Positions 1 to 64,000 of a stretch of DNA of 64,000 nt are shown here, one piece after another. Numbering within the stretch: the stretch's first letter is position 1; each line of letters starts with the position of its first letter. The notes beneath the pieces are model-generated. The model was not told where the DNA came from and did not search any database. It saw nothing but the letters and a program-made list of their open reading frames with translations. Origin of the DNA: an uncultured Clostridia bacterium (GTDB lineage Bacteria > Bacillota > Clostridia > Oscillospirales > Ruminococcaceae); contig CAMELR010000006.1 of NCBI GenBank assembly GCA_945923775.1, positions 1 through 64,000 on the forward strand, given 5' to 3'. Made by a program: the position numbers and the translations under genes.

Positions 1-106
1 GAAACTTATGGCTTGATTTTGGGGGAAAGTGTTACAATTTTGCTTGACAAGAACACAGCTCCTCGTTCATATCCGTACGAAACTCCTTGAACCAAAACCG
101 CAATAA

Positions 107-317
107 CTATATCCTTCGCACTTTGACCGCAGTAGTAATGCGTACCATGCGGCGTATGTGGAGCTAAACCTCTGGACATGAAACAGTCCTTAACGCAGAC
201 ATGTGGAACGGACTGTGCCGCCGCAGCCTGGAATCAGGCGAACTGGTCTGCGTCGATGCTGTACGCCTGCATGACGGCACACCGGTTGAACACTTTGAAA
301 CTGGTGACGTTGACTAG
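107..317 (+). pseudogene. Remnant of an unidentified gene, apparently frameshifted
   Basis: Two overlapping reading frames look like ordinary protein sequence joined by a frameshift near 170-178. The first (107-178) contains SSNAYHAAYVELNLW; the second (168-317) ends GTPVEHFETGDVD and stops with TAG at 315-317. A strong intrinsic terminator follows 36 bases later, which supports 317 as a genuine gene end. Neither piece has a convincing start with a ribosome site, and I do not recognise the family. It could be the decayed 3' end of a gene that begins outside the window or a chance pair of frames. Upstream of 107 I see nothing. Confidence 0.27.
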
Positions 318-353
318 ACATGTTTGTAAGTGTGAAGAAGTGCAAGTGTATAG

Positions 354-397
354 AAAAAACGCCGGAAGTGGTTGTCGATCACTTCTGGCGCTTCTTT
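354..397 (+). terminator. Intrinsic terminator
   Basis: An 11-bp stem (360-370 with 380-390, one G-T pair) encloses a 9-base loop. It is preceded by A6 and followed by CTTCTTT. It sits just after the TAG at 315-317 and so would end the remnant gene. Confidence 0.7.
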
Positions 398-603
398 GCT
401 GTTGAACGGACGAAACGAGCGGCCGTTGGAAAAGCTTACGCGGCATTTATAAGAATGTTTAAACGGCGGCAGGTGCCAGTCGAACAATGGGGGACGCAGA
501 GTGGGATTTCTGCGTTAAGGCGAATATAACGCCCCGACAAATGTCGTTGAAAATAAGGCAGACGAAACTACTGACTGCTTTAATGGCGTCTCGATGACGC
601 AGA
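398..603. other. Intergenic stretch, no gene recognised
   Basis: About 200 bases with only small hairpins (ACGCAGA/TCTGCGT near 493-514 and GCGTC/GACGC near 586-600). The second lies just downstream of the minus-strand Cys-rich gene and could be a weak terminator, but it lacks a U-run. No convincing coding frame. Confidence 0.5.
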
Positions 604-744
604 TCACTTTTTCCTGCCGCATTTAAGCGTGCAGCCGCGGCAGCCGTGCTGACCGCAGGAGCACCCATTTTTCCGTGAATACCTCACCGCCGCGAAGAAT
701 CCTACAGTGATAAGCGCGAGTATCAGAATACTTACCAGGTTCAT
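604..744 (-). CDS. FeoB-associated Cys-rich membrane protein
   Basis: A 46-residue protein that starts at 744 behind an AAAGGAG ribosome site and follows feoB after 12 bases. Residues 2-20 form one hydrophobic segment (MNLVSILILALITVGFFAAV); the tail is basic and holds five cysteines in the order C-S-C, C-x2-C, C (CSCGQHGCRGCTLKC). Small single-pass proteins with this plan are a known companion of FeoB in Firmicutes and are presumed to help ferrous iron transport or hand iron over at the membrane; the biochemical role is not established. Position, size and cysteine pattern all fit that family. Confidence 0.85.
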   Translation of the reverse strand: MNLVSILILALITVGFFAAVRYSRKNGCSCGQHGCRGCTLKCGRKK

Positions 745-756
745 GGAGATCTCCTT

Positions 757-3144
757 TCAGGCGAGACCGAACAGCAGTCCCACCGACCTCACCAGGAACG
801 CCATGACCCATGCTATAGCGCACTGAATGAGCACGGTAGCCGCGGCGGCCCTTGCGCTGCCAAGCTCCCGCTTGACGGTGGCTATCGCGGCAACGCAGGG
901 AGTGTACAGCAGCACGAACACGAGGAACACCGCCGCAGTGAACGGCGTGAAAAGCGTGGTGATCTGCGAGGTATCTCCGCCGAGCAGCAGAGTCAGTGTG
1001 GAGACTACGCTCTCCTTAGCGGTGAATCCGGTCAGCAGCGCGGTGGAAGCTCTCCAGTCGCCGAAGCCCAGCGGGGCGAATATCGGCGCGACGAACCCAC
1101 CGAGCAGAGCCAGCAGGCTGTCCTCCGGGGATTCCACGATGTTCAGCCGCACGTCGAAGTTCTGGAGTATCCACACGATGATGGACGCCGCGAATATCAC
1201 TGTGAACGCCTTCTGTATGAAGTCCTTCGCCTTTTCCCAGATGAGTTGACCCACGCTCTTTGCGCTAGGCAGGCGGTAGTTCGGAAGCTCCATCACGAAC
1301 GGCACCGGTTCGCCGCGGAACTTTGTGATCTTCAGCAGCAGGGCATAGAGCATTCCGCACAGAATGCCGAAAACGTACAGCCCGATCATTGCCAGCACCC
1401 GGTACTGCGGAGGGAAGAACGCCCCTATCATCATCGTGTAGATAGGCAGCTTTGCCGAGCAGCTCATGAACGGAGTCAGCAGGATAGTCATTTTGCGGTC
1501 GCGCTCGCTGGAGAGTGTGCGGGTAGCCATTATCGCGGGGACCGAGCAGCCGAATCCCACCAGCATGGGGACGAAGCTCCTGCCGGAAAGCCCCAGCTTA
1601 CGTAGCGGGCGGTCCATCACGAAGGCGACGCGCGCCATGTAGCCGGTGTCCTCGAGTATCGACAGGAAGAAGAACAGCGTGACGATAGTCGGCAGGAAGC
1701 TGAGCACGCTCCCGACGCCGGCGCACACGCCGTCCACCACCAGCGACTGCACCACCGGGTTGACCTCGAGGTATTCCAGCCCCTTCGCTATCCAGTCGAT
1801 AACGAAGTCCACGCCCATGCTCATCAGGTCGGAGAGCCACGCTCCGATAAGGCTGAACGTCATAAGGAACACTATAGCCATTATTCCGATGAAGCAGGGG
1901 ATAGCGGTGTATTTTCCGGTCAGCAGGCGGTCTATCTGCATGCTGCGCCTGTGCTCGCGGCTCTCCCGGGGGCGCACGACGGTCTTTTCGCAGAGGTGCT
2001 GAAGGAACGTGAACCGCATGTTTGCCAGGGCGGCTTCGCGGTCCATTCCGGTCTCCTGCTCCATGATATTCACAAGGTGGTCGAACGCGTGCTTCTTCTC
2101 GTCGGGTATGTTGACCTTCTGCCCGATCAGCTCGTCGTTTTCGACCAGCTTTGTGGTCGAGAACCTCACGGGAAGCCCTGTCGCCTGAATGTCCGGCGCG
2201 AGCAGCATAGAAGCTGCGTGGATACAGCGGTGCACTGCGCCCACCTTATCGGTGGAATCCTTGCTTTCAGGGCAGAAATCCACGCGCACCGGGACCTCGC
2301 GATAGCGCGCGACGTGTATCGCGTGGTCGATAAGCTCGTCGATACCCTCGTTTTTCGCCGCGGAGACCGGAACGACAGGTATTCCGAGTATCTGCTCAAG
2401 CTCGTTGACGAGGATAGAGCCTCCGTTGGCGCGTACCTCGTCCATCATATTGAGGGCGAGCACCATCGGTATCCCAAGCTCCATGAGCTGCATGGTGAGG
2501 TAGAGGTTGCGTTCGATATTCGAGGCGTCAACGATGTTGATGATACCGCTTGGGTGGGTGTTCAGCAGAAAATCCCGGGTGACTATCTCCTCGTTTGAGT
2601 AGGGCGAGAGGGAGTAAATTCCCGGCAGGTCGGTGACGGTGGCTTCGGGGTGGCTGCGTATGGTGCCGTCCTTGCGGTCGACGGTGACGCCGGGGAAGTT
2701 CCCGACATGCTGATTTGAGCCGGTGAGCTGATTGAACAGCGTAGTTTTTCCGCAGTTCTGGTTTCCTGCAAGCGCGAAGGTCAGCGGGGAGCCCTTCGGG
2801 ATAGCGGCTCCGTCGTGGACGGTGTGGTACCCGCCCGCTTTCACAAGCTCGCCGACCCCCGGGTGCGGAGTGCTGCTGTTCCGGCGCGCTCCCACCACGG
2901 AAGCCCTGACGGGCTTTGTATGTACCTGGTCTACCGTGACTTTCCGCGCCTCCTCAAGCCGTAGAGTCAGCTCATAACCGCGGAGCTGGAACTGCACCGG
3001 GTCGCCCATCGGCGCAACCTTTTGCAGCGTTATTTCCGTCTGGGGAGTCAGACCCATGTCAAGCAGGTGGTGCCTCAGCGCCCCGCTTCCGCCGACAGAG
3101 CTTATGTACGCGCTCTGACCCGGCTTTAATTCGTCCATCGTCAT
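757..3144 (-). CDS. feoB: Ferrous iron transporter, FeoA-FeoB fusion
   Basis: Takes up Fe2+ across the membrane under control of an N-terminal G-protein domain. Residues 1-75 are a FeoA-type SH3-like domain, normally a separate protein. The GTPase follows, with G1 GNQNCGKT at 127-134, G3 DLPGIYSL and G4 NMMD. The C-terminal half has the two Gate domains with CSAKLPIYTMM, where the family carries a conserved Cys in a transmembrane helix, and about nine to ten membrane segments. At 795 residues it is about as long as FeoA plus FeoB together. G1 has Gln where most FeoB have Pro. The start at 3144 has a GGGAGG site 8 bases upstream; MDELKPG two codons in is the alternative. The Cys-rich small gene is the next gene in the same transcript. 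Confidence 0.96.
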   Translation of the reverse strand: MTMDELKPGQSAYISSVGGSGALRHHLLDMGLTPQTEITLQKVAPMGDPVQFQLRGYELTLRLEEARKVTVDQVHTKPVRASVVGARRNSSTPHPGVGELVKAGGYHTVHDGAAIPKGSPLTFALAGNQNCGKTTLFNQLTGSNQHVGNFPGVTVDRKDGTIRSHPEATVTDLPGIYSLSPYSNEEIVTRDFLLNTHPSGIINIVDASNIERNLYLTMQLMELGIPMVLALNMMDEVRANGGSILVNELEQILGIPVVPVSAAKNEGIDELIDHAIHVARYREVPVRVDFCPESKDSTDKVGAVHRCIHAASMLLAPDIQATGLPVRFSTTKLVENDELIGQKVNIPDEKKHAFDHLVNIMEQETGMDREAALANMRFTFLQHLCEKTVVRPRESREHRRSMQIDRLLTGKYTAIPCFIGIMAIVFLMTFSLIGAWLSDLMSMGVDFVIDWIAKGLEYLEVNPVVQSLVVDGVCAGVGSVLSFLPTIVTLFFFLSILEDTGYMARVAFVMDRPLRKLGLSGRSFVPMLVGFGCSVPAIMATRTLSSERDRKMTILLTPFMSCSAKLPIYTMMIGAFFPPQYRVLAMIGLYVFGILCGMLYALLLKITKFRGEPVPFVMELPNYRLPSAKSVGQLIWEKAKDFIQKAFTVIFAASIIVWILQNFDVRLNIVESPEDSLLALLGGFVAPIFAPLGFGDWRASTALLTGFTAKESVVSTLTLLLGGDTSQITTLFTPFTAAVFLVFVLLYTPCVAAIATVKRELGSARAAAATVLIQCAIAWVMAFLVRSVGLLFGLA

Positions 3145-3289
3145 GCTTTTTTCCTCCCGGATATCCTTTTATGTTATGGGCTTGTCTAGGAATACGCTGA
3201 ATAAAACAAAATTCAGCATGTCCTGTTGATCTTCCTGAATTATATTCATACGCTGGCGGGCTGATGTTTCTTTGCACACAAAACAAAAG

Positions 3290-3303
3290 TTAACTGTAGC
3301 TAA
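3290..3303. promoter_or_regulatory. Palindromic operator at the feo transcription start
   Basis: TTAACTGTAGCTAA is an interrupted inverted repeat, TTA-n-CT-nn-AG-n-TAA. It begins three bases downstream of the feo -10 box, so a bound protein would cover the transcription start. The layout resembles DtxR/IdeR-family iron-repressor sites (TTAGG-type half-sites); assignment to a given repressor is inference. Confidence 0.5.
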
Positions 3304-3306
3304 TAT

Positions 3307-3335
3307 ATTATATCACAGGAATGCTGTCCGGTCAA
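3307..3335 (-). promoter_or_regulatory. Sigma-70-type promoter for feoAB
   Basis: On the minus strand TTGACC (3330-3335) and TATAAT (3307-3312) are separated by exactly 17 bases. The transcript would have a leader of about 150 bases before the feoB start; the leader holds no obvious riboswitch. Confidence 0.75.
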
Positions 3336-3425
3336 TGGTTTATCGAATATTTTAGCTTCTGCGCCGCAAAACTGTCGATTCTTAAAAAATTGTCAAAAAA
3401 AAGAGGTCAAAATTAGAAAAAGTGC

Positions 3426-3454
3426 TTGATTTCTTTCGGGGAATGTGATAGAAT
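3426..3454 (+). promoter_or_regulatory. Promoter of the SLOG gene
   Basis: TTGATT (3426-3431), 17 bases, TAGAAT (3449-3454). The -10 box lies beyond an in-frame GTG at 3445, which rules that codon out as the start and favours GTG at 3484. Confidence 0.65.
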
Positions 3455-3483
3455 ATAACTGTAATTCATTCGGGGGTGGTTGT

Positions 3484-3975
3484 GTGTACAAAGTTTCCTT
3501 TACCGGATATCGCCCGCAGAAGCTGCCGTTCAGGGGAGAGAGCGACCCCGCATGCGCAGACCTTAAAAGGCGGATATACGCTGAGATAGAGCGGCTTTAC
3601 GAGCACGGCGCCGGGGAGTTCTACACCGGCATGGCGCTTGGCGTTGACATGTGGTGCGCTGAGGCGGTGCTGAAGCTGAAGTCCCTGCACCCGGAGGTCA
3701 GACTGGTTGCGCTGCTGCCCTGCCGGGGTCAGGAGAGCCGGTGGAACTATGCAGACCAGCGCCGCTACAACGAGATACTCAGCAGGTGCGACCGTGTAGA
3801 GTGCCTGTCTCCGGTCTACACCAGCAACTGCATGTTCGTCAGGAACCGCGCCCTCATTGATAGCTGCGACTTGATGGTTGCGGTTTACGACGGGAGATCC
3901 GGCGGCACAAAGTACACCGTTGACCTTGCGGGACAGCTCGGCAAAAAGGTCATTGTGATCCCTCCGGTGGCATAG
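3484..3975 (+). CDS. SLOG/YpsA-like (DUF1273) nucleotide-binding protein
   Basis: A 163-residue Rossmann-fold protein of the SLOG superfamily, related to YpsA and more distantly to DprA. It begins VSFTGYRPQKLPF, shows the glycine-rich TGMALGVDMWCAEAVL segment that binds nucleotide ligands in SLOG proteins, and ends with SGGTKYTVDLAGQLGKKVIVI. The chosen start is GTG at 3484, with GGGGGTGG just upstream; the longer frame to 3445 overlaps the -10 box. YpsA homologues have been linked to cell division in other Firmicutes, but the ligand is unknown. It is monocistronic and divergent from feoAB. Confidence 0.8.
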   Translation: MYKVSFTGYRPQKLPFRGESDPACADLKRRIYAEIERLYEHGAGEFYTGMALGVDMWCAEAVLKLKSLHPEVRLVALLPCRGQESRWNYADQRRYNEILSRCDRVECLSPVYTSNCMFVRNRALIDSCDLMVAVYDGRSGGTKYTVDLAGQLGKKVIVIPPVA

Positions 3976-4010
3976 ATAAACAATGTCTCGAACGGGCGTG
4001 AATAAACGTC

Positions 4011-4047
4011 AAACAGGAGCCTTAAATTCAGGCTCCTGCTTTTTTAT
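4011..4047. terminator. Terminator between convergent SLOG and HPr genes
   Basis: CAGGAGCC (4014-4021) pairs with GGCTCCTG (4031-4038), followed by CTTTTTTA on the plus strand. The A-rich left side is too short to be a strong terminator on the minus strand, although the HPr gene ends 26 bases away. Confidence 0.75.
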
Positions 4048-4073
4048 CACTATCCACCAGGGATTCAGCGCGC

Positions 4074-4331
4074 TCAGAGGTTCTTTTCGAGGAACTCCTT
4101 CAGCGCGTTTTCCGAAGCTCTCTCATCGCCGCCGCTTACTGTTACCGTGATGGCGTCCCCGCACTTTACGCCCAGCCCCATCAGAGCGATAAGCTTTGCG
4201 CCACCGACGGTCTTTGCGCCTTTTGTGACCGTCACCTCGCTGTCCAGCCCCCTGACGGTATTGACAAGCATACCTGCCGGTCTTGCGTGAATGCCCAGCT
4301 CGTCCTTGATGGTGTATTCAAATGTCCTCAT
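4074..4331 (-). CDS. HPr-like PTS phosphocarrier with Lys at position 46
   Basis: Phosphotransfer protein of the PTS that passes phosphate from Enzyme I to the EIIA domain. 85 residues, the standard HPr length, with the active-site GIHARPAG placing His15 and Arg17 correctly. Aligned without gaps to Bacillus HPr, the regulatory serine site (KS46IMGVMSLG) reads AK46LIALMGLG, so residue 46 is Lys and no Ser or Thr is adjacent. It should carry sugar phosphate but not receive the HprK regulatory phosphate. It follows the permease gene after 11 bases behind a GAAAGGA ribosome site, so the two are co-transcribed. A canonical HPr may be encoded elsewhere. Confidence 0.92.
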   Translation of the reverse strand: MRTFEYTIKDELGIHARPAGMLVNTVRGLDSEVTVTKGAKTVGGAKLIALMGLGVKCGDAITVTVSGGDERASENALKEFLEKNL

Positions 4332-4342
4332 TGCGTTTCCTT

Positions 4343-6463
4343 TCAGTTTAACCTTATCGCTTCTTCGCCCGCCCTGACTTCGCCGGAAGCGGCCGCTGTC
4401 ACGCTGCCGTAATCCTCCGTATTCCCGACTATCATCGGCGTTGTGAGCTTATACCCTGCGCGGCGTATATTCTCCATGTCGAAGGTCACGAGCAGGTCTC
4501 CGCGGCGCACCTGCTGACCTGCTTCAACGTGGGATTCGAAGTACTTTCCGCCGAGCTTTACCGTGTCTATGCCGATGTGAAGCAGAACCTCGCAGCCGTC
4601 GGAGGATACGATATTCACGGCGTGCTTCGTGTCAAACACCATGTCGACCCGCCCGTCGCAGGGAGCGTACAGCCGCCCCTCCGCAGGCTCTATCGCTATT
4701 CCCTCGCCGAGCACCTTCGCCGAGAACACCTCGTCCCCGACCTCCTCAAGCGGGACCGCCCTTCCTGTCATATGGGCGTAAAGCACCGTTGGCGCGGAGC
4801 TTGCCGGATCAGTCTCCGGCTCCGCAGTTTGCGGGAGCGCGCCGATTATACTGTCGGGGTCGTCGGAGGCGGGGCTGTCGATGAACGCTTCAAGGTCTGA
4901 CCTCACCACCGATACCTGCGGGCCGTAGACCACCTGCACTCCGTTGCCCTTTCTGATAACTCCGGAGGCTCCGCTTTCCTTCAGCAGCTCCTCGCTCACA
5001 AGCCCGGGGTCGTTCACCGTGACCCTCAGCCGGGTAGCGCAGCAGTCCACGTCGGAGAGGTTCTGCTTGCCGCCCAGACCTTTGAGGATCAGCGCGCTCA
5101 CACGGTCGGCGCTGCCCTGGGAGGCTCCGGACGCGCCGTTTCTGGCTTCCATGTCCTTTCGGGTGTAGAGCTTTGTTTCTTCGCCGTCAGGCTCCCTGCC
5201 GGGGGTTTTGAGGTTCAGCCTGGTTATCATGAAGTAGAACACAAAATAGTACGCCACCGCATAAGCAAGTCCGACTATCACTATCCATATCCAGTTGGTT
5301 TTCTGATTCCCCTGGAGTATGCCGAACAGCGTGAGGTCGATGGCTCCGCCGGAGAACGTCATTCCAACGCCGACATCGAGTATATGCATCAGCATATAGG
5401 AAAGCCCGGCGAGCACGCAGTGTACCGCGTACATCAGCGGAGCCACGAACAGGAACGTAAATTCCAGCGGCTCGGTGATCCCGGTCAGGGCGGAGGTCAG
5501 CGCGGCGGAAAGCAGGAGGCCTCCGACCGCCTTTTTCTTTTCGGGTCGTGCGGCGCGGTACATCGCAAACGCCGCCGCGGGAAGTCCGAAGATCATGAAC
5601 GGGAACTTACCTGACATGAACCGGGTAGCGGAAACCGAGAAATGTTCGGTGCTGCGGGAGGCAAGCTCCGCGAAGAAGATATTCTGCGCGCCCTGGACGG
5701 TCACGCCGTCTATCACCATCGCGCCGCCCAGCTCGGTCTGCCAGAACGGCATATAGAATACATGGTGCAGTCCGAACGGAATGAGCGCCCTTTCCAGAAC
5801 GCCGTATATCCAGGTCCCGGCGTAGCCGCTTTTCAGCACGAGCTGACCGAGCTGCGCGATTCCCGCCTGAACCGCCGGCCAGATGAAGAACATCAGCACC
5901 CCGACTGCAAGGTAAACCACGCTGGTTATAATCGGTACGAACCGCGCCCCTCCGAAAAACGATAGCACCTGCGGCAGCTTTATCCTGTAGAATCTGTTGT
6001 GGAGCGCCGCTACGCCAAGTCCCACGATAATTCCGCCGAAAACTCCCATTTGAAGCGTGGTTATGCCCAGCACCGAGGTGAGGGAGTTCGCCGGCATTGC
6101 CTGCGCGCCGCCTTTGGCGCTGATAAGGGCGCTTATCGCGGTATTCATGATGAGATAGCCTATCGCGCCGGAAAGAGCGGCTACCTCCTTCTCTTTCTTC
6201 GCCATGCCTATCGCCACGCCCATTGCAAACAGCAGCGCAAGGTTGTCGAAAACGACGCTGCCGGTCTTGCTCATGATGTCAAATATCGTGTAGAGCACGC
6301 CGCCCTCATGTATCACGCCGGTCAGACCGTAGGTTTCCAGCGTGGTGGGGTTCGTGAACGAGCTTCCGATACCAAGCAGCAGCCCCGCGACCGGAAGCAG
6401 CGCTATCGGCAGCATGAACGATCTTCCGACCCTCTGGAGAACTCCAAAGATCCTGTCTTTCAT
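4343..6463 (-). CDS. ptsG: PTS glucose-type permease EIICBA
   Basis: Imports and phosphorylates a hexose, probably glucose. A 706-residue single chain in the order IIC, IIB, IIA. IIC (about residues 1-430) has the family segments VFDNLALLFAMGVAIGMA and FGLHHVFYMPFWQTELGG. IIB carries the phosphocysteine in SDVDCCATRLRV. IIA ends the protein with the phosphohistidine in VLLHIGIDTVKLGG. Glucose and N-acetylglucosamine permeases of this family are close, so the substrate is inferred from overall resemblance to PtsG; a maltose/glucose permease is the alternative. Start at 6463 follows ACGGAGG. The HPr gene lies directly downstream in the same unit. Confidence 0.88.
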   Translation of the reverse strand: MKDRIFGVLQRVGRSFMLPIALLPVAGLLLGIGSSFTNPTTLETYGLTGVIHEGGVLYTIFDIMSKTGSVVFDNLALLFAMGVAIGMAKKEKEVAALSGAIGYLIMNTAISALISAKGGAQAMPANSLTSVLGITTLQMGVFGGIIVGLGVAALHNRFYRIKLPQVLSFFGGARFVPIITSVVYLAVGVLMFFIWPAVQAGIAQLGQLVLKSGYAGTWIYGVLERALIPFGLHHVFYMPFWQTELGGAMVIDGVTVQGAQNIFFAELASRSTEHFSVSATRFMSGKFPFMIFGLPAAAFAMYRAARPEKKKAVGGLLLSAALTSALTGITEPLEFTFLFVAPLMYAVHCVLAGLSYMLMHILDVGVGMTFSGGAIDLTLFGILQGNQKTNWIWIVIVGLAYAVAYYFVFYFMITRLNLKTPGREPDGEETKLYTRKDMEARNGASGASQGSADRVSALILKGLGGKQNLSDVDCCATRLRVTVNDPGLVSEELLKESGASGVIRKGNGVQVVYGPQVSVVRSDLEAFIDSPASDDPDSIIGALPQTAEPETDPASSAPTVLYAHMTGRAVPLEEVGDEVFSAKVLGEGIAIEPAEGRLYAPCDGRVDMVFDTKHAVNIVSSDGCEVLLHIGIDTVKLGGKYFESHVEAGQQVRRGDLLVTFDMENIRRAGYKLTTPMIVGNTEDYGSVTAAASGEVRAGEEAIRLN

Positions 6464-6732
6464 AAGAAACCTCCGTTCAGTAAATATCTCTCTTAATGAT
6501 TCCCATTCTGTGACGGATTATTCTGTATCTGCGAATAAAAGCTCGGATCAAATTTCACACAAAGGCGTCAGCGTACGTGTGAATATATTCAGGTACAGTT
6601 CGTTTAAAAATCACGGCAGGAGATCCTATAGAAACGGCGGGGGAACTATATTTTATCGGCTACATATTAACTACCGCGTTAGCAATTGGTTTTCGCTTCC
6701 TTTTGCTTACAAAAGGAAGTGGGAGCATGAGG

Positions 6733-6775
6733 TGTCTCCCCCTGTGGGGGAGGTGGCGCGAAGCGCCAGAGGGGC
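6733..6775. repeat. Intergenic repeat with GGCGCGAAGCGCC hairpin
   Basis: TGTCTCCCCCTGTGGGGGAG followed by GTGGCGCGAAGCGCCAGAGGGG: two short palindromes back to back. From memory this motif, with small variations, is scattered through intergenic regions of many gut Firmicutes. Only this copy is in the window. Confidence 0.55.
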
Positions 6776-6837
6776 TAGTTTGGCACAACATATCACCGCC
6801 TGCTATAAGCGTGATGTTATGTTTTGTGCCAAACTAA
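6775..6837. repeat. Long imperfect hairpin, MITE/REP-like
   Basis: Left arm 6775-6797 begins CTAGTTTGGCACA; right arm 6811-6837 ends TGTGCCAAACTAA. The outer 12 bases pair perfectly and the inner part pairs with small bulges. It adjoins the preceding repeat, so both may be one composite element. Confidence 0.5.
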
Positions 6838-6986
6838 CGACAGAACAAAGCCCACACACTCTGCGCGCCGACGCGCAGTCGCTCCGTGCTGTAGCGCGGC
6901 TAAACGCAAAAAAGCGCTGAATGGGTGTGGGCAGGGGAGACAAACGTAAGAGTTTTCCCACACAAGCAAAGCGTCTCCTGAACGAT

Positions 6987-9626
6987 TCAGATGATAATTC
7001 TGCTGCGATCTGTTTTACAGCGCTGTACCAAACGCTTTTTATCTTCCCTGAGCGAACGCACAGTTTTTTCAAAAGCGGACATGTCTACTGGTTTTGAAAC
7101 GTGGGCGTCCATTCCTGCGTTGAGACAGGCGCGGATATCGTCGGAAAATGCATTTGCGGTCATAGCTATAATGGGTATTGCTTTTCCGTCGGGATTTGAG
7201 CTTTTCCGTATTGCCTGGGCGGCTTCGTAGCCGTTCATCAGCGGCATCTGTACGTCCATCAGTATCATGTCGTACTCGCCTAGATCCGCCGCTGCAAAAT
7301 AGTCTACCAGTGACTTGCCGTCCGGGAATATCCGACAGGACGCCCCGCGCCATTTCAGATTAGCCTCAAGTATCACGGCGTTCATCTCGTTGTCCTCAGC
7401 ACACAGGAACCGCACCCCGCTGAGCGCCGAGCCGGATTCTGCCTTCTCTTTTTCATTTTCAGCGGCAAGCCCGTTTTCGAGCTTTCCCCAGAAAAACGGC
7501 ACGACTATTGTGCAGTCAAGCGTTTCCTGAAAACGCTGAGCCAGCGTATCACTGCATATTCCGGCGATCTTCACAGGCTTTTCAGAGGCTTCGCGCAGCC
7601 TGGAGATATCGTCGCCGCTGATGTTTTCGCAGATTCCCGATGTGATAAGCACGACATCATACGCGCCGTGACTCAGAAGCTCAGCCGCAGCGCCGATGTC
7701 GCACACTATTTCCGGAGTTACTCCGTGAGCCTTCGCAGAGACCGTCACGTCATCGTCCCGCCCGATCATCAGCATTCCGTTTATCTCTGAGCGTTCGTTC
7801 TCGTCAGCCTTGAATTTCAGCGTTACTGTAAACCGGCTGCCTTTTCCAGGCTCGCTCTGGACGTCTATCCTGCCGCCCATCATATCGACAAGGCTTTTCG
7901 TGATCGTCATTCCCAGACCTGTTCCCTGGACCTTGTTTGTAACGGAATTTTCCGCGCGGGTGAACGGGTCGAATATCGTGCTGATGAATTCCCGCGTCAT
8001 TCCCATGCCGTTATCCGATATGGTGAACTGGTATTCCGCATAGCCTGGTTCGCTGTCAAGCTCCGTGATCGTGAAAATTATTCTGCCGCCGTCCGATGTG
8101 TATTTTACCGCGTTTGTGAGAATGTTGAGCAGGACCTGTCTCAGCCGCGTGCCATCGCCGTTTATCTGCTCGTGGCGTATCATGCTGGTGCGTATTTCAA
8201 ACTGCTGCCGGCGCTCCCTTGCGTTCGTGCGGATCATTGTTTCAATCTGCGATATCTGCTCGGAAAGCTCCAGCTTTTCAATGTTCAGCGACGGCATTCC
8301 GCTTTCTATGCGGCTCATGTCAAGAATATCATTGAGCAGTCCCAGCAGGTGATGGCTGGAGTTTTGCAGCCTGCGGGTGTACTCCCTGACGCGTTCGGAG
8401 GTCTCCGTTTCATAGCCGAGCAGGTCTGCGATACCAACTATGGCGTTCATAGGCGTGCGGATATCGTGCGACATGTTCGACAGAAACGTGGTTTTTGCTT
8501 TGTTCGCGACTTCCGCGGCGCGGCGCGCGTTTTCGATTTCAGTGTTCGCCTGGCGGAGCTGTTCGTTTTTGGCTTCCAGTATGGAATTAAGCTCCTCCAT
8601 GCGGCGCGTGTTGTTCCGCTCTGCCCGGAGCGCTTCCCTCTGCTGGCTCCTCAGCACCAGGTATACGAATCCCACGCACAGCACCAGCATTACCCCTGCG
8701 AACGTCATGATTATCGAACCGGTTGTGTCCACGAGGTTGACCGTATTTACCGCCACATACGACGACGGTATAAGGAACATCAGCGTCCAGTCTACCGTAT
8801 CCAGGCGACGGAGCGCGTAATAGTATTCCTCGCCGTCCAGGACTGCGTTGGAATACGCGATACCATTTGAGTTCAGCTCCTGCTGGGTCTGTTCGAAGTT
8901 GCTGCCGTGGAGGTACTCCATCTGCCGCAGCACGGAATAAACATTGTGACCGCTGATAAGCTCTATGGAATTCGAGCTGAATATCTTCGAGCCGTTTTGG
9001 TCGAGAACGTACACGCTGTTGTTGTCATTGTACGCCTTGCAGTTGAAATACTGGCCCAGTTCCTGCATTGCCTGGACCGTCCCGAAATACATCAGGCTTA
9101 TCCTGTCGTCGCCGTCAGAGATCTCCATTGGGGAGCTGAGCCGGTACATAAAAACTATGTTGGTGGTTTCGCCGTTGAGGGAGCTTGAAACGAAGCTCAC
9201 CTGTTCGGGTTCATCGAACAGGTAGTTCATATTTTCGGTGATCCCCTCGGCGCCGGAGCTGGTGTAGTATCTGCCGCGGGTGTCCACGGCGACAAGGCTC
9301 ATTTCCTTCTGCGGCATCTCACAGACATCTTCCTGCTCCTTTATGAACTGGTAAAGTTCCTGCGAGGTATGAATGCCGCTTCTCATTAGCTGGTTCGTGT
9401 GGGACTGAGCGTCAGCCCAGCGAAGTTCAAGCACATCGTTGAGCCCCTCGAACAACTGAGTTGTGACCTCCTTCATCTGATTGAGACGCTCATTGTAAAG
9501 TATGCCGTCGTTATGTCTGTGATAGAAATATACGAACATCACAACTCCCAGAACGGCAGCGACAACGAACGCCCCGCAGGAGATCATAAGTCTTACGACA
9601 GAAGATCTGCCGGACAAATGCTTCAT
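6987..9626 (-). CDS. Hybrid sensor histidine kinase with receiver domain
   Basis: Membrane sensor kinase of 879 residues. Transmembrane segments at about 14-35 and 305-326 enclose a ~270-residue extracellular sensor of the Cache type. A coiled coil leads to the HisKA motif FLSNMSHDIRTPMNAIVG (His387), then the ATP-binding domain with ILTNAVKYTSDGG and GTGLGMTI. A degenerate receiver-like stretch follows, and a full receiver closes the protein (AEDNEMNAV, phosphoacceptor Asp in MILMDVQMPLMNG, then SKPVDMSAF). No phosphotransfer domain or separate response regulator is adjacent, so the output is not encoded here. It starts 13 bases after a solute-binding lipoprotein gene behind AGGAGGAA, so the lipoprotein is likely its ligand partner. 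Confidence 0.88.
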   Translation of the reverse strand: MKHLSGRSSVVRLMISCGAFVVAAVLGVVMFVYFYHRHNDGILYNERLNQMKEVTTQLFEGLNDVLELRWADAQSHTNQLMRSGIHTSQELYQFIKEQEDVCEMPQKEMSLVAVDTRGRYYTSSGAEGITENMNYLFDEPEQVSFVSSSLNGETTNIVFMYRLSSPMEISDGDDRISLMYFGTVQAMQELGQYFNCKAYNDNNSVYVLDQNGSKIFSSNSIELISGHNVYSVLRQMEYLHGSNFEQTQQELNSNGIAYSNAVLDGEEYYYALRRLDTVDWTLMFLIPSSYVAVNTVNLVDTTGSIIMTFAGVMLVLCVGFVYLVLRSQQREALRAERNNTRRMEELNSILEAKNEQLRQANTEIENARRAAEVANKAKTTFLSNMSHDIRTPMNAIVGIADLLGYETETSERVREYTRRLQNSSHHLLGLLNDILDMSRIESGMPSLNIEKLELSEQISQIETMIRTNARERRQQFEIRTSMIRHEQINGDGTRLRQVLLNILTNAVKYTSDGGRIIFTITELDSEPGYAEYQFTISDNGMGMTREFISTIFDPFTRAENSVTNKVQGTGLGMTITKSLVDMMGGRIDVQSEPGKGSRFTVTLKFKADENERSEINGMLMIGRDDDVTVSAKAHGVTPEIVCDIGAAAELLSHGAYDVVLITSGICENISGDDISRLREASEKPVKIAGICSDTLAQRFQETLDCTIVVPFFWGKLENGLAAENEKEKAESGSALSGVRFLCAEDNEMNAVILEANLKWRGASCRIFPDGKSLVDYFAAADLGEYDMILMDVQMPLMNGYEAAQAIRKSSNPDGKAIPIIAMTANAFSDDIRACLNAGMDAHVSKPVDMSAFEKTVRSLREDKKRLVQRCKTDRSRIII

Positions 9627-9639
9627 ATTTCCTCCTGCG

Positions 9640-11418
9640 TTATTCCCAGATTATATCCTTTGCCGAAAACGTTTCATACGCCGACATCATTTCCTCGACT
9701 GATTCAAGCCCAACGATTCCGCTGTCCTGAATATTTCCCTCGGCTTCCACGGCGTCTGTCGCTCCGCAAATCGCGAGTTTGTAGGTCTTGTCCGGTTCCA
9801 GGCGGAAGCCTTTCTTCGTCACCAGAATATAAGGGTAGGTTTTCCCGTCGCCGTATAGGTCGAAGCCCTGCTGAACCAGCTCGTTTATCCGTGCGCCGGT
9901 AAGGGTCGCGGTTTTTATGGTGTTTTTCCAACCGGTGGGGGTTATCGCGCAGAGCTGCTGCTCGGTTATCTCTCCCGGATACAGCGAGCCGCTTACTCCA
10001 TAGGTATTCTGTGTGCTGGTGTGACCTGGTATCCATTTGCTCAGCGATACGAGCGCAAGGTCTGAGCCGGTCGACTGCGCGAAAGCCTTGCCGACAAGCC
10101 GTGCGCAGTCCTCCTGACCGATGTGCTCGGTAACGGTCGTGTAGTTTTCAACGATATCGTTCACAATGTTGTTCTGAGAATCGTCAATAGTTTTCACAAC
10201 GTCCTCAAGCTCCACGTCGCCAAGAATGAACGATGTCATGACCTCCCCGACGGGGACTATCGCGTTTTCCCAGCCGGAATAGATGAACGGAGCGGTGTGA
10301 CCGGTGCTGAGTTCTTCTGCGATGGCGTAATAGCAGTTATCATCGGAGATGGTAGCGTTTTTCAGCGGCAGAAGCGACGAGCTTTTCAAAGCGTCGCCGC
10401 CGATGGCGTTCATTCCCTCGACAGTGGAGAGCACCTCCATCACATGCATGGCGTCCTTGAGTTTCTGTTCGTTTCCGGGCTGCTGTAGAGTGCGGCTCAT
10501 GGCGTAATACCGCCGCACGTTCAGAACATAGACGTTCTGCTTTCCGTCCTCGGAGAGGTAGGGCATAAGCCCGAATTCGTCCTCGCAGCCCTCCATTGAA
10601 TTGTGGCTGCCGAGCAGGAACAGCGTGTTTCCAAGGGCGTATTCGTCAAGCTGTTCACTGTCATTGATTACGTTGCCATCTCCATTGAGCATTCCGATAT
10701 CCCGCCACTTTTGCAGCATTGAGAGGCATTCGAGCATTTCCGGCGTGTCGGAGGCGCTTGCCCTTCCGCTGAGGAAATCCTCCTGCCAGCGCCTGCCGTC
10801 AAGGGTGCTCAGGAACCCGGTGTCGCAGATGTTGCACAGGTACTGGAATCCGTAGCCGGGGAACTGGAGCTCGTTCAGAGCAAGTCTTACCCCTGCCTGC
10901 TGCGTCTTTTCGGAAAGCTCCCGGAGGTCGGCGAGGCTTTGCGGAAGCTCCCAGCCGTGTTCCTCGAGCAGGGTCTTGTTGTAGGTTATGCCCTGGCACT
11001 GGTAGTGGCTCGGGAGAGCGTATATCGCGCCGCTTTCCGTGATCACGTCGTTCAGGCAGTTTTCCTTGTAGTTATCCGTGAATGCAAATCCCGACATGTC
11101 TATCAGCTTATCGCTGACCTCCATGTATTTCGGCATATTGAATGTCATTCCGAATATATCCGGAATGTCTCCGGCTTCAAACATTTCCTGGGTGTAGGCG
11201 GTGGTGTTCTGACCACTGTAGTTTATGATCTCAATGTTTATTTCAGGGTAGCTTCGGTGTACCTCGTCAATGAAATCGTCAAGTTCGCAGACCGGCGAAA
11301 AAATCGTGATAGGGTCATGGACCTTGTCCGGCGAATCTACCACCGAGGGATCCGCAGTGCAGCCGGAAACCAGCCCTGCAATCAGCAAAGCGCTTCCGAT
11401 GAACATTCTTTTTTTCAT
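9640..11418 (-). CDS. Solute-binding lipoprotein with 5'-nucleotidase C-like tail
   Basis: 592-residue lipoprotein: signal peptide with lipobox LVSGC, then a family 1 extracellular solute-binding domain (ITIFSPVCELDDFIDEVHRS, DIPDIFGMTFNMPKYMEVSD) to about residue 440. The last third (about 450-570) resembles the C-terminal domain of secreted 5'-nucleotidases (TATLTGARINELVQQGFDLY, DKTYKLAICG) but has no metallophosphatase domain. No ABC permease is nearby; the only neighbour in the transcript is the hybrid histidine kinase, which suggests sensing rather than uptake. ATG at 11418 with GGAG 8 bases upstream is preferred over TTG at 11430. The tail assignment is moderate. Confidence 0.75.
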   Translation of the reverse strand: MKKRMFIGSALLIAGLVSGCTADPSVVDSPDKVHDPITIFSPVCELDDFIDEVHRSYPEINIEIINYSGQNTTAYTQEMFEAGDIPDIFGMTFNMPKYMEVSDKLIDMSGFAFTDNYKENCLNDVITESGAIYALPSHYQCQGITYNKTLLEEHGWELPQSLADLRELSEKTQQAGVRLALNELQFPGYGFQYLCNICDTGFLSTLDGRRWQEDFLSGRASASDTPEMLECLSMLQKWRDIGMLNGDGNVINDSEQLDEYALGNTLFLLGSHNSMEGCEDEFGLMPYLSEDGKQNVYVLNVRRYYAMSRTLQQPGNEQKLKDAMHVMEVLSTVEGMNAIGGDALKSSSLLPLKNATISDDNCYYAIAEELSTGHTAPFIYSGWENAIVPVGEVMTSFILGDVELEDVVKTIDDSQNNIVNDIVENYTTVTEHIGQEDCARLVGKAFAQSTGSDLALVSLSKWIPGHTSTQNTYGVSGSLYPGEITEQQLCAITPTGWKNTIKTATLTGARINELVQQGFDLYGDGKTYPYILVTKKGFRLEPDKTYKLAICGATDAVEAEGNIQDSGIVGLESVEEMMSAYETFSAKDIIWE

Positions 11419-11510
11419 ATTTTTCTCCAAACCAAAATTACCGCGGTTTTTAAGAGCGTCAACATAATTTTGAACACTAAATTAACCGCTACCAACTGTC
11501 ATGCACTATA

Positions 11511-11539
11511 ATTATACATTTTCATACATCTTTTGTCAA
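11511..11539 (-). promoter_or_regulatory. Promoter of the lipoprotein-kinase operon
   Basis: On the minus strand TTGACA (11534-11539), 17 bases, TATAAT (11511-11516): a full consensus match. Leader of about 85 bases to the ATG at 11418. Confidence 0.8.
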
Positions 11540-11686
11540 TAGTCTGAATAACATTTAGGCAATGTTATACAAAAAGCGCCTGCGGAATCTGTCACCTGTA
11601 AAACGGCCTGCGGGGGTATTTCTGCTTGAAATTACCGGAATGCAGCAGTTTGTCGAAAAGCTGTGTTAAGATACCGTTAAGAACGC

Positions 11687-11715
11687 TTGCATTTCGCCGG
11701 GAACTGTGATATACT
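11687..11715 (+). promoter_or_regulatory. Promoter of the DUF5131 gene
   Basis: TTGCAT (11687-11692), 17 bases, TATACT (11710-11715). Confidence 0.6.
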
Positions 11716-11727
11716 GTAAATAACAAA

Positions 11728-11754
11728 GAAACGCCTGTTTTCTGCAGGCGTTTC
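11728..11754. other. Perfect hairpin in the DUF5131 leader
   Basis: GAAACGCCTG (11728-11737) and CAGGCGTTTC (11745-11754) form a 10-bp stem with a 7-base loop. It lies between promoter and ribosome site. There is no U-run on the plus strand, but TTTGTTATTT follows on the minus strand. Its core ACGCCTG/CAGGCGT resembles the AAAACGC/GCGTTTT hairpins near 45.8 kb. Confidence 0.5.
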
Positions 11755-11780
11755 ATCATTCAAAAGGGAAGGAGGCCGCC

Positions 11781-12617
11781 ATGAAAGACAGCATATACGC
11801 AGACTGGAATCCCTGGCACGGCTGCACGAAAATAAGTCCGGGCTGCAAATTCTGCTACGTCTACAGGCAGGACGAAATGTACGGGAATCCGACCGCAAGC
11901 AGCCGGTGCACAAAAAACGCGGCGTTCGACCTCCCGGTGCAGCGCGGCCGCGGCGGCAGCTACAAAATACCGCCGGGGAGAATTATTATGACCTGCTTCA
12001 CGTCGGATTTTCTGCTGAAGGACGCCGACCCCTGGCGGCAGGACTGCTGGCGCATGATGCGGGAGCGCTCCGACTGCTGGTTCTACTTTTTCACGAAGCG
12101 CATCGACCGCCTCGCGGAGTGCCTCCCGCCGGACTGGGGCGAGGGCTACGACAACGTTCTGATAGGCTGCACCGTCGAAAATCAGGAGCGCGCCGACTTC
12201 CGGCTGCCGATATTCCTGTCGCTGCCGGTAAAACACCGCTCGGTGATAGTGGCTCCGATGCTGGAGCGCGTCGACCTCTCGAAGTGGCTCGGGAGCGGTA
12301 TTGAGGAGGTCTCCGCCGGCGGGGAATCCGGCGTGCACGCTCGTCCCTGCGACTACGCCTGGATACTCGACCTGCGGCGGCAGTGCGTGGAAAACAACGT
12401 GCCGTTCAGCTTCCACCAGACTGGTGCGCATTTCATCAAGGACGGAAGGCTGTACAATATCGAGCGGAAATTCCAGAAGGCTCAGGCGCGCAAAGCCGGA
12501 ATAGATTTCCGGATAGGCGGGAACGATATCCCAGAGACCGCTGCTTTCCGCGAGTCATGCGATCTTCAGCTCCGGCTGGACTGCCTTCCGGCGGAGAACG
12601 GTGAAAATAGCATATAA
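11781..12617 (+). CDS. DUF5131 (phage Gp37/Gp68) family protein
   Basis: 278 residues. The N-terminus WNPWHGCTKISPGCKFCYV has cysteines spaced C-x6-C-x2-C, the signature of this radical-SAM-like family first named from phage proteins. Further family segments are MTCFTSDFLL, FTKRIDRLAECLPPDWGEGY, IGCTVENQERADFRLP and SAGGESG. The biochemical activity is not established. The start has GGGAAGGAGG directly upstream. The gene is solitary with its own promoter and no phage genes around it, so it is probably a resident gene. Confidence 0.85.
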   Translation: MKDSIYADWNPWHGCTKISPGCKFCYVYRQDEMYGNPTASSRCTKNAAFDLPVQRGRGGSYKIPPGRIIMTCFTSDFLLKDADPWRQDCWRMMRERSDCWFYFFTKRIDRLAECLPPDWGEGYDNVLIGCTVENQERADFRLPIFLSLPVKHRSVIVAPMLERVDLSKWLGSGIEEVSAGGESGVHARPCDYAWILDLRRQCVENNVPFSFHQTGAHFIKDGRLYNIERKFQKAQARKAGIDFRIGGNDIPETAAFRESCDLQLRLDCLPAENGENSI

Positions 12618-12632
12618 ATTTCACAAAATATC

Positions 12633-12661
12633 TTGAAATAATCAGCGAATCGTTGTATAAT
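12633..12661 (+). promoter_or_regulatory. Promoter of hprK
   Basis: TTGAAA (12633-12638), 17 bases, TATAAT (12656-12661). An in-frame start at 12653 would lie inside the promoter, so translation from 12713 is preferred. Confidence 0.75.
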
Positions 12662-12712
12662 ATAATCGTGGCATTGTGCGCCGCTATCAAAATACGTGAA
12701 AGGAACATTTTT

Positions 12713-13684
12713 ATGCCTTTTGATGATATCAACCGGGAATTTTCGTTCCCTCTTCAGAAAATAATCGACGAATATAAGCTGGAAGTTATATACATGCCGG
12801 AGGACGGCGGCAATACCCTTATCTCCGACCATGAGATAAACAGACCCGGTCTGCAGTTCGCAGGATTCTACGAGTACTTCGACAAGCAGCGTATCCAGGT
12901 GATGGGCAGAACGGAGCATTCCTACCTCTCGACGCTGGAGCCTAACGTACGCCGTGAGCGTATCGACAACCTGCTGAGCTACAAGTTCCCGGCGCTTATC
13001 ATCACCCGCGATCTGGACGTGTTCCCGGAGCTTGTCGAGAGCGCTAAGGAGCATGAAACTACGCTGCTCCGCACCGATGAATCCTCATCGGTTTTCACAT
13101 CTAAGCTGGTTAACTTCCTGAATCTTCAGCTCGCTCCCCGTATCACCCGCCACGGAGTTCTCATTGAGATCTACGGCGAGGGCGTTCTTATCCTCGGCGA
13201 GAGCGGCGTAGGTAAGAGCGAGACCGCGATCGAGCTTGTAAAGCGCGGTCACAGACTCATCGCCGACGACGCGGTGGAGATCAAGAAGGCGTCCAACATC
13301 ACCCTGGTGGGAAGCTCCCCGGATAATATCCGCCACTTCCTCGAGCTGCGCGGCATCGGTATCATCAACGCGCGTCAGCTCTTCGGCGTCGGCGCTGTTA
13401 AGCTCAACGAGAAGATCGACATGGTGGTCGAGCTGGAGCTGTGGAACCCCGAAAAGACCTACGACAGAATGGGCGTGGATACCCACTATATGACTATCCT
13501 CGGCGTTAAGGTGCCGCTTCTCACTATCCCGGTAAAGCCCGGCCGTAACCTCGCAGTTATCCTCGAGGTAGCCGCTATGAACAACCGTATGAAGAAGATG
13601 GGCTACAACGCTGCAAAGGACCTCCTCCATCAGCTCGGGATCGACTCCGACAGCGAGGAGATCATGTCAGACCTCAACATTTAA
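12713..13684 (+). CDS. hprK: HPr kinase/phosphorylase
   Basis: Adds or removes a regulatory phosphate on Ser46 of HPr and so sets CcpA-dependent carbon repression in Firmicutes. 323 residues from ATG at 12713 (AAAGGA upstream). The N-terminal domain runs to about residue 135, with the family's HGVLIEIYGEGVLILGESGVGKSE region next; Walker A is GESGVGKSE at 162-170. The HprK signature ELRGIGIINARQLFG and the C-terminal helix region with MNNRMKKMGYNAAKDL are present. The HPr encoded in this window lacks Ser46, so the substrate must be another HPr or Crh-like protein. A glucokinase follows after a 212-bp repeat-filled gap. Confidence 0.95.
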   Translation: MPFDDINREFSFPLQKIIDEYKLEVIYMPEDGGNTLISDHEINRPGLQFAGFYEYFDKQRIQVMGRTEHSYLSTLEPNVRRERIDNLLSYKFPALIITRDLDVFPELVESAKEHETTLLRTDESSSVFTSKLVNFLNLQLAPRITRHGVLIEIYGEGVLILGESGVGKSETAIELVKRGHRLIADDAVEIKKASNITLVGSSPDNIRHFLELRGIGIINARQLFGVGAVKLNEKIDMVVELELWNPEKTYDRMGVDTHYMTILGVKVPLLTIPVKPGRNLAVILEVAAMNNRMKKMGYNAAKDLLHQLGIDSDSEEIMSDLNI

Positions 13685-13690
13685 TTATAA

Positions 13691-13877
13691 TATTAATTCG
13701 GAATTATGAATTCGGAATTTCGGAATTTCGGTGTCCGCTCCGCGGACTGATTTCAAATATTTCAAAATCGGACAACAGCAGAGAAAGCGGAACAGTACGT
13801 TATAGCTTGCTTTTGGAATACGTCCCGCGAAGCGGGACACATTCATTCCGAATTCCGCATTCCGAATTCCGAATTTA
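13691..13877. repeat. MITE-like element built of AATTCGGAATT units
   Basis: Left end TTAATTCGGAATTATGAATT, right end with repeated CCGAATTCCG units, so the ends are complementary and the element can fold on itself. Two inner hairpins are GTCCGCTCCGCGGAC and GTCCCGCGAAGCGGGAC. A fragment of the same unit (AATTCCGAATTCTGAATTAA) lies at 41999-42019. No coding content. It separates hprK and the ROK gene. Confidence 0.65.
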
Positions 13878-13896
13878 AAAAGAAAGGTGTATTCTA

Positions 13897-14856
13897 ATGA
13901 AGTACAATATCGGTATCGACCTCGGCGGAACTAACATCAAAGTCGGCCTGGTCGATGAAAATTACAATATCGTAGCCAAGGCAACCTGCAAGACCGATCT
14001 CCCGCGTCCGGCGGAGGAGATCGCAGATTCTATTGCGGAGACCGTCTGGAAGGCTCTCAACGACGCGAAGGTAACTATCGACGAGCTGAACTCCATCGGC
14101 ATCGGAACCCCCGGCACCGCTTCCCGCGACACCGGCGTGGTTCTGTATTCCTGCAACCTCGGGTTCCGCAACACCGACCTGCGTTCGCTCATCGGCGCAC
14201 GCCTCGGCAAGCAGGTCTACGTTGAAAACGACGCTAACGCGGCGGCGTTCGGCGAGGTCCTCGCGGGCGCAGGCAAGGGCTGCAAGGACGTTGTAGTAGT
14301 CACCCTCGGAACCGGCGTGGGCGGCGGTATCATCATCGACGGCAGGATCTACACCGGATTCAACTACTGCGGCGCCGAACTGGGACACACCGTTATCCAC
14401 TACGGCGGCAGACCCTGCAATTGCGGACGCAAGGGCTGCTTCGAGGCGTATTCCTCCGCTACCGCGCTCATCAACATGACCAAGGAAGCTATGGAAGCCG
14501 ACAAGTCCAGCAAGATGTGGGAGATATGCTCCGGCGATATCGATAACGTCGACGGCAAGACCGCGTTCGACGGCTGGCGCGCAGGCGACAATAGTGCTTC
14601 CGGGGTTGTTGATATGTACATATCCTACCTCGGCTGCGGACTTACCAACATCGTAAACACATTCCAGCCGGAGATACTCCTCATCGGCGGCGGTATCTGC
14701 AAGGAGGGCGACAACCTCACAAAGCCGCTTGAGAAGATAATCTCAGAGGACAGCTACTGCGTAGACCCCAAGAGGTCAACAAAGCTCGGTATCTGCCAGC
14801 TCGGAAACGACGCGGGTATCATCGGCGCGGCGTTCCTCTACACCCTCGCTGAGTAA
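13897..14856 (+). CDS. glcK: ROK-family glucokinase
   Basis: Phosphorylates glucose, or a related hexose, with ATP. 319 residues. N-terminal phosphate-binding loop IGIDLGGTNIKVG, sugar-site VENDANAAAFGEVLAGAGKG, second phosphate motif TLGTGVGGGIIIDG, and the ROK zinc site in ELGHTVIH...CNCGRKGCFEAYSS. A ribosome site AAGAAAGG lies 9 bases before ATG. ROK proteins include repressors and mannose, fructose or N-acyl-hexosamine kinases; no DNA-binding domain is present, so it is a kinase. The glucose assignment follows length and close match to GlcK and is likely but not proven. Confidence 0.88.
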   Translation: MKYNIGIDLGGTNIKVGLVDENYNIVAKATCKTDLPRPAEEIADSIAETVWKALNDAKVTIDELNSIGIGTPGTASRDTGVVLYSCNLGFRNTDLRSLIGARLGKQVYVENDANAAAFGEVLAGAGKGCKDVVVVTLGTGVGGGIIIDGRIYTGFNYCGAELGHTVIHYGGRPCNCGRKGCFEAYSSATALINMTKEAMEADKSSKMWEICSGDIDNVDGKTAFDGWRAGDNSASGVVDMYISYLGCGLTNIVNTFQPEILLIGGGICKEGDNLTKPLEKIISEDSYCVDPKRSTKLGICQLGNDAGIIGAAFLYTLAE

Positions 14857-14865
14857 GGAGACGGT

Positions 14866-15069
14866 ATGTTCTTTCTTTCACAGGACGGCATGCGGCTGGT
14901 CGAGAGCAGCCACCTCTATATAAACGAAAGTTCTATCTTCGCTGTGATAAACGGCGGGGAGGACGTGGAGCTTGCACATTTCGAGCTTTACGGCGCGGCG
15001 CAGGAGGCGCTCCGCAGCGTGTACGCCGCCATTGAGGACAGCGAGGCAGTTTTCTCCTTCGCGGAATGA
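14866..15069 (+). CDS. Small protein of unknown function
   Basis: 67 residues starting MFFLSQDGMRLV, 9 bases after the glucokinase stop, with TAAGGAG overlapping that stop region. It is acidic, has no membrane segment or cysteine motif, and ends with a helix-like EALRSVYAAIEDSEAVF. I recall similar small proteins with an N-terminal F-x-SQD/N pattern in Firmicutes, but not a named family. Position implies co-transcription with the kinase. Confidence 0.7.
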   Translation: MFFLSQDGMRLVESSHLYINESSIFAVINGGEDVELAHFELYGAAQEALRSVYAAIEDSEAVFSFAE

Positions 15070-15103
15070 CAGCAGCGTTCCCGGCATAATCTATATAAAG
15101 GTC

Positions 15104-15257
15104 ACATCTAAAAACCTCGTTTGAGTGAAAATGTGTATAGCACACCGACTGCTTCTTCAAACCTCCTCGTAAGGCATACAGCCTTACTTCGTCGGCTTTC
15201 ATCGCATTCGGCGCACTCTACCCATTTTCCCTTTTCAAACCGGTTTTTAGAGGTTCC
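15104..15257. repeat. MITE-like inverted-repeat element, about 154 bp
   Basis: Left arm starts ACATCTAAAAACCTCGTTTG; right arm is the near-complement, ending CGGTTTTTAGAGGT. The arms match over about 30 bases with small gaps (GTTTGAGTGAAAATG against CATTTTCCCTTTTCAAAC). An inner hairpin GTAAGGC/GCCTTAC sits at the middle. No coding frame; it fills the gap between the small gene and murB. Confidence 0.65.
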
Positions 15258-15331
15258 CTAAGGTCAGCGCCGCGCAGAGGACATGTTTGTGCGGCGCCGG
15301 CAAAATTCTACTACACACCGGAGGTCACACC

Positions 15332-16234
15332 TTGAACTATTCCCAACTGATCGCTGCCTGCCGGAACGACGGCATTCCCTGCGAGGAAAACGCGGCGCTC
15401 GCGCCATATACTTCCATGAAGATAGGCGGCGCCTGCGACCTGCTCGTAAAAACCGCTGACGAGAAGCAGCTCCTGACCGTGCTCAGGCTCTGCTGCAGCG
15501 ATAATATCCCGCATTTTATCCTCGGCAGGGGGAGCAACCTGTTGGTAAGCTCCGCAGGCTGGCGCGGGGCTGTGATCCTGCTTTCCGGCGAGAAGCCGGA
15601 GGTCGAGGTGCGCGGGAACACCCTCACCGCCTGGGCGGGAGTTCCGCTGTACGCGCTGTGTTCCGCAGCGCTGGAGCACTCGCTGACCGGGCTGGAGTTT
15701 GCGTACGGCATTCCCGGCTCCCTGGGCGGAGCGCTCTACATGAACGCCGGGGCGTACGGCGGCGAGATGAAGGACGTCGTGACCTCCTGCCGGTACGTCG
15801 GCGGCGACGGGGAGATACACGAGATGTCCGCCGCGGAAATGCAGCTTACCTACCGTCACAGCGTTTTCAGCGGGAGCAGCATGGTTATAACCTCGGTCAC
15901 GATGGAACTCGCCCCCGGCAACAAGGCTGAGATAAAATCCCGCATGGAGGAGCTTATGCAGCGCCGCCGCGACAAGCAGCCGCTGAACTTCCCGAGCTGC
16001 GGAAGCACGTTCAAGCGCCCGGAGGGGTACTTTGCAGCCGCGCTCATAGAGGAGTGCGGTCTGAAGGGATTCACCGTCGGGGGAGCGCAGGTAAGCGAGA
16101 AGCACAGCGGGTTTGTAATCAACCGTGACCACGCTACATTTGAGGACGTTATGGCGGTGGTGAACGAGGTAAAGCGCGTAGTTCTCGAGAAGAAGGGCGT
16201 TGAGCTGGAATGCGAAATGCTGATCCTTCAATAG
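15332..16234 (+). CDS. murB: UDP-N-acetylenolpyruvoylglucosamine reductase
   Basis: Second step of UDP-MurNAc synthesis for peptidoglycan: NADPH-dependent reduction of the enolpyruvyl group on FAD. 300 residues. FAD motifs YTSMKIGGACDLLV and LGRGSNLLVSSAGWRGAVI, the GLEFAYGIPGSLGGALYMNA core, catalytic Ser in SCGSTFKRPEGYFA and a C-terminal Glu in the ELECEM region. The TTG at 15332 follows GGAGG by 7 bases and is a better start than codons further upstream. rapZ follows after 30 bases, a common Firmicutes neighbour. Confidence 0.95.
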   Translation: MNYSQLIAACRNDGIPCEENAALAPYTSMKIGGACDLLVKTADEKQLLTVLRLCCSDNIPHFILGRGSNLLVSSAGWRGAVILLSGEKPEVEVRGNTLTAWAGVPLYALCSAALEHSLTGLEFAYGIPGSLGGALYMNAGAYGGEMKDVVTSCRYVGGDGEIHEMSAAEMQLTYRHSVFSGSSMVITSVTMELAPGNKAEIKSRMEELMQRRRDKQPLNFPSCGSTFKRPEGYFAAALIEECGLKGFTVGGAQVSEKHSGFVINRDHATFEDVMAVVNEVKRVVLEKKGVELECEMLILQ

Positions 16235-16264
16235 CAGTTACCTGACCCAGAAAAGGAGCAACAG

Positions 16265-17122
16265 ATGGAATTCGTTATAGTGACCGGGCTTTCCGGCTCG
16301 GGTAAATCCTCGGTGATGAAGGCGCTGGAGGACATCGGTTTTTTCTGCATAGATAACATGCCGCCGCAGCTTATCCCGGATTTTGCCGCGATGTGCAATG
16401 AAAACGCCGAGATAACAAAGGTCGCGATAGTTACTGATATACGCGGCGGCGCGATGTTTTTTAAGCTGGAAGAGTGCATTACGAAGCTGCATATCTGCGG
16501 AATAGACGTAAAGGTGCTGTTCCTGGAGGCTTCCCGCGAGGTGCTGATGAAGCGCTACAAGGAGACCCGCCGCAAGCACCCGCTCGACGAGGTATCCGGC
16601 GGAGATATCGGCAAGGCTATCGACGCGGAAGCGGAGCTTCTCAGCAAGATACGCCTCAACGCCGACTACATAATTGATTCCACGATGCTCAGCACGGGGC
16701 AGCTCAAGGAGCAGATCGCGGGTCTGTTCCTCGAGAAGGCTTCTGATGGAATGATCGTTAGCTGCATGTCGTTCGGGTTCAAGTACGGCTCGCCGCAGGA
16801 GGCTGACCTTGTTTTCGACGTCCGCTGCCTGCCGAATCCGTTCTACGTTCCGGAGCTTAAGCACAAGACCGGGCTTGAAAAGGAAGTGCAGGATTACGTT
16901 ATGAGCTTCCCGCAGTCGCAGGAGCTCCGGGACAAGCTGTTCGACCTGATATCCTTCCTGATTCCGCACTACGTCACCGAGGGCAAGAGCCGTCTTGTCA
17001 TCGCGTTCGGCTGCACCGGCGGAAAGCACCGCAGCGTTACATTCGCGGAGCTAACCGCGGCGTACCTCCGGGAGAAGGGGCTGAGGGTCAGAACTCTCCA
17101 CCGCGACGCAGAAAAGAAATAA
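16265..17122 (+). CDS. rapZ: RapZ/YvcJ-family nucleotide-binding protein
   Basis: 285 residues with an N-terminal P-loop kinase-like domain (GLSGSGKSSVMKALED) and a C-terminal domain with SFGFKYGSPQEADLVFDVRC and FGCTGGKHRSVTFAE. In Enterobacteria RapZ controls glucosamine-6-phosphate synthase through a small RNA; in Firmicutes YvcJ hydrolyses GTP and affects competence, and its target is less clear. In many Firmicutes rapZ is followed by yvcK and whiA; here it is not, and a DUF1232 gene follows after a terminator. Confidence 0.93.
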   Translation: MEFVIVTGLSGSGKSSVMKALEDIGFFCIDNMPPQLIPDFAAMCNENAEITKVAIVTDIRGGAMFFKLEECITKLHICGIDVKVLFLEASREVLMKRYKETRRKHPLDEVSGGDIGKAIDAEAELLSKIRLNADYIIDSTMLSTGQLKEQIAGLFLEKASDGMIVSCMSFGFKYGSPQEADLVFDVRCLPNPFYVPELKHKTGLEKEVQDYVMSFPQSQELRDKLFDLISFLIPHYVTEGKSRLVIAFGCTGGKHRSVTFAELTAAYLREKGLRVRTLHRDAEKK

Positions 17123-17125
17123 CAG

Positions 17126-17153
17126 AATGGACGGAGCTACTCCGTCCATTTTT
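17126..17153 (+). terminator. Terminator after rapZ
   Basis: ATGGACGGAG and TCCGTCCAT pair around CTAC, followed by TTTTTG. Confidence 0.7.
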
Positions 17154-17173
17154 GCAGGCTGTGAGGTGAGATC

Positions 17174-17542
17174 GTGTCACTGAAAGAACGCGCCGGGAAG
17201 CTGAAGCGGGATATCCCGGCGGTATTCCTGTGTTTAAAAGATAAGGAGACGCCGCTCCTGGCAAAGGTGATGGCGGCGGTCACGGTGGCGTACGCGCTTT
17301 CGCCGGTAGATCTCATTCCGGACTTCATACCTGTGCTGGGTCAGCTTGACGACCTGATACTGGTTCCGGCGCTCACGGCGCTTACAGTAAAGCTGATTCC
17401 CGCCGAGGTTTGGGAGCGGTGCCGCGCCAGTTCAGAGAACATGTGGCAGGACGGCAAGCCGAAAAAATGGTACTATGCGCTGCCGATAATCGCAGTCTGG
17501 CTGCTGGTGATATGGCTGATAGTCCGGGCGGTGTTTTTCTGA
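17174..17542 (+). CDS. YkvA/DUF1232 membrane protein
   Basis: 122 residues. The DUF1232 core PLLAKVMAAVTVAYALSPVD followed by LIPDFIPVLGQLDDLI is typical: short amphipathic and hydrophobic helices with the SPxDLIPDFIP motif. A second hydrophobic segment near the C-terminus (ALPIIAVWLLVIWLIVRAVF) makes it a membrane protein. GTG start at 17174 with GAGGTGAG upstream. Function is unknown for the family. Confidence 0.85.
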   Translation: MSLKERAGKLKRDIPAVFLCLKDKETPLLAKVMAAVTVAYALSPVDLIPDFIPVLGQLDDLILVPALTALTVKLIPAEVWERCRASSENMWQDGKPKKWYYALPIIAVWLLVIWLIVRAVFF

Positions 17543-17577
17543 ACTCAGAGCGCGCTTCAGCGTTCCGCTGATATGAT

Positions 17578-17615
17578 AAAAGGCAGGAGCCATAATGCTC
17601 CTGCCTGTAATTTTT
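17578..17615. terminator. Bidirectional terminator, DUF1232 gene and MATE gene
   Basis: GGCAGGAGC and GCTCCTGCC pair around a 6-base loop between convergent genes. TGTAATTTTT follows on the plus strand and TTTTATC on the minus strand. Confidence 0.75.
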
Positions 17616-17617
17616 GT

Positions 17618-18961
17618 TTATTTCTTAGCTTCTGACTGCAGCTTTACCGACTTCTTATAAATGAACAGCGAGATAACGGCGGTTATAAGTTCTGTTACCC
17701 AGAATGCGTTCCAGACGCCGTTTGCTTCAAATGCGCGGCTGAGCAGGAACGCCGCCGGAATTATCACCACAATGAACCTGCAAAGCGAGATTATAAGCGA
17801 CGGAATTCCCTTGCCAAGCCCTTCAAGCGAACCAGAGGCCGTAACGGATACCGACGACACGATAAATCCCGCGCTGATTATGCGCAGAGCGGTCTCTCCG
17901 GCAGCGATGACGTCAGGGCTGTCGGTGAACATTCCCATTAGCTGACCGGGTATCAGCAGGCAGATGGCGGTGCCGACCGTCATAATACCGCAGCTCATTA
18001 GCAGAACAATGCGGAAAAGCTGGCTGACGCGCCTATATTCTCCGGCGCCGTAGTTGTAGCCGATAAGCGGGCGCATTCCCTGGATTATTCCGCTTGTAGG
18101 GAGATACAGGAAGGTTTGCAGCTTGTAGTATATTCCCAGAACCAGGACGTACACCTCGGAAAACGCCGCCAGAATCGCGTTCAGCGCGGAGATGAGTATT
18201 GACGGCAGCGCGAGGTTCAGCGCCGCGGGAACCCCTATGGAATACAGCCTGCCTATCATTCTGCCGTCGGGGCAGAGGTGCTTTCTGCTGAGTTTCACGC
18301 TTATCGGGCGCAGGAAGTACACGACGATATAAATTGCAAGCGAAATGCTCTGACCGATTCCGGAGGCAAGCGCCGCGCCCTCGATACCCATTTCGGGGAA
18401 ACCCCAGCCGAAGATCATCATAGGGTCGAGGATAATGTTGACGATACAGCCGCACAGCAGGCTTACCATTGATGTTTTCATGCTGCCGACCGCCTGGAAT
18501 ATCTTCTCGAACGCCATGCCGAGATTTATCACGACTGAGAACAGAAACGCGATATTAGAGTACTCAAGCCCAAGCCGAATTACCTCCTGGTCGTTGGTGA
18601 ACGCTCCGAGGAACGGCGGCATTATCAGAATGCTGACAACGGTGAGGATAACTCCGTGAATAGCGGCAAGAAGCACTCCGAGCGTAGCGGCGCGGTCGGC
18701 GCGCTCCTTGTCGCCCGCGCCGGAGTAGAATGCGATCACGGCGTTTATTCCCACTCCGAAGCCGATACCGGCGGCGTTGATAAAATTCTGCACCGGGAAC
18801 ACCAGCGACAGCGCTGTCATTGCGCTGTCGCTTATTTTGGCGACGAACAGGCTGTCTACGATGTTGTACAGCGAGTTCACAAGCATTGAAATTACCATCG
18901 GCAGCGCCATTGAAAGCAGCAGCGGCAGCACCGGTTTTTCCTTCATAAAGGTGTTGTCCAT
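17618..18961 (-). CDS. MATE-family efflux transporter
   Basis: 447 residues with 12 predicted membrane helices in two homologous halves, beginning PVLPLLLSMALPMVISMLVN; the typical MATE segment SLYNIVDSLFVAK follows. Cation-coupled export of drugs or metabolites is the family role; substrate unknown. ATG at 18961 has TAGGAGG 5 bases upstream; a longer frame to 19000 would start inside the terminator stem of the leader and is rejected. Expression may be attenuated: a strong promoter is followed by a leader carrying a terminator hairpin and a short reading frame. Confidence 0.88.
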   Translation of the reverse strand: MDNTFMKEKPVLPLLLSMALPMVISMLVNSLYNIVDSLFVAKISDSAMTALSLVFPVQNFINAAGIGFGVGINAVIAFYSGAGDKERADRAATLGVLLAAIHGVILTVVSILIMPPFLGAFTNDQEVIRLGLEYSNIAFLFSVVINLGMAFEKIFQAVGSMKTSMVSLLCGCIVNIILDPMMIFGWGFPEMGIEGAALASGIGQSISLAIYIVVYFLRPISVKLSRKHLCPDGRMIGRLYSIGVPAALNLALPSILISALNAILAAFSEVYVLVLGIYYKLQTFLYLPTSGIIQGMRPLIGYNYGAGEYRRVSQLFRIVLLMSCGIMTVGTAICLLIPGQLMGMFTDSPDVIAAGETALRIISAGFIVSSVSVTASGSLEGLGKGIPSLIISLCRFIVVIIPAAFLLSRAFEANGVWNAFWVTELITAVISLFIYKKSVKLQSEAKK

Positions 18962-18962
18962 T

Positions 18963-19052
18963 TTACCTCCTACCCGGAAAATCGCACAAAAAAACCACAC
19001 AGCACATGCTGTGTGGCGAAAAGGGGAGCGCGTCCGGAAAAATCCACATCAT
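18963..19052 (-). CDS. Candidate 29-residue leader peptide before the MATE gene
   Basis: ATG at 19052 opens a frame (start MMWIFPDALPFSPHSMCC, end DFPGRR) that runs through the terminator hairpin and stops with TAA two bases before the MATE ATG, so the MATE ribosome site lies inside it. The stop and start would allow coupling. Its own ribosome site is weak (GCGACGT). It contains two adjacent Cys codons and a Trp in the stem region. No homologue is known to me; a chance frame remains possible. Confidence 0.35.
   Translation of the reverse strand: MMWIFPDALPFSPHSMCCVVFLCDFPGRR
18986..19016 (-). terminator. Leader terminator (attenuator) of the MATE gene
   Basis: CCACACAGCA and TGCTGTGTGG pair perfectly over 10 bp around a 2-base loop (18995-19016) and are followed on the minus strand by T7. 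It lies between the promoter and the MATE ribosome site, where it would stop most transcripts unless it is bypassed. Confidence 0.7.
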
Positions 19053-19067
19053 AATTTTACGTCGCTT

Positions 19068-19096
19068 ATTATAACACACAATACAGAGGTTGTCAA
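19068..19096 (-). promoter_or_regulatory. Consensus promoter of the MATE gene
   Basis: TTGACA (19091-19096), exactly 17 bases, TATAAT (19068-19073) on the minus strand. Leader of about 100 bases. Confidence 0.8.
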
Positions 19097-19100
19097 TTGT

Positions 19101-19142
19101 GAAAAATACACAAATTATCCCCGCGGGTGTTCCGCGGGGATA
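19101..19142 (-). terminator. Terminator after cotH
   Basis: TATCCCCGCGG and CCGCGGGGATA form an 11-bp stem with a 5-base loop (19116-19142), followed on the minus strand by ATTTGTGTATTTTTC. The T-tract is interrupted. Confidence 0.65.
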
Positions 19143-19145
19143 TGT

Positions 19146-20570
19146 TTATAGATTTTCGTCGATCCACTTTGCGCGATTGTTGATGAACTTCCTGAGATAC
19201 AGCACCTGGTCGAGATAGGTGTTGTAGTTCTTCATCGTCAGCGGCTGGAATCCGTTTGCCACGCCCAGGGTGTTCCAAATCTCGAAGTTCTCCTCGGCGG
19301 AGGGTACCACCATCGGCTTGTAGGTGTCTATGGCGCCGAGCGCTGCGTTCACCATCGTGTCGCGGACCTCGTTCCAGCGTGCGCGCGCCTTGCTCCGGAA
19401 ATCCTCGTCGGTCATGAGGTAGTTGAACCATGTAACGCCGATGTAGCTGCTGCTGTCCATGCTGCCTATCGTAGCCCAGTCGTCGTACTTCGGATTATCC
19501 ATGTACATATTGCCGAAGGCGAGGTCGAAGTCCCATATAGGCCCCATTTCAAGGCGGCTGAGGGTGGGCTTTGTTATGTAGCAGCTCCGGCGGAAGCAGG
19601 AGTCGAGATTGTAGCTCAGCTCATGCACCAGGAACCAGTCAATGAAGCTGTCTACGTTGATGTATTTTTCGTAGCCGTCCAGGGTGGTTATCGCTGTATC
19701 GGCCTTGCACATGTAGTCGTAGATGAAGTCGAAGTGCTTCTGCGTCCACTGGTAGTCAGCCTGGGGATCCTCCTCGGTGTCGGGGCTTTTTATCTTGATG
19801 TTCACTCCGCAGCCGGAGGGCAGATTGAAGTAATTCCAGCCTTCCTTGTCGGTGGAGGGGTCTGCGCCGCCTATTTCAAGGAGGTATCCGGTCTCGACAT
19901 TTGCGAGGCTGTCGTCTATCGCAAGCCGCGAGGTCTTGACCTCAAGCTGCTCGCCGAGCGTGTAAACGCCCTGATATATCCCGTTCATGTAGACGTCAAC
20001 CGGGATAGCGTGCGGCACGAAACGGAAGCTCCCGAGGGAACGCGCCATTTCAAACGCGGTGGTGTTCCTCAGCAGGGATTCGTCCGCGTAATTCGCGAGG
20101 AGCACCCAGCGCTTCGCCTCGGACATTCCAAGCAGTGACGCTTTGTCGTCCAGCTTGATTTTGTAGGGCTTCTTCGGCCATTCCCAGGTGGAGTGGCCTC
20201 TGCCGCGTATCTTTCCGGTGAGCACTTCTGTGCTTTCGTACCTACCGCTTGTCATTCCGGCGTCTATCTGAATCGTGCAGTCGGCGTATTCCTCCTTGGT
20301 GATCGCCGACGGGTCGTCGGTGGTGAGGTAGACTGCGGGTATCAGCTTGTCGGTCTCCTGACCGAAGCTGCCGGGAATCTCGCGGAGCATAACGCTCCAG
20401 TCGTCGGAGCGGGGAGTATAATTCGCGGGGATATATTCATCGGAGATCGGGATAACGCGACCCTCTCCGTCGCGGGTATATTTATCAACGCTTTCCGTGC
20501 CTGGCTTGGAGCAGCCGCTTATCAGCATTATAGCTGCGAGTGCTGCGGCGCAGATCTGCCTGAATTTCAC
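19146..20570 (-). CDS. CotH-kinase-family lipoprotein
   Basis: 474 residues. Signal peptide and lipobox LISGC put it on the outer face of the membrane. The CotH fold is recognisable from GRGHSTWEWPKKPYKIKLD, NYADESLLRN, and the metal-binding GPIWDFDLAFGN. Spore-coat CotH of Bacillus is a protein kinase; secreted members in Clostridia and in cellulosome-forming Ruminococcus are of unknown substrate. GTG start at 20570 behind GGAGGTG. It is monocistronic with its own promoter and terminator. Confidence 0.85.
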   Translation of the reverse strand: MKFRQICAAALAAIMLISGCSKPGTESVDKYTRDGEGRVIPISDEYIPANYTPRSDDWSVMLREIPGSFGQETDKLIPAVYLTTDDPSAITKEEYADCTIQIDAGMTSGRYESTEVLTGKIRGRGHSTWEWPKKPYKIKLDDKASLLGMSEAKRWVLLANYADESLLRNTTAFEMARSLGSFRFVPHAIPVDVYMNGIYQGVYTLGEQLEVKTSRLAIDDSLANVETGYLLEIGGADPSTDKEGWNYFNLPSGCGVNIKIKSPDTEEDPQADYQWTQKHFDFIYDYMCKADTAITTLDGYEKYINVDSFIDWFLVHELSYNLDSCFRRSCYITKPTLSRLEMGPIWDFDLAFGNMYMDNPKYDDWATIGSMDSSSYIGVTWFNYLMTDEDFRSKARARWNEVRDTMVNAALGAIDTYKPMVVPSAEENFEIWNTLGVANGFQPLTMKNYNTYLDQVLYLRKFINNRAKWIDENL

Positions 20571-20607
20571 AACAAAGCACCTCCGGGAAATCAGTTCTCA
20601 TACACTA

Positions 20608-20636
20608 ATTATATACTATTCTCTATTTTCTGTCAA
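20608..20636 (-). promoter_or_regulatory. Consensus promoter of cotH
   Basis: TTGACA (20631-20636), 17 bases, TATAAT (20608-20613) on the minus strand. Confidence 0.8.
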
Positions 20637-20701
20637 CAAGATTTCATATTTTTGTAGGATATACAAAATCCGCGCCTTCGCTTATGTATAATATTTCAAA
20701 G

Positions 20702-20730
20702 AAAAACCGGAGCATTCCGCCCCGGTTTTA
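20702..20730 (-). terminator. Terminator after the aspS-sigma-membrane protein unit
   Basis: On the minus strand AAACCGGGG and CTCCGGTTT pair with a small internal mismatch and are followed by TTTCTTT. Confidence 0.65.
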
Positions 20731-20732
20731 GT

Positions 20733-22979
20733 TCAATTCAGGATCTTTTCTCCGCTCAGGAGCTTCAGACCGCCGTCAACAGCGGCCGCGCCGGTGTAGC
20801 CTGTCTTGTCGTCGTAGAGGGTGTGCAGGCTGCGGGAACGTCCAAGCTCCGCGAATTCGTCGACGACTGAAACGCCGTCGAAGTAGCGGTAAGCCGCGCC
20901 GGAGCAGTCCGTGCCGTTTATCACGAAGCAGTTTGCTCCGCTGAACCGGAAGCTTTCCAGCTCGGAAGCGGTCAGCGCCTTGGCAAAGCTGTCCGCCTGG
21001 ACTGCCTTTCCGCTTTCCAGTTTGTACAGGGTCAGCGTGATACCCGTTTTGCTGACTGCGCCGCAGAGCGCGTAATCTCCACTTACCACGCCGTCAGCCG
21101 ACGTGAGGTCGAGCGCCTTCGGGGAGGACGTATCTGAGATATCCACTGCCATCACGGTGGAGCCGCCGCTGCCTACATACACTACATTTCCGCTTATCCG
21201 GAGCTGATCTATCTCCCCGCCGGTGGTGAACGCCGCGAGCGGCTTCAGGGCGCTGTCCCTGAGGTACACGGTAACGCCGCCGTCTGATTTCTCAGCGTCG
21301 GCGATTACTCCGTTTCCTGCCGCGCAGGCGGTGATCTCCGGGAGTGCCGCGCTTACAAGGCTGCCGCTGTCAGCCGTGAGTTCAGCGGAGCCGTTTTCGC
21401 GGGACATTGCGGCGGTGAAGCTCTCCGCGCCGCTGTATATCGGGGAGCCGAGCGCGGCAAGGCGCTTTTTCTGCTCGCCGTTTTCGGCGGCGTACTCGCC
21501 CCAGACCGCGTAGCTGCAACCGTCCGCCGAGCCGCTCACCGCGATCTCAGCAGGGGAGAATGCGGTCCGCTGACCGTTCTTAGAGCCGTACGGGAGGTAC
21601 TCAAGCATGTCGTCCACGGTGAACGACTTCGTGAATCCCGGCGTGTAAACGCTTCCGAGCCGAATGACGTCCCCGCCGCAGAAAATATCAGTGAGCGTTC
21701 CGGACTGCCCGTATCTCCAGGTTTCGCCGCTGCCGTCCACGCCCGTGAGACCGCACTCCGTATCGCCGGAGTACACCGCGGTAACGCCAGAATCAGTCTG
21801 CACGACCTTTACGAATTCCGCGCCCTCCGGCGGGAACACCTGAGCCGCGAGAGTTCCGGAATCCAGCGCGTAAACGCTTATCCCGTCAGGTTCCGCAGAC
21901 CATAGCGTGTTTCCGCTGCTGAATACGCCGAGCTCCTCGCCGGAGCTTATCAGCATATCGCCGAAAACCTGCTCGTTTTTTGACAGTTTCTGCGTGTTTC
22001 CGCTGCTTATTCTGCCGTTTGTGTACGCGGTGTAAATTTCCGAGAAAACCGCCGCGTTATCGGAAGCAAACTGGAAATCACCTCCGGAGCTTCCCGGAGA
22101 TGTGAATCCGAGAATATCCATCAGCGGGCCAAGCGCGAACAGAACCGCCGCTCCGGCGGCTGCGGCTATGATCGCATTCCTGCGCGCCTTCGGGGAATCC
22201 TCCTTGACCTCCGCGGGCTGCTCGGTCTCCGTTTCGGGAGCCGCTTCCTCTTTCCGGCGCTTTCTCTGCCGGGCGGTGTACTTTTCCTCAGGTTCATCCT
22301 CGATCTCCGCAGCTATTCCGAGTTCCTCCGCGAGGTCGTCGATGGTGCGTTTTTTCTGCCGCGCGGTCAGCACCGGAGCTTCCTGCACGGGTGATTCGTC
22401 CTCGGAGGGTTCCTCGGTGCGGCGCTTTCTCTGGCGCGCTGTCCGGACGGGTCTGGGCGGTTCTGAGGGCTCAGCCGGCTCAGTGGTTTCAGCAGGCTCT
22501 TCCGGAGCGGATTCCTCCGCTGCGGGGGCTTCCTGTTCAGCCGATTCCGCAGTTTCAGCCGGAACTTGCGGCTCGGGCTGTTCTTCCTGCCGGGACTCAG
22601 CCGCCGCTTCCAGCTCGCCGGAGTCTATACGCATGGTTATGGTGTGCTCCCAGAGCTGACGCGCGGTGTAGAGCATACGGGTGTAGTCCTTCGGCGTAAG
22701 CCCGGAGCTTTCCAGCGTGACAATGAGCGTTTGCAGGTTCATATCCGGGTGCTGCTCGATTTTTGAGACCGCTTCCTCGGGAGCGCCGCAGCCCTTGAGC
22801 AGGTACAGAAAGTCCGCCGAGCCTATCCCGAGGGAGCGCAGGCGGTTCAGAAATGTGAACGCGTCCAGCTCCGGCGGGGCGGCGTTTTCGTCCATAAGGC
22901 ACACCGCGATGTTCTGCGGGAGTAGGCTCTCGGGGATAACTTTTTCAAGCATAAGGCTGCGTATTTCGGAAACCGTCAC
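20733..22979 (-). CDS. Single-pass membrane protein with TARQRKRR repeats and propeller-like outer domain
   Basis: 748 residues, family not recognised. Residues 1-125 form a helical domain. Residues 125-267 are Glu/Pro/Ala-rich and carry three basic repeats, TARQRKRR (180-187), TARQKKR (205-211) and TARQRKRR (235-242); a fourth TARQ occurs at 105. One membrane segment spans about 268-290 (AIIAAAAGAAVLFALGPLMD). The remaining 450 residues, predicted outside, are rich in short beta repeats ending in G-D/S turns, like a beta-propeller. The gene follows a sigma-factor gene by 31 bases, so an anti-sigma or signalling partner role is plausible; this is inference. No extracytoplasmic catalytic motif seen. 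Confidence 0.7.
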   Translation of the reverse strand: MTVSEIRSLMLEKVIPESLLPQNIAVCLMDENAAPPELDAFTFLNRLRSLGIGSADFLYLLKGCGAPEEAVSKIEQHPDMNLQTLIVTLESSGLTPKDYTRMLYTARQLWEHTITMRIDSGELEAAAESRQEEQPEPQVPAETAESAEQEAPAAEESAPEEPAETTEPAEPSEPPRPVRTARQRKRRTEEPSEDESPVQEAPVLTARQKKRTIDDLAEELGIAAEIEDEPEEKYTARQRKRRKEEAAPETETEQPAEVKEDSPKARRNAIIAAAAGAAVLFALGPLMDILGFTSPGSSGGDFQFASDNAAVFSEIYTAYTNGRISSGNTQKLSKNEQVFGDMLISSGEELGVFSSGNTLWSAEPDGISVYALDSGTLAAQVFPPEGAEFVKVVQTDSGVTAVYSGDTECGLTGVDGSGETWRYGQSGTLTDIFCGGDVIRLGSVYTPGFTKSFTVDDMLEYLPYGSKNGQRTAFSPAEIAVSGSADGCSYAVWGEYAAENGEQKKRLAALGSPIYSGAESFTAAMSRENGSAELTADSGSLVSAALPEITACAAGNGVIADAEKSDGGVTVYLRDSALKPLAAFTTGGEIDQLRISGNVVYVGSGGSTVMAVDISDTSSPKALDLTSADGVVSGDYALCGAVSKTGITLTLYKLESGKAVQADSFAKALTASELESFRFSGANCFVINGTDCSGAAYRYFDGVSVVDEFAELGRSRSLHTLYDDKTGYTGAAAVDGGLKLLSGEKILN

Positions 22980-23010
22980 CGGCGTTCACCTCCTGTTCTG
23001 TATTTGTCGT

Positions 23011-23478
23011 TCAGTCAAGCTCGAATGCGGTCAGCACCTTTTCGAGGGTCTTGTTTACCGCCGTGGAGCTCAGCCCGGTGAAAAGCGATATTTCGTCCGG
23101 CTGGAGCTTCGCACCGATGTACATGCTCGCCACAAGGCGCTCAGCCTCGCTGAGTCTGGAGAATTCAGCGCGTATGTCGAAGCCGCCGCTTTCCTGAATC
23201 GGCTGCACGGGGGATTCCCGGAGCTTTGTGCGTATCCGCGCACAGAGGTTCCGGAACATGAACGCCCGGAAAGCCTCCTCGCTGCGGAGCTTATTTATCG
23301 TGGTCATACCGTCCCGGGCGGAGGCTGTGACCAGCTCCACCGCGTCGGCGTCATCGCAGAGGGTATAAAAAGCGGTGTAGTACATCTCGCGGTAGACCGT
23401 CTCGTAGAGCCGCGCGAACGCTTTTGTACCGCCGTTTGCCGCAAGCTCTGAAAGTTCCTTGTATTCCCGCTTATCCAT
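23011..23478 (-). CDS. Small sigma-70-family (ECF-like) factor
   Basis: 155 residues. Region 2 is visible in KAFARLYETVYREMYYTAFY with DADAVELV and EAFRAFMFRNLCARI; region 4 in LSEAERLVASMYIGAKLQPD followed by EISLFTGLSSTAVNKTLEKV, the helix-turn-helix that reads the -35 box. Both regions are diverged from textbook ECF factors, and the acidic region 2.2 is weak. It starts 19 bases after the aspS stop and is followed after 31 bases by the large membrane protein, so aspS, sigma and membrane protein share a transcript. No autoregulated promoter lies directly before it. Confidence 0.75.
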   Translation of the reverse strand: MDKREYKELSELAANGGTKAFARLYETVYREMYYTAFYTLCDDADAVELVTASARDGMTTINKLRSEEAFRAFMFRNLCARIRTKLRESPVQPIQESGGFDIRAEFSRLSEAERLVASMYIGAKLQPDEISLFTGLSSTAVNKTLEKVLTAFELD

Positions 23479-23497
23479 AACTACACCGCCTGTTGAA

Positions 23498-25273
23498 TTA
23501 TTCCTCGCTGTTGGTAATTGCTATTCCGAGTTCCTTAAGCTGCTCCTCGCTTACAGTGGAGGGCGCCTCGCTCATCAGCTCGCTTGCGTTCTGTACCTTC
23601 GGGAAGGCAGTAACGTCGCGGAGGCTGTCGCAGCCGCACATCAGCATTGCAAGTCTGTCGAGGCCTATGCCTGCGCCGCCGTGGGGAGGCGCACCGTACT
23701 TGTATGCGTCAACAAGGAAGCCGAACTTCGCGTTAATTTCCTCATCGGTCATGCCGAGCATTTCGAACATGTGCTGCTGGAGCTCCGGATCAGTGATTCT
23801 GATGGAGCCGCTGGAAAGCTCAATGCCGTTGAGCACGAGGTCGTAGCACTTTGCGCGTACCTTTGCCTTGTCGGTGTCGAGGTAGGGAATGCACTCGTCA
23901 AGCGGCATTGTGAACGGGTGGTGCATAGCGAGCCACTCGCCGGATTCCTCGTCGTACTCGAAGAACGGGAACTCCACGATCCACAGGAAGTTCCAGCCCT
24001 CGGGGATAATGTCGAGCTGCTTTGCAATCTTGAGACGAAGTGCGCCGAGTACGGGGAGCGTTACCTTGTCCTTATCAGCAACGATGAGGGCAACATCTCC
24101 CTTTTCGCAGCCGAGAGCCTTGAGGACAGCCTCAAGCTCGCCTTCGCCCATGAACTTTGCGAAGGAGCAGTTAGGAGCGTCGTCTACCCATCTTACATAA
24201 GCGAGACCCTTCGCGCCGATACCGCGTACGAATTCGGTCTGCTTGTCGATCTCCTTGCGGGTGAGCTTTGCAGCGGCGCCCTTTGCAACGATACCGCGAA
24301 CGGAGCCGCCGTTTGCAACAGCGTCCTTGAATACGGAGAATCCGCAGTCCTTTACGATATCGGAGATGTCGGTTATCTCCATGCCGAAGCGTGTATCCGG
24401 CTTATCGGAACCGTAGCGGTTCATAGCCTCGTCGTAGGTCAGGCGGGGCAGCGGGGTGGGGATATCAACGTTGAGAACGGTCTTGTAGAGGTGCTTTACG
24501 AAGCCCTCCAGGCACTCGAGGATATCGTCAACGTCAACGAAGGACATCTCAAGGTCAATCTGTGTGAACTCAGGCTGGCGGTCTGCGCGCAGATCCTCGT
24601 CGCGGAAGCAGCGTGCAAGCTGGATATATCTGTCCATGCCCGCGATCATCAGGAGCTGCTTGTACATCTGCGGGGACTGCGGCAGTGCGTAGAACTTGCC
24701 GTTGTGGATACGGGACGGCACGATGTAGTCACGCGCACCCTCGGGGGTGGACTTTATCATCATCGGGGTCTCGATCTCGGTGAAGCCGTTTGCGTAGAAG
24801 TACTCGCGGGCTGCCTTTGCTATTTCGTGGCGCATCATGAGGTTCTTCTGGAGCGGCTCGCGGCGCAGGTCGAGGTAGCGGTACTTGAGGCGGAGCTCCT
24901 CGTTTGTCTTGGTGTTGCTTACTATCTCAAAGGGAGGGGTCTGCGCCTTGGAAAGAATGCGCAGCTCCGTTACGACTATCTCAACGCCGCCGGTCTTTAT
25001 CTCGGTGTTGACGCTCTCACGCGCGCGCACGGTGCCCTTAGCCAGCAGAACATACTCCGAGCGGACGCTCTCTGCCTTTTCGAACACGCTCTTTTCGGTG
25101 GTCTCATCGAAAACGAGCTGAACGATACCGGACTTGTCTCTAAGATCTATGAAGATAAGGCTGCCCTTGTCGCGGACTCTCTGTGTGAATCCGCCTACAA
25201 CGACTTCGCCCATTTCCAGCGTAACTTCGCCGCATAAGCATGTCCTTCTCAGGCCCTGCATTGTGTCTGCCAT
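23498..25273 (-). CDS. aspS: Aspartyl-tRNA synthetase
   Basis: Charges tRNA-Asp. 591 residues, the bacterial-type length with the GAD insert. OB-fold anticodon domain first (RDKSGIVQLVFDE), class II motif 2 in ARCFRDEDLRADRQPEFTQI, and motif 3 in GAGIGLDRLAMLM. ATG at 25273 follows AAAGGA; an upstream in-frame ATG at 25318 lies in the promoter -10 spacing and is rejected. Whether it charges tRNA-Asn as well cannot be told from the sequence by eye. The sigma gene begins 19 bases after its stop. Confidence 0.97.
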   Translation of the reverse strand: MADTMQGLRRTCLCGEVTLEMGEVVVGGFTQRVRDKGSLIFIDLRDKSGIVQLVFDETTEKSVFEKAESVRSEYVLLAKGTVRARESVNTEIKTGGVEIVVTELRILSKAQTPPFEIVSNTKTNEELRLKYRYLDLRREPLQKNLMMRHEIAKAAREYFYANGFTEIETPMMIKSTPEGARDYIVPSRIHNGKFYALPQSPQMYKQLLMIAGMDRYIQLARCFRDEDLRADRQPEFTQIDLEMSFVDVDDILECLEGFVKHLYKTVLNVDIPTPLPRLTYDEAMNRYGSDKPDTRFGMEITDISDIVKDCGFSVFKDAVANGGSVRGIVAKGAAAKLTRKEIDKQTEFVRGIGAKGLAYVRWVDDAPNCSFAKFMGEGELEAVLKALGCEKGDVALIVADKDKVTLPVLGALRLKIAKQLDIIPEGWNFLWIVEFPFFEYDEESGEWLAMHHPFTMPLDECIPYLDTDKAKVRAKCYDLVLNGIELSSGSIRITDPELQQHMFEMLGMTDEEINAKFGFLVDAYKYGAPPHGGAGIGLDRLAMLMCGCDSLRDVTAFPKVQNASELMSEAPSTVSEEQLKELGIAITNSEE

Positions 25274-25326
25274 AAAAATAGTTCCTTCTTTCTTTTGATA
25301 TACCGGAAAAATCCGCATTATTTTTA

Positions 25327-25355
25327 ATTATACCATTAATTCCGCTATTTTTCAA
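25327..25355 (-). promoter_or_regulatory. Promoter of aspS
   Basis: TTGAAA (25350-25355), 17 bases, TATAAT (25327-25332) on the minus strand. The leader is about 45 bases, too short for a T-box, and none is visible. Confidence 0.75.
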
Positions 25356-25385
25356 GTGGAAAACAATAAAATGTTGAAATTCTGA

Positions 25386-25413
25386 GCAAAAAAATTGCCG
25401 CATGTCCGCGGCA
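25386..25413. terminator. Terminator after the comM-GNAT unit
   Basis: TGCCGC and GCGGCA pair around a 6-base loop; the minus strand continues ATTTTTTTGC. T5 also follows on the plus strand, although no plus-strand gene ends here. Confidence 0.7.
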
Positions 25414-25457
25414 GATTTTTCAGGCTGACGATAAACGTTTTCCGTGCTGATTCCGGA

Positions 25458-25979
25458 TCACGTCATGCTGGGTCGGAGGTCTATCCAGAACCTGTTGACG
25501 TACACCTTTTCTTCTTCGTCATACATCTTGTTTTCGAACACGCCGCTGTTCCTTGCAATTACCTTCTGGGAGGCGTAGTTATCCTCGTCGCAGACTGCGA
25601 GGACGCGCTCCAGCCCGAACGACCGCGCGAGGCGCAGTCCCTGTTCCAGCATTTCGGTGGCGAGGCCTCTGTTCCGCTCGGAGCGCCTTACGGCGTAGCC
25701 GATGTGCCCGCCGTAATTCAGCAGGTATTCGGTCAGCTCGAATTTCAGGCTGAAAACTCCCACCAGCCTGCTTCCTTCGTAGCAGAGGTAGAAATTTTCG
25801 CGCACCCAGCCCTCGGGGAGATTCTCGCCGGAACTCCGGTCGCGCTTTTCCTGGAGCCACGCCGCGTAATCCTCGTACCCGGCGGAGCCTATGCAGCTCT
25901 CGCCACGCCTTTCAAACTCGGCGTAGAAGTCAAGCACGTCGTCTCTGTGGGTTTCGTCCGGGAGGGTGAATTTTATCAT
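25458..25979 (-). CDS. GNAT-family N-acetyltransferase
   Basis: 173 residues. Acetyl-CoA fold shown by GVFSLKFELTEYLLNYGGHI, then GYAVRRSERNRGLATEML (the acetyl-CoA pyrophosphate loop) and VLAVCDEDNYASQKVI. ATG at 25979 with AAAGGA upstream; the longer frame overlaps the comM stop. It follows comM by 13 bases. Substrate unknown; resemblance is to RimJ/L-like acetyltransferases of small molecules or proteins. Confidence 0.85.
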   Translation of the reverse strand: MIKFTLPDETHRDDVLDFYAEFERRGESCIGSAGYEDYAAWLQEKRDRSSGENLPEGWVRENFYLCYEGSRLVGVFSLKFELTEYLLNYGGHIGYAVRRSERNRGLATEMLEQGLRLARSFGLERVLAVCDEDNYASQKVIARNSGVFENKMYDEEEKVYVNRFWIDLRPSMT

Positions 25980-25992
25980 TTTGCAGTTCCTT

Positions 25993-27519
25993 TCATCTGT
26001 TCCAGTACTTGCGGTCAAGGCTGCGGAAGCTTATCGCCTGCGCGATGTGGGATTTCCCGATATCCTCGCTGCCCGCGAGGTCGGCGCAGGTTCTTGCGAC
26101 CTTCAGAATACGGTCGTAGGCGCGGGCGGAAAGCCCCAGCTTCTCAAATGCAGATTTCAGCATTTCTTCCGCGTCGGGAGTCAGCCGGCAGACCTCCCCG
26201 ATGATGTCGGAGGTGATACCGCTGTTGCTGCGGATATCCGTTCCGGCAAAGCGCTTTTTCTGTATCTCCACCGCCTTCTGGACGCGTTCCGCGATAGCTG
26301 CGGAGCTTTCCTGCGGGGCGCGGCGGCTCAGGTCGGCGTACTCGACGGGCTTTACCTCGACCTGGAGGTCTATGCGGTCAAGCAGCGGCTCTGATATGCG
26401 GTTGAGGTACGCCGTGACCTTCTGCGGGGTGCAGGTGCATTTCTTCACCGGACTGCCGAAATTCCCGCAGGGGCAGGGATTCATCGCCGCGACCAGCATT
26501 ACGCGGCAGGGGTAGCTCACCGAGCCGCTGGCGCGTGAGATCACGATGTCGCCGTTTTCAAGCGGCTGACGGAGCGCTTCCAGCACGCGGCGGTCGAACT
26601 CCGGAAGCTCGTCCAGGAACAGGACGCCGTTGTGCGCCAGGCTGATCTCGCCGGGGCGGGGAATGCTCCCTCCGCCGACCAGCCCGACTGCGGACGCGGT
26701 GTGGCTCACGGCGCGGAACGGACGCTCCGTCACGAGCGGCTCCGCTGGGTTGATCTCACCGGCTACGGAGTATATCTGGGTGGTCTCGATGCTCTCGGCG
26801 AAGGTTATCTCTGGGAGAATCGAGGGAATACGCTTCGCAAGCATGGATTTACCAGAGCCTGGAGGTCCGAGCATGAGCAGGTTGTGCGAGCCAGCCGCCG
26901 CGACCTCTATTGCCGCCTTCGCCTGGGACTGCCCCATAACGTCCGCGAAATCCAGCAGGTGAGCGCCCTCGCGCCGCTTCGGGACGTACTTCTCTTCCGG
27001 GGAAAGCCCGGTCCCGTGCCGCAGGAACTCCATTATCTGGGCAACATGCTCCACGCCGTAGACCTCGATACCATCGGCGACGGAAGCCTCCTTGGCGTTC
27101 GCCTTCGGGAGGAACACGCGCTTCGCGCCATTCTGTGCGGCGGTCAGCACCATCGAGAGCGCTCCGTTGACCGGCGCGAGCTTCCCGTCAAGGGACAACT
27201 CCCCGATGAAAACGCTGTCGGACAGGTCGGCGGAGATGAGTCCGCCGAGCTTCATCAGCGCGGTTATTATCGGCAGGTCGAACATGGAGCCTATCTTGCG
27301 TACGCTCGCCGGGGCGAGGTTCACCGTGACCTTCCCGTTAAGCAGTTTCAGCTCCAGATGCCCCAGCACCGCGCGTATACGCGCCTTGCTCTCCTGCACG
27401 GCAATATCAGGCATTCCGACGATGTCGAACGACGGCTGACCCGGCGCGATGCTCGCCTGAACCGTCACCATGAACGCGTTCAGACCGAAAAGTCCCGCGC
27501 TTTTTATCTCACTGAACAT
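25993..27519 (-). CDS. comM: YifB/ComM-family Mg-chelatase-like ATPase
   Basis: 508 residues. The N-terminal Lon-like domain starts MFSEIKSAGLFGLNAFMVTV; the AAA+ domain has Walker A GPPGSGKSM and Walker B VLFLDELPEF, followed by a Cys cluster NPCPCGNFGSPVKKCTCTP. In naturally competent bacteria ComM is a hexameric helicase that extends branch migration during transformation; the protein is widespread in non-competent species. It lies between two GNAT genes, 10 and 13 bases from each. Confidence 0.93.
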   Translation of the reverse strand: MFSEIKSAGLFGLNAFMVTVQASIAPGQPSFDIVGMPDIAVQESKARIRAVLGHLELKLLNGKVTVNLAPASVRKIGSMFDLPIITALMKLGGLISADLSDSVFIGELSLDGKLAPVNGALSMVLTAAQNGAKRVFLPKANAKEASVADGIEVYGVEHVAQIMEFLRHGTGLSPEEKYVPKRREGAHLLDFADVMGQSQAKAAIEVAAAGSHNLLMLGPPGSGKSMLAKRIPSILPEITFAESIETTQIYSVAGEINPAEPLVTERPFRAVSHTASAVGLVGGGSIPRPGEISLAHNGVLFLDELPEFDRRVLEALRQPLENGDIVISRASGSVSYPCRVMLVAAMNPCPCGNFGSPVKKCTCTPQKVTAYLNRISEPLLDRIDLQVEVKPVEYADLSRRAPQESSAAIAERVQKAVEIQKKRFAGTDIRSNSGITSDIIGEVCRLTPDAEEMLKSAFEKLGLSARAYDRILKVARTCADLAGSEDIGKSHIAQAISFRSLDRKYWNR

Positions 27520-27529
27520 TCTTACTCCC

Positions 27530-28033
27530 TTACTTCTGACCGCCCAAAATCAGCTCAAAGTTGTCTATATCGCGGTATTTCCCGTGCTTGAAACCCACCT
27601 GATGGAGCGTCCCGCAGAATGTGAAGCCAAATTTCTGGTGAAGCTTTTCGCTGGCCTCGTTTCCGGCGGTTATCACCGATACCACGCTGTGGAGCTTCCC
27701 GCACTCCTTCGCGCGATCGAGCACTGCGCCCATCAGCGCGGAGGCAGCTCCATTCCTGCGGAAGTCCGGGGAGATGTACACTGAAAGCTCCGCGGTGGAG
27801 GCGTACGCCTCTTTCTGGCGGTATTCCGAGAGGGAAGCGTAGCCGACGGCGGCGCCGTTTTCCTCTCCCACAAGAATGAAATGCGTGTCGGTCTGGTGCT
27901 CGCTGAACCATTCCTTCCACTCGTCAAGGGTGCGCGGGTTGAGGTCGAGGGTGGCAACGCCGTGCTCTACCTCGTAGTTGTATATTGCCAGAAGCTCCGG
28001 GAGGTCGCTTTCTCTGGCTGGTCTGATAGTCAT
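27530..28033 (-). CDS. GNAT acetyltransferase of the phosphinothricin/methionine-sulfoximine type
   Basis: 167 residues. Full-length match in style to the YncA/Pat/Bar group: MTIRPARESDLPELLAIYNY, then TLDLNPRTLDEWKEWF, the acetyl-CoA loop SPDFRRNGAASALMGAVL, and FGFTFCGTLHQVGFKHGKYR near the end. Members acetylate phosphinothricin, methionine sulfoximine or related amino acids; natural substrate unknown. First gene of the GNAT-comM-GNAT unit. Confidence 0.88.
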   Translation of the reverse strand: MTIRPARESDLPELLAIYNYEVEHGVATLDLNPRTLDEWKEWFSEHQTDTHFILVGEENGAAVGYASLSEYRQKEAYASTAELSVYISPDFRRNGAASALMGAVLDRAKECGKLHSVVSVITAGNEASEKLHQKFGFTFCGTLHQVGFKHGKYRDIDNFELILGGQK

Positions 28034-28178
28034 GATTTACCATTCCTTTCGGTTGGATTCTCTGAATGCTTATATTGTACGCTTTGCGGAAGCATTTGTC
28101 AATAGGCTGGCCAGTATATCCCGGATACTTTTTTCAGACAACCATCACAAAACCGCCCGGGAAACCATTCGTTTGCAC

Positions 28179-28207
28179 TTGCAATTCTCTGGCAGTTGTG
28201 CTATAAT
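28179..28207 (+). promoter_or_regulatory. Promoter of the activase-like gene
   Basis: TTGCAA (28179-28184), 17 bases, TATAAT (28202-28207). Confidence 0.75.
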
Positions 28208-28264
28208 AAAAATATGTGTACCGGGTGAATTTTCCGGTTTTTTCAGAGGAAAGGATTTGATACA

Positions 28265-31200
28265 TTGAAGCGAGCAGGACTTGATATCGGTTCAACCACA
28301 GTAAAGGCGGCCGTTATCGGCGAGAACGACGAGCTTCTGTACAGCCAGTACAGACGTCACTTCTCGGATATCAGAAAGACAGTATTTGACATAATTTCGG
28401 AGCTTGGCGAGCACTTCAAGGGCGAGCGCATGATGATCGCGGTCACGGGTTCGGGCGGTATTTCCGTTTCAAAGTGGCTGGGGATCCCGTTCGTTCAGGA
28501 GGTCGCGGCAGGCACCAACGCTATAAAGAAGCTTATCCCCCGCACTGACGTGGCCATCGAGCTGGGCGGCGAGGACGCGAAGATAACCTACCTCACCGGC
28601 GGACTGGAGCAGCGCATGAACGGCTCCTGCGCAGGCGGTACAGGCGCGTTCATCGACCAGATGGCGGCGCTCCTCAACACCGACATCGGCGGCCTGAACG
28701 AGCTTGCAAAGGAACACACGACCATCTACCCGATAGCCTCCCGCTGCGGCGTTTTCGCGAAGAGCGACATTCAGCCGCTGCTCAACGACGGCGCAAAGCG
28801 CTCCGACGTTGCGGCTTCGGTATTCCAGTCGGTCGTTAACCAGACGATAAGCGGACTTGCCTGCGGCAAGCCGATAAGAGGCAATGTGGCGTTCCTCGGC
28901 GGCCCGCTGCACTACCTGTCGGAGCTCCGCGCGCGCTTCATCGAAACGCTGAACCTCAAGGACGACCAGATAATCTTCCCGGAGAACGCGAACCTGTTCG
29001 TGGCGATGGGCTGCGCATTCTCTGATGAGACCGCGGAGGCTGACCTCGACGAACTCGTGAAGAAGGCGGGAAGTCTCGGCACGGCTGACATGCGCGAGGT
29101 GGAGCGTCTTGCTCCGCTTTTCAAGGACGCGGCCGAGCTGGAAGCGTTCAAGGCGCGCCACGCAAAGGCTGTCATTCCGACTGCTGATATCACGAAGCAC
29201 AAGGGCGCGTGCTACCTCGGCGTGGACGCAGGCTCCACAACAACGAAGGCAGTCCTGCTGAACAAGAACGCCGAGATAATCTACTCCTACTACAGCGGCA
29301 ACGGCGGCGACCCGCTGAAATCCGTTATCGGCATTCTGAAGGACATCTACTCGAAGCTCCCCGAGGGCGCGTACATAGCAAAGGCGTGCGCCACCGGCTA
29401 CGGCGAGCACCTGATAAAGGCGGCGCTCGGCGCTGATTTCGGCGAGATAGAGACCATGGCGCACTACAAGGCGGCTGACCGTATCCTCCCCGGCGCGGAG
29501 TTTATCCTCGACATCGGCGGTCAGGACATGAAGTGCATGCGCGTCAAGAACGGCGAGATAGAGAGCATTCTGCTCAACGAGGCATGTTCCAGCGGCTGCG
29601 GTTCGTTCATCGAGAACTTCGCGAATGCGCTGGGTATGTCCTCCGCGGACTTCGCGACCCTCGGTCTGACTGCGGAGAACCCGGTGGACCTCGGCTCCCG
29701 CTGCACCGTGTTCATGAACTCCCGCGTAAAGCAGGCTCAGAAGGAGGGCGCGACCGTCGCGGATATCTCCGCAGGTCTGTCCTATTCGGTAGTCAAGAAT
29801 GCGCTGTTCAAGGTCATAAAGCTTCGCGACACCTCCACCATGGGCGATAAGATAATCGTTCAGGGCGGCACGTTCATGAATAACTCCGTGCTGAGGGCGT
29901 TCGAGCTGATTTGCGGTAAGGACGTTATCCGCCCGGACAAGGCGGGTCTGATGGGCGCATACGGAAGCGCGCTCATCTCCATCGAGCGCGACGACGGCAA
30001 GGGAAGCACCATTGCTCCGCTGGACAAGCTGGAGAGTTTCACGGTCGAAAAGACCACCGCGCGCTGCGGACGCTGCTCCAACAACTGCCTGCTGACCATC
30101 ACGAAATTCCCGGACGGAAAGCGCTACATAAGCAACAACCGCTGCGAGCGCGGCGCGGGCAACGTCTCCACCAAGGAGAAGCTCCCGAATCTGTTCGACT
30201 ATAAATATCACCTGCTGTTCGACCGCGAGTGCCTCCCGGAGAGCACCGCAAAGCGCGGCGTAGTGGGACTTCCGCGTGTTCTCGGCATGTACGAGAACTA
30301 CCCGTTCTGGCACAAGCTTTTCACTGAGCTCGGATTCTCCGTGAAGCTGTCGCCGAAGTCCTCCCGCGAGATATACGACAAGGGCATCGAGACAATGCCG
30401 TCCGAGTCGGTGTGCTACCCCGCGAAGCTGGCGCACGGCCACATTCAGGCGCTGGTGGACGAGGGCGTGAAGTTCATCTTCTACCCCTCCATGCCATATG
30501 AAATGAGCGAGAACAACGGCGCGGACAACCACTACAACTGCCCGGTCGTTGCTACATATTCCGAGGTAATCAAGAATTCCGTGCCGGAGCTTCGCAAGGA
30601 CGTAAAGTTCATGAACCCGTTCCTGCCGATATTCCACAAGAAGCGCATGGGCGAGCGCCTTTACGAGGAATTCACGAAGGAATTCCCGGACGGAGGCTTC
30701 ACCAAGGAAGAGATAGTTTCCGCGCTGGACAAGGCGTACGCCGAGGACGAGGCGTTCAAGGCTGAGATGCACCGCAAGGGCGAGGAGACCGTGAAGTTCC
30801 TCGAGGAGAACGGCAAGTCCGGTATCGTGCTTGCCGGCAGACCCTACCACATCGACCCGGAGATAAACCACGGACTTCCGGAGATGATAACCGGCTACGG
30901 CTTCGCGGTTCTCACCGAGGACAGCGTTGCACACATGGAGCAGGTAGTCCGCCCGATAAGAATCGTCGACCAGTGGACATATCACTCAAGACTGTACGCT
31001 GCGGCTCACGTAGTCGGCAAGCACGACTGCCTGGAGCTGGTTCAGCTTAACAGCTTCGGCTGCGGTCTGGACGCTATCACAACCGACCAGGTCCAGGAGA
31101 TACTCCGCAGCTTCGGAAAGCTGTACACCTGCCTCAAGATAGACGAGGTTAACAATCTCGGCGCGGCAAGAATTCGTCTGCGCTCGCTTATCTCGGTAGT

Positions 31201-32557
31201 CGAGGAGCGCAAGCGCCACCACTACAAGCCGGTGATGGGTCACCTCGGCTATGTGCGTCAGCCGGAATTCACCGAAGAAATGCGCAAGAAGCACACTATC
31301 CTCTGCCCGCAGATGGCGCCGATACATTTCGACCTGCTGGAGGCGGCGTTCGGTCATTCCGGATATAACGTCGTTATCCTGCGCGACTGTTCGAAGGCGG
31401 TCGTTGACGAGGGTCTGAAGTACGTCAACAACGACGCGTGCTATCCGTCCATACTCATTGTAGGACAGCTCATTCACGCGCTCAACAGCGGCAAGTACGA
31501 CCTGAAAAATACTTCCGTTATGATAACCCAGACCGGCGGCGCCTGCCGTGCGACAAACTATGTCGGCATGCTGAAAAAGGCGCTCAAGGATTCCGGACAC
31601 GGCGATATCCCGCTTATCTCGCTGAACGTCGTAGGTCTCGAGAAGCAGAGCGGCTTCAAGCTGACCATGCCGCTTGCAATACGCGCGTTCATGGCGATAA
31701 TCTACGGCGACGTGCTGTCACGCTGCCTGTACAAGGTTCGCCCCTACGAGGTAACAAAGGGGAGCGCGGACGCGCTCTACGAAAAGTGGCGGCTGTTCCT
31801 GCGCGAGGACATGAAGTCGCTTTCGCTGCCGAACTTCAACAAGAACGTCCGCAACATCGTAAAGGACTTCTCGGAGTTCCCGGTGCTGGACATCAAGAAG
31901 CCGCGCATCGGACTTGTCGGCGAGATACTTGTAAAGTTCCACCCGGTGGCGAACAACAACATCATCGGGCTGCTTGAAAACGAGGGCTGCGAGGTAGTCG
32001 TGCCCGACCTGATGGGATTCTTTTACTACATCTGCTCCCACGGCAAGACCAAGCGCGAGCTGCTCTACACCACCCGCACGAAGGCGTTCGCAGAGGACGC
32101 GGCGGTAAAGGCGTTCCGCTTTATGGAGCGCAGCTACCGCAAGGCTGTGAAGGGCACCAAGTTCGGCTGCCCGGGCGATATCTACGAGATGCGCGAATCC
32201 GTGCGCTCCATCGTATCCCCCGGCAACATCGCCGGCGAGGGCTGGTTCCTTTCGGCGGAAATGCTGGAGCTTATCGGCGAGGGCGTTCCGAATATCGTGT
32301 GCATGCAGCCGTTCGCCTGCCTGCCTAACCACGTTACCGGCAAGGGCGTTATCGGAGAGCTTCGCAGACAGCATCCGGAGAGCAACATCGTTGCAGTCGA
32401 TTTCGACCCGGGAGCTTCCGAGGTAAACCAGGTCAACAGAATAAAGCTCATGCTTACCCAGGCTTACGCAAATGCGGGTATAAGCAGAAGGGACGTTGTA
32501 AAGGTACAGACCGACGACAAGTATTCTCAGCTCATCGGTTCGGGAACTTCAGTTTGA
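28265..32557 (+). CDS. Large 2-hydroxyacyl-CoA dehydratase activase-like protein
   Basis: 1430 residues. Two tandem ASKHA-fold activase domains start at residue 4 ([15 protein letters not shown]) and near 320 ([15 protein letters not shown]). Each keeps a Cys in the position that bridges a [4Fe-4S] cluster in HgdC/BcrA-type activases ([26 protein letters not shown]). The second half matches DUF2229 and dehydratase D-component-like sequence, including [11 protein letters not shown] and [13 protein letters not shown]. Such fusions are common in anaerobes but their substrate is unknown; ATP-driven electron activation of a radical enzyme is the family theme. Start is TTG at 28265 with GGAAAGGA upstream; the start is not certain. 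Confidence 0.85.
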
Positions 32558-32573
32558 TTAGGGAGGTAATTAT

Positions 32574-33494
32574 ATGAAAAAGCTCGTTTCACTGTTTATG
32601 GTTCTGGTAATGGCGCTCACGGCGCTGAATGTCTCGGCTTTCGCTGCGGCAGATGTGGAGCTTTCCGTCACCGTCAAGCAGTATGACGGCTATGCCCTTG
32701 TCAACGTATCACGGAGCAGCGGCAGCAAGGTGTACTACACGACTGATGGCACTAAACCCACATATGAGTCAAAAAAGTACGCTTCCAGAATAAGGATAAC
32801 CGAGCCTTGTACTCTTAAACTCGTCAGCTATGTGAACGGCGAGGCTGTGAAGTACCTTACCCAAAAGATAAAGGTACAGCTTAAAAAGCCGACGGCGACC
32901 CTGAAAAAGAAAGGCGAGGAATACACCTATTATGTGAGCGGCCCCGAAGGCGCAAGCGTGTACATGACGCTGGACGGCTCCAAACCGTCAAAGAAGAACG
33001 GCACACGGGTAAAGGGTACGATAACTATACCGGCTAAGTCAAAGGCGAAGTTTGTAAGCGTGAAGAGCGGCTGGCTTAATTCCGCTGTGTTCACGCTGAG
33101 AGTAGGCGCGGCTCCCTCAAGCTATCCTGAGACGTATGCCGATGAGGTCATTAGACTTGTCAACGAGCAGCGCGTCGCCAACGGACTTGATGAGCTTACA
33201 ACATACTACAAACTGAACGCTGTGGCTCAGACCCGCGCTCAGGAGCTTACTCAATCCTACTCACACACCCGCCCCAACGGGGAAAGCTGCTTCACCGCGC
33301 TGACCGAAGCTGGTATCTACTACTATAGCGCAGGTGAGAATATCGCGTCAGGCTACAGCACTCCTGAAGCAGTTGTCAAAGGCTGGATGAACTCTCCGGG
33401 ACACCGCGCGAATATACTCAGTCCGAAGTTCAACAATATAGGCGTTGGGGTCAGCGCCGATGGTTCCTACTGGGTGCAGGTATTCACTTCTTAA
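32574..33494 (+). CDS. Secreted CAP-domain protein
   Basis: 306 residues. Signal peptide with cleavage after SAFAA. Residues about 25-175 contain two chitobiase-C-like modules recognised by VYYTTDGTKPTY and VYMTLDGSKPSKKNG. The CAP/SCP domain fills the C-terminus: VNEQRVANGLDELTTYYKLN, SHTRPNGESCFT, GENIASGYSTPEAVVKGWMN and SPGHRANILSPKFNNIGVGV, with the expected His and Glu residues. CAP proteins of Firmicutes are secreted, with unsettled function. It follows the activase gene by 16 bases, so they may be one transcript. Confidence 0.88.
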   Translation: MKKLVSLFMVLVMALTALNVSAFAAADVELSVTVKQYDGYALVNVSRSSGSKVYYTTDGTKPTYESKKYASRIRITEPCTLKLVSYVNGEAVKYLTQKIKVQLKKPTATLKKKGEEYTYYVSGPEGASVYMTLDGSKPSKKNGTRVKGTITIPAKSKAKFVSVKSGWLNSAVFTLRVGAAPSSYPETYADEVIRLVNEQRVANGLDELTTYYKLNAVAQTRAQELTQSYSHTRPNGESCFTALTEAGIYYYSAGENIASGYSTPEAVVKGWMNSPGHRANILSPKFNNIGVGVSADGSYWVQVFTS

Positions 33495-33515
33495 AAACAG
33501 CATGAGGAGATAAAA

Positions 33516-34442
33516 ATGGCTTCAACACAATTCAACACTAATTCCAACGGCGAAAAGGGCGGAAAGAAATTCGGTTTCTGGGCGCTTATCATCGTGATCA
33601 CCCTGGCGGTGCTGATACTTATTTTCAACAGCTTCACGGTAGTAAACGAAGGCTACATCGGAGTAAAGTACCAGTTCGGAAAGATAGTTTCCAGCGACCT
33701 TTCAGCAGGACTCAACATGCATATCCCGTTCATTGAGGAGATCCAGCAGGTCGACACCCGCGAGCAGATTTATTCTGTCCAGACCGACGCCTACACCAGC
33801 GACACGCAGACCGTTGACAACCTGGGTCTGAAGCTCAACTATTACTACGACGGCACCAAGCTCCCGGAGATAATACGCACCATCGGTATCAGCAACGTTG
33901 AGACCAAGCTGCTTGTTCCGAATGTTGCGAAGATATCCAAGGACGAGATAGGCAGGGTAAAGGCGGAGGATCTCGTACAGAACCGTTCCGACGTTCAGAA
34001 CGCGATATACGAATCCCTTAAAAAGACTCTGGAGCCGCAGGGGATCATCGTGACAGCGTTCGCGATCGAGAACCTCGCATTTGAGGACGCTTTCGAGCAG
34101 TCGATCCAGGCGAAGGTGATAGCGGCGCAGGACGCTCTCAAAATGCAGAACAAGACCGCAGAGCGCGAGGAAGAGGCAAAGCAGAAGGTCATCGCGGCGC
34201 AGGCGGAGGCTGACTCCCAGAAGATAAAGGCGGACGCCGAGGCGTACTCCATTCAGGCGGTGCAGGAGCAGCTCGCAAAGAGCCCGAACTACATCGACTA
34301 CCTCAAGATAAACAACTGGAACGGAGTTCTCCCGCAGGCGATCGGCACTGAGGTAAATCCGTTCATCGGGATCGACGCGGCGGCTTCCACTGCAAAGAGC
34401 AGCTCCTCTGCTTCCGCGCAGACAGCTTCAGACGCTGAATAA
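33516..34442 (+). CDS. SPFH/prohibitin-family membrane protein
   Basis: 308 residues. One N-terminal membrane anchor (ALIIVITLAVLILIFNSFTV), then the SPFH domain (VVNEGYIGVKYQFGKIV, SAGLNMHIPFIEEIQQVDTR) and a charged coiled coil rich in Glu/Lys/Ala. Resembles HflK/HflC and prohibitin, which form membrane microdomains and regulate FtsH; no ftsH is adjacent. Strong GAGGAGA site before the start. It follows the CAP gene by 21 bases. Confidence 0.88.
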   Translation: MASTQFNTNSNGEKGGKKFGFWALIIVITLAVLILIFNSFTVVNEGYIGVKYQFGKIVSSDLSAGLNMHIPFIEEIQQVDTREQIYSVQTDAYTSDTQTVDNLGLKLNYYYDGTKLPEIIRTIGISNVETKLLVPNVAKISKDEIGRVKAEDLVQNRSDVQNAIYESLKKTLEPQGIIVTAFAIENLAFEDAFEQSIQAKVIAAQDALKMQNKTAEREEEAKQKVIAAQAEADSQKIKADAEAYSIQAVQEQLAKSPNYIDYLKINNWNGVLPQAIGTEVNPFIGIDAAASTAKSSSSASAQTASDAE

Positions 34443-34520
34443 CTTTAAATATCATCAGGAAATGCCGGGCGGCGTTTGTCGCCCTGCATTTTCCCATTTT
34501 ATAAAGGAAGGGTAACAGAA

Positions 34521-36869
34521 TTGGATTACACAACATTAAAACGAAACGCGCTTACCAGCTTCTTTTCCAGAACTAACGAAATGCAGCGCCGTGCGGTGTT
34601 CCGCGTGAAGGGAGCAGTCCTGATAATCGCGGGCGCGGGCAGCGGAAAGACTACAGTGCTCTGCAACCGTATCGCTAACATGATGAGATTCGGCAACGCG
34701 TATCTTGACGAGACCGTCCGCGATCTCACGCCGGATCAGGAGCAGTTCCTCCAGGATTTCCCCTCGATGGAAAAGACCCCGGAGAATGCGGAGCGCCTTG
34801 CGGAGATCGTTGCAGTCGAGCCGGTGCAGCCCTGGAATATCCTCGCGATAACCTTCACCAACAAGGCGGCGGGGGAGCTTCGTCAGCGCCTTATCGACAT
34901 GATAGGCGAGGACGCGGAGAAGATAAACGCGTCAACGTTCCACTCTGCGTGCGTGAAGATACTGCGCCGTGAGATCGAAAACCTCGGCTACCAGAGGAGC
35001 TTCACGATTTACGACGACGATGATTCCAAGCGTATCATCAAGGACGCCATGAAGAAGCTGAACCTTGACGAAAAGGTGTTCAATCCGAAGGTGTTCAAGA
35101 ACATGATCTCCCGCTGCAAGGATAAGATGATATCCCCGGAGGAGTACGCGCCGATGGCTAACGCTTCCGGCGAGCTGATGGAGAAGCGCTGCGCGGAGGT
35201 CTACACCGAGTACCAGAGCGCGCTCAGGAGCGCCAGCGCGGTGGATTTCGACGATATAATCTACCTCACAGTAAAGCTGTTCGAGGATTTCCCGGACGTG
35301 CTTTCGCACTACCAGCACCTTTATAAATACATAATGGTCGACGAGTACCAGGATACGAACGTTGCACAGTACCGCCTTATCTCACTGCTTGCGGGGAACA
35401 ACGGAAACCTCTGCGTGGTCGGCGACGATGACCAGTCAATTTACCGCTTCCGCGGCGCGACTATCGAGAATATCCTCAGCTTTGAGAAGCAGTACCCCGG
35501 CTGCGAGGTAATAAAGCTCGAGCAGAACTACCGTTCCACCGAGAATATCCTGAACGCTGCGAACGCCGTGATACGCAACAACAAGCAGCGCAAGGACAAG
35601 CAGCTCTGGTCTGCGCTGGGCGACGGCGACAAGATCAAGTGCTGCAATTTCGAGAGCGAGATAGCTGAGGCGCGTTTCGTTGCCGACACTATCCTTGACG
35701 GCGTGAAGGAAGGCAAGCATTATACGGATTACGCGCTGCTGTACCGCAGCAACTCCCAGTCGAGGAGCTTTGAGAACACCCTGGCGCGTTCGGGAATTCC
35801 GTACACCATCGTGGGCGGTCTGCGGTTCTACGACCGCAAGGAGATACGCGACATCATGGCTTACCTCGCGGTGATAAACAACCCGTATGACTCCGTGCGT
35901 TTCCGCAGGATAATTAACGAGCCGAAGCGCGGTATTGGCGACGCCACGGTTGAGGAGATAATCCGTATCTCCGACGGACTGCATATTTCTCCGGTGGAGG
36001 TCTGCCGCGAGGCTTCGCAGTTTGAGTCGCTTTCGAGAAAGTCGGCTGCGCTGAAGGCTGCCGCAAATCTGTTTGACGAGCTGGACGAGCTTGCGGATTC
36101 GCTCCGCCTGGACGAGCTTATCGACGCCGTTGCGGAGAAATCCGGATACATCAAGGCAATGCAGGCTCTGGGCGAGGAAGGCTCCACACGTATTGAGAAC
36201 ATCAACGAGCTGAAATCCAACGCCCTGACGATGATACAGGAGAACGAGGATACCACGCTTCCGGACTTCCTCGAGCAGGTGGCGCTGGTTTCCGACCTTG
36301 ATAGCTACGACGGCGACCTTGACCGCGTATCGCTCATGACGATGCACAGCGCGAAGGGACTGGAGTTCGACACGGTATTCCTTGTAGGCGCTGAGGATAA
36401 TATTTTCCCGAGCTACCGCAGCATAAACGACCCCGCCGAGATGGAGGAGGAGCGCCGCCTTGCATACGTAGCGATAACCCGCGCGAAGCGCATGCTGTAT
36501 GTAACGCACACGTCCTACCGCGTGCTCTACGGTCAGACGATGAGAAACCGCCTGTCGACGTTTATCCGCGAGATACCGGAGGAGTACATCGAAAAGACCG
36601 GCGACCGTCCGAAGCAGGCGTCGACCTGGAAGAAGCCGGAGAAGCCGAACTACCTTGCTCAGGAAGCGGCGAAGATGGTAACGAAGCCGACGCCGGTAGT
36701 ATCCGGAATAGTATTTGCGCCGGGCGACCGTGTGAAGCACAACGTATTCGGACAGGGAACTGTAGACGAGGCGAAGCGCATGGGCAACGACACAATGCTG
36801 ACGATCAGCTTTGACAACGGTCAGGTGAAGAAGGTAATGGCGAACTTCGCCCGCATTGAGAAACTGTGA
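34521..36869 (+). CDS. pcrA: UvrD/PcrA-family DNA helicase
   Basis: 782 residues, superfamily 1A 3'-5' helicase used in repair and in displacing RecA or RNA polymerase. Motifs in order: Q motif NEMQRRAV, Walker A IAGAGSGKTT, motif II VDEYQDTN, motif III GDDDQSIYRFRGA, motif IV EQNYRST, motif V TMHSAKGLEFD, motif VI VAITRAKRML. The C-terminus ends in a Tudor-like segment (GDRVKHNVFGQGTV), which in PcrA contacts RNA polymerase. TTG at 34521 with GGAAGGG upstream is preferred; the frame extends further back without a ribosome site. Confidence 0.95.
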   Translation: MDYTTLKRNALTSFFSRTNEMQRRAVFRVKGAVLIIAGAGSGKTTVLCNRIANMMRFGNAYLDETVRDLTPDQEQFLQDFPSMEKTPENAERLAEIVAVEPVQPWNILAITFTNKAAGELRQRLIDMIGEDAEKINASTFHSACVKILRREIENLGYQRSFTIYDDDDSKRIIKDAMKKLNLDEKVFNPKVFKNMISRCKDKMISPEEYAPMANASGELMEKRCAEVYTEYQSALRSASAVDFDDIIYLTVKLFEDFPDVLSHYQHLYKYIMVDEYQDTNVAQYRLISLLAGNNGNLCVVGDDDQSIYRFRGATIENILSFEKQYPGCEVIKLEQNYRSTENILNAANAVIRNNKQRKDKQLWSALGDGDKIKCCNFESEIAEARFVADTILDGVKEGKHYTDYALLYRSNSQSRSFENTLARSGIPYTIVGGLRFYDRKEIRDIMAYLAVINNPYDSVRFRRIINEPKRGIGDATVEEIIRISDGLHISPVEVCREASQFESLSRKSAALKAAANLFDELDELADSLRLDELIDAVAEKSGYIKAMQALGEEGSTRIENINELKSNALTMIQENEDTTLPDFLEQVALVSDLDSYDGDLDRVSLMTMHSAKGLEFDTVFLVGAEDNIFPSYRSINDPAEMEEERRLAYVAITRAKRMLYVTHTSYRVLYGQTMRNRLSTFIREIPEEYIEKTGDRPKQASTWKKPEKPNYLAQEAAKMVTKPTPVVSGIVFAPGDRVKHNVFGQGTVDEAKRMGNDTMLTISFDNGQVKKVMANFARIEKL

Positions 36870-36890
36870 TCAGGAGGACTGCGAAGATAC

Positions 36891-37928
36891 ATGAGTAAGA
36901 CTACGATAAACATGATGTCCAGCGCCACATCGGTAAAGGGTCAGGGCGTAGGCTCTGCATATATAGAGCAGGTCGGGCTTGTAAGCAGCGAACTTTCCGA
37001 CAAGTTCGAGGTCACGATAAACAAGCGCATTAAGGCGGACATCACACATTACCACACGATAAACCTCGGATATTATCTTTCGATGAAGTCCCGCACGAGC
37101 AGGGGAAAGTCGGTGGGGTATGTCCACATGCTGCCGGAAACGGTGGAGACAAGCGTGAATCTGCCGCGGTTCATGAAGCAGATATTCTATAAGTACATGA
37201 TCAGCTTCTACAAGCGCATGGATTATCTTGTGACGGTTAATCCGTATTTCATCGGCAGGCTGGCGCACTACGGCGTTGATAAATCGAAGGTTACGTATAT
37301 CCCGAACTTCGTTTCCTCAGAGGTGTTCCACCCGGTTTCCTCGGAGGATAAGCTGAAGCTGCGCGAGAAATACGGAATAGATAAGGATAAATTCACCGTT
37401 ATCTGCGCGGGTCAGCTCCAGGTGCGCAAGGGAGTTTTCGATTTCATCGAGGTTGCTAAGCGCATGCCTGATGTGCAGTTCGTATGGGCGGGAGGATTCT
37501 CGTTCGGCAAGATCTCCGACGGCTACGGCGAGATAAAGAAGATCTGCGATGATCCGCCGGCAAATGTGAAGCTGCTCGGAATAATCGACCGCGAGTACAT
37601 GAACGAGGTGTACAATCTGGGCGACGTGATGTTCCTGCCCAGCTTTGAGGAGCTGTTCCCGATGACGATACTTGAGGCGATGTGCGTTAATATCCCGGTG
37701 TTCCTGAGAGGGCTTGATATCTACCCGGATATTCTGTTTGACTTCTACAGCAAAGCTGACGATGTTGACGGTTTCGTTAAGGAGCTTGACAGGCTCCACA
37801 ACGATAAGGAGTATTACGCGCAGCAGTGCGAGGCTTCCAGGCGCGGGAACCAGTTCTATTCGAGAGAACATGTAACCAAAATGTGGGACGAGTTTTACTC
37901 GATGGTCAGGGATTCGATCAAGAAATAA
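36891..37928 (+). CDS. GT4-family glycosyltransferase, probably glycolipid synthesis
   Basis: 345 residues, GT-B fold. The C-terminal nucleotide-sugar site is clear: TVICAGQLQVRKGVFDFIEV, then VMFLPSFEELFPMTILEAM with the E-x7-E motif. The N-terminal half (MSSATSVKGQGVGSAYIEQV, GYYLSMKSRTSRGKSVGYVH) resembles the glucosyl-diacylglycerol synthases of Gram-positive bacteria. A glycolipid or lipoteichoic acid anchor is therefore the likely product; other GT4 roles cannot be excluded. 21 bases after pcrA; terminator directly follows. Confidence 0.83.
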   Translation: MSKTTINMMSSATSVKGQGVGSAYIEQVGLVSSELSDKFEVTINKRIKADITHYHTINLGYYLSMKSRTSRGKSVGYVHMLPETVETSVNLPRFMKQIFYKYMISFYKRMDYLVTVNPYFIGRLAHYGVDKSKVTYIPNFVSSEVFHPVSSEDKLKLREKYGIDKDKFTVICAGQLQVRKGVFDFIEVAKRMPDVQFVWAGGFSFGKISDGYGEIKKICDDPPANVKLLGIIDREYMNEVYNLGDVMFLPSFEELFPMTILEAMCVNIPVFLRGLDIYPDILFDFYSKADDVDGFVKELDRLHNDKEYYAQQCEASRRGNQFYSREHVTKMWDEFYSMVRDSIKK

Positions 37929-37931
37929 ATC

Positions 37932-37961
37932 AGAGCCGCAGGTTTTACTGCGGCTTTTTTT
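37932..37961 (+). terminator. Terminator after the GT4 gene
   Basis: AGCCGCA and TGCGGCT pair around an 8-base loop, followed by TTTTTTT. Confidence 0.85.
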
Positions 37962-38014
37962 GAGGAGCGTGTGAACGATAAAATGTTGTTTGCAGGTTTG
38001 TCTATACTTTGAAC

Positions 38015-38091
38015 CGCCCCTTGACTCCCGATAGGGTGTTGCTGAAAGTTATAAAAACTCACGCACAAATTATAGTTTATCTCAACTAAAA
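38015..38091 (-). repeat. Dispersed intergenic repeat, copy 1
   Basis: Read on the minus strand it begins AGATAAACTATAATTTGTG and ends CCCTATCGGGAGTCAAGGGG. The same blocks in the same order occur near 49.1 and 56.2 kb (plus strand), so this is one family of about 80-120 bp elements. No coding content. Confidence 0.65.
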
Positions 38092-38155
38092 CCACAGCCC
38101 CACCCCGCCAGTCAACCGAAGCAAAACAAAATCTGGAATTCCTATAAATTATCAC

Positions 38156-38184
38156 TTGAAACCGCGCGGAATATATGCTATAAT
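38156..38184 (+). promoter_or_regulatory. Promoter of the HAD-ArsC-CNNM unit
   Basis: TTGAAA (38156-38161), 17 bases, TATAAT (38179-38184). Confidence 0.75.
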
Positions 38185-38246
38185 ACAATATAAAGGCGCA
38201 AAGCCATAGATAAAAGAACAAGCAGAACAAAAGCGAGGAAATACAT

Positions 38247-39056
38247 ATGATAAAGCTTATCGCAAGCGACATGGACGGCACCCTGCTCAACGACAGGAAG
38301 GAACTCCCCGGGGATTTCTTCGAGGTATTCGACGAGCTGGAGCGCCGCGGGATTAAATTCACAGTGGCAAGCGGACGCTCCTTCGACGCGGTTGCACACC
38401 TGTTCCCTGAGGAATACCGCACCCGTCTGGACTTTATCTGCGACAACGGCGCAAACGTTATCCATGAGGGAAAGCAGGTCAGCGTGACTCCGCTCGACCG
38501 CCCGACCTTTGAGCAGCTCATCAGGGCATGCGAGGACATCGGCGGGCTGCGCGTGCTCGTTTGCGCCGGCAGAGGAACATACCACCTCACCGCTGACGCG
38601 GAATTCAGTGCGGAGATCGCGAAATACTACAAGAACCACATACCCTGCGATGACCTCCTTTCCGTCGACGACGTGATCTACAAGCTCGCCGTCTGCGACA
38701 TGAAGGGAACCCAGCAGCACGCCAAGCCCGCCATCGACGCGATATTCGGCGACCGACTCAACGTGCAGGTCTCCGGTCCCATCTGGATGGACGTCATGGG
38801 CGCCGGGGTCAGCAAGGGGAGCGCTCTCAGGGCGCTCGGCAAGCACCTCGGGATCTCCGCTGAGGACACTATGGCGTTCGGCGATTTCTACAACGACGCG
38901 GACATGCTCAAGTATGCCGGCTGGAGCTTCGCAATGGAGAACGGTCACCCGGACATCAAGCGCATGACCCGCTTCCTTGCACGCAGCAACAACGAAAACG
39001 GAGTACTCCGTGCGATACGGCAGTACGCTTTACAGGAGGATTCGATCAAGGCATGA
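38247..39056 (+). CDS. Cof-type HAD phosphatase
   Basis: 269 residues. HAD motif I LIASDMDGTLLN with the nucleophile Asp, motif II FTVASGRSF, Lys of motif III in VSKGSALRAL, and motif IV MAFGDFYNDADML. A C2-type cap lies between motifs II and III. Such Cof-like enzymes dephosphorylate sugar phosphates and cofactors such as FMN; substrate not predictable here. Overlaps the next gene by 4 bases (ATGA). Confidence 0.9.
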   Translation: MIKLIASDMDGTLLNDRKELPGDFFEVFDELERRGIKFTVASGRSFDAVAHLFPEEYRTRLDFICDNGANVIHEGKQVSVTPLDRPTFEQLIRACEDIGGLRVLVCAGRGTYHLTADAEFSAEIAKYYKNHIPCDDLLSVDDVIYKLAVCDMKGTQQHAKPAIDAIFGDRLNVQVSGPIWMDVMGAGVSKGSALRALGKHLGISAEDTMAFGDFYNDADMLKYAGWSFAMENGHPDIKRMTRFLARSNNENGVLRAIRQYALQEDSIKA

Positions 39057-39388
39057 ATATCCAGATATTCGGAAAATCCAAGTGCTTCGATACCAAAAAG
39101 GCGGAGCGCTACTTTAAGGAACGAGGAATAAAATTCCAGTCCGTAGATATACTTTCTAAGGGGCTGAGCAAGGGCGAACTCGACAGCGTTGTAAAGGCTC
39201 TGGGCGGGAAGATAGACTCAGTTATCGACGAAAATTCGAAGGACTACGCCGAGATAAAGTACCTGCTCGATTCGGCGAAGCCCGGAAAGCTCGAGGAAAA
39301 CCCGAAGCTCTACAAAACCCCGATAGTCCGCAACGGCAGGCAGGCAACGGTGGGCTACTGCCCCGACGTGTGGAAGAACTGGGAGTAA
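39053..39388 (+). CDS. ArsC/Spx-family thioredoxin-fold protein
   Basis: 111 residues. N-terminal IQIFGKSKCFDTKKAERYFK has a single Cys at the arsenate-reductase position, and the family tail is YKTPIVRNGRQATVGY. The lone Cys and lack of a CxxC separate it from Spx; it is closer to the glutaredoxin-dependent YffB/ArsC-like group. Real substrate unknown. Its start overlaps the HAD stop, so translation is coupled. Confidence 0.82.
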   Translation: MNIQIFGKSKCFDTKKAERYFKERGIKFQSVDILSKGLSKGELDSVVKALGGKIDSVIDENSKDYAEIKYLLDSAKPGKLEENPKLYKTPIVRNGRQATVGYCPDVWKNWE

Positions 39389-39391
39389 TTT

Positions 39392-40648
39392 ATGCAAGTA
39401 GTTCTGATAGTAATTCTGATAATCTGTTCGGCGTACTTCTCCGCAACGGAGACCGCACTGAGCAGCGCGAACAAGATACGCCTCAAACACATGGCGGACA
39501 CCGGAAACCGCGCCGCAGAGCGCACCCTGAACATTCTTGAAAAGTACGACAAGGCTCTGACCACCATACTCATCGGCAACAACATAGTAAACATCGCGTG
39601 CTCGTCAATTGCGACGATACTTGCGATCTCACTGGTCGGCGAGAAGTACGGTTCGCTGGTGTCCACGATCGCGACTACGGTAATCGTGCTCATCTTCGGT
39701 GAGGTTATGCCCAAGAGCATCGCGAAGGATTACCCCGAGACGGTCGCGATGCTTGCTTCCGGCGTTATTTCGTTCCTGATGGTTATTTTTACGCCGTTCT
39801 CAGCGCTGTTCATTCTGCTGAAAAAGGGAGTTTCAAAGCTTATGCACAGCTCCGATAAGGTCAGCATGACCGAGGAGGAGCTAAAGGTCATGATCGACGA
39901 GATCGAGGACGAGGGAGTGCTTGAGCAGCAGGAAAGCAACCTGGTACGCAGCGCGCTGGAGTTCGACGAAATAACCGTCGACGAGATAATCACGCCGCGC
40001 GTCCGCATAACCGCCGTGGAGATAGGCGACGACACCGCTTCGGTGCGGCAGAAGTTCCTTCAGGAGGAATACTCCCGCATGCCGGTGTACGAGCGCACGC
40101 TTGACAACATCGTAGGCATAATCACCGAGAAGGAATTTTTCAAGCAGTACGAAAAAAGCACCGATTTCACGATACGCAGCATTATGCAGGAAACGCTGTA
40201 TCTCCCGCAGATGCAGAAGCTTTCCGAGGTGTTCCGTACCATGCAGAAGCAGAAGTGCCACATGAGCGTGGTGCTCGACCAGCACGGAGGCACCCTCGGC
40301 ATCGTAACGATGGAGGATATCCTTGAGGAGCTTGTGGGCGAGATATGGGACGAGAGCGACGAGGTGAAATCCCCCGTTACCGTGGTCGGTAACAATGTTT
40401 TCGAGGTCTACGGCGATGTCTCGCTGAATTCGCTCAGGCGCTTCCTGACCGCCCGGGACATTCCGGCGGAGATAGAGAGCGAGGCTCACACCGTGGCTGG
40501 CTGGGTGCTAGGGCTGTTCGGGAGCATTCCTAAAAACGGCGACATCACCCAGACCGACGACTTCATAGTAACAGTACTCGACGCGGCTGCGCTTCGCGTG
40601 AATAAGGTACGCATCGAGATAAAAAATGACAGGAAAGACGAGGATTGA
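39392..40648 (+). CDS. CNNM/CorC-family (hemolysin-like) membrane protein
   Basis: 418 residues. The CNNM domain (about 1-170) has SAYFSATETALSSANKIRLK and about four membrane segments with VLIFGEVMPKSIAKDYPE; two CBS domains follow (ITPRVRITAVEIGDD; EDILEELVGEIWDE), then a CorC_HlyC domain (DGDVSLNSLRRFL-like). Members export Mg2+ or related cations. Despite the old name there is no evidence for haemolysin activity. 3 bases after the ArsC-like gene. Confidence 0.9.
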   Translation: MQVVLIVILIICSAYFSATETALSSANKIRLKHMADTGNRAAERTLNILEKYDKALTTILIGNNIVNIACSSIATILAISLVGEKYGSLVSTIATTVIVLIFGEVMPKSIAKDYPETVAMLASGVISFLMVIFTPFSALFILLKKGVSKLMHSSDKVSMTEEELKVMIDEIEDEGVLEQQESNLVRSALEFDEITVDEIITPRVRITAVEIGDDTASVRQKFLQEEYSRMPVYERTLDNIVGIITEKEFFKQYEKSTDFTIRSIMQETLYLPQMQKLSEVFRTMQKQKCHMSVVLDQHGGTLGIVTMEDILEELVGEIWDESDEVKSPVTVVGNNVFEVYGDVSLNSLRRFLTARDIPAEIESEAHTVAGWVLGLFGSIPKNGDITQTDDFIVTVLDAAALRVNKVRIEIKNDRKDED

Positions 40649-40651
40649 CGC

Positions 40652-40903
40652 ATGATAGAATTCAGATATGACACACAGCTCCTTATTGAAGGCGAGGGTC
40701 TTGACGAGGACGCGATAAACGAGTATATCCGCACAAACTTCAAGGGAGATTCCCTGCTTGCGGTGGGCGACGACGAGCTTATCAAGCTCCACTACCACAC
40801 GAATGAGCCGTGGAAGGTGCTTGAATACTGCGCCACCCTCGGTGAGATATACGACATCGTAGTCGAGGACATGGACAGGCAGTCCAGAGGGCTTAAAGGC
40901 TGA
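40652..40903 (+). CDS. Standalone FakA C-terminal-like protein
   Basis: 83 residues. GDSLLAVGDDELIKLHYHTN with EPWKVLEYCATLGEIYDIVV closely follows the last segment of FakA/DhaK-like fatty acid kinases (the GD-x-V-x-K-V-H-x-H-T-x-x-P region). The kinase and DegV-like parts are absent. In FakA this end helps the partner FakB bind; a free tail domain is of unknown use. It starts 3 bases after the CNNM gene and its TGA shares a base with the next ATG. Confidence 0.75.
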   Translation: MIEFRYDTQLLIEGEGLDEDAINEYIRTNFKGDSLLAVGDDELIKLHYHTNEPWKVLEYCATLGEIYDIVVEDMDRQSRGLKG

Positions 40904-41871
40904 TGAAAACAGTAATTATCGACAACAGCCTCTGCACGCTGCCCATCGCCGAGGGAACCTCCCCCGAGCTGATATGCCGGTATATCCACGCGCTTGCAGA
41001 GACCGGCGTGAAGTATGTTGAGCTGGATTTCCGCACGGTGATGAAAATGCAGGAGCTTCCCGACTGCGTAGAGTACATATTCCGGCTGGGTGATCCGATG
41101 TTCGCGCAGCTTACGCAGGCGTTCGATTTCAGGTATGTCGTGGTCACAATGCACGACATCAAGGACGAAATAGATGTCGGGAATACTCCGGTGATACTGG
41201 AGATACCCAGGTTTGAAGGGTTTAACCGCAAGCTCCAGGCGTTGGCGCAGAAATTCGTCTCCGGACCTATCTCGATGATAAGGGTGCGCAGCAGCTTCGA
41301 CTTTATGACCATCGAGCAGGCGAAGGAGCTTGTATGGCGCTCAAAGAGCGCGTTTACGGTTCCGATAGACGTCTGCCCAATGGACGCAAAGAGGACGGCT
41401 CTGGACACTGCGCTGAAGGTCTCCAACGCGGGCGTTGACAGTATGACGCTGTGCATGGGCAAGTCAAAGAGCTACGCTTCGCTGGAGGACTTCCTGTTCA
41501 CCATGACGATGGTGTTCAACAGCATGCCCAAGGAGTACAGCATTCCGGCGCTGTGCAAGGCGGAGGCGTACCACCGGATAATTTTCGGTCTGAAATCCGC
41601 CGACCGTATCACCGAGATAATGGAGCATGTGGATTACGACATCTCGCACCTCACAAACACGGACACCGGCGACCGGGTAAAAATGCACGTCAGCCTGAAG
41701 GACCGCATGATGCTCCGCAGGAGCTACGTTTCGGCGCTCCAGCGCTTCGCCGAAGAAGAGGATATCCCGGAGGACATAGCGCAGGAAATATTCGACGCGA
41801 TAGACCATTTTGACATGTCGCTGTACGACCAGAGTTTCGTGCAGGACGAGAAAAACAAGATACTTAATTAA
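40903..41871 (+). CDS. HMGL-like TIM-barrel protein lacking the catalytic RD motif
   Basis: 322 residues. The second half carries PIDVCPMDAKRTALDTALKV followed by SNAGVDSMTLCMGKSKSYAS, matching the D-A-x-R-T...AG...D-x-x-G pattern of isopropylmalate/homocitrate synthase enzymes (DRE-TIM metallolyases). The N-terminus IIDNSLCTLPIAEGTSPELI sits where those enzymes read DTTLRDGEQ, but the catalytic Arg-Asp is missing. It may be a binding protein or have a shifted chemistry. Start shares a base with the preceding stop. I cannot name a function. Confidence 0.65.
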   Translation: MKTVIIDNSLCTLPIAEGTSPELICRYIHALAETGVKYVELDFRTVMKMQELPDCVEYIFRLGDPMFAQLTQAFDFRYVVVTMHDIKDEIDVGNTPVILEIPRFEGFNRKLQALAQKFVSGPISMIRVRSSFDFMTIEQAKELVWRSKSAFTVPIDVCPMDAKRTALDTALKVSNAGVDSMTLCMGKSKSYASLEDFLFTMTMVFNSMPKEYSIPALCKAEAYHRIIFGLKSADRITEIMEHVDYDISHLTNTDTGDRVKMHVSLKDRMMLRRSYVSALQRFAEEEDIPEDIAQEIFDAIDHFDMSLYDQSFVQDEKNKILN

Positions 41872-41876
41872 AATTC

Positions 41877-41901
41877 AAAGGGGCTGGTTTCAGTCCCTTT
41901 T
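41877..41901 (+). terminator. Weak terminator after the HMGL-like gene
   Basis: AAAGGGGCTG and CAGTCCCTTT pair over 10 bases with one G-T pair, loop GTTT, then TT. Confidence 0.5.
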
Positions 41902-41940
41902 GTTATCTGGAAATCCAAAGCAGATGGTTCACTACATTAA

Positions 41941-41975
41941 AAACGGGCAGGCGCCGAGCCTGCCCATAATTTTTA
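41941..41975. terminator. Bidirectional terminator, HMGL-like and DHHW genes
   Basis: GGGCAGGC and GCCTGCCC pair around a 5-base loop; ATAATTTTTAAT follows on the plus strand and GTTTTTAATG on the minus strand. A fragment of the AATTCGGAATT repeat (41999-42019) lies between it and the DHHW stop. Confidence 0.75.
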
Positions 41976-42020
41976 ATACACCGCCGAAGGCGGCACCATA
42001 ATTCCGAATTCTGAATTAAA

Positions 42021-43487
42021 TCAGTATCCCCAGTCCGCCTGGGTAAGGAAGCTGCTGTAGTGCGTCACCGTAGAGGCAGTAGCCGCATGGAACGCATTAT
42101 TCGCGAACAGCACGTCGGTAATGCCGTTCTCCTTGAGGTAATCCACCGCATTATGCGTGAAGTAGCGCATGTCTATCACTACGATCTCGTCAAACGAACC
42201 CATGAGGTACGGCGGAAGCGCGTTTCCGTAGCTGTCCTTGAATATGGCGAGCTTCCTGCCGGTGCCGGCGTTGGTGCTGACCTTCACGATTTTCGCGTCG
42301 CCGCCCATGAACGTACAGTACGCCATGCCGTTGCCGTCGCCGTACTTGATGAAGAAATCCGCGTTGTACGGAGCGTTCGCGCCGACTATCTTTCCGTCCT
42401 GGAGAATGTAATCGTAGTAGGTCGTGGAGTATTCCACCGTTTTCGGAACGTAGTATACGAAATCCTCCGGATTATTTTTCAGCACCACGTCCTCGGTATA
42501 GCCGTACATCGTGCCGACGTAATCGTGTACCACGCGCTGTTCGTACTCGGAAATGTCCTTGAACGGAACCCCCGCAGCCTCGGCGAACGCCTGCGCCGCG
42601 TAGTAGGCTCCGAGCGGCGCCCAGTGATGGTCGGTGCGCAGGTAGATGTCCTCTCGGACATGCTTCTTCAGCGCGGAATACGCGTCCACTCCGGTGGTGT
42701 TTTTCAGCAGGCTGTAAACGTAGTCGATGTTGTCCTTCTGGCTGCCGCAGTACGCCTTGACCGACTCCGGACTGTAGAACTCGCAGGAGGTCGGAATTAT
42801 CATCGTGTAGACGTTCACGTCGCTGCCGAGAGCTTCCTTGAACTTGTTCACCACCCCGGCGTACTGCTCCCCGACGGAATAGCTTCCGCCGTAAAGCATG
42901 AGCGCCCGGGTCCCGACTACCGCGATACCGTTGTTGGTGATGGTAACTGCGTCGTCCTCGTTGATGACCGGCTCTTCGGTGACTTCCACGGTTTCAGCCG
43001 GGGCGGAAGTCTGCGGCTTTGAGGTCTCCGTATCCTGCGGAGCGCTGGTCTCCCCCGATGATACGCCGGAAGCCGGCTGATCGTCAGGCGCTGAGGGCTG
43101 CTCCGGCGCCGATGTTGACGGCTTGCTTGTTTCGGACTGCACCGTGCCCACATTGTGGAGCCGTATGCCGTCCTGACGGAACCCGCGAAGCTCCCGGAGC
43201 TGGGTCGACAGGTTCGTCACCTCGTCGCGGGCGGGTACCGTATCGCTGAACCACTCGGATACTCCCTCGGTGAACTCCCCGCTGAACCAGCTTTCCGCGG
43301 AAAGCTCCGGGAATTTTTTCAGCTCGCGCTTCTCTGTTATACTCTCGGTGCTGCGCGGGAACACCAGCATTGCAATACCGATGGTCTCGAAGGCGGTCAG
43401 TATCGTCATGAGGTAAACTATATCGGACACCCTGCGGCGCTTCGGTGTGCGGGGTTCTTTGTATTTCTTTTCAGGTCTTGGTCTCAT
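42021..43487 (-). CDS. DHHW-family (AlgX/AlgJ-like) extracellular protein
   Basis: 488 residues. One membrane anchor near the N-terminus (IVYLMTILTAFETIGIAMLV), then a Ser/Thr/Pro/Glu-rich linker (about 125-190), then a SGNH-like domain ending with the DHHW signature LRTDHHWAPLGAYYAA, plus the Ser block AIFKDSYGNALPPYL. DHHW proteins pair with MBOAT acyltransferases to transfer acetyl groups to polysaccharides outside the cell, as AlgX/J do with AlgI. The MBOAT partner is directly upstream on the same strand, 13 bases away. Confidence 0.88.
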   Translation of the reverse strand: MRPRPEKKYKEPRTPKRRRVSDIVYLMTILTAFETIGIAMLVFPRSTESITEKRELKKFPELSAESWFSGEFTEGVSEWFSDTVPARDEVTNLSTQLRELRGFRQDGIRLHNVGTVQSETSKPSTSAPEQPSAPDDQPASGVSSGETSAPQDTETSKPQTSAPAETVEVTEEPVINEDDAVTITNNGIAVVGTRALMLYGGSYSVGEQYAGVVNKFKEALGSDVNVYTMIIPTSCEFYSPESVKAYCGSQKDNIDYVYSLLKNTTGVDAYSALKKHVREDIYLRTDHHWAPLGAYYAAQAFAEAAGVPFKDISEYEQRVVHDYVGTMYGYTEDVVLKNNPEDFVYYVPKTVEYSTTYYDYILQDGKIVGANAPYNADFFIKYGDGNGMAYCTFMGGDAKIVKVSTNAGTGRKLAIFKDSYGNALPPYLMGSFDEIVVIDMRYFTHNAVDYLKENGITDVLFANNAFHAATASTVTHYSSFLTQADWGY

Positions 43488-43500
43488 TTTTCCTCCTTAC

Positions 43501-44967
43501 TCAGAATCTGAGGTACAGGAACGGATTGGTTGTGCTTCCGATGAGCAGCAGCGTGCATGATACCAGCAGAGCCGCAGCGCACAGCGTTTTGGCTCCGGTC
43601 AGCAGGACTTCCGCACCGGCGCTTCCGTCGTACGCCGCCTTTTCGTAGATACTGCGTATACCCTTTCCGATGGGCAGGCAGCAGACGATCCCCGCGATGA
43701 TGAGCCACAGGTTTCCGGTAAGCTCATTCTGAGCCACAAGGTTCCAGCCGGAGGCTCCGCCGCCGAACAGAATACCGATGAACCCGCCCATTCGGGAGAT
43801 ATCCGTGAAGTAGAATATCACCCAGCCGAACACGATAATGAACAGGCTGTATATATGCAGGATAAATCCCGGTATCCTGTCCTGAATCTTAACGATGGTG
43901 TATTTTTCGAGCATTATAATTGCGCCGAAGTACAGGCCCCACAGCACGAAATTCCAGCTCGCGCCGTGCCAGAGTCCGGTCAGGAACCACACGACCAGAA
44001 TATTCAGCGGCTGATGGCGGCGGTTTCCGCCCATGGGAATGTAGACGTAATCCCGGAAGAAGCTGCCAAGTGAGATGTGCCATCTGCGCCAGAATTCCGT
44101 AATGGTGCGGGTGACGTACGGGTAGTTGAAGTTCTCGTCAAAGTGGAATCCCATGCAGCGACCCATGCCGATAGCCATGTCGGAGTATCCGGAGAAATCG
44201 AAGTAGATCTGCATGGTGTACGCCAGAATACCTATCCAGGCTCCCCCGGTGGAAAGCGAAGCGAAGTCGCCGTCAAGGAACGCCGCCGAAAGCTCCCCGA
44301 GCTGGTTTGCGAGAATTACCTTTTTACCAAGCCCGACCAGGAACCGGAAGGATCCTTCGGCGAGGTCGTGCATTGAGATGGCGCGGCGGTTTATTTCCGC
44401 GGAAATAGTGGAGTACCTGACGATAGGTCCGGCGATAAGCTGCGGGAACATCGAGATGTAAAGCAGCAGCGCGAAGAAGTCTTTCTGCGCCCTGACCTGA
44501 CCGCGGTAAACGTCGATGATATACGAAATCGACTGGAACGTGAAGAAGCTGATACCGATAGGAAGCGCGATTCCGGGCTTTGGCACCGGGATACCTACGG
44601 CATTGAGCGTTTCCGCGAGAAAATCCGCATATTTGAACACCGCGATGATACCTATATTAAGGATAAGTCCGACGATCAGCGCGGCTTTTGATTTGTGCCT
44701 TCCACCGTCGATGAACACGCCGACAACGTAGTTCATGAACACGCTGACTATCATCAGCGCGACGTAAATCGGCTCTCCCCAGGCGTAGAAAATCAGCGAG
44801 AAAATGATGAGCACAGCGTTGGAATACGGACATTCGCACCGTATCCGGGTCTGACCGTACTCCTGAAGCCTCCTCATTCTGGAGTGATCGCCGCACCGCC
44901 CCAGCGCGTAGCATATTGCCGCCGCAGGCAGGAATACATATATGAAAAACAAGTCTGAAAAGACCAT
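43501..44967 (-). CDS. MBOAT-family O-acyltransferase
   Basis: 488 residues with about ten to twelve membrane helices. AlgI-like features: MVFSDLFFIYVFLPAAAICY at the N-terminus, YMQ-IYFDFSGYSDMAIGMG, FWRRWHISLGSFFRDYVYIP (with the PMGGNRR motif) and the catalytic His in LTGLWHGASWNFVLWG. It moves acetyl groups from the cytoplasm to an extracellular acceptor handled by the DHHW protein. Target polymer unknown; wall polysaccharide or teichoic acid is plausible. ATG with CGGAGGG upstream. Confidence 0.93.
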   Translation of the reverse strand: MVFSDLFFIYVFLPAAAICYALGRCGDHSRMRRLQEYGQTRIRCECPYSNAVLIIFSLIFYAWGEPIYVALMIVSVFMNYVVGVFIDGGRHKSKAALIVGLILNIGIIAVFKYADFLAETLNAVGIPVPKPGIALPIGISFFTFQSISYIIDVYRGQVRAQKDFFALLLYISMFPQLIAGPIVRYSTISAEINRRAISMHDLAEGSFRFLVGLGKKVILANQLGELSAAFLDGDFASLSTGGAWIGILAYTMQIYFDFSGYSDMAIGMGRCMGFHFDENFNYPYVTRTITEFWRRWHISLGSFFRDYVYIPMGGNRRHQPLNILVVWFLTGLWHGASWNFVLWGLYFGAIIMLEKYTIVKIQDRIPGFILHIYSLFIIVFGWVIFYFTDISRMGGFIGILFGGGASGWNLVAQNELTGNLWLIIAGIVCCLPIGKGIRSIYEKAAYDGSAGAEVLLTGAKTLCAAALLVSCTLLLIGSTTNPFLYLRF

Positions 44968-45038
44968 GAAGCCCTCCGTTTATCTGTCTGTAAGGCACGG
45001 GCTGAATTCCCGCGCATTCCCCATTTATATCCATTATA

Positions 45039-45067
45039 ATTATAACACTGCTAAAATAGTATGTCAA
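45039..45067 (-). promoter_or_regulatory. Promoter of the MBOAT-DHHW operon
   Basis: TTGACA (45062-45067), 17 bases, TATAAT (45039-45044) on the minus strand, full consensus. Confidence 0.8.
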
Positions 45068-45102
45068 TAGGCGGCGAAAAATAAAACTTGAAGTCGTTCT
45101 GG

Positions 45103-45131
45103 TTTACAAACCGGGGAAATTGTGGTATAAT
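45103..45131 (+). promoter_or_regulatory. Promoter of the methyltransferase gene
   Basis: TTTACA (45103-45108), 17 bases, TATAAT (45126-45131). The two divergent promoters are about 35 bases apart. Confidence 0.7.
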
Positions 45132-45163
45132 CATTTTGTTATTTTAATTTTACGGAGGACAAC

Positions 45164-45739
45164 ATGGATCCAAGAAAACATTTCAGCGCACTCAACATAA
45201 TACACAAAATAATCAGGGAACGCGTTCAGCCCGGCGACATCTGCATAGACGCCACCGCAGGCAGGGGCAACGACGCTCTTTTCCTTGCCGAGCTTGTCGG
45301 CGAGACCGGGCACGTCACCGCGTTTGACATACAGCAGGACGCGGTAGACAGCACGAAAAAGCTCCTTGAGGAGCACGGCATGACCTCCCGCACGGACGTA
45401 CTCCTAAAGAGCCACAGCGAGATGGACGAGGTATGCGAGGAAGGCACGGTATCCTGCATTACGTTCAATTTCGGGTGGCTCCCCAAGGGCGACCACAATA
45501 TATTCACGAACAAATCCACCAGCATTCCGGCAATCGAAAAGGGACTGAAGCTCCTGAAAAGCGGCGGCATGATGACTCTAATAATCTACTACGGCAGGGA
45601 GACCGGATTCGAGGAGCGCGACGCGCTGCTTGAGTACCTCCCCACCATCGACAGCAGCCGTTTTACCGTAATTGAAATGCCCTTCGTGAACCGTCCCAAC
45701 TGCCCGCCGATTCCTATAATTATACTAAAGGATATGTAA
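45164..45739 (+). CDS. YtqB/MnmM-like SAM-dependent methyltransferase
   Basis: 191 residues. Class I methyltransferase: motif I GDICIDATAGRGNDALFLAE, then VTAFDIQQDAVDSTKKLL, SCITFNFGWLPKGDHNI, and the conserved C-terminal FVNRPNCPPIPIIIL. This is the old rRNA-methylase Pfam family; Bacillus YtqB (MnmM) methylates the 5-aminomethyl-2-thiouridine at the tRNA wobble position. The N-P-P-x-P tail supports that subfamily. Solitary gene with TACGGAGG before the ATG. Confidence 0.85.
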   Translation: MDPRKHFSALNIIHKIIRERVQPGDICIDATAGRGNDALFLAELVGETGHVTAFDIQQDAVDSTKKLLEEHGMTSRTDVLLKSHSEMDEVCEEGTVSCITFNFGWLPKGDHNIFTNKSTSIPAIEKGLKLLKSGGMMTLIIYYGRETGFEERDALLEYLPTIDSSRFTVIEMPFVNRPNCPPIPIIILKDM

Positions 45740-45750
45740 TACGCCAAATA

Positions 45751-45779
45751 TTGACATATCGCCTGATATGTGCTATAAT
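45751..45779 (+). promoter_or_regulatory. Consensus promoter reading into the repeat region
   Basis: TTGACA (45751-45756), 17 bases, TATAAT (45774-45779). It lies just after the methyltransferase gene and points into the duplicated repeat block, not into a coding gene start; the next gene begins 270 bases on. A small RNA or the leader of the zinc-ribbon gene are both possible. Confidence 0.6.
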
Positions 45780-45860
45780 AAAACGCAGGCGTTTTATTAT
45801 AAATCAAAATTCCTTGCGCATACGTCCGCCTTCGGCGTACTCCGCGCATATCGGCAAATT
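45780..45860 (+). repeat. Intergenic tandem repeat, copy A
   Basis: Begins AAAACGCAGGCGTTTTATTA, a palindrome with 2-base loop, then an A/T spacer and GTCCGCCTTCGGCGTACTC. The same order recurs 111 bases later. Between the copies lies a further strong hairpin, ATGCCACAGCC/GGCTATGGCAT (45861-45886). Confidence 0.75.
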
Positions 45861-45890
45861 ATGCCACAGCCTGGCGGCTATGGCATAATG

Positions 45891-45970
45891 AAAACGCAGG
45901 CGTTTTATTATAGATTTAAATGCCCTGCGCATCCGTCCGCCTTCGGCGTACTCTATTCATATTGTTAAAT
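45891..45970 (+). repeat. Intergenic tandem repeat, copy B
   Basis: AAAACGCAGGCGTTTTATTA again, followed by CCTGCGCATCCGTCCGCC and TTCGGCGTACTC. Similarity to copy A is about 80% over 80 bases. Differences lie mainly outside the hairpins. Confidence 0.75.
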
Positions 45971-45995
45971 TATAACATATCATTACGATACGATA

Positions 45996-46004
45996 TGCTA
46001 TAAT
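45996..46004 (+). promoter_or_regulatory. Extended -10 promoter of the zinc-ribbon gene
   Basis: TGCTATAAT, an extended -10; the expected -35 position 17 bases upstream is not a match. The start codon lies about 48 bases further on. Confidence 0.45.
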
Positions 46005-46051
46005 AAATACAAACAAGTAATCTGGCTTGGTACATTAGAAAAGGAGACATT

Positions 46052-48949
46052 ATGTTTTGTATGAACTGCGGTGCTCAGCTTTCTGACTCCGCCAAATTCT
46101 GCGGAAGCTGCGGCACAAAGGTCGAGCTTCCCGACTTAGGCACCCCGGTCGCTGCAGCTGAGGCGTTTCTGGCGAACAACTCCGCGCCTGCACAGGCTGC
46201 ACCGGCGCAAACCTCCGGAATTCCGGCAATGAGTGCCGCTTCCGCGCAGAACGTTCCCACTGCTCCTACTGCCCCGACCGCTTCTGCGGCTCCCTCGTTT
46301 ATTCCGAATGAGGTCAACTCGCGCTCCGGAAGCTTTGGCAGCGACTTCGCCCAGCGTGCCGACCGTCAGTCCGCAGTATCCGCGCAGAATTCACAGGCTC
46401 AGCCTACCCAGCCTACCCAACCTACCCAGCCCGCTCAACCCGCACAGTCCGGTCAGTCGGCTCAGTCGGCGGCGTACGCGCAGCCTATGCAGCAGTTCAA
46501 CGCGGCTCAGAGCGCGCAGGATATTCAGCCGATGAGATATTCCGCGGAGGTTCCCCCGGCGGTTCCTGCGGTTCAGCCAGTCAGGAAAAAGAACCGGCTG
46601 ATACCCGGTCTGTGTATCGCTGCGGGCGCTGTCGTTGTGCTCGGCGGCGCGGGAGCGGCGTTCTACCACTTTAACAAGCCGCTGGTTTCAAAGCTCATCA
46701 TGGGCGACGCTGGCTATGCTCACTCCGTGACGATGAACGCACTTTCCGGAATCAGCGAGAACAGCGGAGTTATCAGCACAGCGGTTCAGCAGTCGGTCAG
46801 TGCGGGACTCATGGCGGCTCAGTCCGGAGCAGAGCTGAGCGGAAGCGACATCACAGGCGGCGCACTCGACGACGGCTTCGGAGTTTCCGACGAGGAGATG
46901 ATCGGAAAGGCTCTGGAAATGGCGGCATGGCAGATAAACCACGCCACCGGGACCCGCGGTGTGACCTCTGAGCTTGGCATAAAGGCTGAGTTCGAGCAGG
47001 CATTTATAGACGCTCTGAAGGCGCAGGGGAACTACTCCGAACAGGAATACGACCAGATCGTAAATATCCTGAACAACATCGACCTCACCCTGTCGTTCTC
47101 CGAAAAGGACAGCGGCGGCGCGCTGGAATACGCAGTCGATGTCAGGACTCCGAACGGTTCTCTCGGAAACGCGCAGCTCCGCTACGAGGAGGACGGCACG
47201 GCTTCGCTCGTATTCCCGGGAATGTCCTCCACTGGATTTTCCACGAAGCTGGCTCCGCACAGCATGAGTGAGAACGCGGCTGCGGCTTCCTTTGATTTCG
47301 GGAAGTTCTACGGAAACGTAAGCAGCGGTCTGAAGGAAGCGTTCAAGGACTTCGAGATAAAGTGCGAGAACGGCACCACCGAACTCGGTACGCTGACATT
47401 CTCCGGAATGACCGTGCAGATTGACCTTGACAAGGCAGACCTGTGCAGCATTGCCATGGTAGTGATAGACTCGGCGCGTGGCGACGACAGCCTAATTGCG
47501 TATCTGAGATCCCTTGACGATTCCATGACGGAGCAGGCGATCGCCGACGCATTCAACGACCTTGCGAAGCAGGTCGGGGAGTTCCGCACAGACAGCAGCC
47601 AGGCGTCTGCGCAGATAAAGTATTACATCAACAGCAACAACACGCTTGCAGGCGCGGATTTCACCGTTTACGGCTCCGGAGACAATACAGCTCAGTTCCG
47701 CTTCCTGACAGCCGGAAACGAGACGCAGATGAACGCTTCCGAGAACGGCGACATGCTATTCCAGGCGCGTGTGCTCAGCGAAAGCGCGACCTCCGGCAAT
47801 GTGACCGCTACAGTCACAAACACTACATACGACGGTCAGAAGGAGGACATCAGCTTCCAGGTTGACTACCGCGACCTCGGCACTGCGAATGTGTTCGGTC
47901 TCCCCGTGACCACCGGAACGTTCACAATGAACATTTCCGCCGAGGATACACAGAAGTTCCTTGAGGACGAACTGGATATGCCGGCTGAGATGGCGGGCAG
48001 CGCGGGAAGCTCCGAGCTTTCACTGACCATCGCGCCCAAGGGGAAGGGCATTGGCTACAGCTTCGAAATGAACGCCCAGAACATCGGCGGGCTGACTTAC
48101 TATATCAGCGTTGACGAGGCTTCCGGTGAGGTCGCTCCCAAGCCCGGCAGCGAGTACAAGCTGCTGGATCTCGAAAATGCTGCCAGTGATGAGATCAGCG
48201 CGCTGGGCGAGGATATCACAAAGTATTACTCCGAGCTTTCCCTGAAGGATCCGCTTGTCAATGCGGTTTATTCCCTGATAGACGCTTCCGGAAGCTCAAA
48301 CGGCGGCTACGATGATTCGTTCGGCTGGGACGACGACCAGGACTCCAGCATCGGCGCCAACGACCCTGACTGGGACGACAGCGACTGGGACTTCGAGCAG
48401 GAAACTCCCGCAGAGGTAACGGAAGCCGACATAATCTCCGCGAACACCACCGCGCAGCGCATGAGGCAGAACTGCATGTCGTTCCTTACGTTGATGGGTG
48501 CCATGCAGGCGGCTCCGGACTGCGGCTCTGCCGAGGTGATACTCTTTGTTTCCGACGGCGAATGGGTGTCTTACGTGTCCTCTTACAGCGACAGTGATTT
48601 CTCGAGATTCCAGGACGAGTCCGGCTGGACCGACGGCAAGGAGCACTGGGGCATGGAATGGTACGACGATGACGACCAGTTAATGTACGCCCCCGACGAG
48701 AACAATCTGACCGCCTACGCCGCAAAGGTAATGCCGGACGTAAAGGAAGGTATTTTCATCTTGTACATTCAGGACGGCAGCGTACTGGGTTCGGTATTCG
48801 TGAATGATTACAGCGCATTCAGCGTGCCCATGTCAAGGCACTTCCAGAGCGGAAGCTGGAACTTCGACGGCTCGGACAGAGCAGGCGTAGCAGACGGCTA
48901 CGTTGTCGGAACTTCGCCGACGCTCGCACTTGACCCTGACGCAGACTGA
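46052..48949 (+). CDS. Zinc-ribbon membrane protein with large extracellular region
   Basis: 965 residues. The N-terminal zinc ribbon FCMNCGAQLSDSAKFCGSCG has two CxxC pairs. Residues about 35-185 are Ala/Pro/Gln-rich, including tandem Q-P-T and Q-P-A repeats, likely disordered. One membrane segment at about 190-210 (LIPGLCIAAGAVVVLGGAGA). The rest, about 750 residues, is outside, Ser/Asp/Gly-rich, without a domain I can name, and ends with an acidic part (DDSFGWDDDQDSSIG). Proteins with this zinc-ribbon plus single-membrane-span plan are common in Clostridia; function unknown. Ribosome site AAAGGAG before ATG. Confidence 0.8.
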   Translation: MFCMNCGAQLSDSAKFCGSCGTKVELPDLGTPVAAAEAFLANNSAPAQAAPAQTSGIPAMSAASAQNVPTAPTAPTASAAPSFIPNEVNSRSGSFGSDFAQRADRQSAVSAQNSQAQPTQPTQPTQPAQPAQSGQSAQSAAYAQPMQQFNAAQSAQDIQPMRYSAEVPPAVPAVQPVRKKNRLIPGLCIAAGAVVVLGGAGAAFYHFNKPLVSKLIMGDAGYAHSVTMNALSGISENSGVISTAVQQSVSAGLMAAQSGAELSGSDITGGALDDGFGVSDEEMIGKALEMAAWQINHATGTRGVTSELGIKAEFEQAFIDALKAQGNYSEQEYDQIVNILNNIDLTLSFSEKDSGGALEYAVDVRTPNGSLGNAQLRYEEDGTASLVFPGMSSTGFSTKLAPHSMSENAAAASFDFGKFYGNVSSGLKEAFKDFEIKCENGTTELGTLTFSGMTVQIDLDKADLCSIAMVVIDSARGDDSLIAYLRSLDDSMTEQAIADAFNDLAKQVGEFRTDSSQASAQIKYYINSNNTLAGADFTVYGSGDNTAQFRFLTAGNETQMNASENGDMLFQARVLSESATSGNVTATVTNTTYDGQKEDISFQVDYRDLGTANVFGLPVTTGTFTMNISAEDTQKFLEDELDMPAEMAGSAGSSELSLTIAPKGKGIGYSFEMNAQNIGGLTYYISVDEASGEVAPKPGSEYKLLDLENAASDEISALGEDITKYYSELSLKDPLVNAVYSLIDASGSSNGGYDDSFGWDDDQDSSIGANDPDWDDSDWDFEQETPAEVTEADIISANTTAQRMRQNCMSFLTLMGAMQAAPDCGSAEVILFVSDGEWVSYVSSYSDSDFSRFQDESGWTDGKEHWGMEWYDDDDQLMYAPDENNLTAYAAKVMPDVKEGIFILYIQDGSVLGSVFVNDYSAFSVPMSRHFQSGSWNFDGSDRAGVADGYVVGTSPTLALDPDAD

Positions 48950-48964
48950 TATTTTAATAGAGAT

Positions 48965-48999
48965 AACTCCCCGGGCTGTTCAGTTCCGGGGAGTTTTAT
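48965..48999 (+). terminator. Terminator after the zinc-ribbon gene
   Basis: AACTCCCCGG (48965-48974) pairs with CCGGGGAGTT (48986-48995), followed by TT. Confidence 0.7.
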
Positions 49000-49085
49000 G
49001 CTGGATAAGGCGTAAGGAGGGGAGAGTTTTTGTTTAGGTCGTGTGGGAAATTGTTGTCTAGAGGTGCAACGTTGCTTGTGAGGGA

Positions 49086-49165
49086 AAACTATAATATAGC
49101 GGCTAGTGTTCCATTTACTGCACCCCTCATCGGGAATTGCTCAAAGGTAAACACTAGCCGCTAAA
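49086..49165 (+). repeat. Dispersed intergenic repeat, copy 2
   Basis: Contains AACTATAATATAG, then TAGCGGCTAGTGTT (49097-49110), the block CACCCCTCATCGGGA, and AACACTAGCCGCTA (49150-49163). The outer 14-bp arms are perfect inverted repeats, so this copy can form a closed hairpin. Related to the elements near 38.0 and 56.2 kb. Nothing else is recognised in the gap 48.95-49.2 kb. Confidence 0.7.
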
Positions 49166-49182
49166 TTAAAGTTTAACACAAC

Positions 49183-49217
49183 AAAAATGGGCAGGCTCAA
49201 CGCCTACCCATTTTTAT
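49183..49217. terminator. Terminator after phoR
   Basis: AAAATGGGCAGGC pairs with GCCTACCCATTTT over 13 bases with one mismatch, and T-runs follow in both directions. Confidence 0.65.
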
Positions 49218-50902
49218 TAATTTTTCGGAAGCGTCATAGTGAATGTAGTTCCGCTGCCCTCGGAGCTTTTGACAGTTATCGAACCTCCGTGGAGTGAAAC
49301 TCCATGCTTTACGATGGAAAGTCCCAGGCCAGTTCCGCCGATTTTGCGGGAATGGCTCTTATCCGCACGGTAGAACCGCTCAAATATTCGGTCGATACTA
49401 TCCGCAGGAACTCCTATTCCCGTATCCGAAACGGTCACTACGATATCGTCGCCGCTGCTGCGGACGTCAACGTCCGCTCTGCCGCCCTGTTTATTGTACT
49501 TTACAGCGTTGTCTATGAGGTTATAGATCATCTCCTCAAGGACTGTAGCTATACCGGTAAACTCAGAGCGCTCCCCGGTCACGGAGATAGTCACGTGCTT
49601 CTCATCTGCCTGCGGACGGAGCCGTTCTGCGGCGGACTGCGCCAGCTCGTACAGATCAACTCTCTCCCGCTGGTCGGAGAATGTGTTTTCGTCAAGCTGC
49701 GACAGCTTGAGTATGTCCTGTATCAGGGTTATCATGCGGCCGGCTTCATCGCGGATATTCTTCGCAAATCCCGGAATGTCCTCCGGCTTTACGATACCGC
49801 CGACCAGCATGTCGGAAATCCCGTAAATAGTGGTGAGCGGAGTTTTCAGCTCGTGTGAAACATTTGAGGTGAACTCGCGGCGCAGTTCCTCGCGGGCTTC
49901 CTTTTCAGTGATATCAAGGATTATCATGACCGCGCCGGTAACGCTGCTTCCCGTGAACACCGGCGTTGCAATGACCTGGTATATCTTCTCGGACAGCGTG
50001 AGGTCAGCCTCGCTGCGTTTGCCTGCGAGGGCGTCCTCGACCGCGCTGCGGAATGCTTCGCTGCGGTTCAGGACAAGCACGCTGCGGCTGGAACCGGTAA
50101 AGTCAGAGCCGAGGATTTTCAGCGCCGCCGTGTTGTAGGAAAGCACCTCTGTGCGGCTGTCGATGATTATAAAGCCCTCGCTCATATTCTCGGTGATAAG
50201 TGAGAACTCCTTGCGGCTTCGGGTAAGCTCCGCGATCTGCTGATCTATCTCGCGGTTCTGCTCGCTTATGCGGTGGAGCAGCGGCGCGATCTCGCTGTAG
50301 CTCTCGCCGATGTCGGGATTCTTGAGGTCGATGCTGTTTATCGGATTCACGACCACCCTCGCAACTATAGCTGCAACTCCCAGCGACACCATCGCCGCTA
50401 TAATAACAACCAGCAGGACTTCCCACCACATGCCCGCGATACGCGCAGCCACGGTATCCATCGTACCGGCAACGCGCACAATGCAGCCGTATCCGATGAC
50501 TCTGGCGCAGTACACCGTCATCTCCGACATGGTGTAGCTCTCGCGTATCGCGGTGCCGGTTCCCGACTGCTTCGCAGCGACTACTTCCTCGCGGTCGAGG
50601 TGGTTTTCCATTGTCGCCGGGTCGGCTTCGTTGTCGAAAAGCACCGTGCCGTCCTGACCGATATAGGTTATGCGGTTCTCAAATGTGCCGTGGATATCAT
50701 GGCTGAGCTTGCGGAGGCTCTCAACATCGTCGTCTGGCGAGGTGTTCTCCATCGTTGCCGCGAGAAGCATAGCCTGCTGCTCAAGCTGCCTCTTGAAAAG
50801 CTGCTGCTCCTTCGTGTAGGCTACGCCTAGCACCATCGCAACAGCAGAAATTATTGCGACCAGCGAAACGATGAACGCTCCGCCGAAAATTCGTTTCGTC
50901 AT
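49217..50902 (-). CDS. phoR: Phosphate-sensing histidine kinase PhoR
   Basis: 561 residues. Membrane segments at about 7-28 and 168-190 bracket an extracellular domain of ~140 residues. A HAMP-like linker, a PAS domain (SEGFIIIDSRTEVLSYNTAA) and the HisKA phosphorylation box FTSNVSHELKTPLTTIYG follow. The ATP-binding domain shows NLIDNAVKYNKQGG, DTGIGVP and GTGLGLSIVKHG. It is the last gene of the pst-pho unit, 9 bases after phoP, and should control PhoP by phosphorylation in response to phosphate flux through PstSCAB-PhoU. Confidence 0.92.
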   Translation of the reverse strand: MTKRIFGGAFIVSLVAIISAVAMVLGVAYTKEQQLFKRQLEQQAMLLAATMENTSPDDDVESLRKLSHDIHGTFENRITYIGQDGTVLFDNEADPATMENHLDREEVVAAKQSGTGTAIRESYTMSEMTVYCARVIGYGCIVRVAGTMDTVAARIAGMWWEVLLVVIIAAMVSLGVAAIVARVVVNPINSIDLKNPDIGESYSEIAPLLHRISEQNREIDQQIAELTRSRKEFSLITENMSEGFIIIDSRTEVLSYNTAALKILGSDFTGSSRSVLVLNRSEAFRSAVEDALAGKRSEADLTLSEKIYQVIATPVFTGSSVTGAVMIILDITEKEAREELRREFTSNVSHELKTPLTTIYGISDMLVGGIVKPEDIPGFAKNIRDEAGRMITLIQDILKLSQLDENTFSDQRERVDLYELAQSAAERLRPQADEKHVTISVTGERSEFTGIATVLEEMIYNLIDNAVKYNKQGGRADVDVRSSGDDIVVTVSDTGIGVPADSIDRIFERFYRADKSHSRKIGGTGLGLSIVKHGVSLHGGSITVKSSEGSGTTFTMTLPKN

Positions 50903-50911
50903 ACGCGCTCC

Positions 50912-51583
50912 TTATGTTATGTCGACTGCCTTGTAGCCTATTCCGCGGACAGTCTCGATCATGCCGCCGCAGTCTCCGAGCTTCATTCGCAGCGTGCGGA
51001 TATGTACGTCCACGGTGCGGCTCTCGCCGTCGAAATCGTAGCCCCAGACCTTCGTGATGATCTTCTCTCGGGAAAGCACCGTGCCGATATTTTCAAGCAG
51101 GTAGCACAGCAGTTCGAACTCCTTGAAAGTGAGCTGTACTTCATTACCGTTGACCCGCACAATATGCTTCGAGGTGTTGACGTAAAGCCCGCCTACCTCG
51201 TATTCCTTTGTTTCCTGCGAGGAAGTACGGCGCAGCAGCGCCTTTATGCGGGAGATAAGCTCCATGGTGCCGAAGGGCTTTGCAACGTAGTCGTCGGCGC
51301 CGCTGTCAAGACCTATCACCTTATCATACTCCGAGCCCTTCGCGGTCAGCATTATAACCGGAAGACCCGCATACTCCGGGTTGGAGCGCAGCTTCGCCAG
51401 TACCTGCATGCCGTCCTCCTCGGGGAGCATTATATCCAGCAGCAGGACAGACGGCGTTTCCTCCTTCAGAGCCGCCCAGAACTCGCTCGGGCGCTCGAAG
51501 CCCTTTGCCTCGAGCCCGGAATTGTTCAAAGCGTACAGCACGAAGTTCCTGATATTCGCGTCGTCCTCCAGCATGTATATCAT
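50912..51583 (-). CDS. phoP: Response regulator PhoP (OmpR family)
   Basis: 223 residues. Receiver domain with acidic pocket LEDDANIRN and phosphoacceptor LLDIMLPEEDG; Lys in AKPFGTMELISR. The winged-helix C-terminal domain ends with RTVDVHIRTLRMKLGD and VRGIGYKA, as expected for OmpR/PhoB. It lies between phoU and phoR in a complete phosphate operon and is the probable activator of the pst promoter. AGAGGAC site before ATG at 51583. Confidence 0.93.
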   Translation of the reverse strand: MIYMLEDDANIRNFVLYALNNSGLEAKGFERPSEFWAALKEETPSVLLLDIMLPEEDGMQVLAKLRSNPEYAGLPVIMLTAKGSEYDKVIGLDSGADDYVAKPFGTMELISRIKALLRRTSSQETKEYEVGGLYVNTSKHIVRVNGNEVQLTFKEFELLCYLLENIGTVLSREKIITKVWGYDFDGESRTVDVHIRTLRMKLGDCGGMIETVRGIGYKAVDIT

Positions 51584-51612
51584 AAATTGTCCTCTCTTTC
51601 AGCGGACCGGGC

Positions 51613-52251
51613 TCAGCGTTCTCCCGTGATGGAGTAGACCACCCATTCCGCGATATTTGTTGCATGGTCGGCGATACGCTCGAGGTACTTTGCCGCCATC
51701 AACAGATCCATGAAGTACTCGGCGTCGCCGGAATCGCTGCGCACCAGCTCGATAAGCTCGCGCTTTACCTCAAGGAAGCGCGCGTCTACCTTATCGTCTG
51801 CTTCGATGGCCTCCTTCGCGAGCTTAACGTCTTTTCTGACAAAGGAATCAACGCTCATCGTCACCATGCTGATGGCTTCGTTTGCCATGTCCGAGATATG
51901 CACCTTGCCCGCAAGCTCGGTGGAATGCACGAATCCCGCTATTTCCGCGATATCCTGCGACTGGTCGCCGATACGCTCCATGTCGGAGATCATCTTCAGC
52001 GCCGAGGAAACGCACCGCAGATCCTTCGCCACCGGCTGCTGATGAAGCAGGAGCTTCATGCAAAGCGCCTCGATGTCGTGCTCCATGTGGTCGGTCTCTT
52101 CCTCGTTGTCGTTGACCTTCGCTATCATCTCGGAGGTCTTTTCGTCAAACAGTGCCTTTACGGCGCAGGCTATGCTTTCTTCGCACAGAGCGCCCATCTT
52201 GATAAGTCCTACGTTGAGCTGCTCGAGCTGCTCGTCAAAACGGTTTCTCAT
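51613..52251 (-). CDS. phoU: Phosphate transport regulator PhoU
   Basis: 212 residues made of two homologous three-helix repeats; the typical metal-binding stretches are visible (RMRNRFDEQLEQLNVGLIKM-like start; DMERIGDQSQDIAEIAG; YLERIADHATNIAEWVVY). PhoU couples PstSCAB activity to PhoR inhibition. It follows pstB by 16 bases with GGGAGG upstream. Confidence 0.95.
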   Translation of the reverse strand: MRNRFDEQLEQLNVGLIKMGALCEESIACAVKALFDEKTSEMIAKVNDNEEETDHMEHDIEALCMKLLLHQQPVAKDLRCVSSALKMISDMERIGDQSQDIAEIAGFVHSTELAGKVHISDMANEAISMVTMSVDSFVRKDVKLAKEAIEADDKVDARFLEVKRELIELVRSDSGDAEYFMDLLMAAKYLERIADHATNIAEWVVYSITGER

Positions 52252-52267
52252 ATTATGCCTCCCTGGA

Positions 52268-53014
52268 TCAGCCGAATCGTCCGGTTATGTAGTCCTCGGT
52301 GCGCTGATCCTGCGGAGTCGAGAACAGCTTGTCGGTGTCTGCGTATTCAACGACCTCGCCCAGCAGGAAGAACGCCGTTTTGTCGGAGATTCTCGCCGCC
52401 TGCTGCATATTGTGAGTTACCATAACTATAGTATACTCCTTTTTCAGCTCGATTGCAAGGTCTTCTATCTTGGAAGTTGAAATAGGGTCCAGCGCGGAGG
52501 TCGGCTCGTCCATCAGCAGTACCTCAGGCTCGACCGCCAGCGCCCTGGCAATGCAGAGTCTCTGCTGCTGGCCGCCGGAAAGTCCCAGCGCGGATTTTTT
52601 CAGCCTGTCCTTGAGTTCGTCCCAGATAGCCGCGTCGCGCAGGGACTTTTCAACGATGTCATCAAGCTTAACCTTGGAGTGTATCCCGTGGGTGCGGGGG
52701 CCGAACGCGATGTTGTCGTAGACGCTCATCGGGAACGGATTCGGCTTCTGGAACACCATTCCCACGCGCTTGCGCAGGAGGTTTACGTCCATCTTGCCGT
52801 AGATGTCCTCGTCGTCAAGCAGGAATTCGCCGGTTATGCGGCAGCCCTCGACGAGGTCGTTCATGCGGTTGAGGGATTTCAGCAGCGTGGATTTTCCGCA
52901 GCCGGACGGCCCTATGAACGCGGTTATCTTGTTTTCCGGTATCTCAAGGTTGATCCCCTTGAGCGCCTTGAAGTCGCCGTAGTAAAGCTCGGCGTTCCTG
53001 ATATCGAATTTCAT
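52268..53014 (-). CDS. pstB: Phosphate ABC transporter ATP-binding protein
   Basis: 248 residues. Walker [11 protein letters not shown]-loop [21 protein letters not shown] signature [16 protein letters not shown], Walker [14 protein letters not shown], and H-loop [10 protein letters not shown]. Energises phosphate import through PstA and PstC. 6 bases after pstA. Confidence 0.97.
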
Positions 53015-53020
53015 ATGGGT

Positions 53021-53956
53021 TTATCCTTTCTTTTTCGCTATCCGGCGCTCGATAAGGTCGGAAACGAGGTTTATTAAGAATGTGAGTGCAAGCAGGACTA
53101 CTGCGGAAGCAAACGCTTCGTTGACATGCAGACCTTCGTTGGAGAGAATGTACATGTGAACGGTGAGGGTCGCAGCGGAGCTTCCCGAGCCGACAAGCGA
53201 GCCGGGAATGCTGTGTCCGGAACCGGAGGTGAAGATGAGCGCCGCGGATTCGCCGACGATACGTCCTATCGAGAGGATAACGCCGGACATGATGCCGGGC
53301 ACCGCCGTGGGAAGGATAACGCGGAACACCGTGCGCATCTTGCCCGCGCCGAGTCCGAAGCTTCCTTCGCGGTAGCTGTCCGGAACGGCGAGGAGCGCTT
53401 CCTCAGTGGTTCGGATAATCAGCGGGAGGATCATCATTGCGAGGGTGATAACGCCCGCCATCATGGAAAATCCCCAGCCGAAGGAGATATTGAACATCAG
53501 GTATCCGAACAGACCGAACACGATGGACGGAATGCCGGAAAGCGTTTCGGTAGTCACACGGATAATCTTGACGAGCTTGTTGCCGCGCTTTGCGTACTCA
53601 ACGAGGTACACCGCCGCGAAAACGCCTATCGGAACGGCGATGACAAGGGTCAGCGCGGTCATGATGAGAGTGTTTATCATCGCCGGCATCATGCTGACGT
53701 TTTCCGTGGTGTAGTTCCAGTCGAACTGCTCCGCGGTGAGGTGAGGAACGCCGTTTATAAGAATATACGCGATAATGAAGATGAGCATTCCGACCGAGAA
53801 TATCGCCGCCAGCATTACAAGGATCATGAGGATCAGCGAAAGCGGGCTTCTGGCGTACTGCTTGAGGCGCGCGCCGAGGGTCACGCGGTTGATGTAGTTC
53901 TCGGGCGCGGTGGTTTTCTTTTCGTTTGTCATAGCTGCTGTCGGAGCGTCAGTCAT
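53021..53956 (-). CDS. pstA: Phosphate ABC transporter permease PstA
   Basis: 311 residues with six membrane helices. Family segments VAVYLVEYAKRGNKLVK-like, GIPSIVFGLFGYLMF and the EAA loop (GSFGLGAGKMRTVFRVILPT). An N-terminal cytoplasmic stretch precedes the first helix. Its start overlaps the pstC stop by one base. Confidence 0.95.
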   Translation of the reverse strand: MTDAPTAAMTNEKKTTAPENYINRVTLGARLKQYARSPLSLILMILVMLAAIFSVGMLIFIIAYILINGVPHLTAEQFDWNYTTENVSMMPAMINTLIMTALTLVIAVPIGVFAAVYLVEYAKRGNKLVKIIRVTTETLSGIPSIVFGLFGYLMFNISFGWGFSMMAGVITLAMMILPLIIRTTEEALLAVPDSYREGSFGLGAGKMRTVFRVILPTAVPGIMSGVILSIGRIVGESAALIFTSGSGHSIPGSLVGSGSSAATLTVHMYILSNEGLHVNEAFASAVVLLALTFLINLVSDLIERRIAKKKG

Positions 53957-54804
53957 CAGTCTTTCCTCCTTTTAAGTGCCGAGAAGCAGAGGTTGATTAT
54001 AAGTATGAACACGAACAGCACCACTCCGGTGGCGATGAGCGCTTCGCGGTGAAGTCCGCCGGCGTAGCCCATCTCCATTACGATGTTGGAGGTCATAGTG
54101 CGTATTCCGGAGGTGATGCTCTTTGGAATTACCGTCTGGTTGCCTGCTACGAGAATTACCGCCATCGTTTCGCCGATAGCGCGTCCCACGCCGAGGATTA
54201 TCGCCGCAAGTATGCCGGACTTCGCCGCGGGCAGCGAGGCGAAGAACACGCTGCGCTCATGCGTTGCACCGAGCGCGAGCGCGCCCTCGTAGTAGCTCTT
54301 CGGAACTGCGTTCAGGGAGGATTCGGTGGTCTTGATGACCGTCGGGAGTATCATTATGCCGAGGAGTATGCCTGCGGTCAGCAGGGATTTTCCCGAGCCG
54401 CCGAACAGCTCCTTCATGATGGGAACGATAACCACCAGACCGAAGAATCCGTAAACGATGGACGGGATCCCGGCGAGGAGGTTTATCGCGGGCTTCACGA
54501 AGCGGTAGAGCTTCTTCGGGCAGTAATGCGACATGAACACGGCGCAGAGTATTCCGATGGGAACTCCGATAACGACCGCGATACCTGTAACGAGGATAGA
54601 TCCGATTATCATCGGGAATATCCCATAGTATCCGCTGGAGGGCTTCCACTTTGTGCCGAACAGGAAGTCGGTAACGCCGATTTCACCGATTGCCGGAACG
54701 CCGGAAGCTAACAGGTACACGCAAATCAGCACCACTGCCAGTATCGAAACACATGCGCATATCAGGAACAGTGCGTGCATTATGCCTTCTTTGACCTTCT
54801 GCAT
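53956..54804 (-). CDS. pstC: Phosphate ABC transporter permease PstC
   Basis: 282 residues, six membrane helices. GIPSIVYGFFGLVVIVPIMK and the EAA loop (GALALGATHERSVFFASLPA) are typical, as is IGETMAVILVAGNQ. It pairs with PstA. A 204-base gap with a stable hairpin separates it from pstS, which may lower expression of the downstream genes relative to pstS. Confidence 0.95.
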   Translation of the reverse strand: MQKVKEGIMHALFLICACVSILAVVLICVYLLASGVPAIGEIGVTDFLFGTKWKPSSGYYGIFPMIIGSILVTGIAVVIGVPIGILCAVFMSHYCPKKLYRFVKPAINLLAGIPSIVYGFFGLVVIVPIMKELFGGSGKSLLTAGILLGIMILPTVIKTTESSLNAVPKSYYEGALALGATHERSVFFASLPAAKSGILAAIILGVGRAIGETMAVILVAGNQTVIPKSITSGIRTMTSNIVMEMGYAGGLHREALIATGVVLFVFILIINLCFSALKRRKD

Positions 54805-54942
54805 AATAATACCTCTTTGTAAAATTTCCAGAATGTTACTTTACATTCTAATACTCATAAAAGTGCGCTGCACGTTAGCTGGAATGCCGCAGCGCAGCGC
54901 GTAAGGGAAGTGCGGCAGGACGCCACATAGTTGTCGCCAAAA

Positions 54943-54962
54943 GCACGGCATGGACGCCGTGC
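54943..54962. other. Hairpin between pstS and pstC
   Basis: GCACGGC and GCCGTGC pair perfectly around a 6-base loop. No U-run follows on the minus strand, so it is more likely an mRNA-stabilising or partial terminator element than a full terminator. The rest of this 204-base gap is GC-rich with no gene. Confidence 0.45.
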
Positions 54963-55008
54963 ATCCAAGCGACAGCGGGAGAAACCTATAAAGGTGAGAT
55001 TATTTAAA

Positions 55009-55995
55009 TCAGCCCAGCTCGCTCCAGTTGTTGATCTCGCCGGTGTAGATCTTCATTACCTCGTCGGAGGTGATGTTCTCGATGGGGTTCTCGAGGTTTA
55101 CGATAACTGCGATACCGTCGTCGGCGATCTTCATCTCGGTCAGACCTGCGTCAAGCTCTTCCTGCTTGAGTTCACGGGAGGACATACCGATGTCGCATGT
55201 GCCCTCGGTCGCGGAGGTGATACCTGCGCCGGAACCGGTCTGCTGAATGTCGATGGAAACATCAGGGTTGAGAGCCTTGTAAGCTTCGCAGAGCTTCTCC
55301 ATGATCGGGCCTACGGAAGTGGAGCCGTTCAGTGAGATAGCGCCGGTAACTCCGGAGGGAGCGTATGCACCGGTGGAGTCGATGGCGATGTAGCCGTTGT
55401 CAGCGATGATCTTCTGACCGTCGTCGGACTCGATGAAGGCGATGAGATCCTTAGCTGCTGCGTTTCCGTCGAGCTTTGCCTGCTGGTAGCATACGTTGAA
55501 CGGTCTTGCTACAACGTAATCGCCGGACTTGATGTCAGCTACGGAGCACTCAACGCCGTTTACGTCGAGAGCCTTTACGGTATCGTTGAGGGAGCCGAGG
55601 GAAATGTAGCCGATCGCGTCTACGTTGCCTGCTACGCTCATCATAACTCCGTTGGTGGAGTTGGAGATCTCAGCGTCGCCGCGGGTCATGTCTTCCTTCT
55701 CGCCTGCTTCGTTCTGCTGCTCAATGCCCATCAGCTCAACGAACGCGCCTCTTGTACCGGAGCCGTCCTCGCGGGATACTACTGTGATATCGGTGTCAAG
55801 CTTGGAAGCGGTGCTGTCAGAAGCGGTGGAATCTGCTGCGGAGCTGTCAGCAGCGGAGGTATCAGCGGCAGAGGAGCCTGCCTCAGCAGCGGAGCTGCTG
55901 GTGGAGGAAGTGCTGGAGGTATTTCCGGAGCAGCCTGCAAGGGCTGCTACCATAAGCAGAGCGGCTGCGCTTAATGTAATCTTTCTTGTAGTCAT
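55009..55995 (-). CDS. pstS: Phosphate-binding lipoprotein PstS, circularly permuted
   Basis: 328 residues. Lipobox AALAGC, then a Ser/Ala/Asp-rich linker to about residue 66. The binding domain is present, but its halves are in reverse order: residues 70-205 correspond to the usual C-terminal half (TVVSREDGSGTRGAFVELMG, IGYISLGSLNDTVKAL, GDYVVARPFNV), and 219-328 to the usual N-terminal half (LNGSTSVGPIMEKLCEAY, TGSGAGITSATEG, CDIGMSSREL, IADDGIAVIVN, ending at INNWSELG). In classical PstS the order is the opposite. All phosphate-ligand loops are kept. I recall similar permuted proteins in other gut Clostridia. First gene of the operon behind a Pho-box-like promoter. Confidence 0.9.
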   Translation of the reverse strand: MTTRKITLSAAALLMVAALAGCSGNTSSTSSTSSSAAEAGSSAADTSAADSSAADSTASDSTASKLDTDITVVSREDGSGTRGAFVELMGIEQQNEAGEKEDMTRGDAEISNSTNGVMMSVAGNVDAIGYISLGSLNDTVKALDVNGVECSVADIKSGDYVVARPFNVCYQQAKLDGNAAAKDLIAFIESDDGQKIIADNGYIAIDSTGAYAPSGVTGAISLNGSTSVGPIMEKLCEAYKALNPDVSIDIQQTGSGAGITSATEGTCDIGMSSRELKQEELDAGLTEMKIADDGIAVIVNLENPIENITSDEVMKIYTGEINNWSELG

Positions 55996-56066
55996 AATGT
56001 TGTTCTCCTTTAATATACTGCGTAATCATTTACGCTTATGTTGTGATCTTTCCTTGTCACAAGCAT

Positions 56067-56123
56067 ATTATATCAGGAGAATGTTAAATCCAAAAGACGA
56101 GGTTTGTTAAATCTCTGTAAAAT
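56067..56123 (-). promoter_or_regulatory. pst promoter with Pho-box-like direct repeats
   Basis: On the minus strand a TATAAT -10 box (56067-56072) lacks a -35 match. Upstream lie direct repeats, read on the plus strand as TGTTAAAT (56082-56089), TGTTAAAT (56105-56112) and TGTAAAAT (56116-56123). Repeats 2 and 3 are 11 bases apart and repeats 1 and 2 are 23 apart, so all lie roughly on one DNA face as PhoP sites do. PhoP activation is inferred. Confidence 0.6.
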
Positions 56124-56169
56124 TTAACATTTTTTCATCTCTGGTTAAAGACAGGGTACGTGTATTTTT

Positions 56170-56290
56170 TAAATCGCAGATAAACTATAATTTGTGTAGC
56201 TAGTGTTCACCTTTGAGCAACCCCATATCGGGAGTCAAAGGGGACTAGTCCCCCTTGACTCCCAATAGGGTGCGGCTCAAATTTTAAACA
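56170..56290 (+). repeat. Dispersed intergenic repeat, copy 3
   Basis: Begins AGATAAACTATAATTTGTG and GCTAGTGTTCACCTTTGAGC, and continues with CCCATATCGGGAGTCAA. It then has a long palindrome centred on ACTAGT near 56249: GGGAGTCAAAGGGGACTAGT against ACTAGTCCCCCTTGACTCCC. Copies near 38.0 and 49.1 kb share the leading blocks. Confidence 0.7.
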
Positions 56291-56321
56291 AACCAACCAA
56301 CAAACAACAATTCATCTCTAC

Positions 56322-56358
56322 ACGAAAAAATCTCCCCCGAAAAACGAGGGAGATTTCC
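56322..56358 (-). terminator. Terminator after the DUF4358 gene
   Basis: AAATCTCCC and GGGAGATTT pair, loop of about 11 bases; the minus strand continues TTTTTTCG. Confidence 0.75.
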
Positions 56359-56371
56359 TTATATCGGATTA

Positions 56372-57073
56372 TCAGCCGAGTACAACGCCGTCGCCGGGCA
56401 TAACAGCCTCAGCGGTCATTGACGGAATAACTACGCCGCCGAGCTCGTCGGTGGGAACAGTCACTTCGTTGTCGACCTCAGGAACCTCAAGCTTGGTAAC
56501 TTCATCGCCGGGCTTGTAGTCCTTAATGATTTCTTCAATCTGGGAACCGATCTGGTTTACGATGATATAGTAGAATCCGTCGTCGGTCTTTCCCTCGACT
56601 GCGCCTGCTGCTGCGATCTCCTGGGCGGGATAGAATGCAGCTCCGTCCTTGATATACGCGAAGTGCTCGTCAAGCTCTGCCTGAACTTCGGCTTCCTTGC
56701 CTGCCTTCGGCTTTACGATCACGATTTCATCAAGGTGTACGCTCATCATCGGAACGTAGATGGAGTAGTCGTCGAGAAGGTCGAGGTCAAGGTTTACCAT
56801 CGTCTTAGCGACCTCAGCGTCGGTGATCTGCTCGGAGCTTACCCAGTCGATCGCCTGGAATACAGCCTGCGCGAGATCCTCGGCAGTGCGCTCTGTGGTC
56901 TGGCTCTCGGAGCTGCTCTCAGCCTGGGAAGTTCCTGCGGAGCTGCTGTCGCTTGCAGCAGAGCTGCTGGAATCGCTGGAACTGCTTGAGTTGCTGCTGG
57001 TGTTGCCGGAGCAGCCTGTAAAAGCTGCGGTGATCGCAGAGAGTGCGATTACTGTTGCTAAAAACTTCTTCAT
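56372..57073 (-). CDS. DUF4358-family lipoprotein
   Basis: 233 residues from ATG at 57073 (GAAAGGAAA upstream). Lipobox FTGC, a Ser-rich linker (about 24-65), then the DUF4358 domain: YIVPMMS-type core (DYSIYVPMMSVHLDEIVIVK) and EAEVQAELDEHFAYIKDGAA. DUF4358 proteins are widespread lipoproteins of gut Firmicutes, function unknown. An extra C-terminal extension of about 50 residues is rich in Val, Glu and Pro. It starts 79 bases after GH26, with a small GC hairpin and no clear promoter between, so shared transcription is possible. Confidence 0.8.
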   Translation of the reverse strand: MKKFLATVIALSAITAAFTGCSGNTSSNSSSSSDSSSSAASDSSSAGTSQAESSSESQTTERTAEDLAQAVFQAIDWVSSEQITDAEVAKTMVNLDLDLLDDYSIYVPMMSVHLDEIVIVKPKAGKEAEVQAELDEHFAYIKDGAAFYPAQEIAAAGAVEGKTDDGFYYIIVNQIGSQIEEIIKDYKPGDEVTKLEVPEVDNEVTVPTDELGGVVIPSMTAEAVMPGDGVVLG

Positions 57074-57152
57074 TTTAATTTCCTTTCCTGTTGCTTTGCC
57101 ATTGGTTCTATATATTAGGGTGTTAACCCCTGAAACGCCGTTTCCGGCGGTC

Positions 57153-58292
57153 TCAGCATTTGTTAAGCCTGTGATGGAGCGCGTTCGGCAGCGGCTTGCT
57201 GTCCTTATCGTACCACGGGAGGTCCTCAAGGGTGATTACCCGCGGGTCGTTGAATACCCGCTTCAGGAATTCCTCGTCCATGTACTTCGGATTGGGACGC
57301 GGCATGTCGTTTTCATCGAGAATCGGCTTCCATTCGCCGTCGGTGTCGTACACGAAGGTTCCCCACCACGGGAGCCACCACAGCCAGTTCGCGCCGTCCT
57401 TCTGCATTTCGTCCGGGTCGGGAATGCTTCCGCACTCTGAAAGCGTTATCATCTTCCCGTGGGTGTAGCTGCTGACTGCCTTGAATCTCTCAAGCTGCGA
57501 ACCGTGGTTCGGTATTTCATCGTAGATATCCTCGCCGGCGATATCGAAGGTGTTCGGGCTTACCGCCATGAACGGAGCCTGACCGTTCCACACCCAGATG
57601 AGGTTGCGGAGTTTGTGATAGTTCATCAGCCGGTCGAATATCGTGTACCACAGCTTCTTGTAGGCTGCGACGCTCTCAGGATCCTGCTGACCTGCGGGAG
57701 CGCGGTTGCCCCACCAGAACCAGTTTCCGGCGGCTTCGTGGAGCGGCCTCCAGATGACCGGAATGTCCTGCTGCTCAAACATTTTCAGCGCGGAACCAAC
57801 AAGGTCTATCTCGTAGATGATGAAATCATGCTCGGGAGTTCCTTCCTGCATGGCGCGGACGATGTCGAATCCGGTCTTGCGGTCGTAGTTTGTGGTCTTG
57901 TAGTAGAAAGAGCTCAGCCCGCCGATGTTGTTCATGTCGTCGGGAGCGTTCCAGTGCCAGCACATGGTGAGGATACCTCCCGTGCGCCTTGCCCAGTCGA
58001 TTGCTCTGCCGAGCTGGTCGTAGCCGCGGGCGAGTCCGCTTATGCCCATAAAGTCGTAGCCGCGTATCGCGGGGATCTTCCCGGTCGTGTTGTAGTATAC
58101 CAGATCTTCCTTCTCGTCCTCCCAGAGGTACTGCTGACCGGAAATGTACTTCTTCCCGTAGCAGGACTTCAGGAATTCCCACAGCCTGAGAGTGTTCGGC
58201 GTAGGGTCGTCGGTGACGAGCTTTCCCGGATCCACCGGGCGTTCTGCGAGGCGCTTCTCGAGCGCTTCAAAATCGGTTCTGTAGTCTGTCAT
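57153..58292 (-). CDS. GH26 beta-mannanase-type glycoside hydrolase
   Basis: 379 residues, clan GH-A barrel of family GH26. YISGQQYLWEDE, CWHWNAPDDMNN, the acid/base Glu in IWRPLHEAAGNWFWWGNR and the nucleophile Glu in MITLSECGSIPD are typical of family 26 endo-beta-1,4-mannanases. There is no signal peptide, so it acts in the cytoplasm, probably on imported manno-oligosaccharides. A second clan GH-A gene lies upstream on the same strand. GGAGG site before ATG. Confidence 0.88.
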   Translation of the reverse strand: MTDYRTDFEALEKRLAERPVDPGKLVTDDPTPNTLRLWEFLKSCYGKKYISGQQYLWEDEKEDLVYYNTTGKIPAIRGYDFMGISGLARGYDQLGRAIDWARRTGGILTMCWHWNAPDDMNNIGGLSSFYYKTTNYDRKTGFDIVRAMQEGTPEHDFIIYEIDLVGSALKMFEQQDIPVIWRPLHEAAGNWFWWGNRAPAGQQDPESVAAYKKLWYTIFDRLMNYHKLRNLIWVWNGQAPFMAVSPNTFDIAGEDIYDEIPNHGSQLERFKAVSSYTHGKMITLSECGSIPDPDEMQKDGANWLWWLPWWGTFVYDTDGEWKPILDENDMPRPNPKYMDEEFLKRVFNDPRVITLEDLPWYDKDSKPLPNALHHRLNKC

Positions 58293-58622
58293 TGAGATCC
58301 TCCGAAAAGCGTGGCCGGGTGTAGTTGAATGCAGTCGACCACAGCTTTCGCTGATTATACAGTATGATTGTGAAATCAGCGTGATAATTATGTGTGCTTA
58401 CTATGCTTTTTTGATATGTCAGTTATTCGGGTCAATATGCTTATTGTGCGCATAATACCGCCGAAAAACAGCGGTAATATCATACAGTCAGAATACCTGT
58501 CAGATTCAGCCATTGAATTAAAATTTAAAATCTGCGGCACACAAAAGCAGGGGCGGAGTACCGTCCCTGCTTTATTTCCGACCCGGGATCCCGAATCGCT
58601 GTGAATTTATAGGCTGTTCCGA
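58293..58622. other. Gap between the two glycosidase genes, with terminator
   Basis: No gene. AAAAGCAGGGGCGG (58543-58556) and CCGTCCCTGCTTT (58561-58573) form a bidirectional terminator for the upstream hydrolase. A possible TATAAT -10 (minus strand, 58354-58359) precedes GH26, but without a matching -35. The middle is AT-rich and shows nothing further. Confidence 0.55.
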
Positions 58623-60068
58623 TCAGCCCTCGATGATGGGAGCGAATCTGATACGAATGTTCGGCAGCTTGGTGATGGTGGTGTAGTAGTTTGTCTGCCA
58701 GTCGTCGCCCTGGGAAGGATCGTTCTCGCCGGTAGCGGGAGGAGCGAAGATCTTCAGTGTGAGGTCAGCCGCGCCGTCTAGGGGCTTCTCGAAGAATGCG
58801 GGCATAAAGTCGATGGTCTTGGCCTCGGGGCTCTTGTAGAACCACTTGCCGTTAATTTCCATCATGAGGTTCAGCGGCTCGTCGAATGTAGCCTCGCAGA
58901 ATACCGGGCTCTTATCGAAGTGGAGCGGGATAGCGATACCGGTCGCGTCCTCGCTGCCGCCCCAGCGGAGTGTAACGGGGAGCTGCTGCTCCTCGCCCTG
59001 CTTCATTGAGGGGTAGAAGTAATCGTCGTGAATGATCTCCTTGTAGGTCTGGAGCGCGGGCTGCTCAATGCCGACGTTCTTGTTGTTGGGATCCTCGATC
59101 TCAAGGCCGAGTCTGCCTCTGTCGCGGAACTGGTAGAATGTGAATCCGCTGAACCAGCCCTGCTCGGGGTCGTTTTTCAGCATGTCGCAGAATTCCTTTA
59201 TCATCGCAGCCTGGTCGTAGGGGCCGGTAACGTCGCCGTCAGCGTTGAACTCGCTCATTACCATCGGCTTCTGAACGCCGCCGCAAAGCTCCTTATAGCG
59301 CTTCTGGGAGAGCTTGGTAAGGTTGTAGGTATCGGAAACCTTGCTTCTGCTGAAGCTTGTTCCGCCGACGTCTGCAACATCGTAGGGCCAGCCCCAGTGG
59401 AGGCTCATGTACTTATCAACGGACCAGATATCGGTAGCGCGCACTGCGTCTGCGAATTCCTTCTCCATTTCGATCTCGCCGCCCTTTTCGGGGTGCTCAA
59501 CGCCGCCGATGCAGAGGATAGTGGAAACGTTGGGAGCTTCCTTCTTGATGATGTTGTGGAAGCGTACATAGAAATCCGCGATCTGCTGGTAAGTAGCGCG
59601 CTTGGTGAAGCTGAACCAGTTGCCGGTAGCCTCGTGGTTGATACGGAGCTGCATTCTTCCGTAGGTGCGGAGTTCCTGCGCAATCTTAATAAGGTAATCG
59701 TCGGTGAGGTTGGGGTCGATAGTCATGGTGAGGATAACGTCCTGACCGTGGCGGCGGACGTCCTTCATGCAGGTGAACGGCTCGCCGTCGGTGGTTCCGC
59801 CGATGCCGCCCTTATAGGTGAAGTAGTCGTCGTAGGGGTAGTCCCACTGGAAGCTTACTTCCTGATCTGCGAACGCGTCGCGCGCACGTACCGGCCAGGT
59901 CTTGTCCAGGGGGTAGTAGCAGTACATCAGGCTTATCGCACGGTGGGGTCTGCCCATCTTGTGGAGTATGTAGTCCTGGTCTACGTACTCGCCGCGCTCG
60001 CTGCCGTCGCCGAGGTCAACGGCGCACTTTGCCGCGCCCATTTCGATTGAATAGATCTTCTGTTCCAT
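58623..60068 (-). CDS. Clan GH-A glycoside hydrolase, intracellular
   Basis: 481 residues, no signal peptide. A TIM-barrel hydrolase: acid/base Glu probable in LRINHEATGNWFSFTKRA (the R-x-N-H-E-x-x-G-N-W pattern recalls GH26 and related families), nucleophile Glu probable in KPMVMSEFNADGD. A C-terminal beta region (about 360-481) may be an accessory domain. I cannot assign a numbered family by eye; GH26-like is a guess. The promoter carries a cre-like palindrome, which suggests catabolite control. It shares a locus with GH26 and an ECF S component. Confidence 0.7.
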   Translation of the reverse strand: MEQKIYSIEMGAAKCAVDLGDGSERGEYVDQDYILHKMGRPHRAISLMYCYYPLDKTWPVRARDAFADQEVSFQWDYPYDDYFTYKGGIGGTTDGEPFTCMKDVRRHGQDVILTMTIDPNLTDDYLIKIAQELRTYGRMQLRINHEATGNWFSFTKRATYQQIADFYVRFHNIIKKEAPNVSTILCIGGVEHPEKGGEIEMEKEFADAVRATDIWSVDKYMSLHWGWPYDVADVGGTSFSRSKVSDTYNLTKLSQKRYKELCGGVQKPMVMSEFNADGDVTGPYDQAAMIKEFCDMLKNDPEQGWFSGFTFYQFRDRGRLGLEIEDPNNKNVGIEQPALQTYKEIIHDDYFYPSMKQGEEQQLPVTLRWGGSEDATGIAIPLHFDKSPVFCEATFDEPLNLMMEINGKWFYKSPEAKTIDFMPAFFEKPLDGAADLTLKIFAPPATGENDPSQGDDWQTNYYTTITKLPNIRIRFAPIIEG

Positions 60069-60152
60069 TGGTCGTATTTCCTTTCGGTTTTTTCAGCGCG
60101 GATCGCGCGTTGATATCGTGTGCAGGGATTCTCCGACCCTGCTTCTGTTGAT

Positions 60153-60182
60153 ATTATATCATAACTTGTAAACGTTTTCAAG
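60153..60182 (-). promoter_or_regulatory. Glycosidase promoter overlapped by a cre/LacI-type operator
   Basis: On the minus strand TTGAAA (60176-60181), 17 bases, TATAAT (60153-60158). CTTGTAAACGTTTTCAAG (60165-60182) is palindromic at 16 of 18 positions and its core matches the CcpA cre consensus WTGNNARCGNWWWCAW at every position. It covers the -35 box and part of the spacer, so the bound regulator should repress. CcpA or another LacI-family protein would fit. Confidence 0.75.
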
Positions 60183-60343
60183 GGGGTATTCTGATTTTTT
60201 CTTATATTATTTACACAAAAGTTTGCAATATTTCATTAATATTTCGACATCTCCGGTATTATGCTCCAAAGTTGATTCTGATATGCCTGTATTGGCTGTA
60301 ATTGTGAGATGCGGCAATACCAGTCCGGCGGCATAGTTGTATA

Positions 60344-60480
60344 CGGCGGCGCGCCTGGAAATAAGCACCAGAAACTTCCAGGCGATTTGCAGAATGCACG
60401 CATATAAAAGAAAACTGGTATTATCAGACTGGCGCATTCTGATACTAGAACTATCACCAGCCAGGGAGTATAATAATGTA
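60344..60480 (+). promoter_or_regulatory. Structured leader before the ECF S gene, possible riboswitch
   Basis: A 9-bp hairpin CGCCTGGAA/TTCCAGGCG (60352-60384) and an 8-bp stem CAGAATGC/GCATTCTG (60390-60442) are perfect. ACTGGT...TATCAG and CTGATA...ACCAG give an alternative pairing that would break the second stem. A TATAAT-like box at 60470-60475 lacks a -35 and could be a promoter instead, in which case these hairpins would be DNA-level or absent from the transcript. I cannot match it to a known riboswitch class. Confidence 0.35.
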
Positions 60481-60519
60481 AAACAGATAAAGGCGAAAAG
60501 CCTGAAAAGGAGAACAACT

Positions 60520-61080
60520 ATGGATATCAAGGAAAAGTCAACACCAAAGGACAAACTGCTGAAGATCTGCGTGACCGCAATGTTTGCAGCGCTCATCTGC
60601 GTAGCTACAATGCTTATTCAGATCCCGTCGCCGCTGAACGGCTACGTTAATTTCGGCGACTGCTTCATACTTATCGCCGCATGGGTGCTCGGCCCGGTTT
60701 ACGGCTTCGCTGCCGGAGGCATCGGCTCCGCGCTTGCCGACCTGTTCACGGGATATGTTCACTACGTTCCTGGCACGTTCGTTATAAAGGGACTCATCGC
60801 TGTAGCCGCTGCGCTCATCTGCCGCGCAATGCTCAAGAAGATGTCCAAGATCAGCGTTCCTGCGTACATCGTGAGCGCTCTCGTCGGTGAGATCATCATG
60901 GTCGGCGGTTACTACCTCTATGCTGCGCTTCTGCTCGGAAAGAGCTTTGCAGGCGCTGCCGCAAGCGTTCCCGGAAACCTCGTTCAGGGCGCGTTCGGTC
61001 TTGTGTGCGGAGTAGTTATCATCAAGATCATCGCAAAGACCAAGGTGCTGAACAAGTTCTCCACCTATGCGGTGCAGTAA
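60520..61080 (+). CDS. ECF transporter S component
   Basis: 186 residues with about six membrane helices. The substrate-binding subunit of a group II ECF vitamin transporter: GYVNFGDCFILIAAWVLGPV and YVHYVPGTFVIKGLIAVAAA match the riboflavin-type Pfam S-component family, but vitamin specificity cannot be read from the sequence. It would use a shared ECF ATPase/T module encoded elsewhere. ATG at 60520 with AAAAGGAG upstream; the longer frame to 60337 covers the leader hairpins and is rejected. Confidence 0.85.
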   Translation: MDIKEKSTPKDKLLKICVTAMFAALICVATMLIQIPSPLNGYVNFGDCFILIAAWVLGPVYGFAAGGIGSALADLFTGYVHYVPGTFVIKGLIAVAAALICRAMLKKMSKISVPAYIVSALVGEIIMVGGYYLYAALLLGKSFAGAAASVPGNLVQGAFGLVCGVVIIKIIAKTKVLNKFSTYAVQ

Positions 61081-61099
61081 AAGTTGAAAAAATAACGGG

Positions 61100-61136
61100 G
61101 CGGCGCGTTTTCTATGTAAGACGCGCCGCTTTTCTA
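61100..61136 (+). terminator. Terminator after the ECF S gene
   Basis: GCGGCGCGT and ACGCGCCGC pair, loop of about 11 bases, then TTTTCTAT. It touches the next promoter. Confidence 0.8.
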
Positions 61137-61165
61137 TTGACAAACTCACTGAAAAAGGCTACAAT
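61137..61165 (+). promoter_or_regulatory. Promoter of the lipoprotein glycosidase gene
   Basis: TTGACA (61137-61142), 17 bases, TACAAT (61160-61165). No cre-like site here. Confidence 0.7.
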
Positions 61166-61194
61166 AAAAAAAACTATTTTCAGGGAGGAACAGA

Positions 61195-62373
61195 ATGAAA
61201 AAGATACTTGCAATGCTTCTCAGCGCGGTATGCCTGTTGACCGGGTGCTCCGGGAATCAGGGCGGAGTAAGCTCCGAGCCGCAGGGGACTTCCGAGGTTT
61301 CCGCACCGGAGGCAAAGAAGAACGCCCGCGTAACTATCGACGGCACCAAATTCATGGTAGACGGAAAAGAGCTGTGGATAAACGGCGTGAACACTCCGTG
61401 GCAGAGCTGGAACGACTTCTGCGGAAACATGGACGAAGCCGCATGGGAATCCACATTTGCGCTGCTGAAGCAGGATAACATCAACTGCACCAGAATCTGG
61501 ATCAACTGCAACGGCACCGGGGTAGTCCGGGTAGACGAAAAGGGCGGCGTGTACAATATCAACGAGGATCACTGGAACGACCTCGACAAGCTGTTTGCGC
61601 TGGCCGAGAAGTACGAGATATATGTAATGCCGACGCTGATGTCGTTCGACCACTTCAAGGACGGCAACACCGGCGCGAAGAACTTCCGGACGATGATAAC
61701 CTCGCGCACCGGCAGCGACGAGTTCGCGGAGAAGTACTGCGCGGAGTTCGCGAAGCGCTACGCTGACTGCGAGTGGATATTCGGCGTAGACCTGATGAAC
61801 GAGCCTGACTGGGTATACGAAAACGACGAGTGCGGCAAGCTTTCCTGGGACGACCTGACTTACTTCTTTGCAAAATGCAGCCAGGCGATACACGAAAACA
61901 GCGACATGCTGGTGACTGTGGGTCTCGGCATAGTTAAGTACAACTCGGACAAGTACAACGGCAACATGATCTCCGATCAGCGCATGACCGAGGCGGCGGG
62001 CAGTGAAAACGCCTGCGTGGACTTCTACAGCACGCATTATTATATGTGGGAGAAGCCGTGGTTCGGGTTTCCGTTCAACGTAACTCCGGAGGAGTTCGGA
62101 CTGGATGGCACCAAGCCGTCGCTGGTGGGGGAGACCTCCAACGACGATGACGCCGAGAGTGGAATGAGCTGCGCCGTGAAGTACCAGTCCGCGTATGAAA
62201 AGGGCTGGAACGGCGTTATGGTCTGGATGGAATACCGCACCGACGGGAGCAGCGGCTGCGACGAGCTGTGGTACAGGTACGACCTCACGAAGGAAGCGAC
62301 CAACAAGATGGCGGAGCTTATCCCCGAAAAGATACACCCTCTGGACAGCGGCGCGGCTCCACAGGCGGCATAA
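61195..62373 (+). CDS. Clan GH-A (GH5-like) glycosidase lipoprotein, probable mannanase
   Basis: 392 residues. Lipobox LLTGC anchors it outside the cell. The barrel starts INGVNTPWQSWNDFCGNM; acid/base Glu in GVDLMNEPDW and nucleophile Glu in PSLVGETSNDDD fit family 5 mannanases and beta-mannosidase-like enzymes. WMEYRTDGSSGCDELW near the C-terminus completes the barrel. It would act on extracellular beta-mannan or related glycan before uptake, ahead of the cytoplasmic GH26. Ribosome site CAGGGAGGA before ATG. Confidence 0.85.
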   Translation: MKKILAMLLSAVCLLTGCSGNQGGVSSEPQGTSEVSAPEAKKNARVTIDGTKFMVDGKELWINGVNTPWQSWNDFCGNMDEAAWESTFALLKQDNINCTRIWINCNGTGVVRVDEKGGVYNINEDHWNDLDKLFALAEKYEIYVMPTLMSFDHFKDGNTGAKNFRTMITSRTGSDEFAEKYCAEFAKRYADCEWIFGVDLMNEPDWVYENDECGKLSWDDLTYFFAKCSQAIHENSDMLVTVGLGIVKYNSDKYNGNMISDQRMTEAAGSENACVDFYSTHYYMWEKPWFGFPFNVTPEEFGLDGTKPSLVGETSNDDDAESGMSCAVKYQSAYEKGWNGVMVWMEYRTDGSSGCDELWYRYDLTKEATNKMAELIPEKIHPLDSGAAPQAA

Positions 62374-62374
62374 A

Positions 62375-62408
62375 AATAACTCCGGTGCGTTTCGTACCGG
62401 AGTTTTTC
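62375..62408. terminator. Bidirectional terminator, glycosidase and rubrerythrin
   Basis: ACTCCGGT and ACCGGAGT pair around a 9-base loop; TTTTT follows on the plus strand and TTATTTTT on the minus strand. Confidence 0.8.
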
Positions 62409-62410
62409 CG

Positions 62411-62944
62411 TCAGTAGTTCTCGGGCTTCTGCTGGAAGTATGATTTCGGATAGCCGCAGACAGGGCAGTGATCCGGTGCTTTCTTTCCGAACTCGACGTG
62501 ACCGCAGTTCCGGCACTGCCACATGATCTCGTCGGTCTTTTCAAAGACCTTCTGCATTTCCACGGTGTGCAGCAGCCGCAGGAAGCGCTCCTCGTGGGCT
62601 TTCTCGACGGCTCCCACCTGTCGGAACTTTTTTGCTATGTCGGTGAAGCCTTCCTCCTCGGCGACCCTGGCGAAATCCTCGTACATCTCCGCCCATTCGA
62701 AATGCTCGCCGGACTGCGCGTTCACGAGGTTCTGCGCGGTGTTCGACAGCGCTCCTAGCTGGCTGAACCAGAGGAACGCATGCGCTTCCTCGTTGGCGGC
62801 GGTCTCGCGGAATATCGCGGCTATCTGCTGGAAGCCCTCCTTCTCTGCGGCTTTCGCGAAATAGTCGTACTTGCTGCGCGCCTGGGTCTCCCCGGCGAAT
62901 GCGGAGCGGAGGTTTGCCTCCGTGCGTGTTCCTTTCAGATCCAT
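62411..62944 (-). CDS. rbr: Rubrerythrin
   Basis: Removes peroxide in anaerobes with a diiron site and a rubredoxin iron. 177 residues. The four-helix diiron domain has E-x2-R-x2-Y (GETQARSKY), EEAHAF, then EMYEDFARVAEEEGF and EKAHEERF; the C-terminal rubredoxin has CRNCGH and CPVCGYPKS. Electron donor unknown. Divergent from a wall-protein gene; a palindrome lies between. AAAGGAG ribosome site. Confidence 0.95.
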   Translation of the reverse strand: MDLKGTRTEANLRSAFAGETQARSKYDYFAKAAEKEGFQQIAAIFRETAANEEAHAFLWFSQLGALSNTAQNLVNAQSGEHFEWAEMYEDFARVAEEEGFTDIAKKFRQVGAVEKAHEERFLRLLHTVEMQKVFEKTDEIMWQCRNCGHVEFGKKAPDHCPVCGYPKSYFQQKPENY

Positions 62945-63033
62945 GTGTTGTTCTCCTTTGCATTTTTGATACTAGTATTGCGGGATCATGGAAGATTATG
63001 CACTGACAAAAGTAAAATGCTGACAAAACCAAC

Positions 63034-63050
63034 TGAATAAAGTTTATTCA
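63034..63050. promoter_or_regulatory. 17-bp palindrome between rbr and the wall-protein gene
   Basis: TGAATAAAGTTTATTCA is a perfect 8-1-8 palindrome about 90 bases upstream of rbr. The geometry and AT-rich arms recall Fur/PerR sites (7-1-7), and PerR controls rubrerythrins in Clostridium, but half-sites differ from the TTATAAT consensus. It is an operator candidate only. Confidence 0.5.
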
Positions 63051-63089
63051 ATTTGTACAACATATACAATTGTTTTTTAGACAAATCGC

Positions 63090-63118
63090 TTGACAAATTA
63101 TGAGAAAAGTGATAAAAT
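63090..63118 (+). promoter_or_regulatory. Promoter of the tiny wall-protein gene
   Basis: TTGACA (63090-63095), 17 bases, TAAAAT (63113-63118). Confidence 0.75.
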
Positions 63119-63184
63119 ACAAAGCGTAAAAAGAAATACCGGATATCAAAAACCGGTAAATATCGAACAAAAGAGGTACTTATC

Positions 63185-63541
63185 ATGAAGATTTCTAAGA
63201 TCGTTCTTTCTGCTGCTATCGCAGCTACAATGGTTGCAGCTACAGCTGCTGTTGCTTCCGCTGAGACCGCTGAGGTTACAGGCGAGGTCGTAGCAATTTC
63301 TACTGATTCCACTGCAGAGGCTGTTGTTACAACCGCTGAGGCTGAGACCACTGCTGAAGCTGCTACCGCTGACGCTGCTACTGCTGAGACCACCGCTGAG
63401 GCTGAGACCGTTGAGGTCGTTGCTCCTGCTGATGACACCAAGGGCTCTCCTGAGACCGGCGTTGCTGGCGTTGCAGGCGTAGCTGGTGTTGCTGCTGTTG
63501 CAGGCGCTGTAATGGTTGCTACCAAGAAGTCCAGAAAGTAA
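63185..63541 (+). CDS. Tiny secreted protein with C-terminal wall-sorting-like signal
   Basis: 118 residues. Signal peptide (MKISKIVLSAAIAATMVAAT) cut after ASA; a Glu/Thr/Ala low-complexity segment (about 27-82); then SPETG, a Gly/Ala/Val hydrophobic run (GVAGVAGVAGVAAVAGAVMV) and the basic tail KKSRK. This has the architecture of a sortase substrate, with SPETG in place of LPXTG. Codon use is strongly biased to GCT/GTT and differs from neighbours, as expected for very abundant proteins. The mature part has no predictable domain. Function unknown; a surface coat or adhesin stub is plausible. Confidence 0.8.
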   Translation: MKISKIVLSAAIAATMVAATAAVASAETAEVTGEVVAISTDSTAEAVVTTAEAETTAEAATADAATAETTAEAETVEVVAPADDTKGSPETGVAGVAGVAGVAAVAGAVMVATKKSRK

Positions 63542-63556
63542 TCCATAATAAATAAG

Positions 63557-63590
63557 TGAAGGCTCACCGCAATAGTGGTGGGCCTTTTCT
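63557..63590 (+). terminator. Terminator after the wall-protein gene
   Basis: AAGGCTCACC and GGTGGGCCTT pair over 10 bases with one G-T pair, then TTCTTA. Confidence 0.7.
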
Positions 63591-63605
63591 TATACGGGGG
63601 CAAAT

Positions 63606-63869
63606 ATGTGCAAAAGCTGCGGGCAACTGCATTTTTACGGCCGGTTCAGGTCGGCGCTGCAATATTCCCATGAGATAAGCAAGATACGCGGTCTGGTGAG
63701 CTTCGGAGATATGGCGGTCGAGAGCGCCACGGTTCCGCTGGAGGATATACAAGGCGAACTTCGCGGATACTACCGCCATGAAGTGAGATGCACCATATGC
63801 GGACAGCGGTTCGCGGTATGGTACGATACTTCCGATGGCAGCGGAGGTCTCTGCACCCTGAACGAATGA
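63606..63869 (+). CDS. Small CxxC protein of unknown function
   Basis: 87 residues. Two Cys pairs CKSCG (N-terminus) and CTICG (about residue 62) suggest one zinc site, with a central TVPLEDIQGELRGYYRHEVR segment. No membrane span or signal peptide. Only a weak GGGGGC ribosome site. I do not recognise the family. Confidence 0.65.
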   Translation: MCKSCGQLHFYGRFRSALQYSHEISKIRGLVSFGDMAVESATVPLEDIQGELRGYYRHEVRCTICGQRFAVWYDTSDGSGGLCTLNE

Positions 63870-63977
63870 GCACAATCCCGGCATAACATACATAAAATCT
63901 GACTTTTCCTCATAAACTGTGAAAAAGGAAACGCCCGCGGACTCCCTGCGGGCAGGGGAGAGTGAAAGGAAAATGTT

Positions 63978-64000
63978 ATGCAATGGGGGTGCGAAATACA
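63978..64000 (+). CDS. Possible gene start cut by the window end
   Basis: ATG at 63978 follows GAAAGGA by 8 bases and opens the frame MQWGCEI to the edge. Seven codons are too few to identify. A GCCCGC/GCGGGC hairpin (63933-63953) lies upstream in the leader. Confidence 0.35.

Follow-up and report, generated by a model that had tools for sequence, protein, structure and literature searches.

The question raised by this locus is whether a small, diverged sigma factor gene and the large membrane protein gene that follows it, both placed behind aspS, form a signalling pair, and whether their position has anything to do with tRNA charging. ECF sigma factors are a major bacterial route from outside signals to transcription. 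The window, a 64-kb stretch of DNA, carries the three genes on the minus strand, as are all features described below. The operon begins with aspS (23498..25273; probable start at 25273, with the longest ORF running from 25318), which was named by the first-pass annotation from the letters alone. Downstream of it are the diverged ECF-type sigma gene (23011..23478; 155 aa) and the membrane partner gene (20733..22979; 748 aa, GTG start), which encodes a predicted anti-sigma factor. The gaps are 19 nt between aspS and the sigma gene and 31 nt between the sigma and partner genes, and a strong intrinsic terminator for all three genes (20700..20729) lies directly 3’ of the partner stop; its hairpin folds at -18.5 kcal/mol (z -4.8) and is equalled by 0/200 shuffles, and a simple terminator pattern scan did not list it. 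Coordinates and hairpin fold thus confirm the gene order, gaps and shared terminator that had been claimed. Upstream of aspS is a predicted sigma-A-type promoter, TTGAAA-17-TATAAT with a TG before the -10 (25327..25355); there are four promoter-like sites in the region versus 1.6 expected, and 36 of the 40 own-genus loci have a similar sigma-A-type site no more than 160 nt ahead of aspS (1.9% of shuffles).

The sigma assignment is weak from the single sequence but clear from the family. On its own the window sigma has no match in Pfam, and in NCBIfam it matches ECF models (best 1.4e-8) that all fall below their own cut-offs. However, 30 of 42 members of the own-genus sigma family match Sigma70_r4_2 (best 1.4e-10), only two of 42 match Sigma70_r2, and the own-genus profile aligns with Bacillus subtilis SigW across regions 2 and 4 (7e-6), which bears out the description of the product as a diverged ECF-like sigma factor. 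The two-domain ECF architecture is present, with region 2 at residues 1-90 (23209..23478) and region 4 with its helix-turn-helix at residues 100-155 (23014..23181). Canonical ECFs of the host bacterial family have an acid at position 52 (26/28), a hydrophobic residue at position 55 (26/28) and Trp at position 73 (25/28). The window sigma has A at 52 and R at 55, and among 41 own-genus sigmas there is an acid at 52 in 10, a basic residue at 55 in all, and Trp at 73 in none. The missing region 2.2/2.3 residues lower the case for an ordinary ECF, but not that for an ECF-derived protein.

The partner has one clear hydrophobic span (residues ~268-286; 22122..22178), in agreement with the single-span topology proposed earlier. 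On its cytoplasmic side is the motif IPESLLPQNI (residues 15-24; 22908..22937), of a type, IPxxLxPxNI, that is common to the partners of canonical ECFs in the host family; the strict pattern is present in 31/40 own-genus and 12/30 family partners. It is followed by a helical subdomain (residues ~36-118; 22626..22874), the best-conserved part of the partner, and an acidic linker (residues ~119-264; 22188..22625) with 40 D+E vs 20 K+R across residues 126-262. Neither the motif nor the helical subdomain has a significant library match. The first-pass annotation reported no known anti-sigma domain, and indeed none was matched in Pfam or NCBIfam by the partner or by 40 N-termini, a result that in so diverged a protein is compatible with a class I (zinc) fold.

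The outer part (residues ~292-748; 20736..22106) is, with good support at the sequence level, a diverged PF09826-type beta-propeller. None of four own-genus partners tested gives a direct Pfam match to PF09826, and the window partner has a weak LVIVD match (Pfam) just below the cut-off. Profile-profile comparison with the PF09826 domains of the host family gives 98.9% (E 3.4e-17), versus 0.2% for a reversed control and just 47.6% across 63 columns with the secreted PF09826 proteins of the wider phylum; intermediates match PF09826 directly in 4/7. The sub-threshold LVIVD hit and the PF09826 comparison back the earlier suggestion of a propeller-like outer domain.

The match to PF09826 leads into a family-wide arrangement. 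An ECF sigma gene precedes 29 of the best 30 PF09826 loci in the host family, and an autoregulatory-type promoter, GCAA-N19-CAC (TGCAACA-N17-CACT), is found before 23 of these 29 sigma genes. The window pair resembles these pairs in its sigma-then-partner order, in the IPxxLxPxNI-type motif before the span and in its PF09826 propeller. It differs from canonical pairs, which have the ECF hallmark residues, the autoregulatory-type promoter and mostly a short pre-span stretch, in its helical subdomain, acidic linker, degenerate propeller, lack of such a promoter and place behind aspS. The GCAA-N19-CAC pattern occurs in 0/40 regions upstream of aspS and in 1/41 regions of 300 nt before the own-genus sigma genes, as expected from the claim that no autoregulated promoter precedes the pair; within the window operon its sole occurrences are intragenic, one in aspS (24286) and one in the partner gene (20936). 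Two points are well supported by these comparisons: kinship of the pair with an ECF/PF09826 system that has an autoregulatory-type promoter and is present in many genera of the family, and the placement of the pair, in this genus, behind aspS and its sigma-A-type promoter with the ancestral promoter not found. The most fitting interpretation is that the pair is a rewired relative of this self-regulating system. The first reading of the locus missed the family kinship, the shared IPxxLxPxNI motif, the loss of the ancestral promoter, and the naturally fused forms described below. The evidence points to the PF09826 propeller as a type of sensor; literature searches found no description of such a sensor, nor of the ECF/PF09826 pairing.

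The two genes travel together. Both are present in 42/43 own-genus genomes, far above chance, and the remaining genome has no aspS either; in seven genomes of two other genera the pair is again found, at sites apart from aspS, and both proteins are under purifying selection. In two sister genomes, G017 and G041, sigma and partner are fused into one protein. It is well supported that the genes are a co-conserved pair, and a single protein in one lineage. The alternative, that a degenerate sigma gene and an unconnected surface-protein gene are merely co-transcribed neighbours, would fit with the uninformative single-sequence AlphaFold2 model, but is exceedingly improbable given the natural fusion, the joint occurrence at other sites in the genomes of two further genera, the covariation beyond aspS and the ECF/propeller adjacency across the host family.

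The linkage to aspS looks positional. Of 41 own-genus loci fetched, 40 carry an aspS homologue on one stretch with the sigma gene, mostly directly upstream of it, which could suggest that the pair belongs to the aspS operon because its sigma monitors or controls aspartyl-tRNA synthetase. This coupling to tRNA charging or translation, raised in the first-pass annotation, is not supported and we regard it as very improbable: the pair and the best aspS match are on different contigs in 7/7 genomes of the two other genera, a GNAT gene is upstream of the sigma gene in 9/41 loci (separating it from aspS in those loci that show aspS), no part of the window attains the gathering score of any Rfam family, and the promoter upstream of the operon is of the plain sigma-A type.

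An AlphaFold2 model of the natural fusion (pTM 0.75) predicts that the small gene product folds as sigma regions 2 and 4, and the sigma part resembles the compact, anti-sigma-bound forms of SigW and CnrH. With this predicted fold and the conserved pairing, neither of the two outcomes that the first-pass annotation named as refuting has arisen. The model is only suggestive of a partner that binds and inhibits the sigma. The likeness is to CnrH/CnrY and SigW/RsiW, where a membrane protein binds an ECF sigma through its cytoplasmic part; the window partner differs in lacking a match to known anti-sigma domains and in having a propeller outside. CnrH/CnrY has been termed a class II anti-sigma system (PMC7406223). 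PMC8999054 describes IutY (ECF243), ECF36 and ECF48/52/53 as sigma/anti-sigma fusions, and known fusions of this kind as freed by proteolysis. As in G017 and G041, these have a sigma and a membrane anti-sigma in one chain, but as described there ECF48/52/53 are from Actinobacteria and IutY is from Pseudomonas putida, their outer domains are different, and the window genes are separate. The window arrangement also resembles SigI/RsgI of Clostridium thermocellum, in which the neighbour of the sigma gene encodes a large anti-sigma factor that crosses the membrane once and carries a sensing domain outside. SigI is not usually counted among the classic ECFs, however, and the known RsgI sensors bind carbohydrates; comparison with Pfam profiles matched no RsgI N-terminal domain in the window partner or in the 40 N-termini.

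On balance we consider it rather probable that this is an ECF sigma/membrane anti-sigma pair with the extracellular beta-propeller as its sensor, and the anti-sigma signalling first suggested by the adjacency is supported as likely. The cytoplasmic N-terminus of the partner (IPxxLxPxNI helix and helical subdomain) would anchor the sigma at the membrane in a compact state unusable by RNA polymerase. Binding of a ligand or envelope signal by the propeller would free it, probably via proteolysis or rearrangement across the single span, and the free sigma may read promoters other than the ancestral TGCAACA-N17-CACT. Rewiring would have involved loss of that promoter, takeover of the sigma-A/aspS promoter and alteration of region 2.2 and the recognition helix; constitutive expression would mean that output is set by release, not by positive feedback.

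A domesticated sigma is a less probable explanation: the protein would no longer direct transcription, and would be a permanent membrane-held propeller adaptor expressed with a housekeeping gene, with a role in the envelope or as a tethered protein that binds DNA or acts as a scaffold. The window’s genus, and mostly also a second genus, g16, have lost the region 2.2 hallmarks as well as the ancestral promoter, and the intermediate genus retains both; ancestral-type sites in six own-genus genomes are no commoner than in a reversed-pattern control (3 vs 3), and the recognition helix is acidic (-1 to -3) in 4/6 g16 sigmas, hard to reconcile with DNA binding. Against this, the region 4 helix of the own-genus sigmas has kept its basic charge (mean +3.95), with the frequent Sigma70_r4_2 matches noted above, and 3/6 g16 sigmas keep the Trp. 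The fusions also fit domestication, but are no proof of function loss because the known fusions, in the account of PMC8999054, are released by proteolysis. Continued sigma/anti-sigma signalling with altered promoter choice is most likely. We entertain only tentatively that the sigma is caught mid-domestication in two genera, with promoter and polymerase-contact hallmarks lost together and the system itself kept by strong selection as a constitutive membrane complex, and that its end-state, the fusion protein, may never act as a free transcription factor.

The window’s lineage thus offers a natural series of canonical, intermediate, rewired and fused forms, in which one may ask how a sigma/anti-sigma switch alters its promoter choice, loses its feedback or ceases switching. 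The candidate sigma-binding motif is recognisable, and a promoter motif would allow regulon prediction from sequence. A minor feature of the linker is the lineage-specific stretch (residues 180-243; 22251..22442) with three TARQ(R/K)KR repeats at residues 180, 205 and 235. The repeats are present in the acidic linker as first noted, but are not conserved, and are a local feature because the other 40 own-genus partners, 32 of them complete, include just 5 with any such repeat.

The unit in the window lies on the minus strand and begins with aspS, whose stop is at 23498. This is followed after 19 nt by the gene for a diverged ECF-type sigma factor of 155 aa (23478-23011) and, after a further 31 nt, by that for its partner, a 748-aa single-span membrane protein (22979-20733). 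Upstream of aspS lies a promoter of the form TTGAAA-17-TATAAT, its -10 box extended by TG (25355-25327, minus strand), and a terminator with a strong hairpin and a U-run (20729-20700, minus strand; folding z -4.8) closes the unit. The stretch comes from a draft genome of 2.97 Mb split over 89 contigs. Those relatives that carry a name are MAGs of uncultured Oscillospiraceae, Ruminococcaceae or Clostridia, and isolate names place several of them in rabbit or deer gut.

Sigma and partner are conserved as a pair. Among 100 relatives searched, both are present in the identical 42 of the 43 genomes of the window's genus; the remaining genome (G029) also has no true aspS match, only distant synthetases at 27-35% identity, and the missing pair is therefore probably an assembly gap. 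The two are together in 40 of 41 loci fetched from the genus (38 adjacent, two fused), the exception (L101) being a locus that breaks at a contig end, and aspS is on the same stretch in 40 of 41, the exception (L071) again lying at a contig end. A profile of the partner N-terminus matches 14 of 396 genomes of the family: seven from the window's genus, six from a second genus (g16) and one from a third (g132). In all seven g16 and g132 genomes the sigma gene is directly upstream of that of the partner, and the best aspS match is on a different contig. Distances of sigma and of the partner N-terminus correlate at 0.86 over 39 genomes, and at 0.73 once aspS distance is removed, both being descriptive coefficients. 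Purifying selection is strong on sigma (dN/dS 0.05-0.15) and on the partner N-terminus (0.01-0.09) in 10 close pairs, and on the partner's outer domain (0.13-0.22) in the seven pairs for which the whole protein was available.

In the window partner the cytoplasmic N-terminus carries the segment IPESLLPQNI. Written strictly as [IV]Pxx[LIV]xPxN[IV], the motif is present in 31 of 40 partners of the genus and 12 of 30 of the family, with near variants such as IPERLEPESI and LPDSLRAKNL in several others, and in none of 20,000 random 90-mers of matched composition. Partner Cys64 is invariant in the genus (40/40) and, by eye, missing from the six g16 partners. The acidic linker is capable of expansion, as is seen in one relative (L065:3068-5578), where it is built from an APEEIEDN-type unit repeated many times in tandem. 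In two genomes, G041 and G017, sigma and partner form a single open frame of 943 codons. These two are sister genomes, identical at 152 of the first 160 residues, so the fusion probably arose by one event, and the dS of 0.41 in its sigma part shows that the fused frame has been maintained. According to PMC8999054, proteolysis activates, or is expected to activate, the published sigma/anti-sigma fusions IutY and ECF48/52/53, which makes the fusions in G041 and G017 compatible with signalling.

The outer domain is related to the PF09826 beta-propeller. The g132 partner is an unmistakable member (E 4e-115) with a canonical-looking ECF gene upstream, and three of six g16 partners match PF09826 (8e-10, 4e-11 and 1.4e-18); none of the four tested from the window's genus does so directly. 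Profile-profile comparison nonetheless aligns the outer domain of the genus with PF09826 domains of the family over 387 colinear columns (98.9%, E 3.4e-17; reversed-target control 0.2%), and that of g16 is intermediate (97.5% to the genus, 99.9% to PF09826). Set against 29 PF09826 proteins from across the wider phylum, most of them secreted, the outer domain of the genus gives a weak match of 47.6% over 63 columns. PF09826 is found in 73 of 197 family genomes, and an ECF gene lies directly upstream of the PF09826 frame, or overlaps it, in 29 of the best 30 loci; in a phylum sample (71 of 299 genomes with PF09826) an ECF gene adjoins it in just one of the best 30. The pairing therefore characterises this family, and perhaps its neighbours, rather than PF09826 in general.

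Most of these canonical pairs share a promoter-like motif. A bipartite GCAA-N19-CAC element precedes 23 of the 29 ECF genes in the family that have a PF09826 partner (loci L180-L209, g132 included), where the best pair in 20 shuffle rounds reached 6-9; in 21 of the 23 it begins 55-135 nt ahead of the start of sigma. The consensus, TGCAACAAAA..CACT, resembles what would be expected of an autoregulatory ECF promoter. It is present in the intermediate g132 and in none of six g16 loci, none of 40 regions upstream of aspS in the window's genus, and one of the 41 stretches of 300 nt that precede sigma there; in the window operon the motif occurs only within the aspS and partner genes. In its place, a sigma-A-type promoter precedes aspS in 36 of 40 loci of the genus, compared with 1.9% of shuffles. 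A stricter form of the motif has further sites in genomes with canonical pairs, a few of them preceding genes for apparently secreted, lipoprotein-like or membrane-bound products, and control counts indicate that some sites are due to chance. In L245, L247, L257, L264 and L266 the GCAA-N19-CAC pattern stands before genes whose products, judged by eye, resemble membrane, secreted or lipoproteins; these may form an envelope regulon or may be chance occurrences. The motif would allow the regulons of the family's PF09826-paired sigmas to be predicted.

The sigma has also changed, as shown by comparison of 41 sigmas of the genus with 28 canonical family ECFs. An acid at position 52 (26/28 canonical) is retained in 10 of 41, whereas the hydrophobic residue at 55 (26/28) is R or K, the Trp at 73 (25/28) is F, Y or H, and the Ser at 143 in the recognition helix (23/28) is K or R, each in all 41. 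At each of these four positions the g132 sigma is canonical, and its gene also keeps the promoter. Sigma factors contact the polymerase beta-prime clamp through region 2.2 and read the -35 element with the recognition helix. With these polymerase-contact hallmarks lost, and the recognition helix acidic in four of six g16 sigmas (-1 to -3; L167-L170) whose genes still adjoin the partner, sigma might no longer be a transcription factor at all. We consider this main rival reading rather unlikely; against it stands the helix in the window's genus, which is still basic (mean +3.95, canonical +4.07), although the window sigma is the least basic there (+1). The most likely reading, with moderate confidence, is that the pair is a sigma/anti-sigma signalling system with changed promoter choice. 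The cytoplasmic N-terminus of the partner would tether sigma at the membrane, the propeller would sense some outside signal, and released sigma may act on promoters no longer of the ancestral type; because the pair is expressed together with aspS, the positive feedback loop would be gone. A lineage-specific sigma Cys79 is present in 38 of 41 sigmas of the genus and 6 of 6 in g16.

ECF sigmas, membrane anti-sigmas, PF09826 propellers and sigma/anti-sigma fusions are all known kinds. We found no description of the ECF/PF09826 pairing with its motif and promoter, or of the rewired, aspS-linked and sometimes fused form, in the literature listings searched or in portions of PMC7406223 and PMC8999054; either may be listed earlier in the ECF classification.

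A GNAT acetyltransferase gene (25458-26018) lies upstream of aspS in the window, and a relative of it is upstream of sigma, on the opposite side of aspS, in 9 of 41 loci of the genus, with aspS visible beyond it in eight. The next gene after the partner (19146-20636, minus strand; 474 aa), which we take to be CotH-like, is preceded by a perfect TTGACA-17-TATAAT promoter; a relative likewise comes after the partner in two other loci, L061 and L063.
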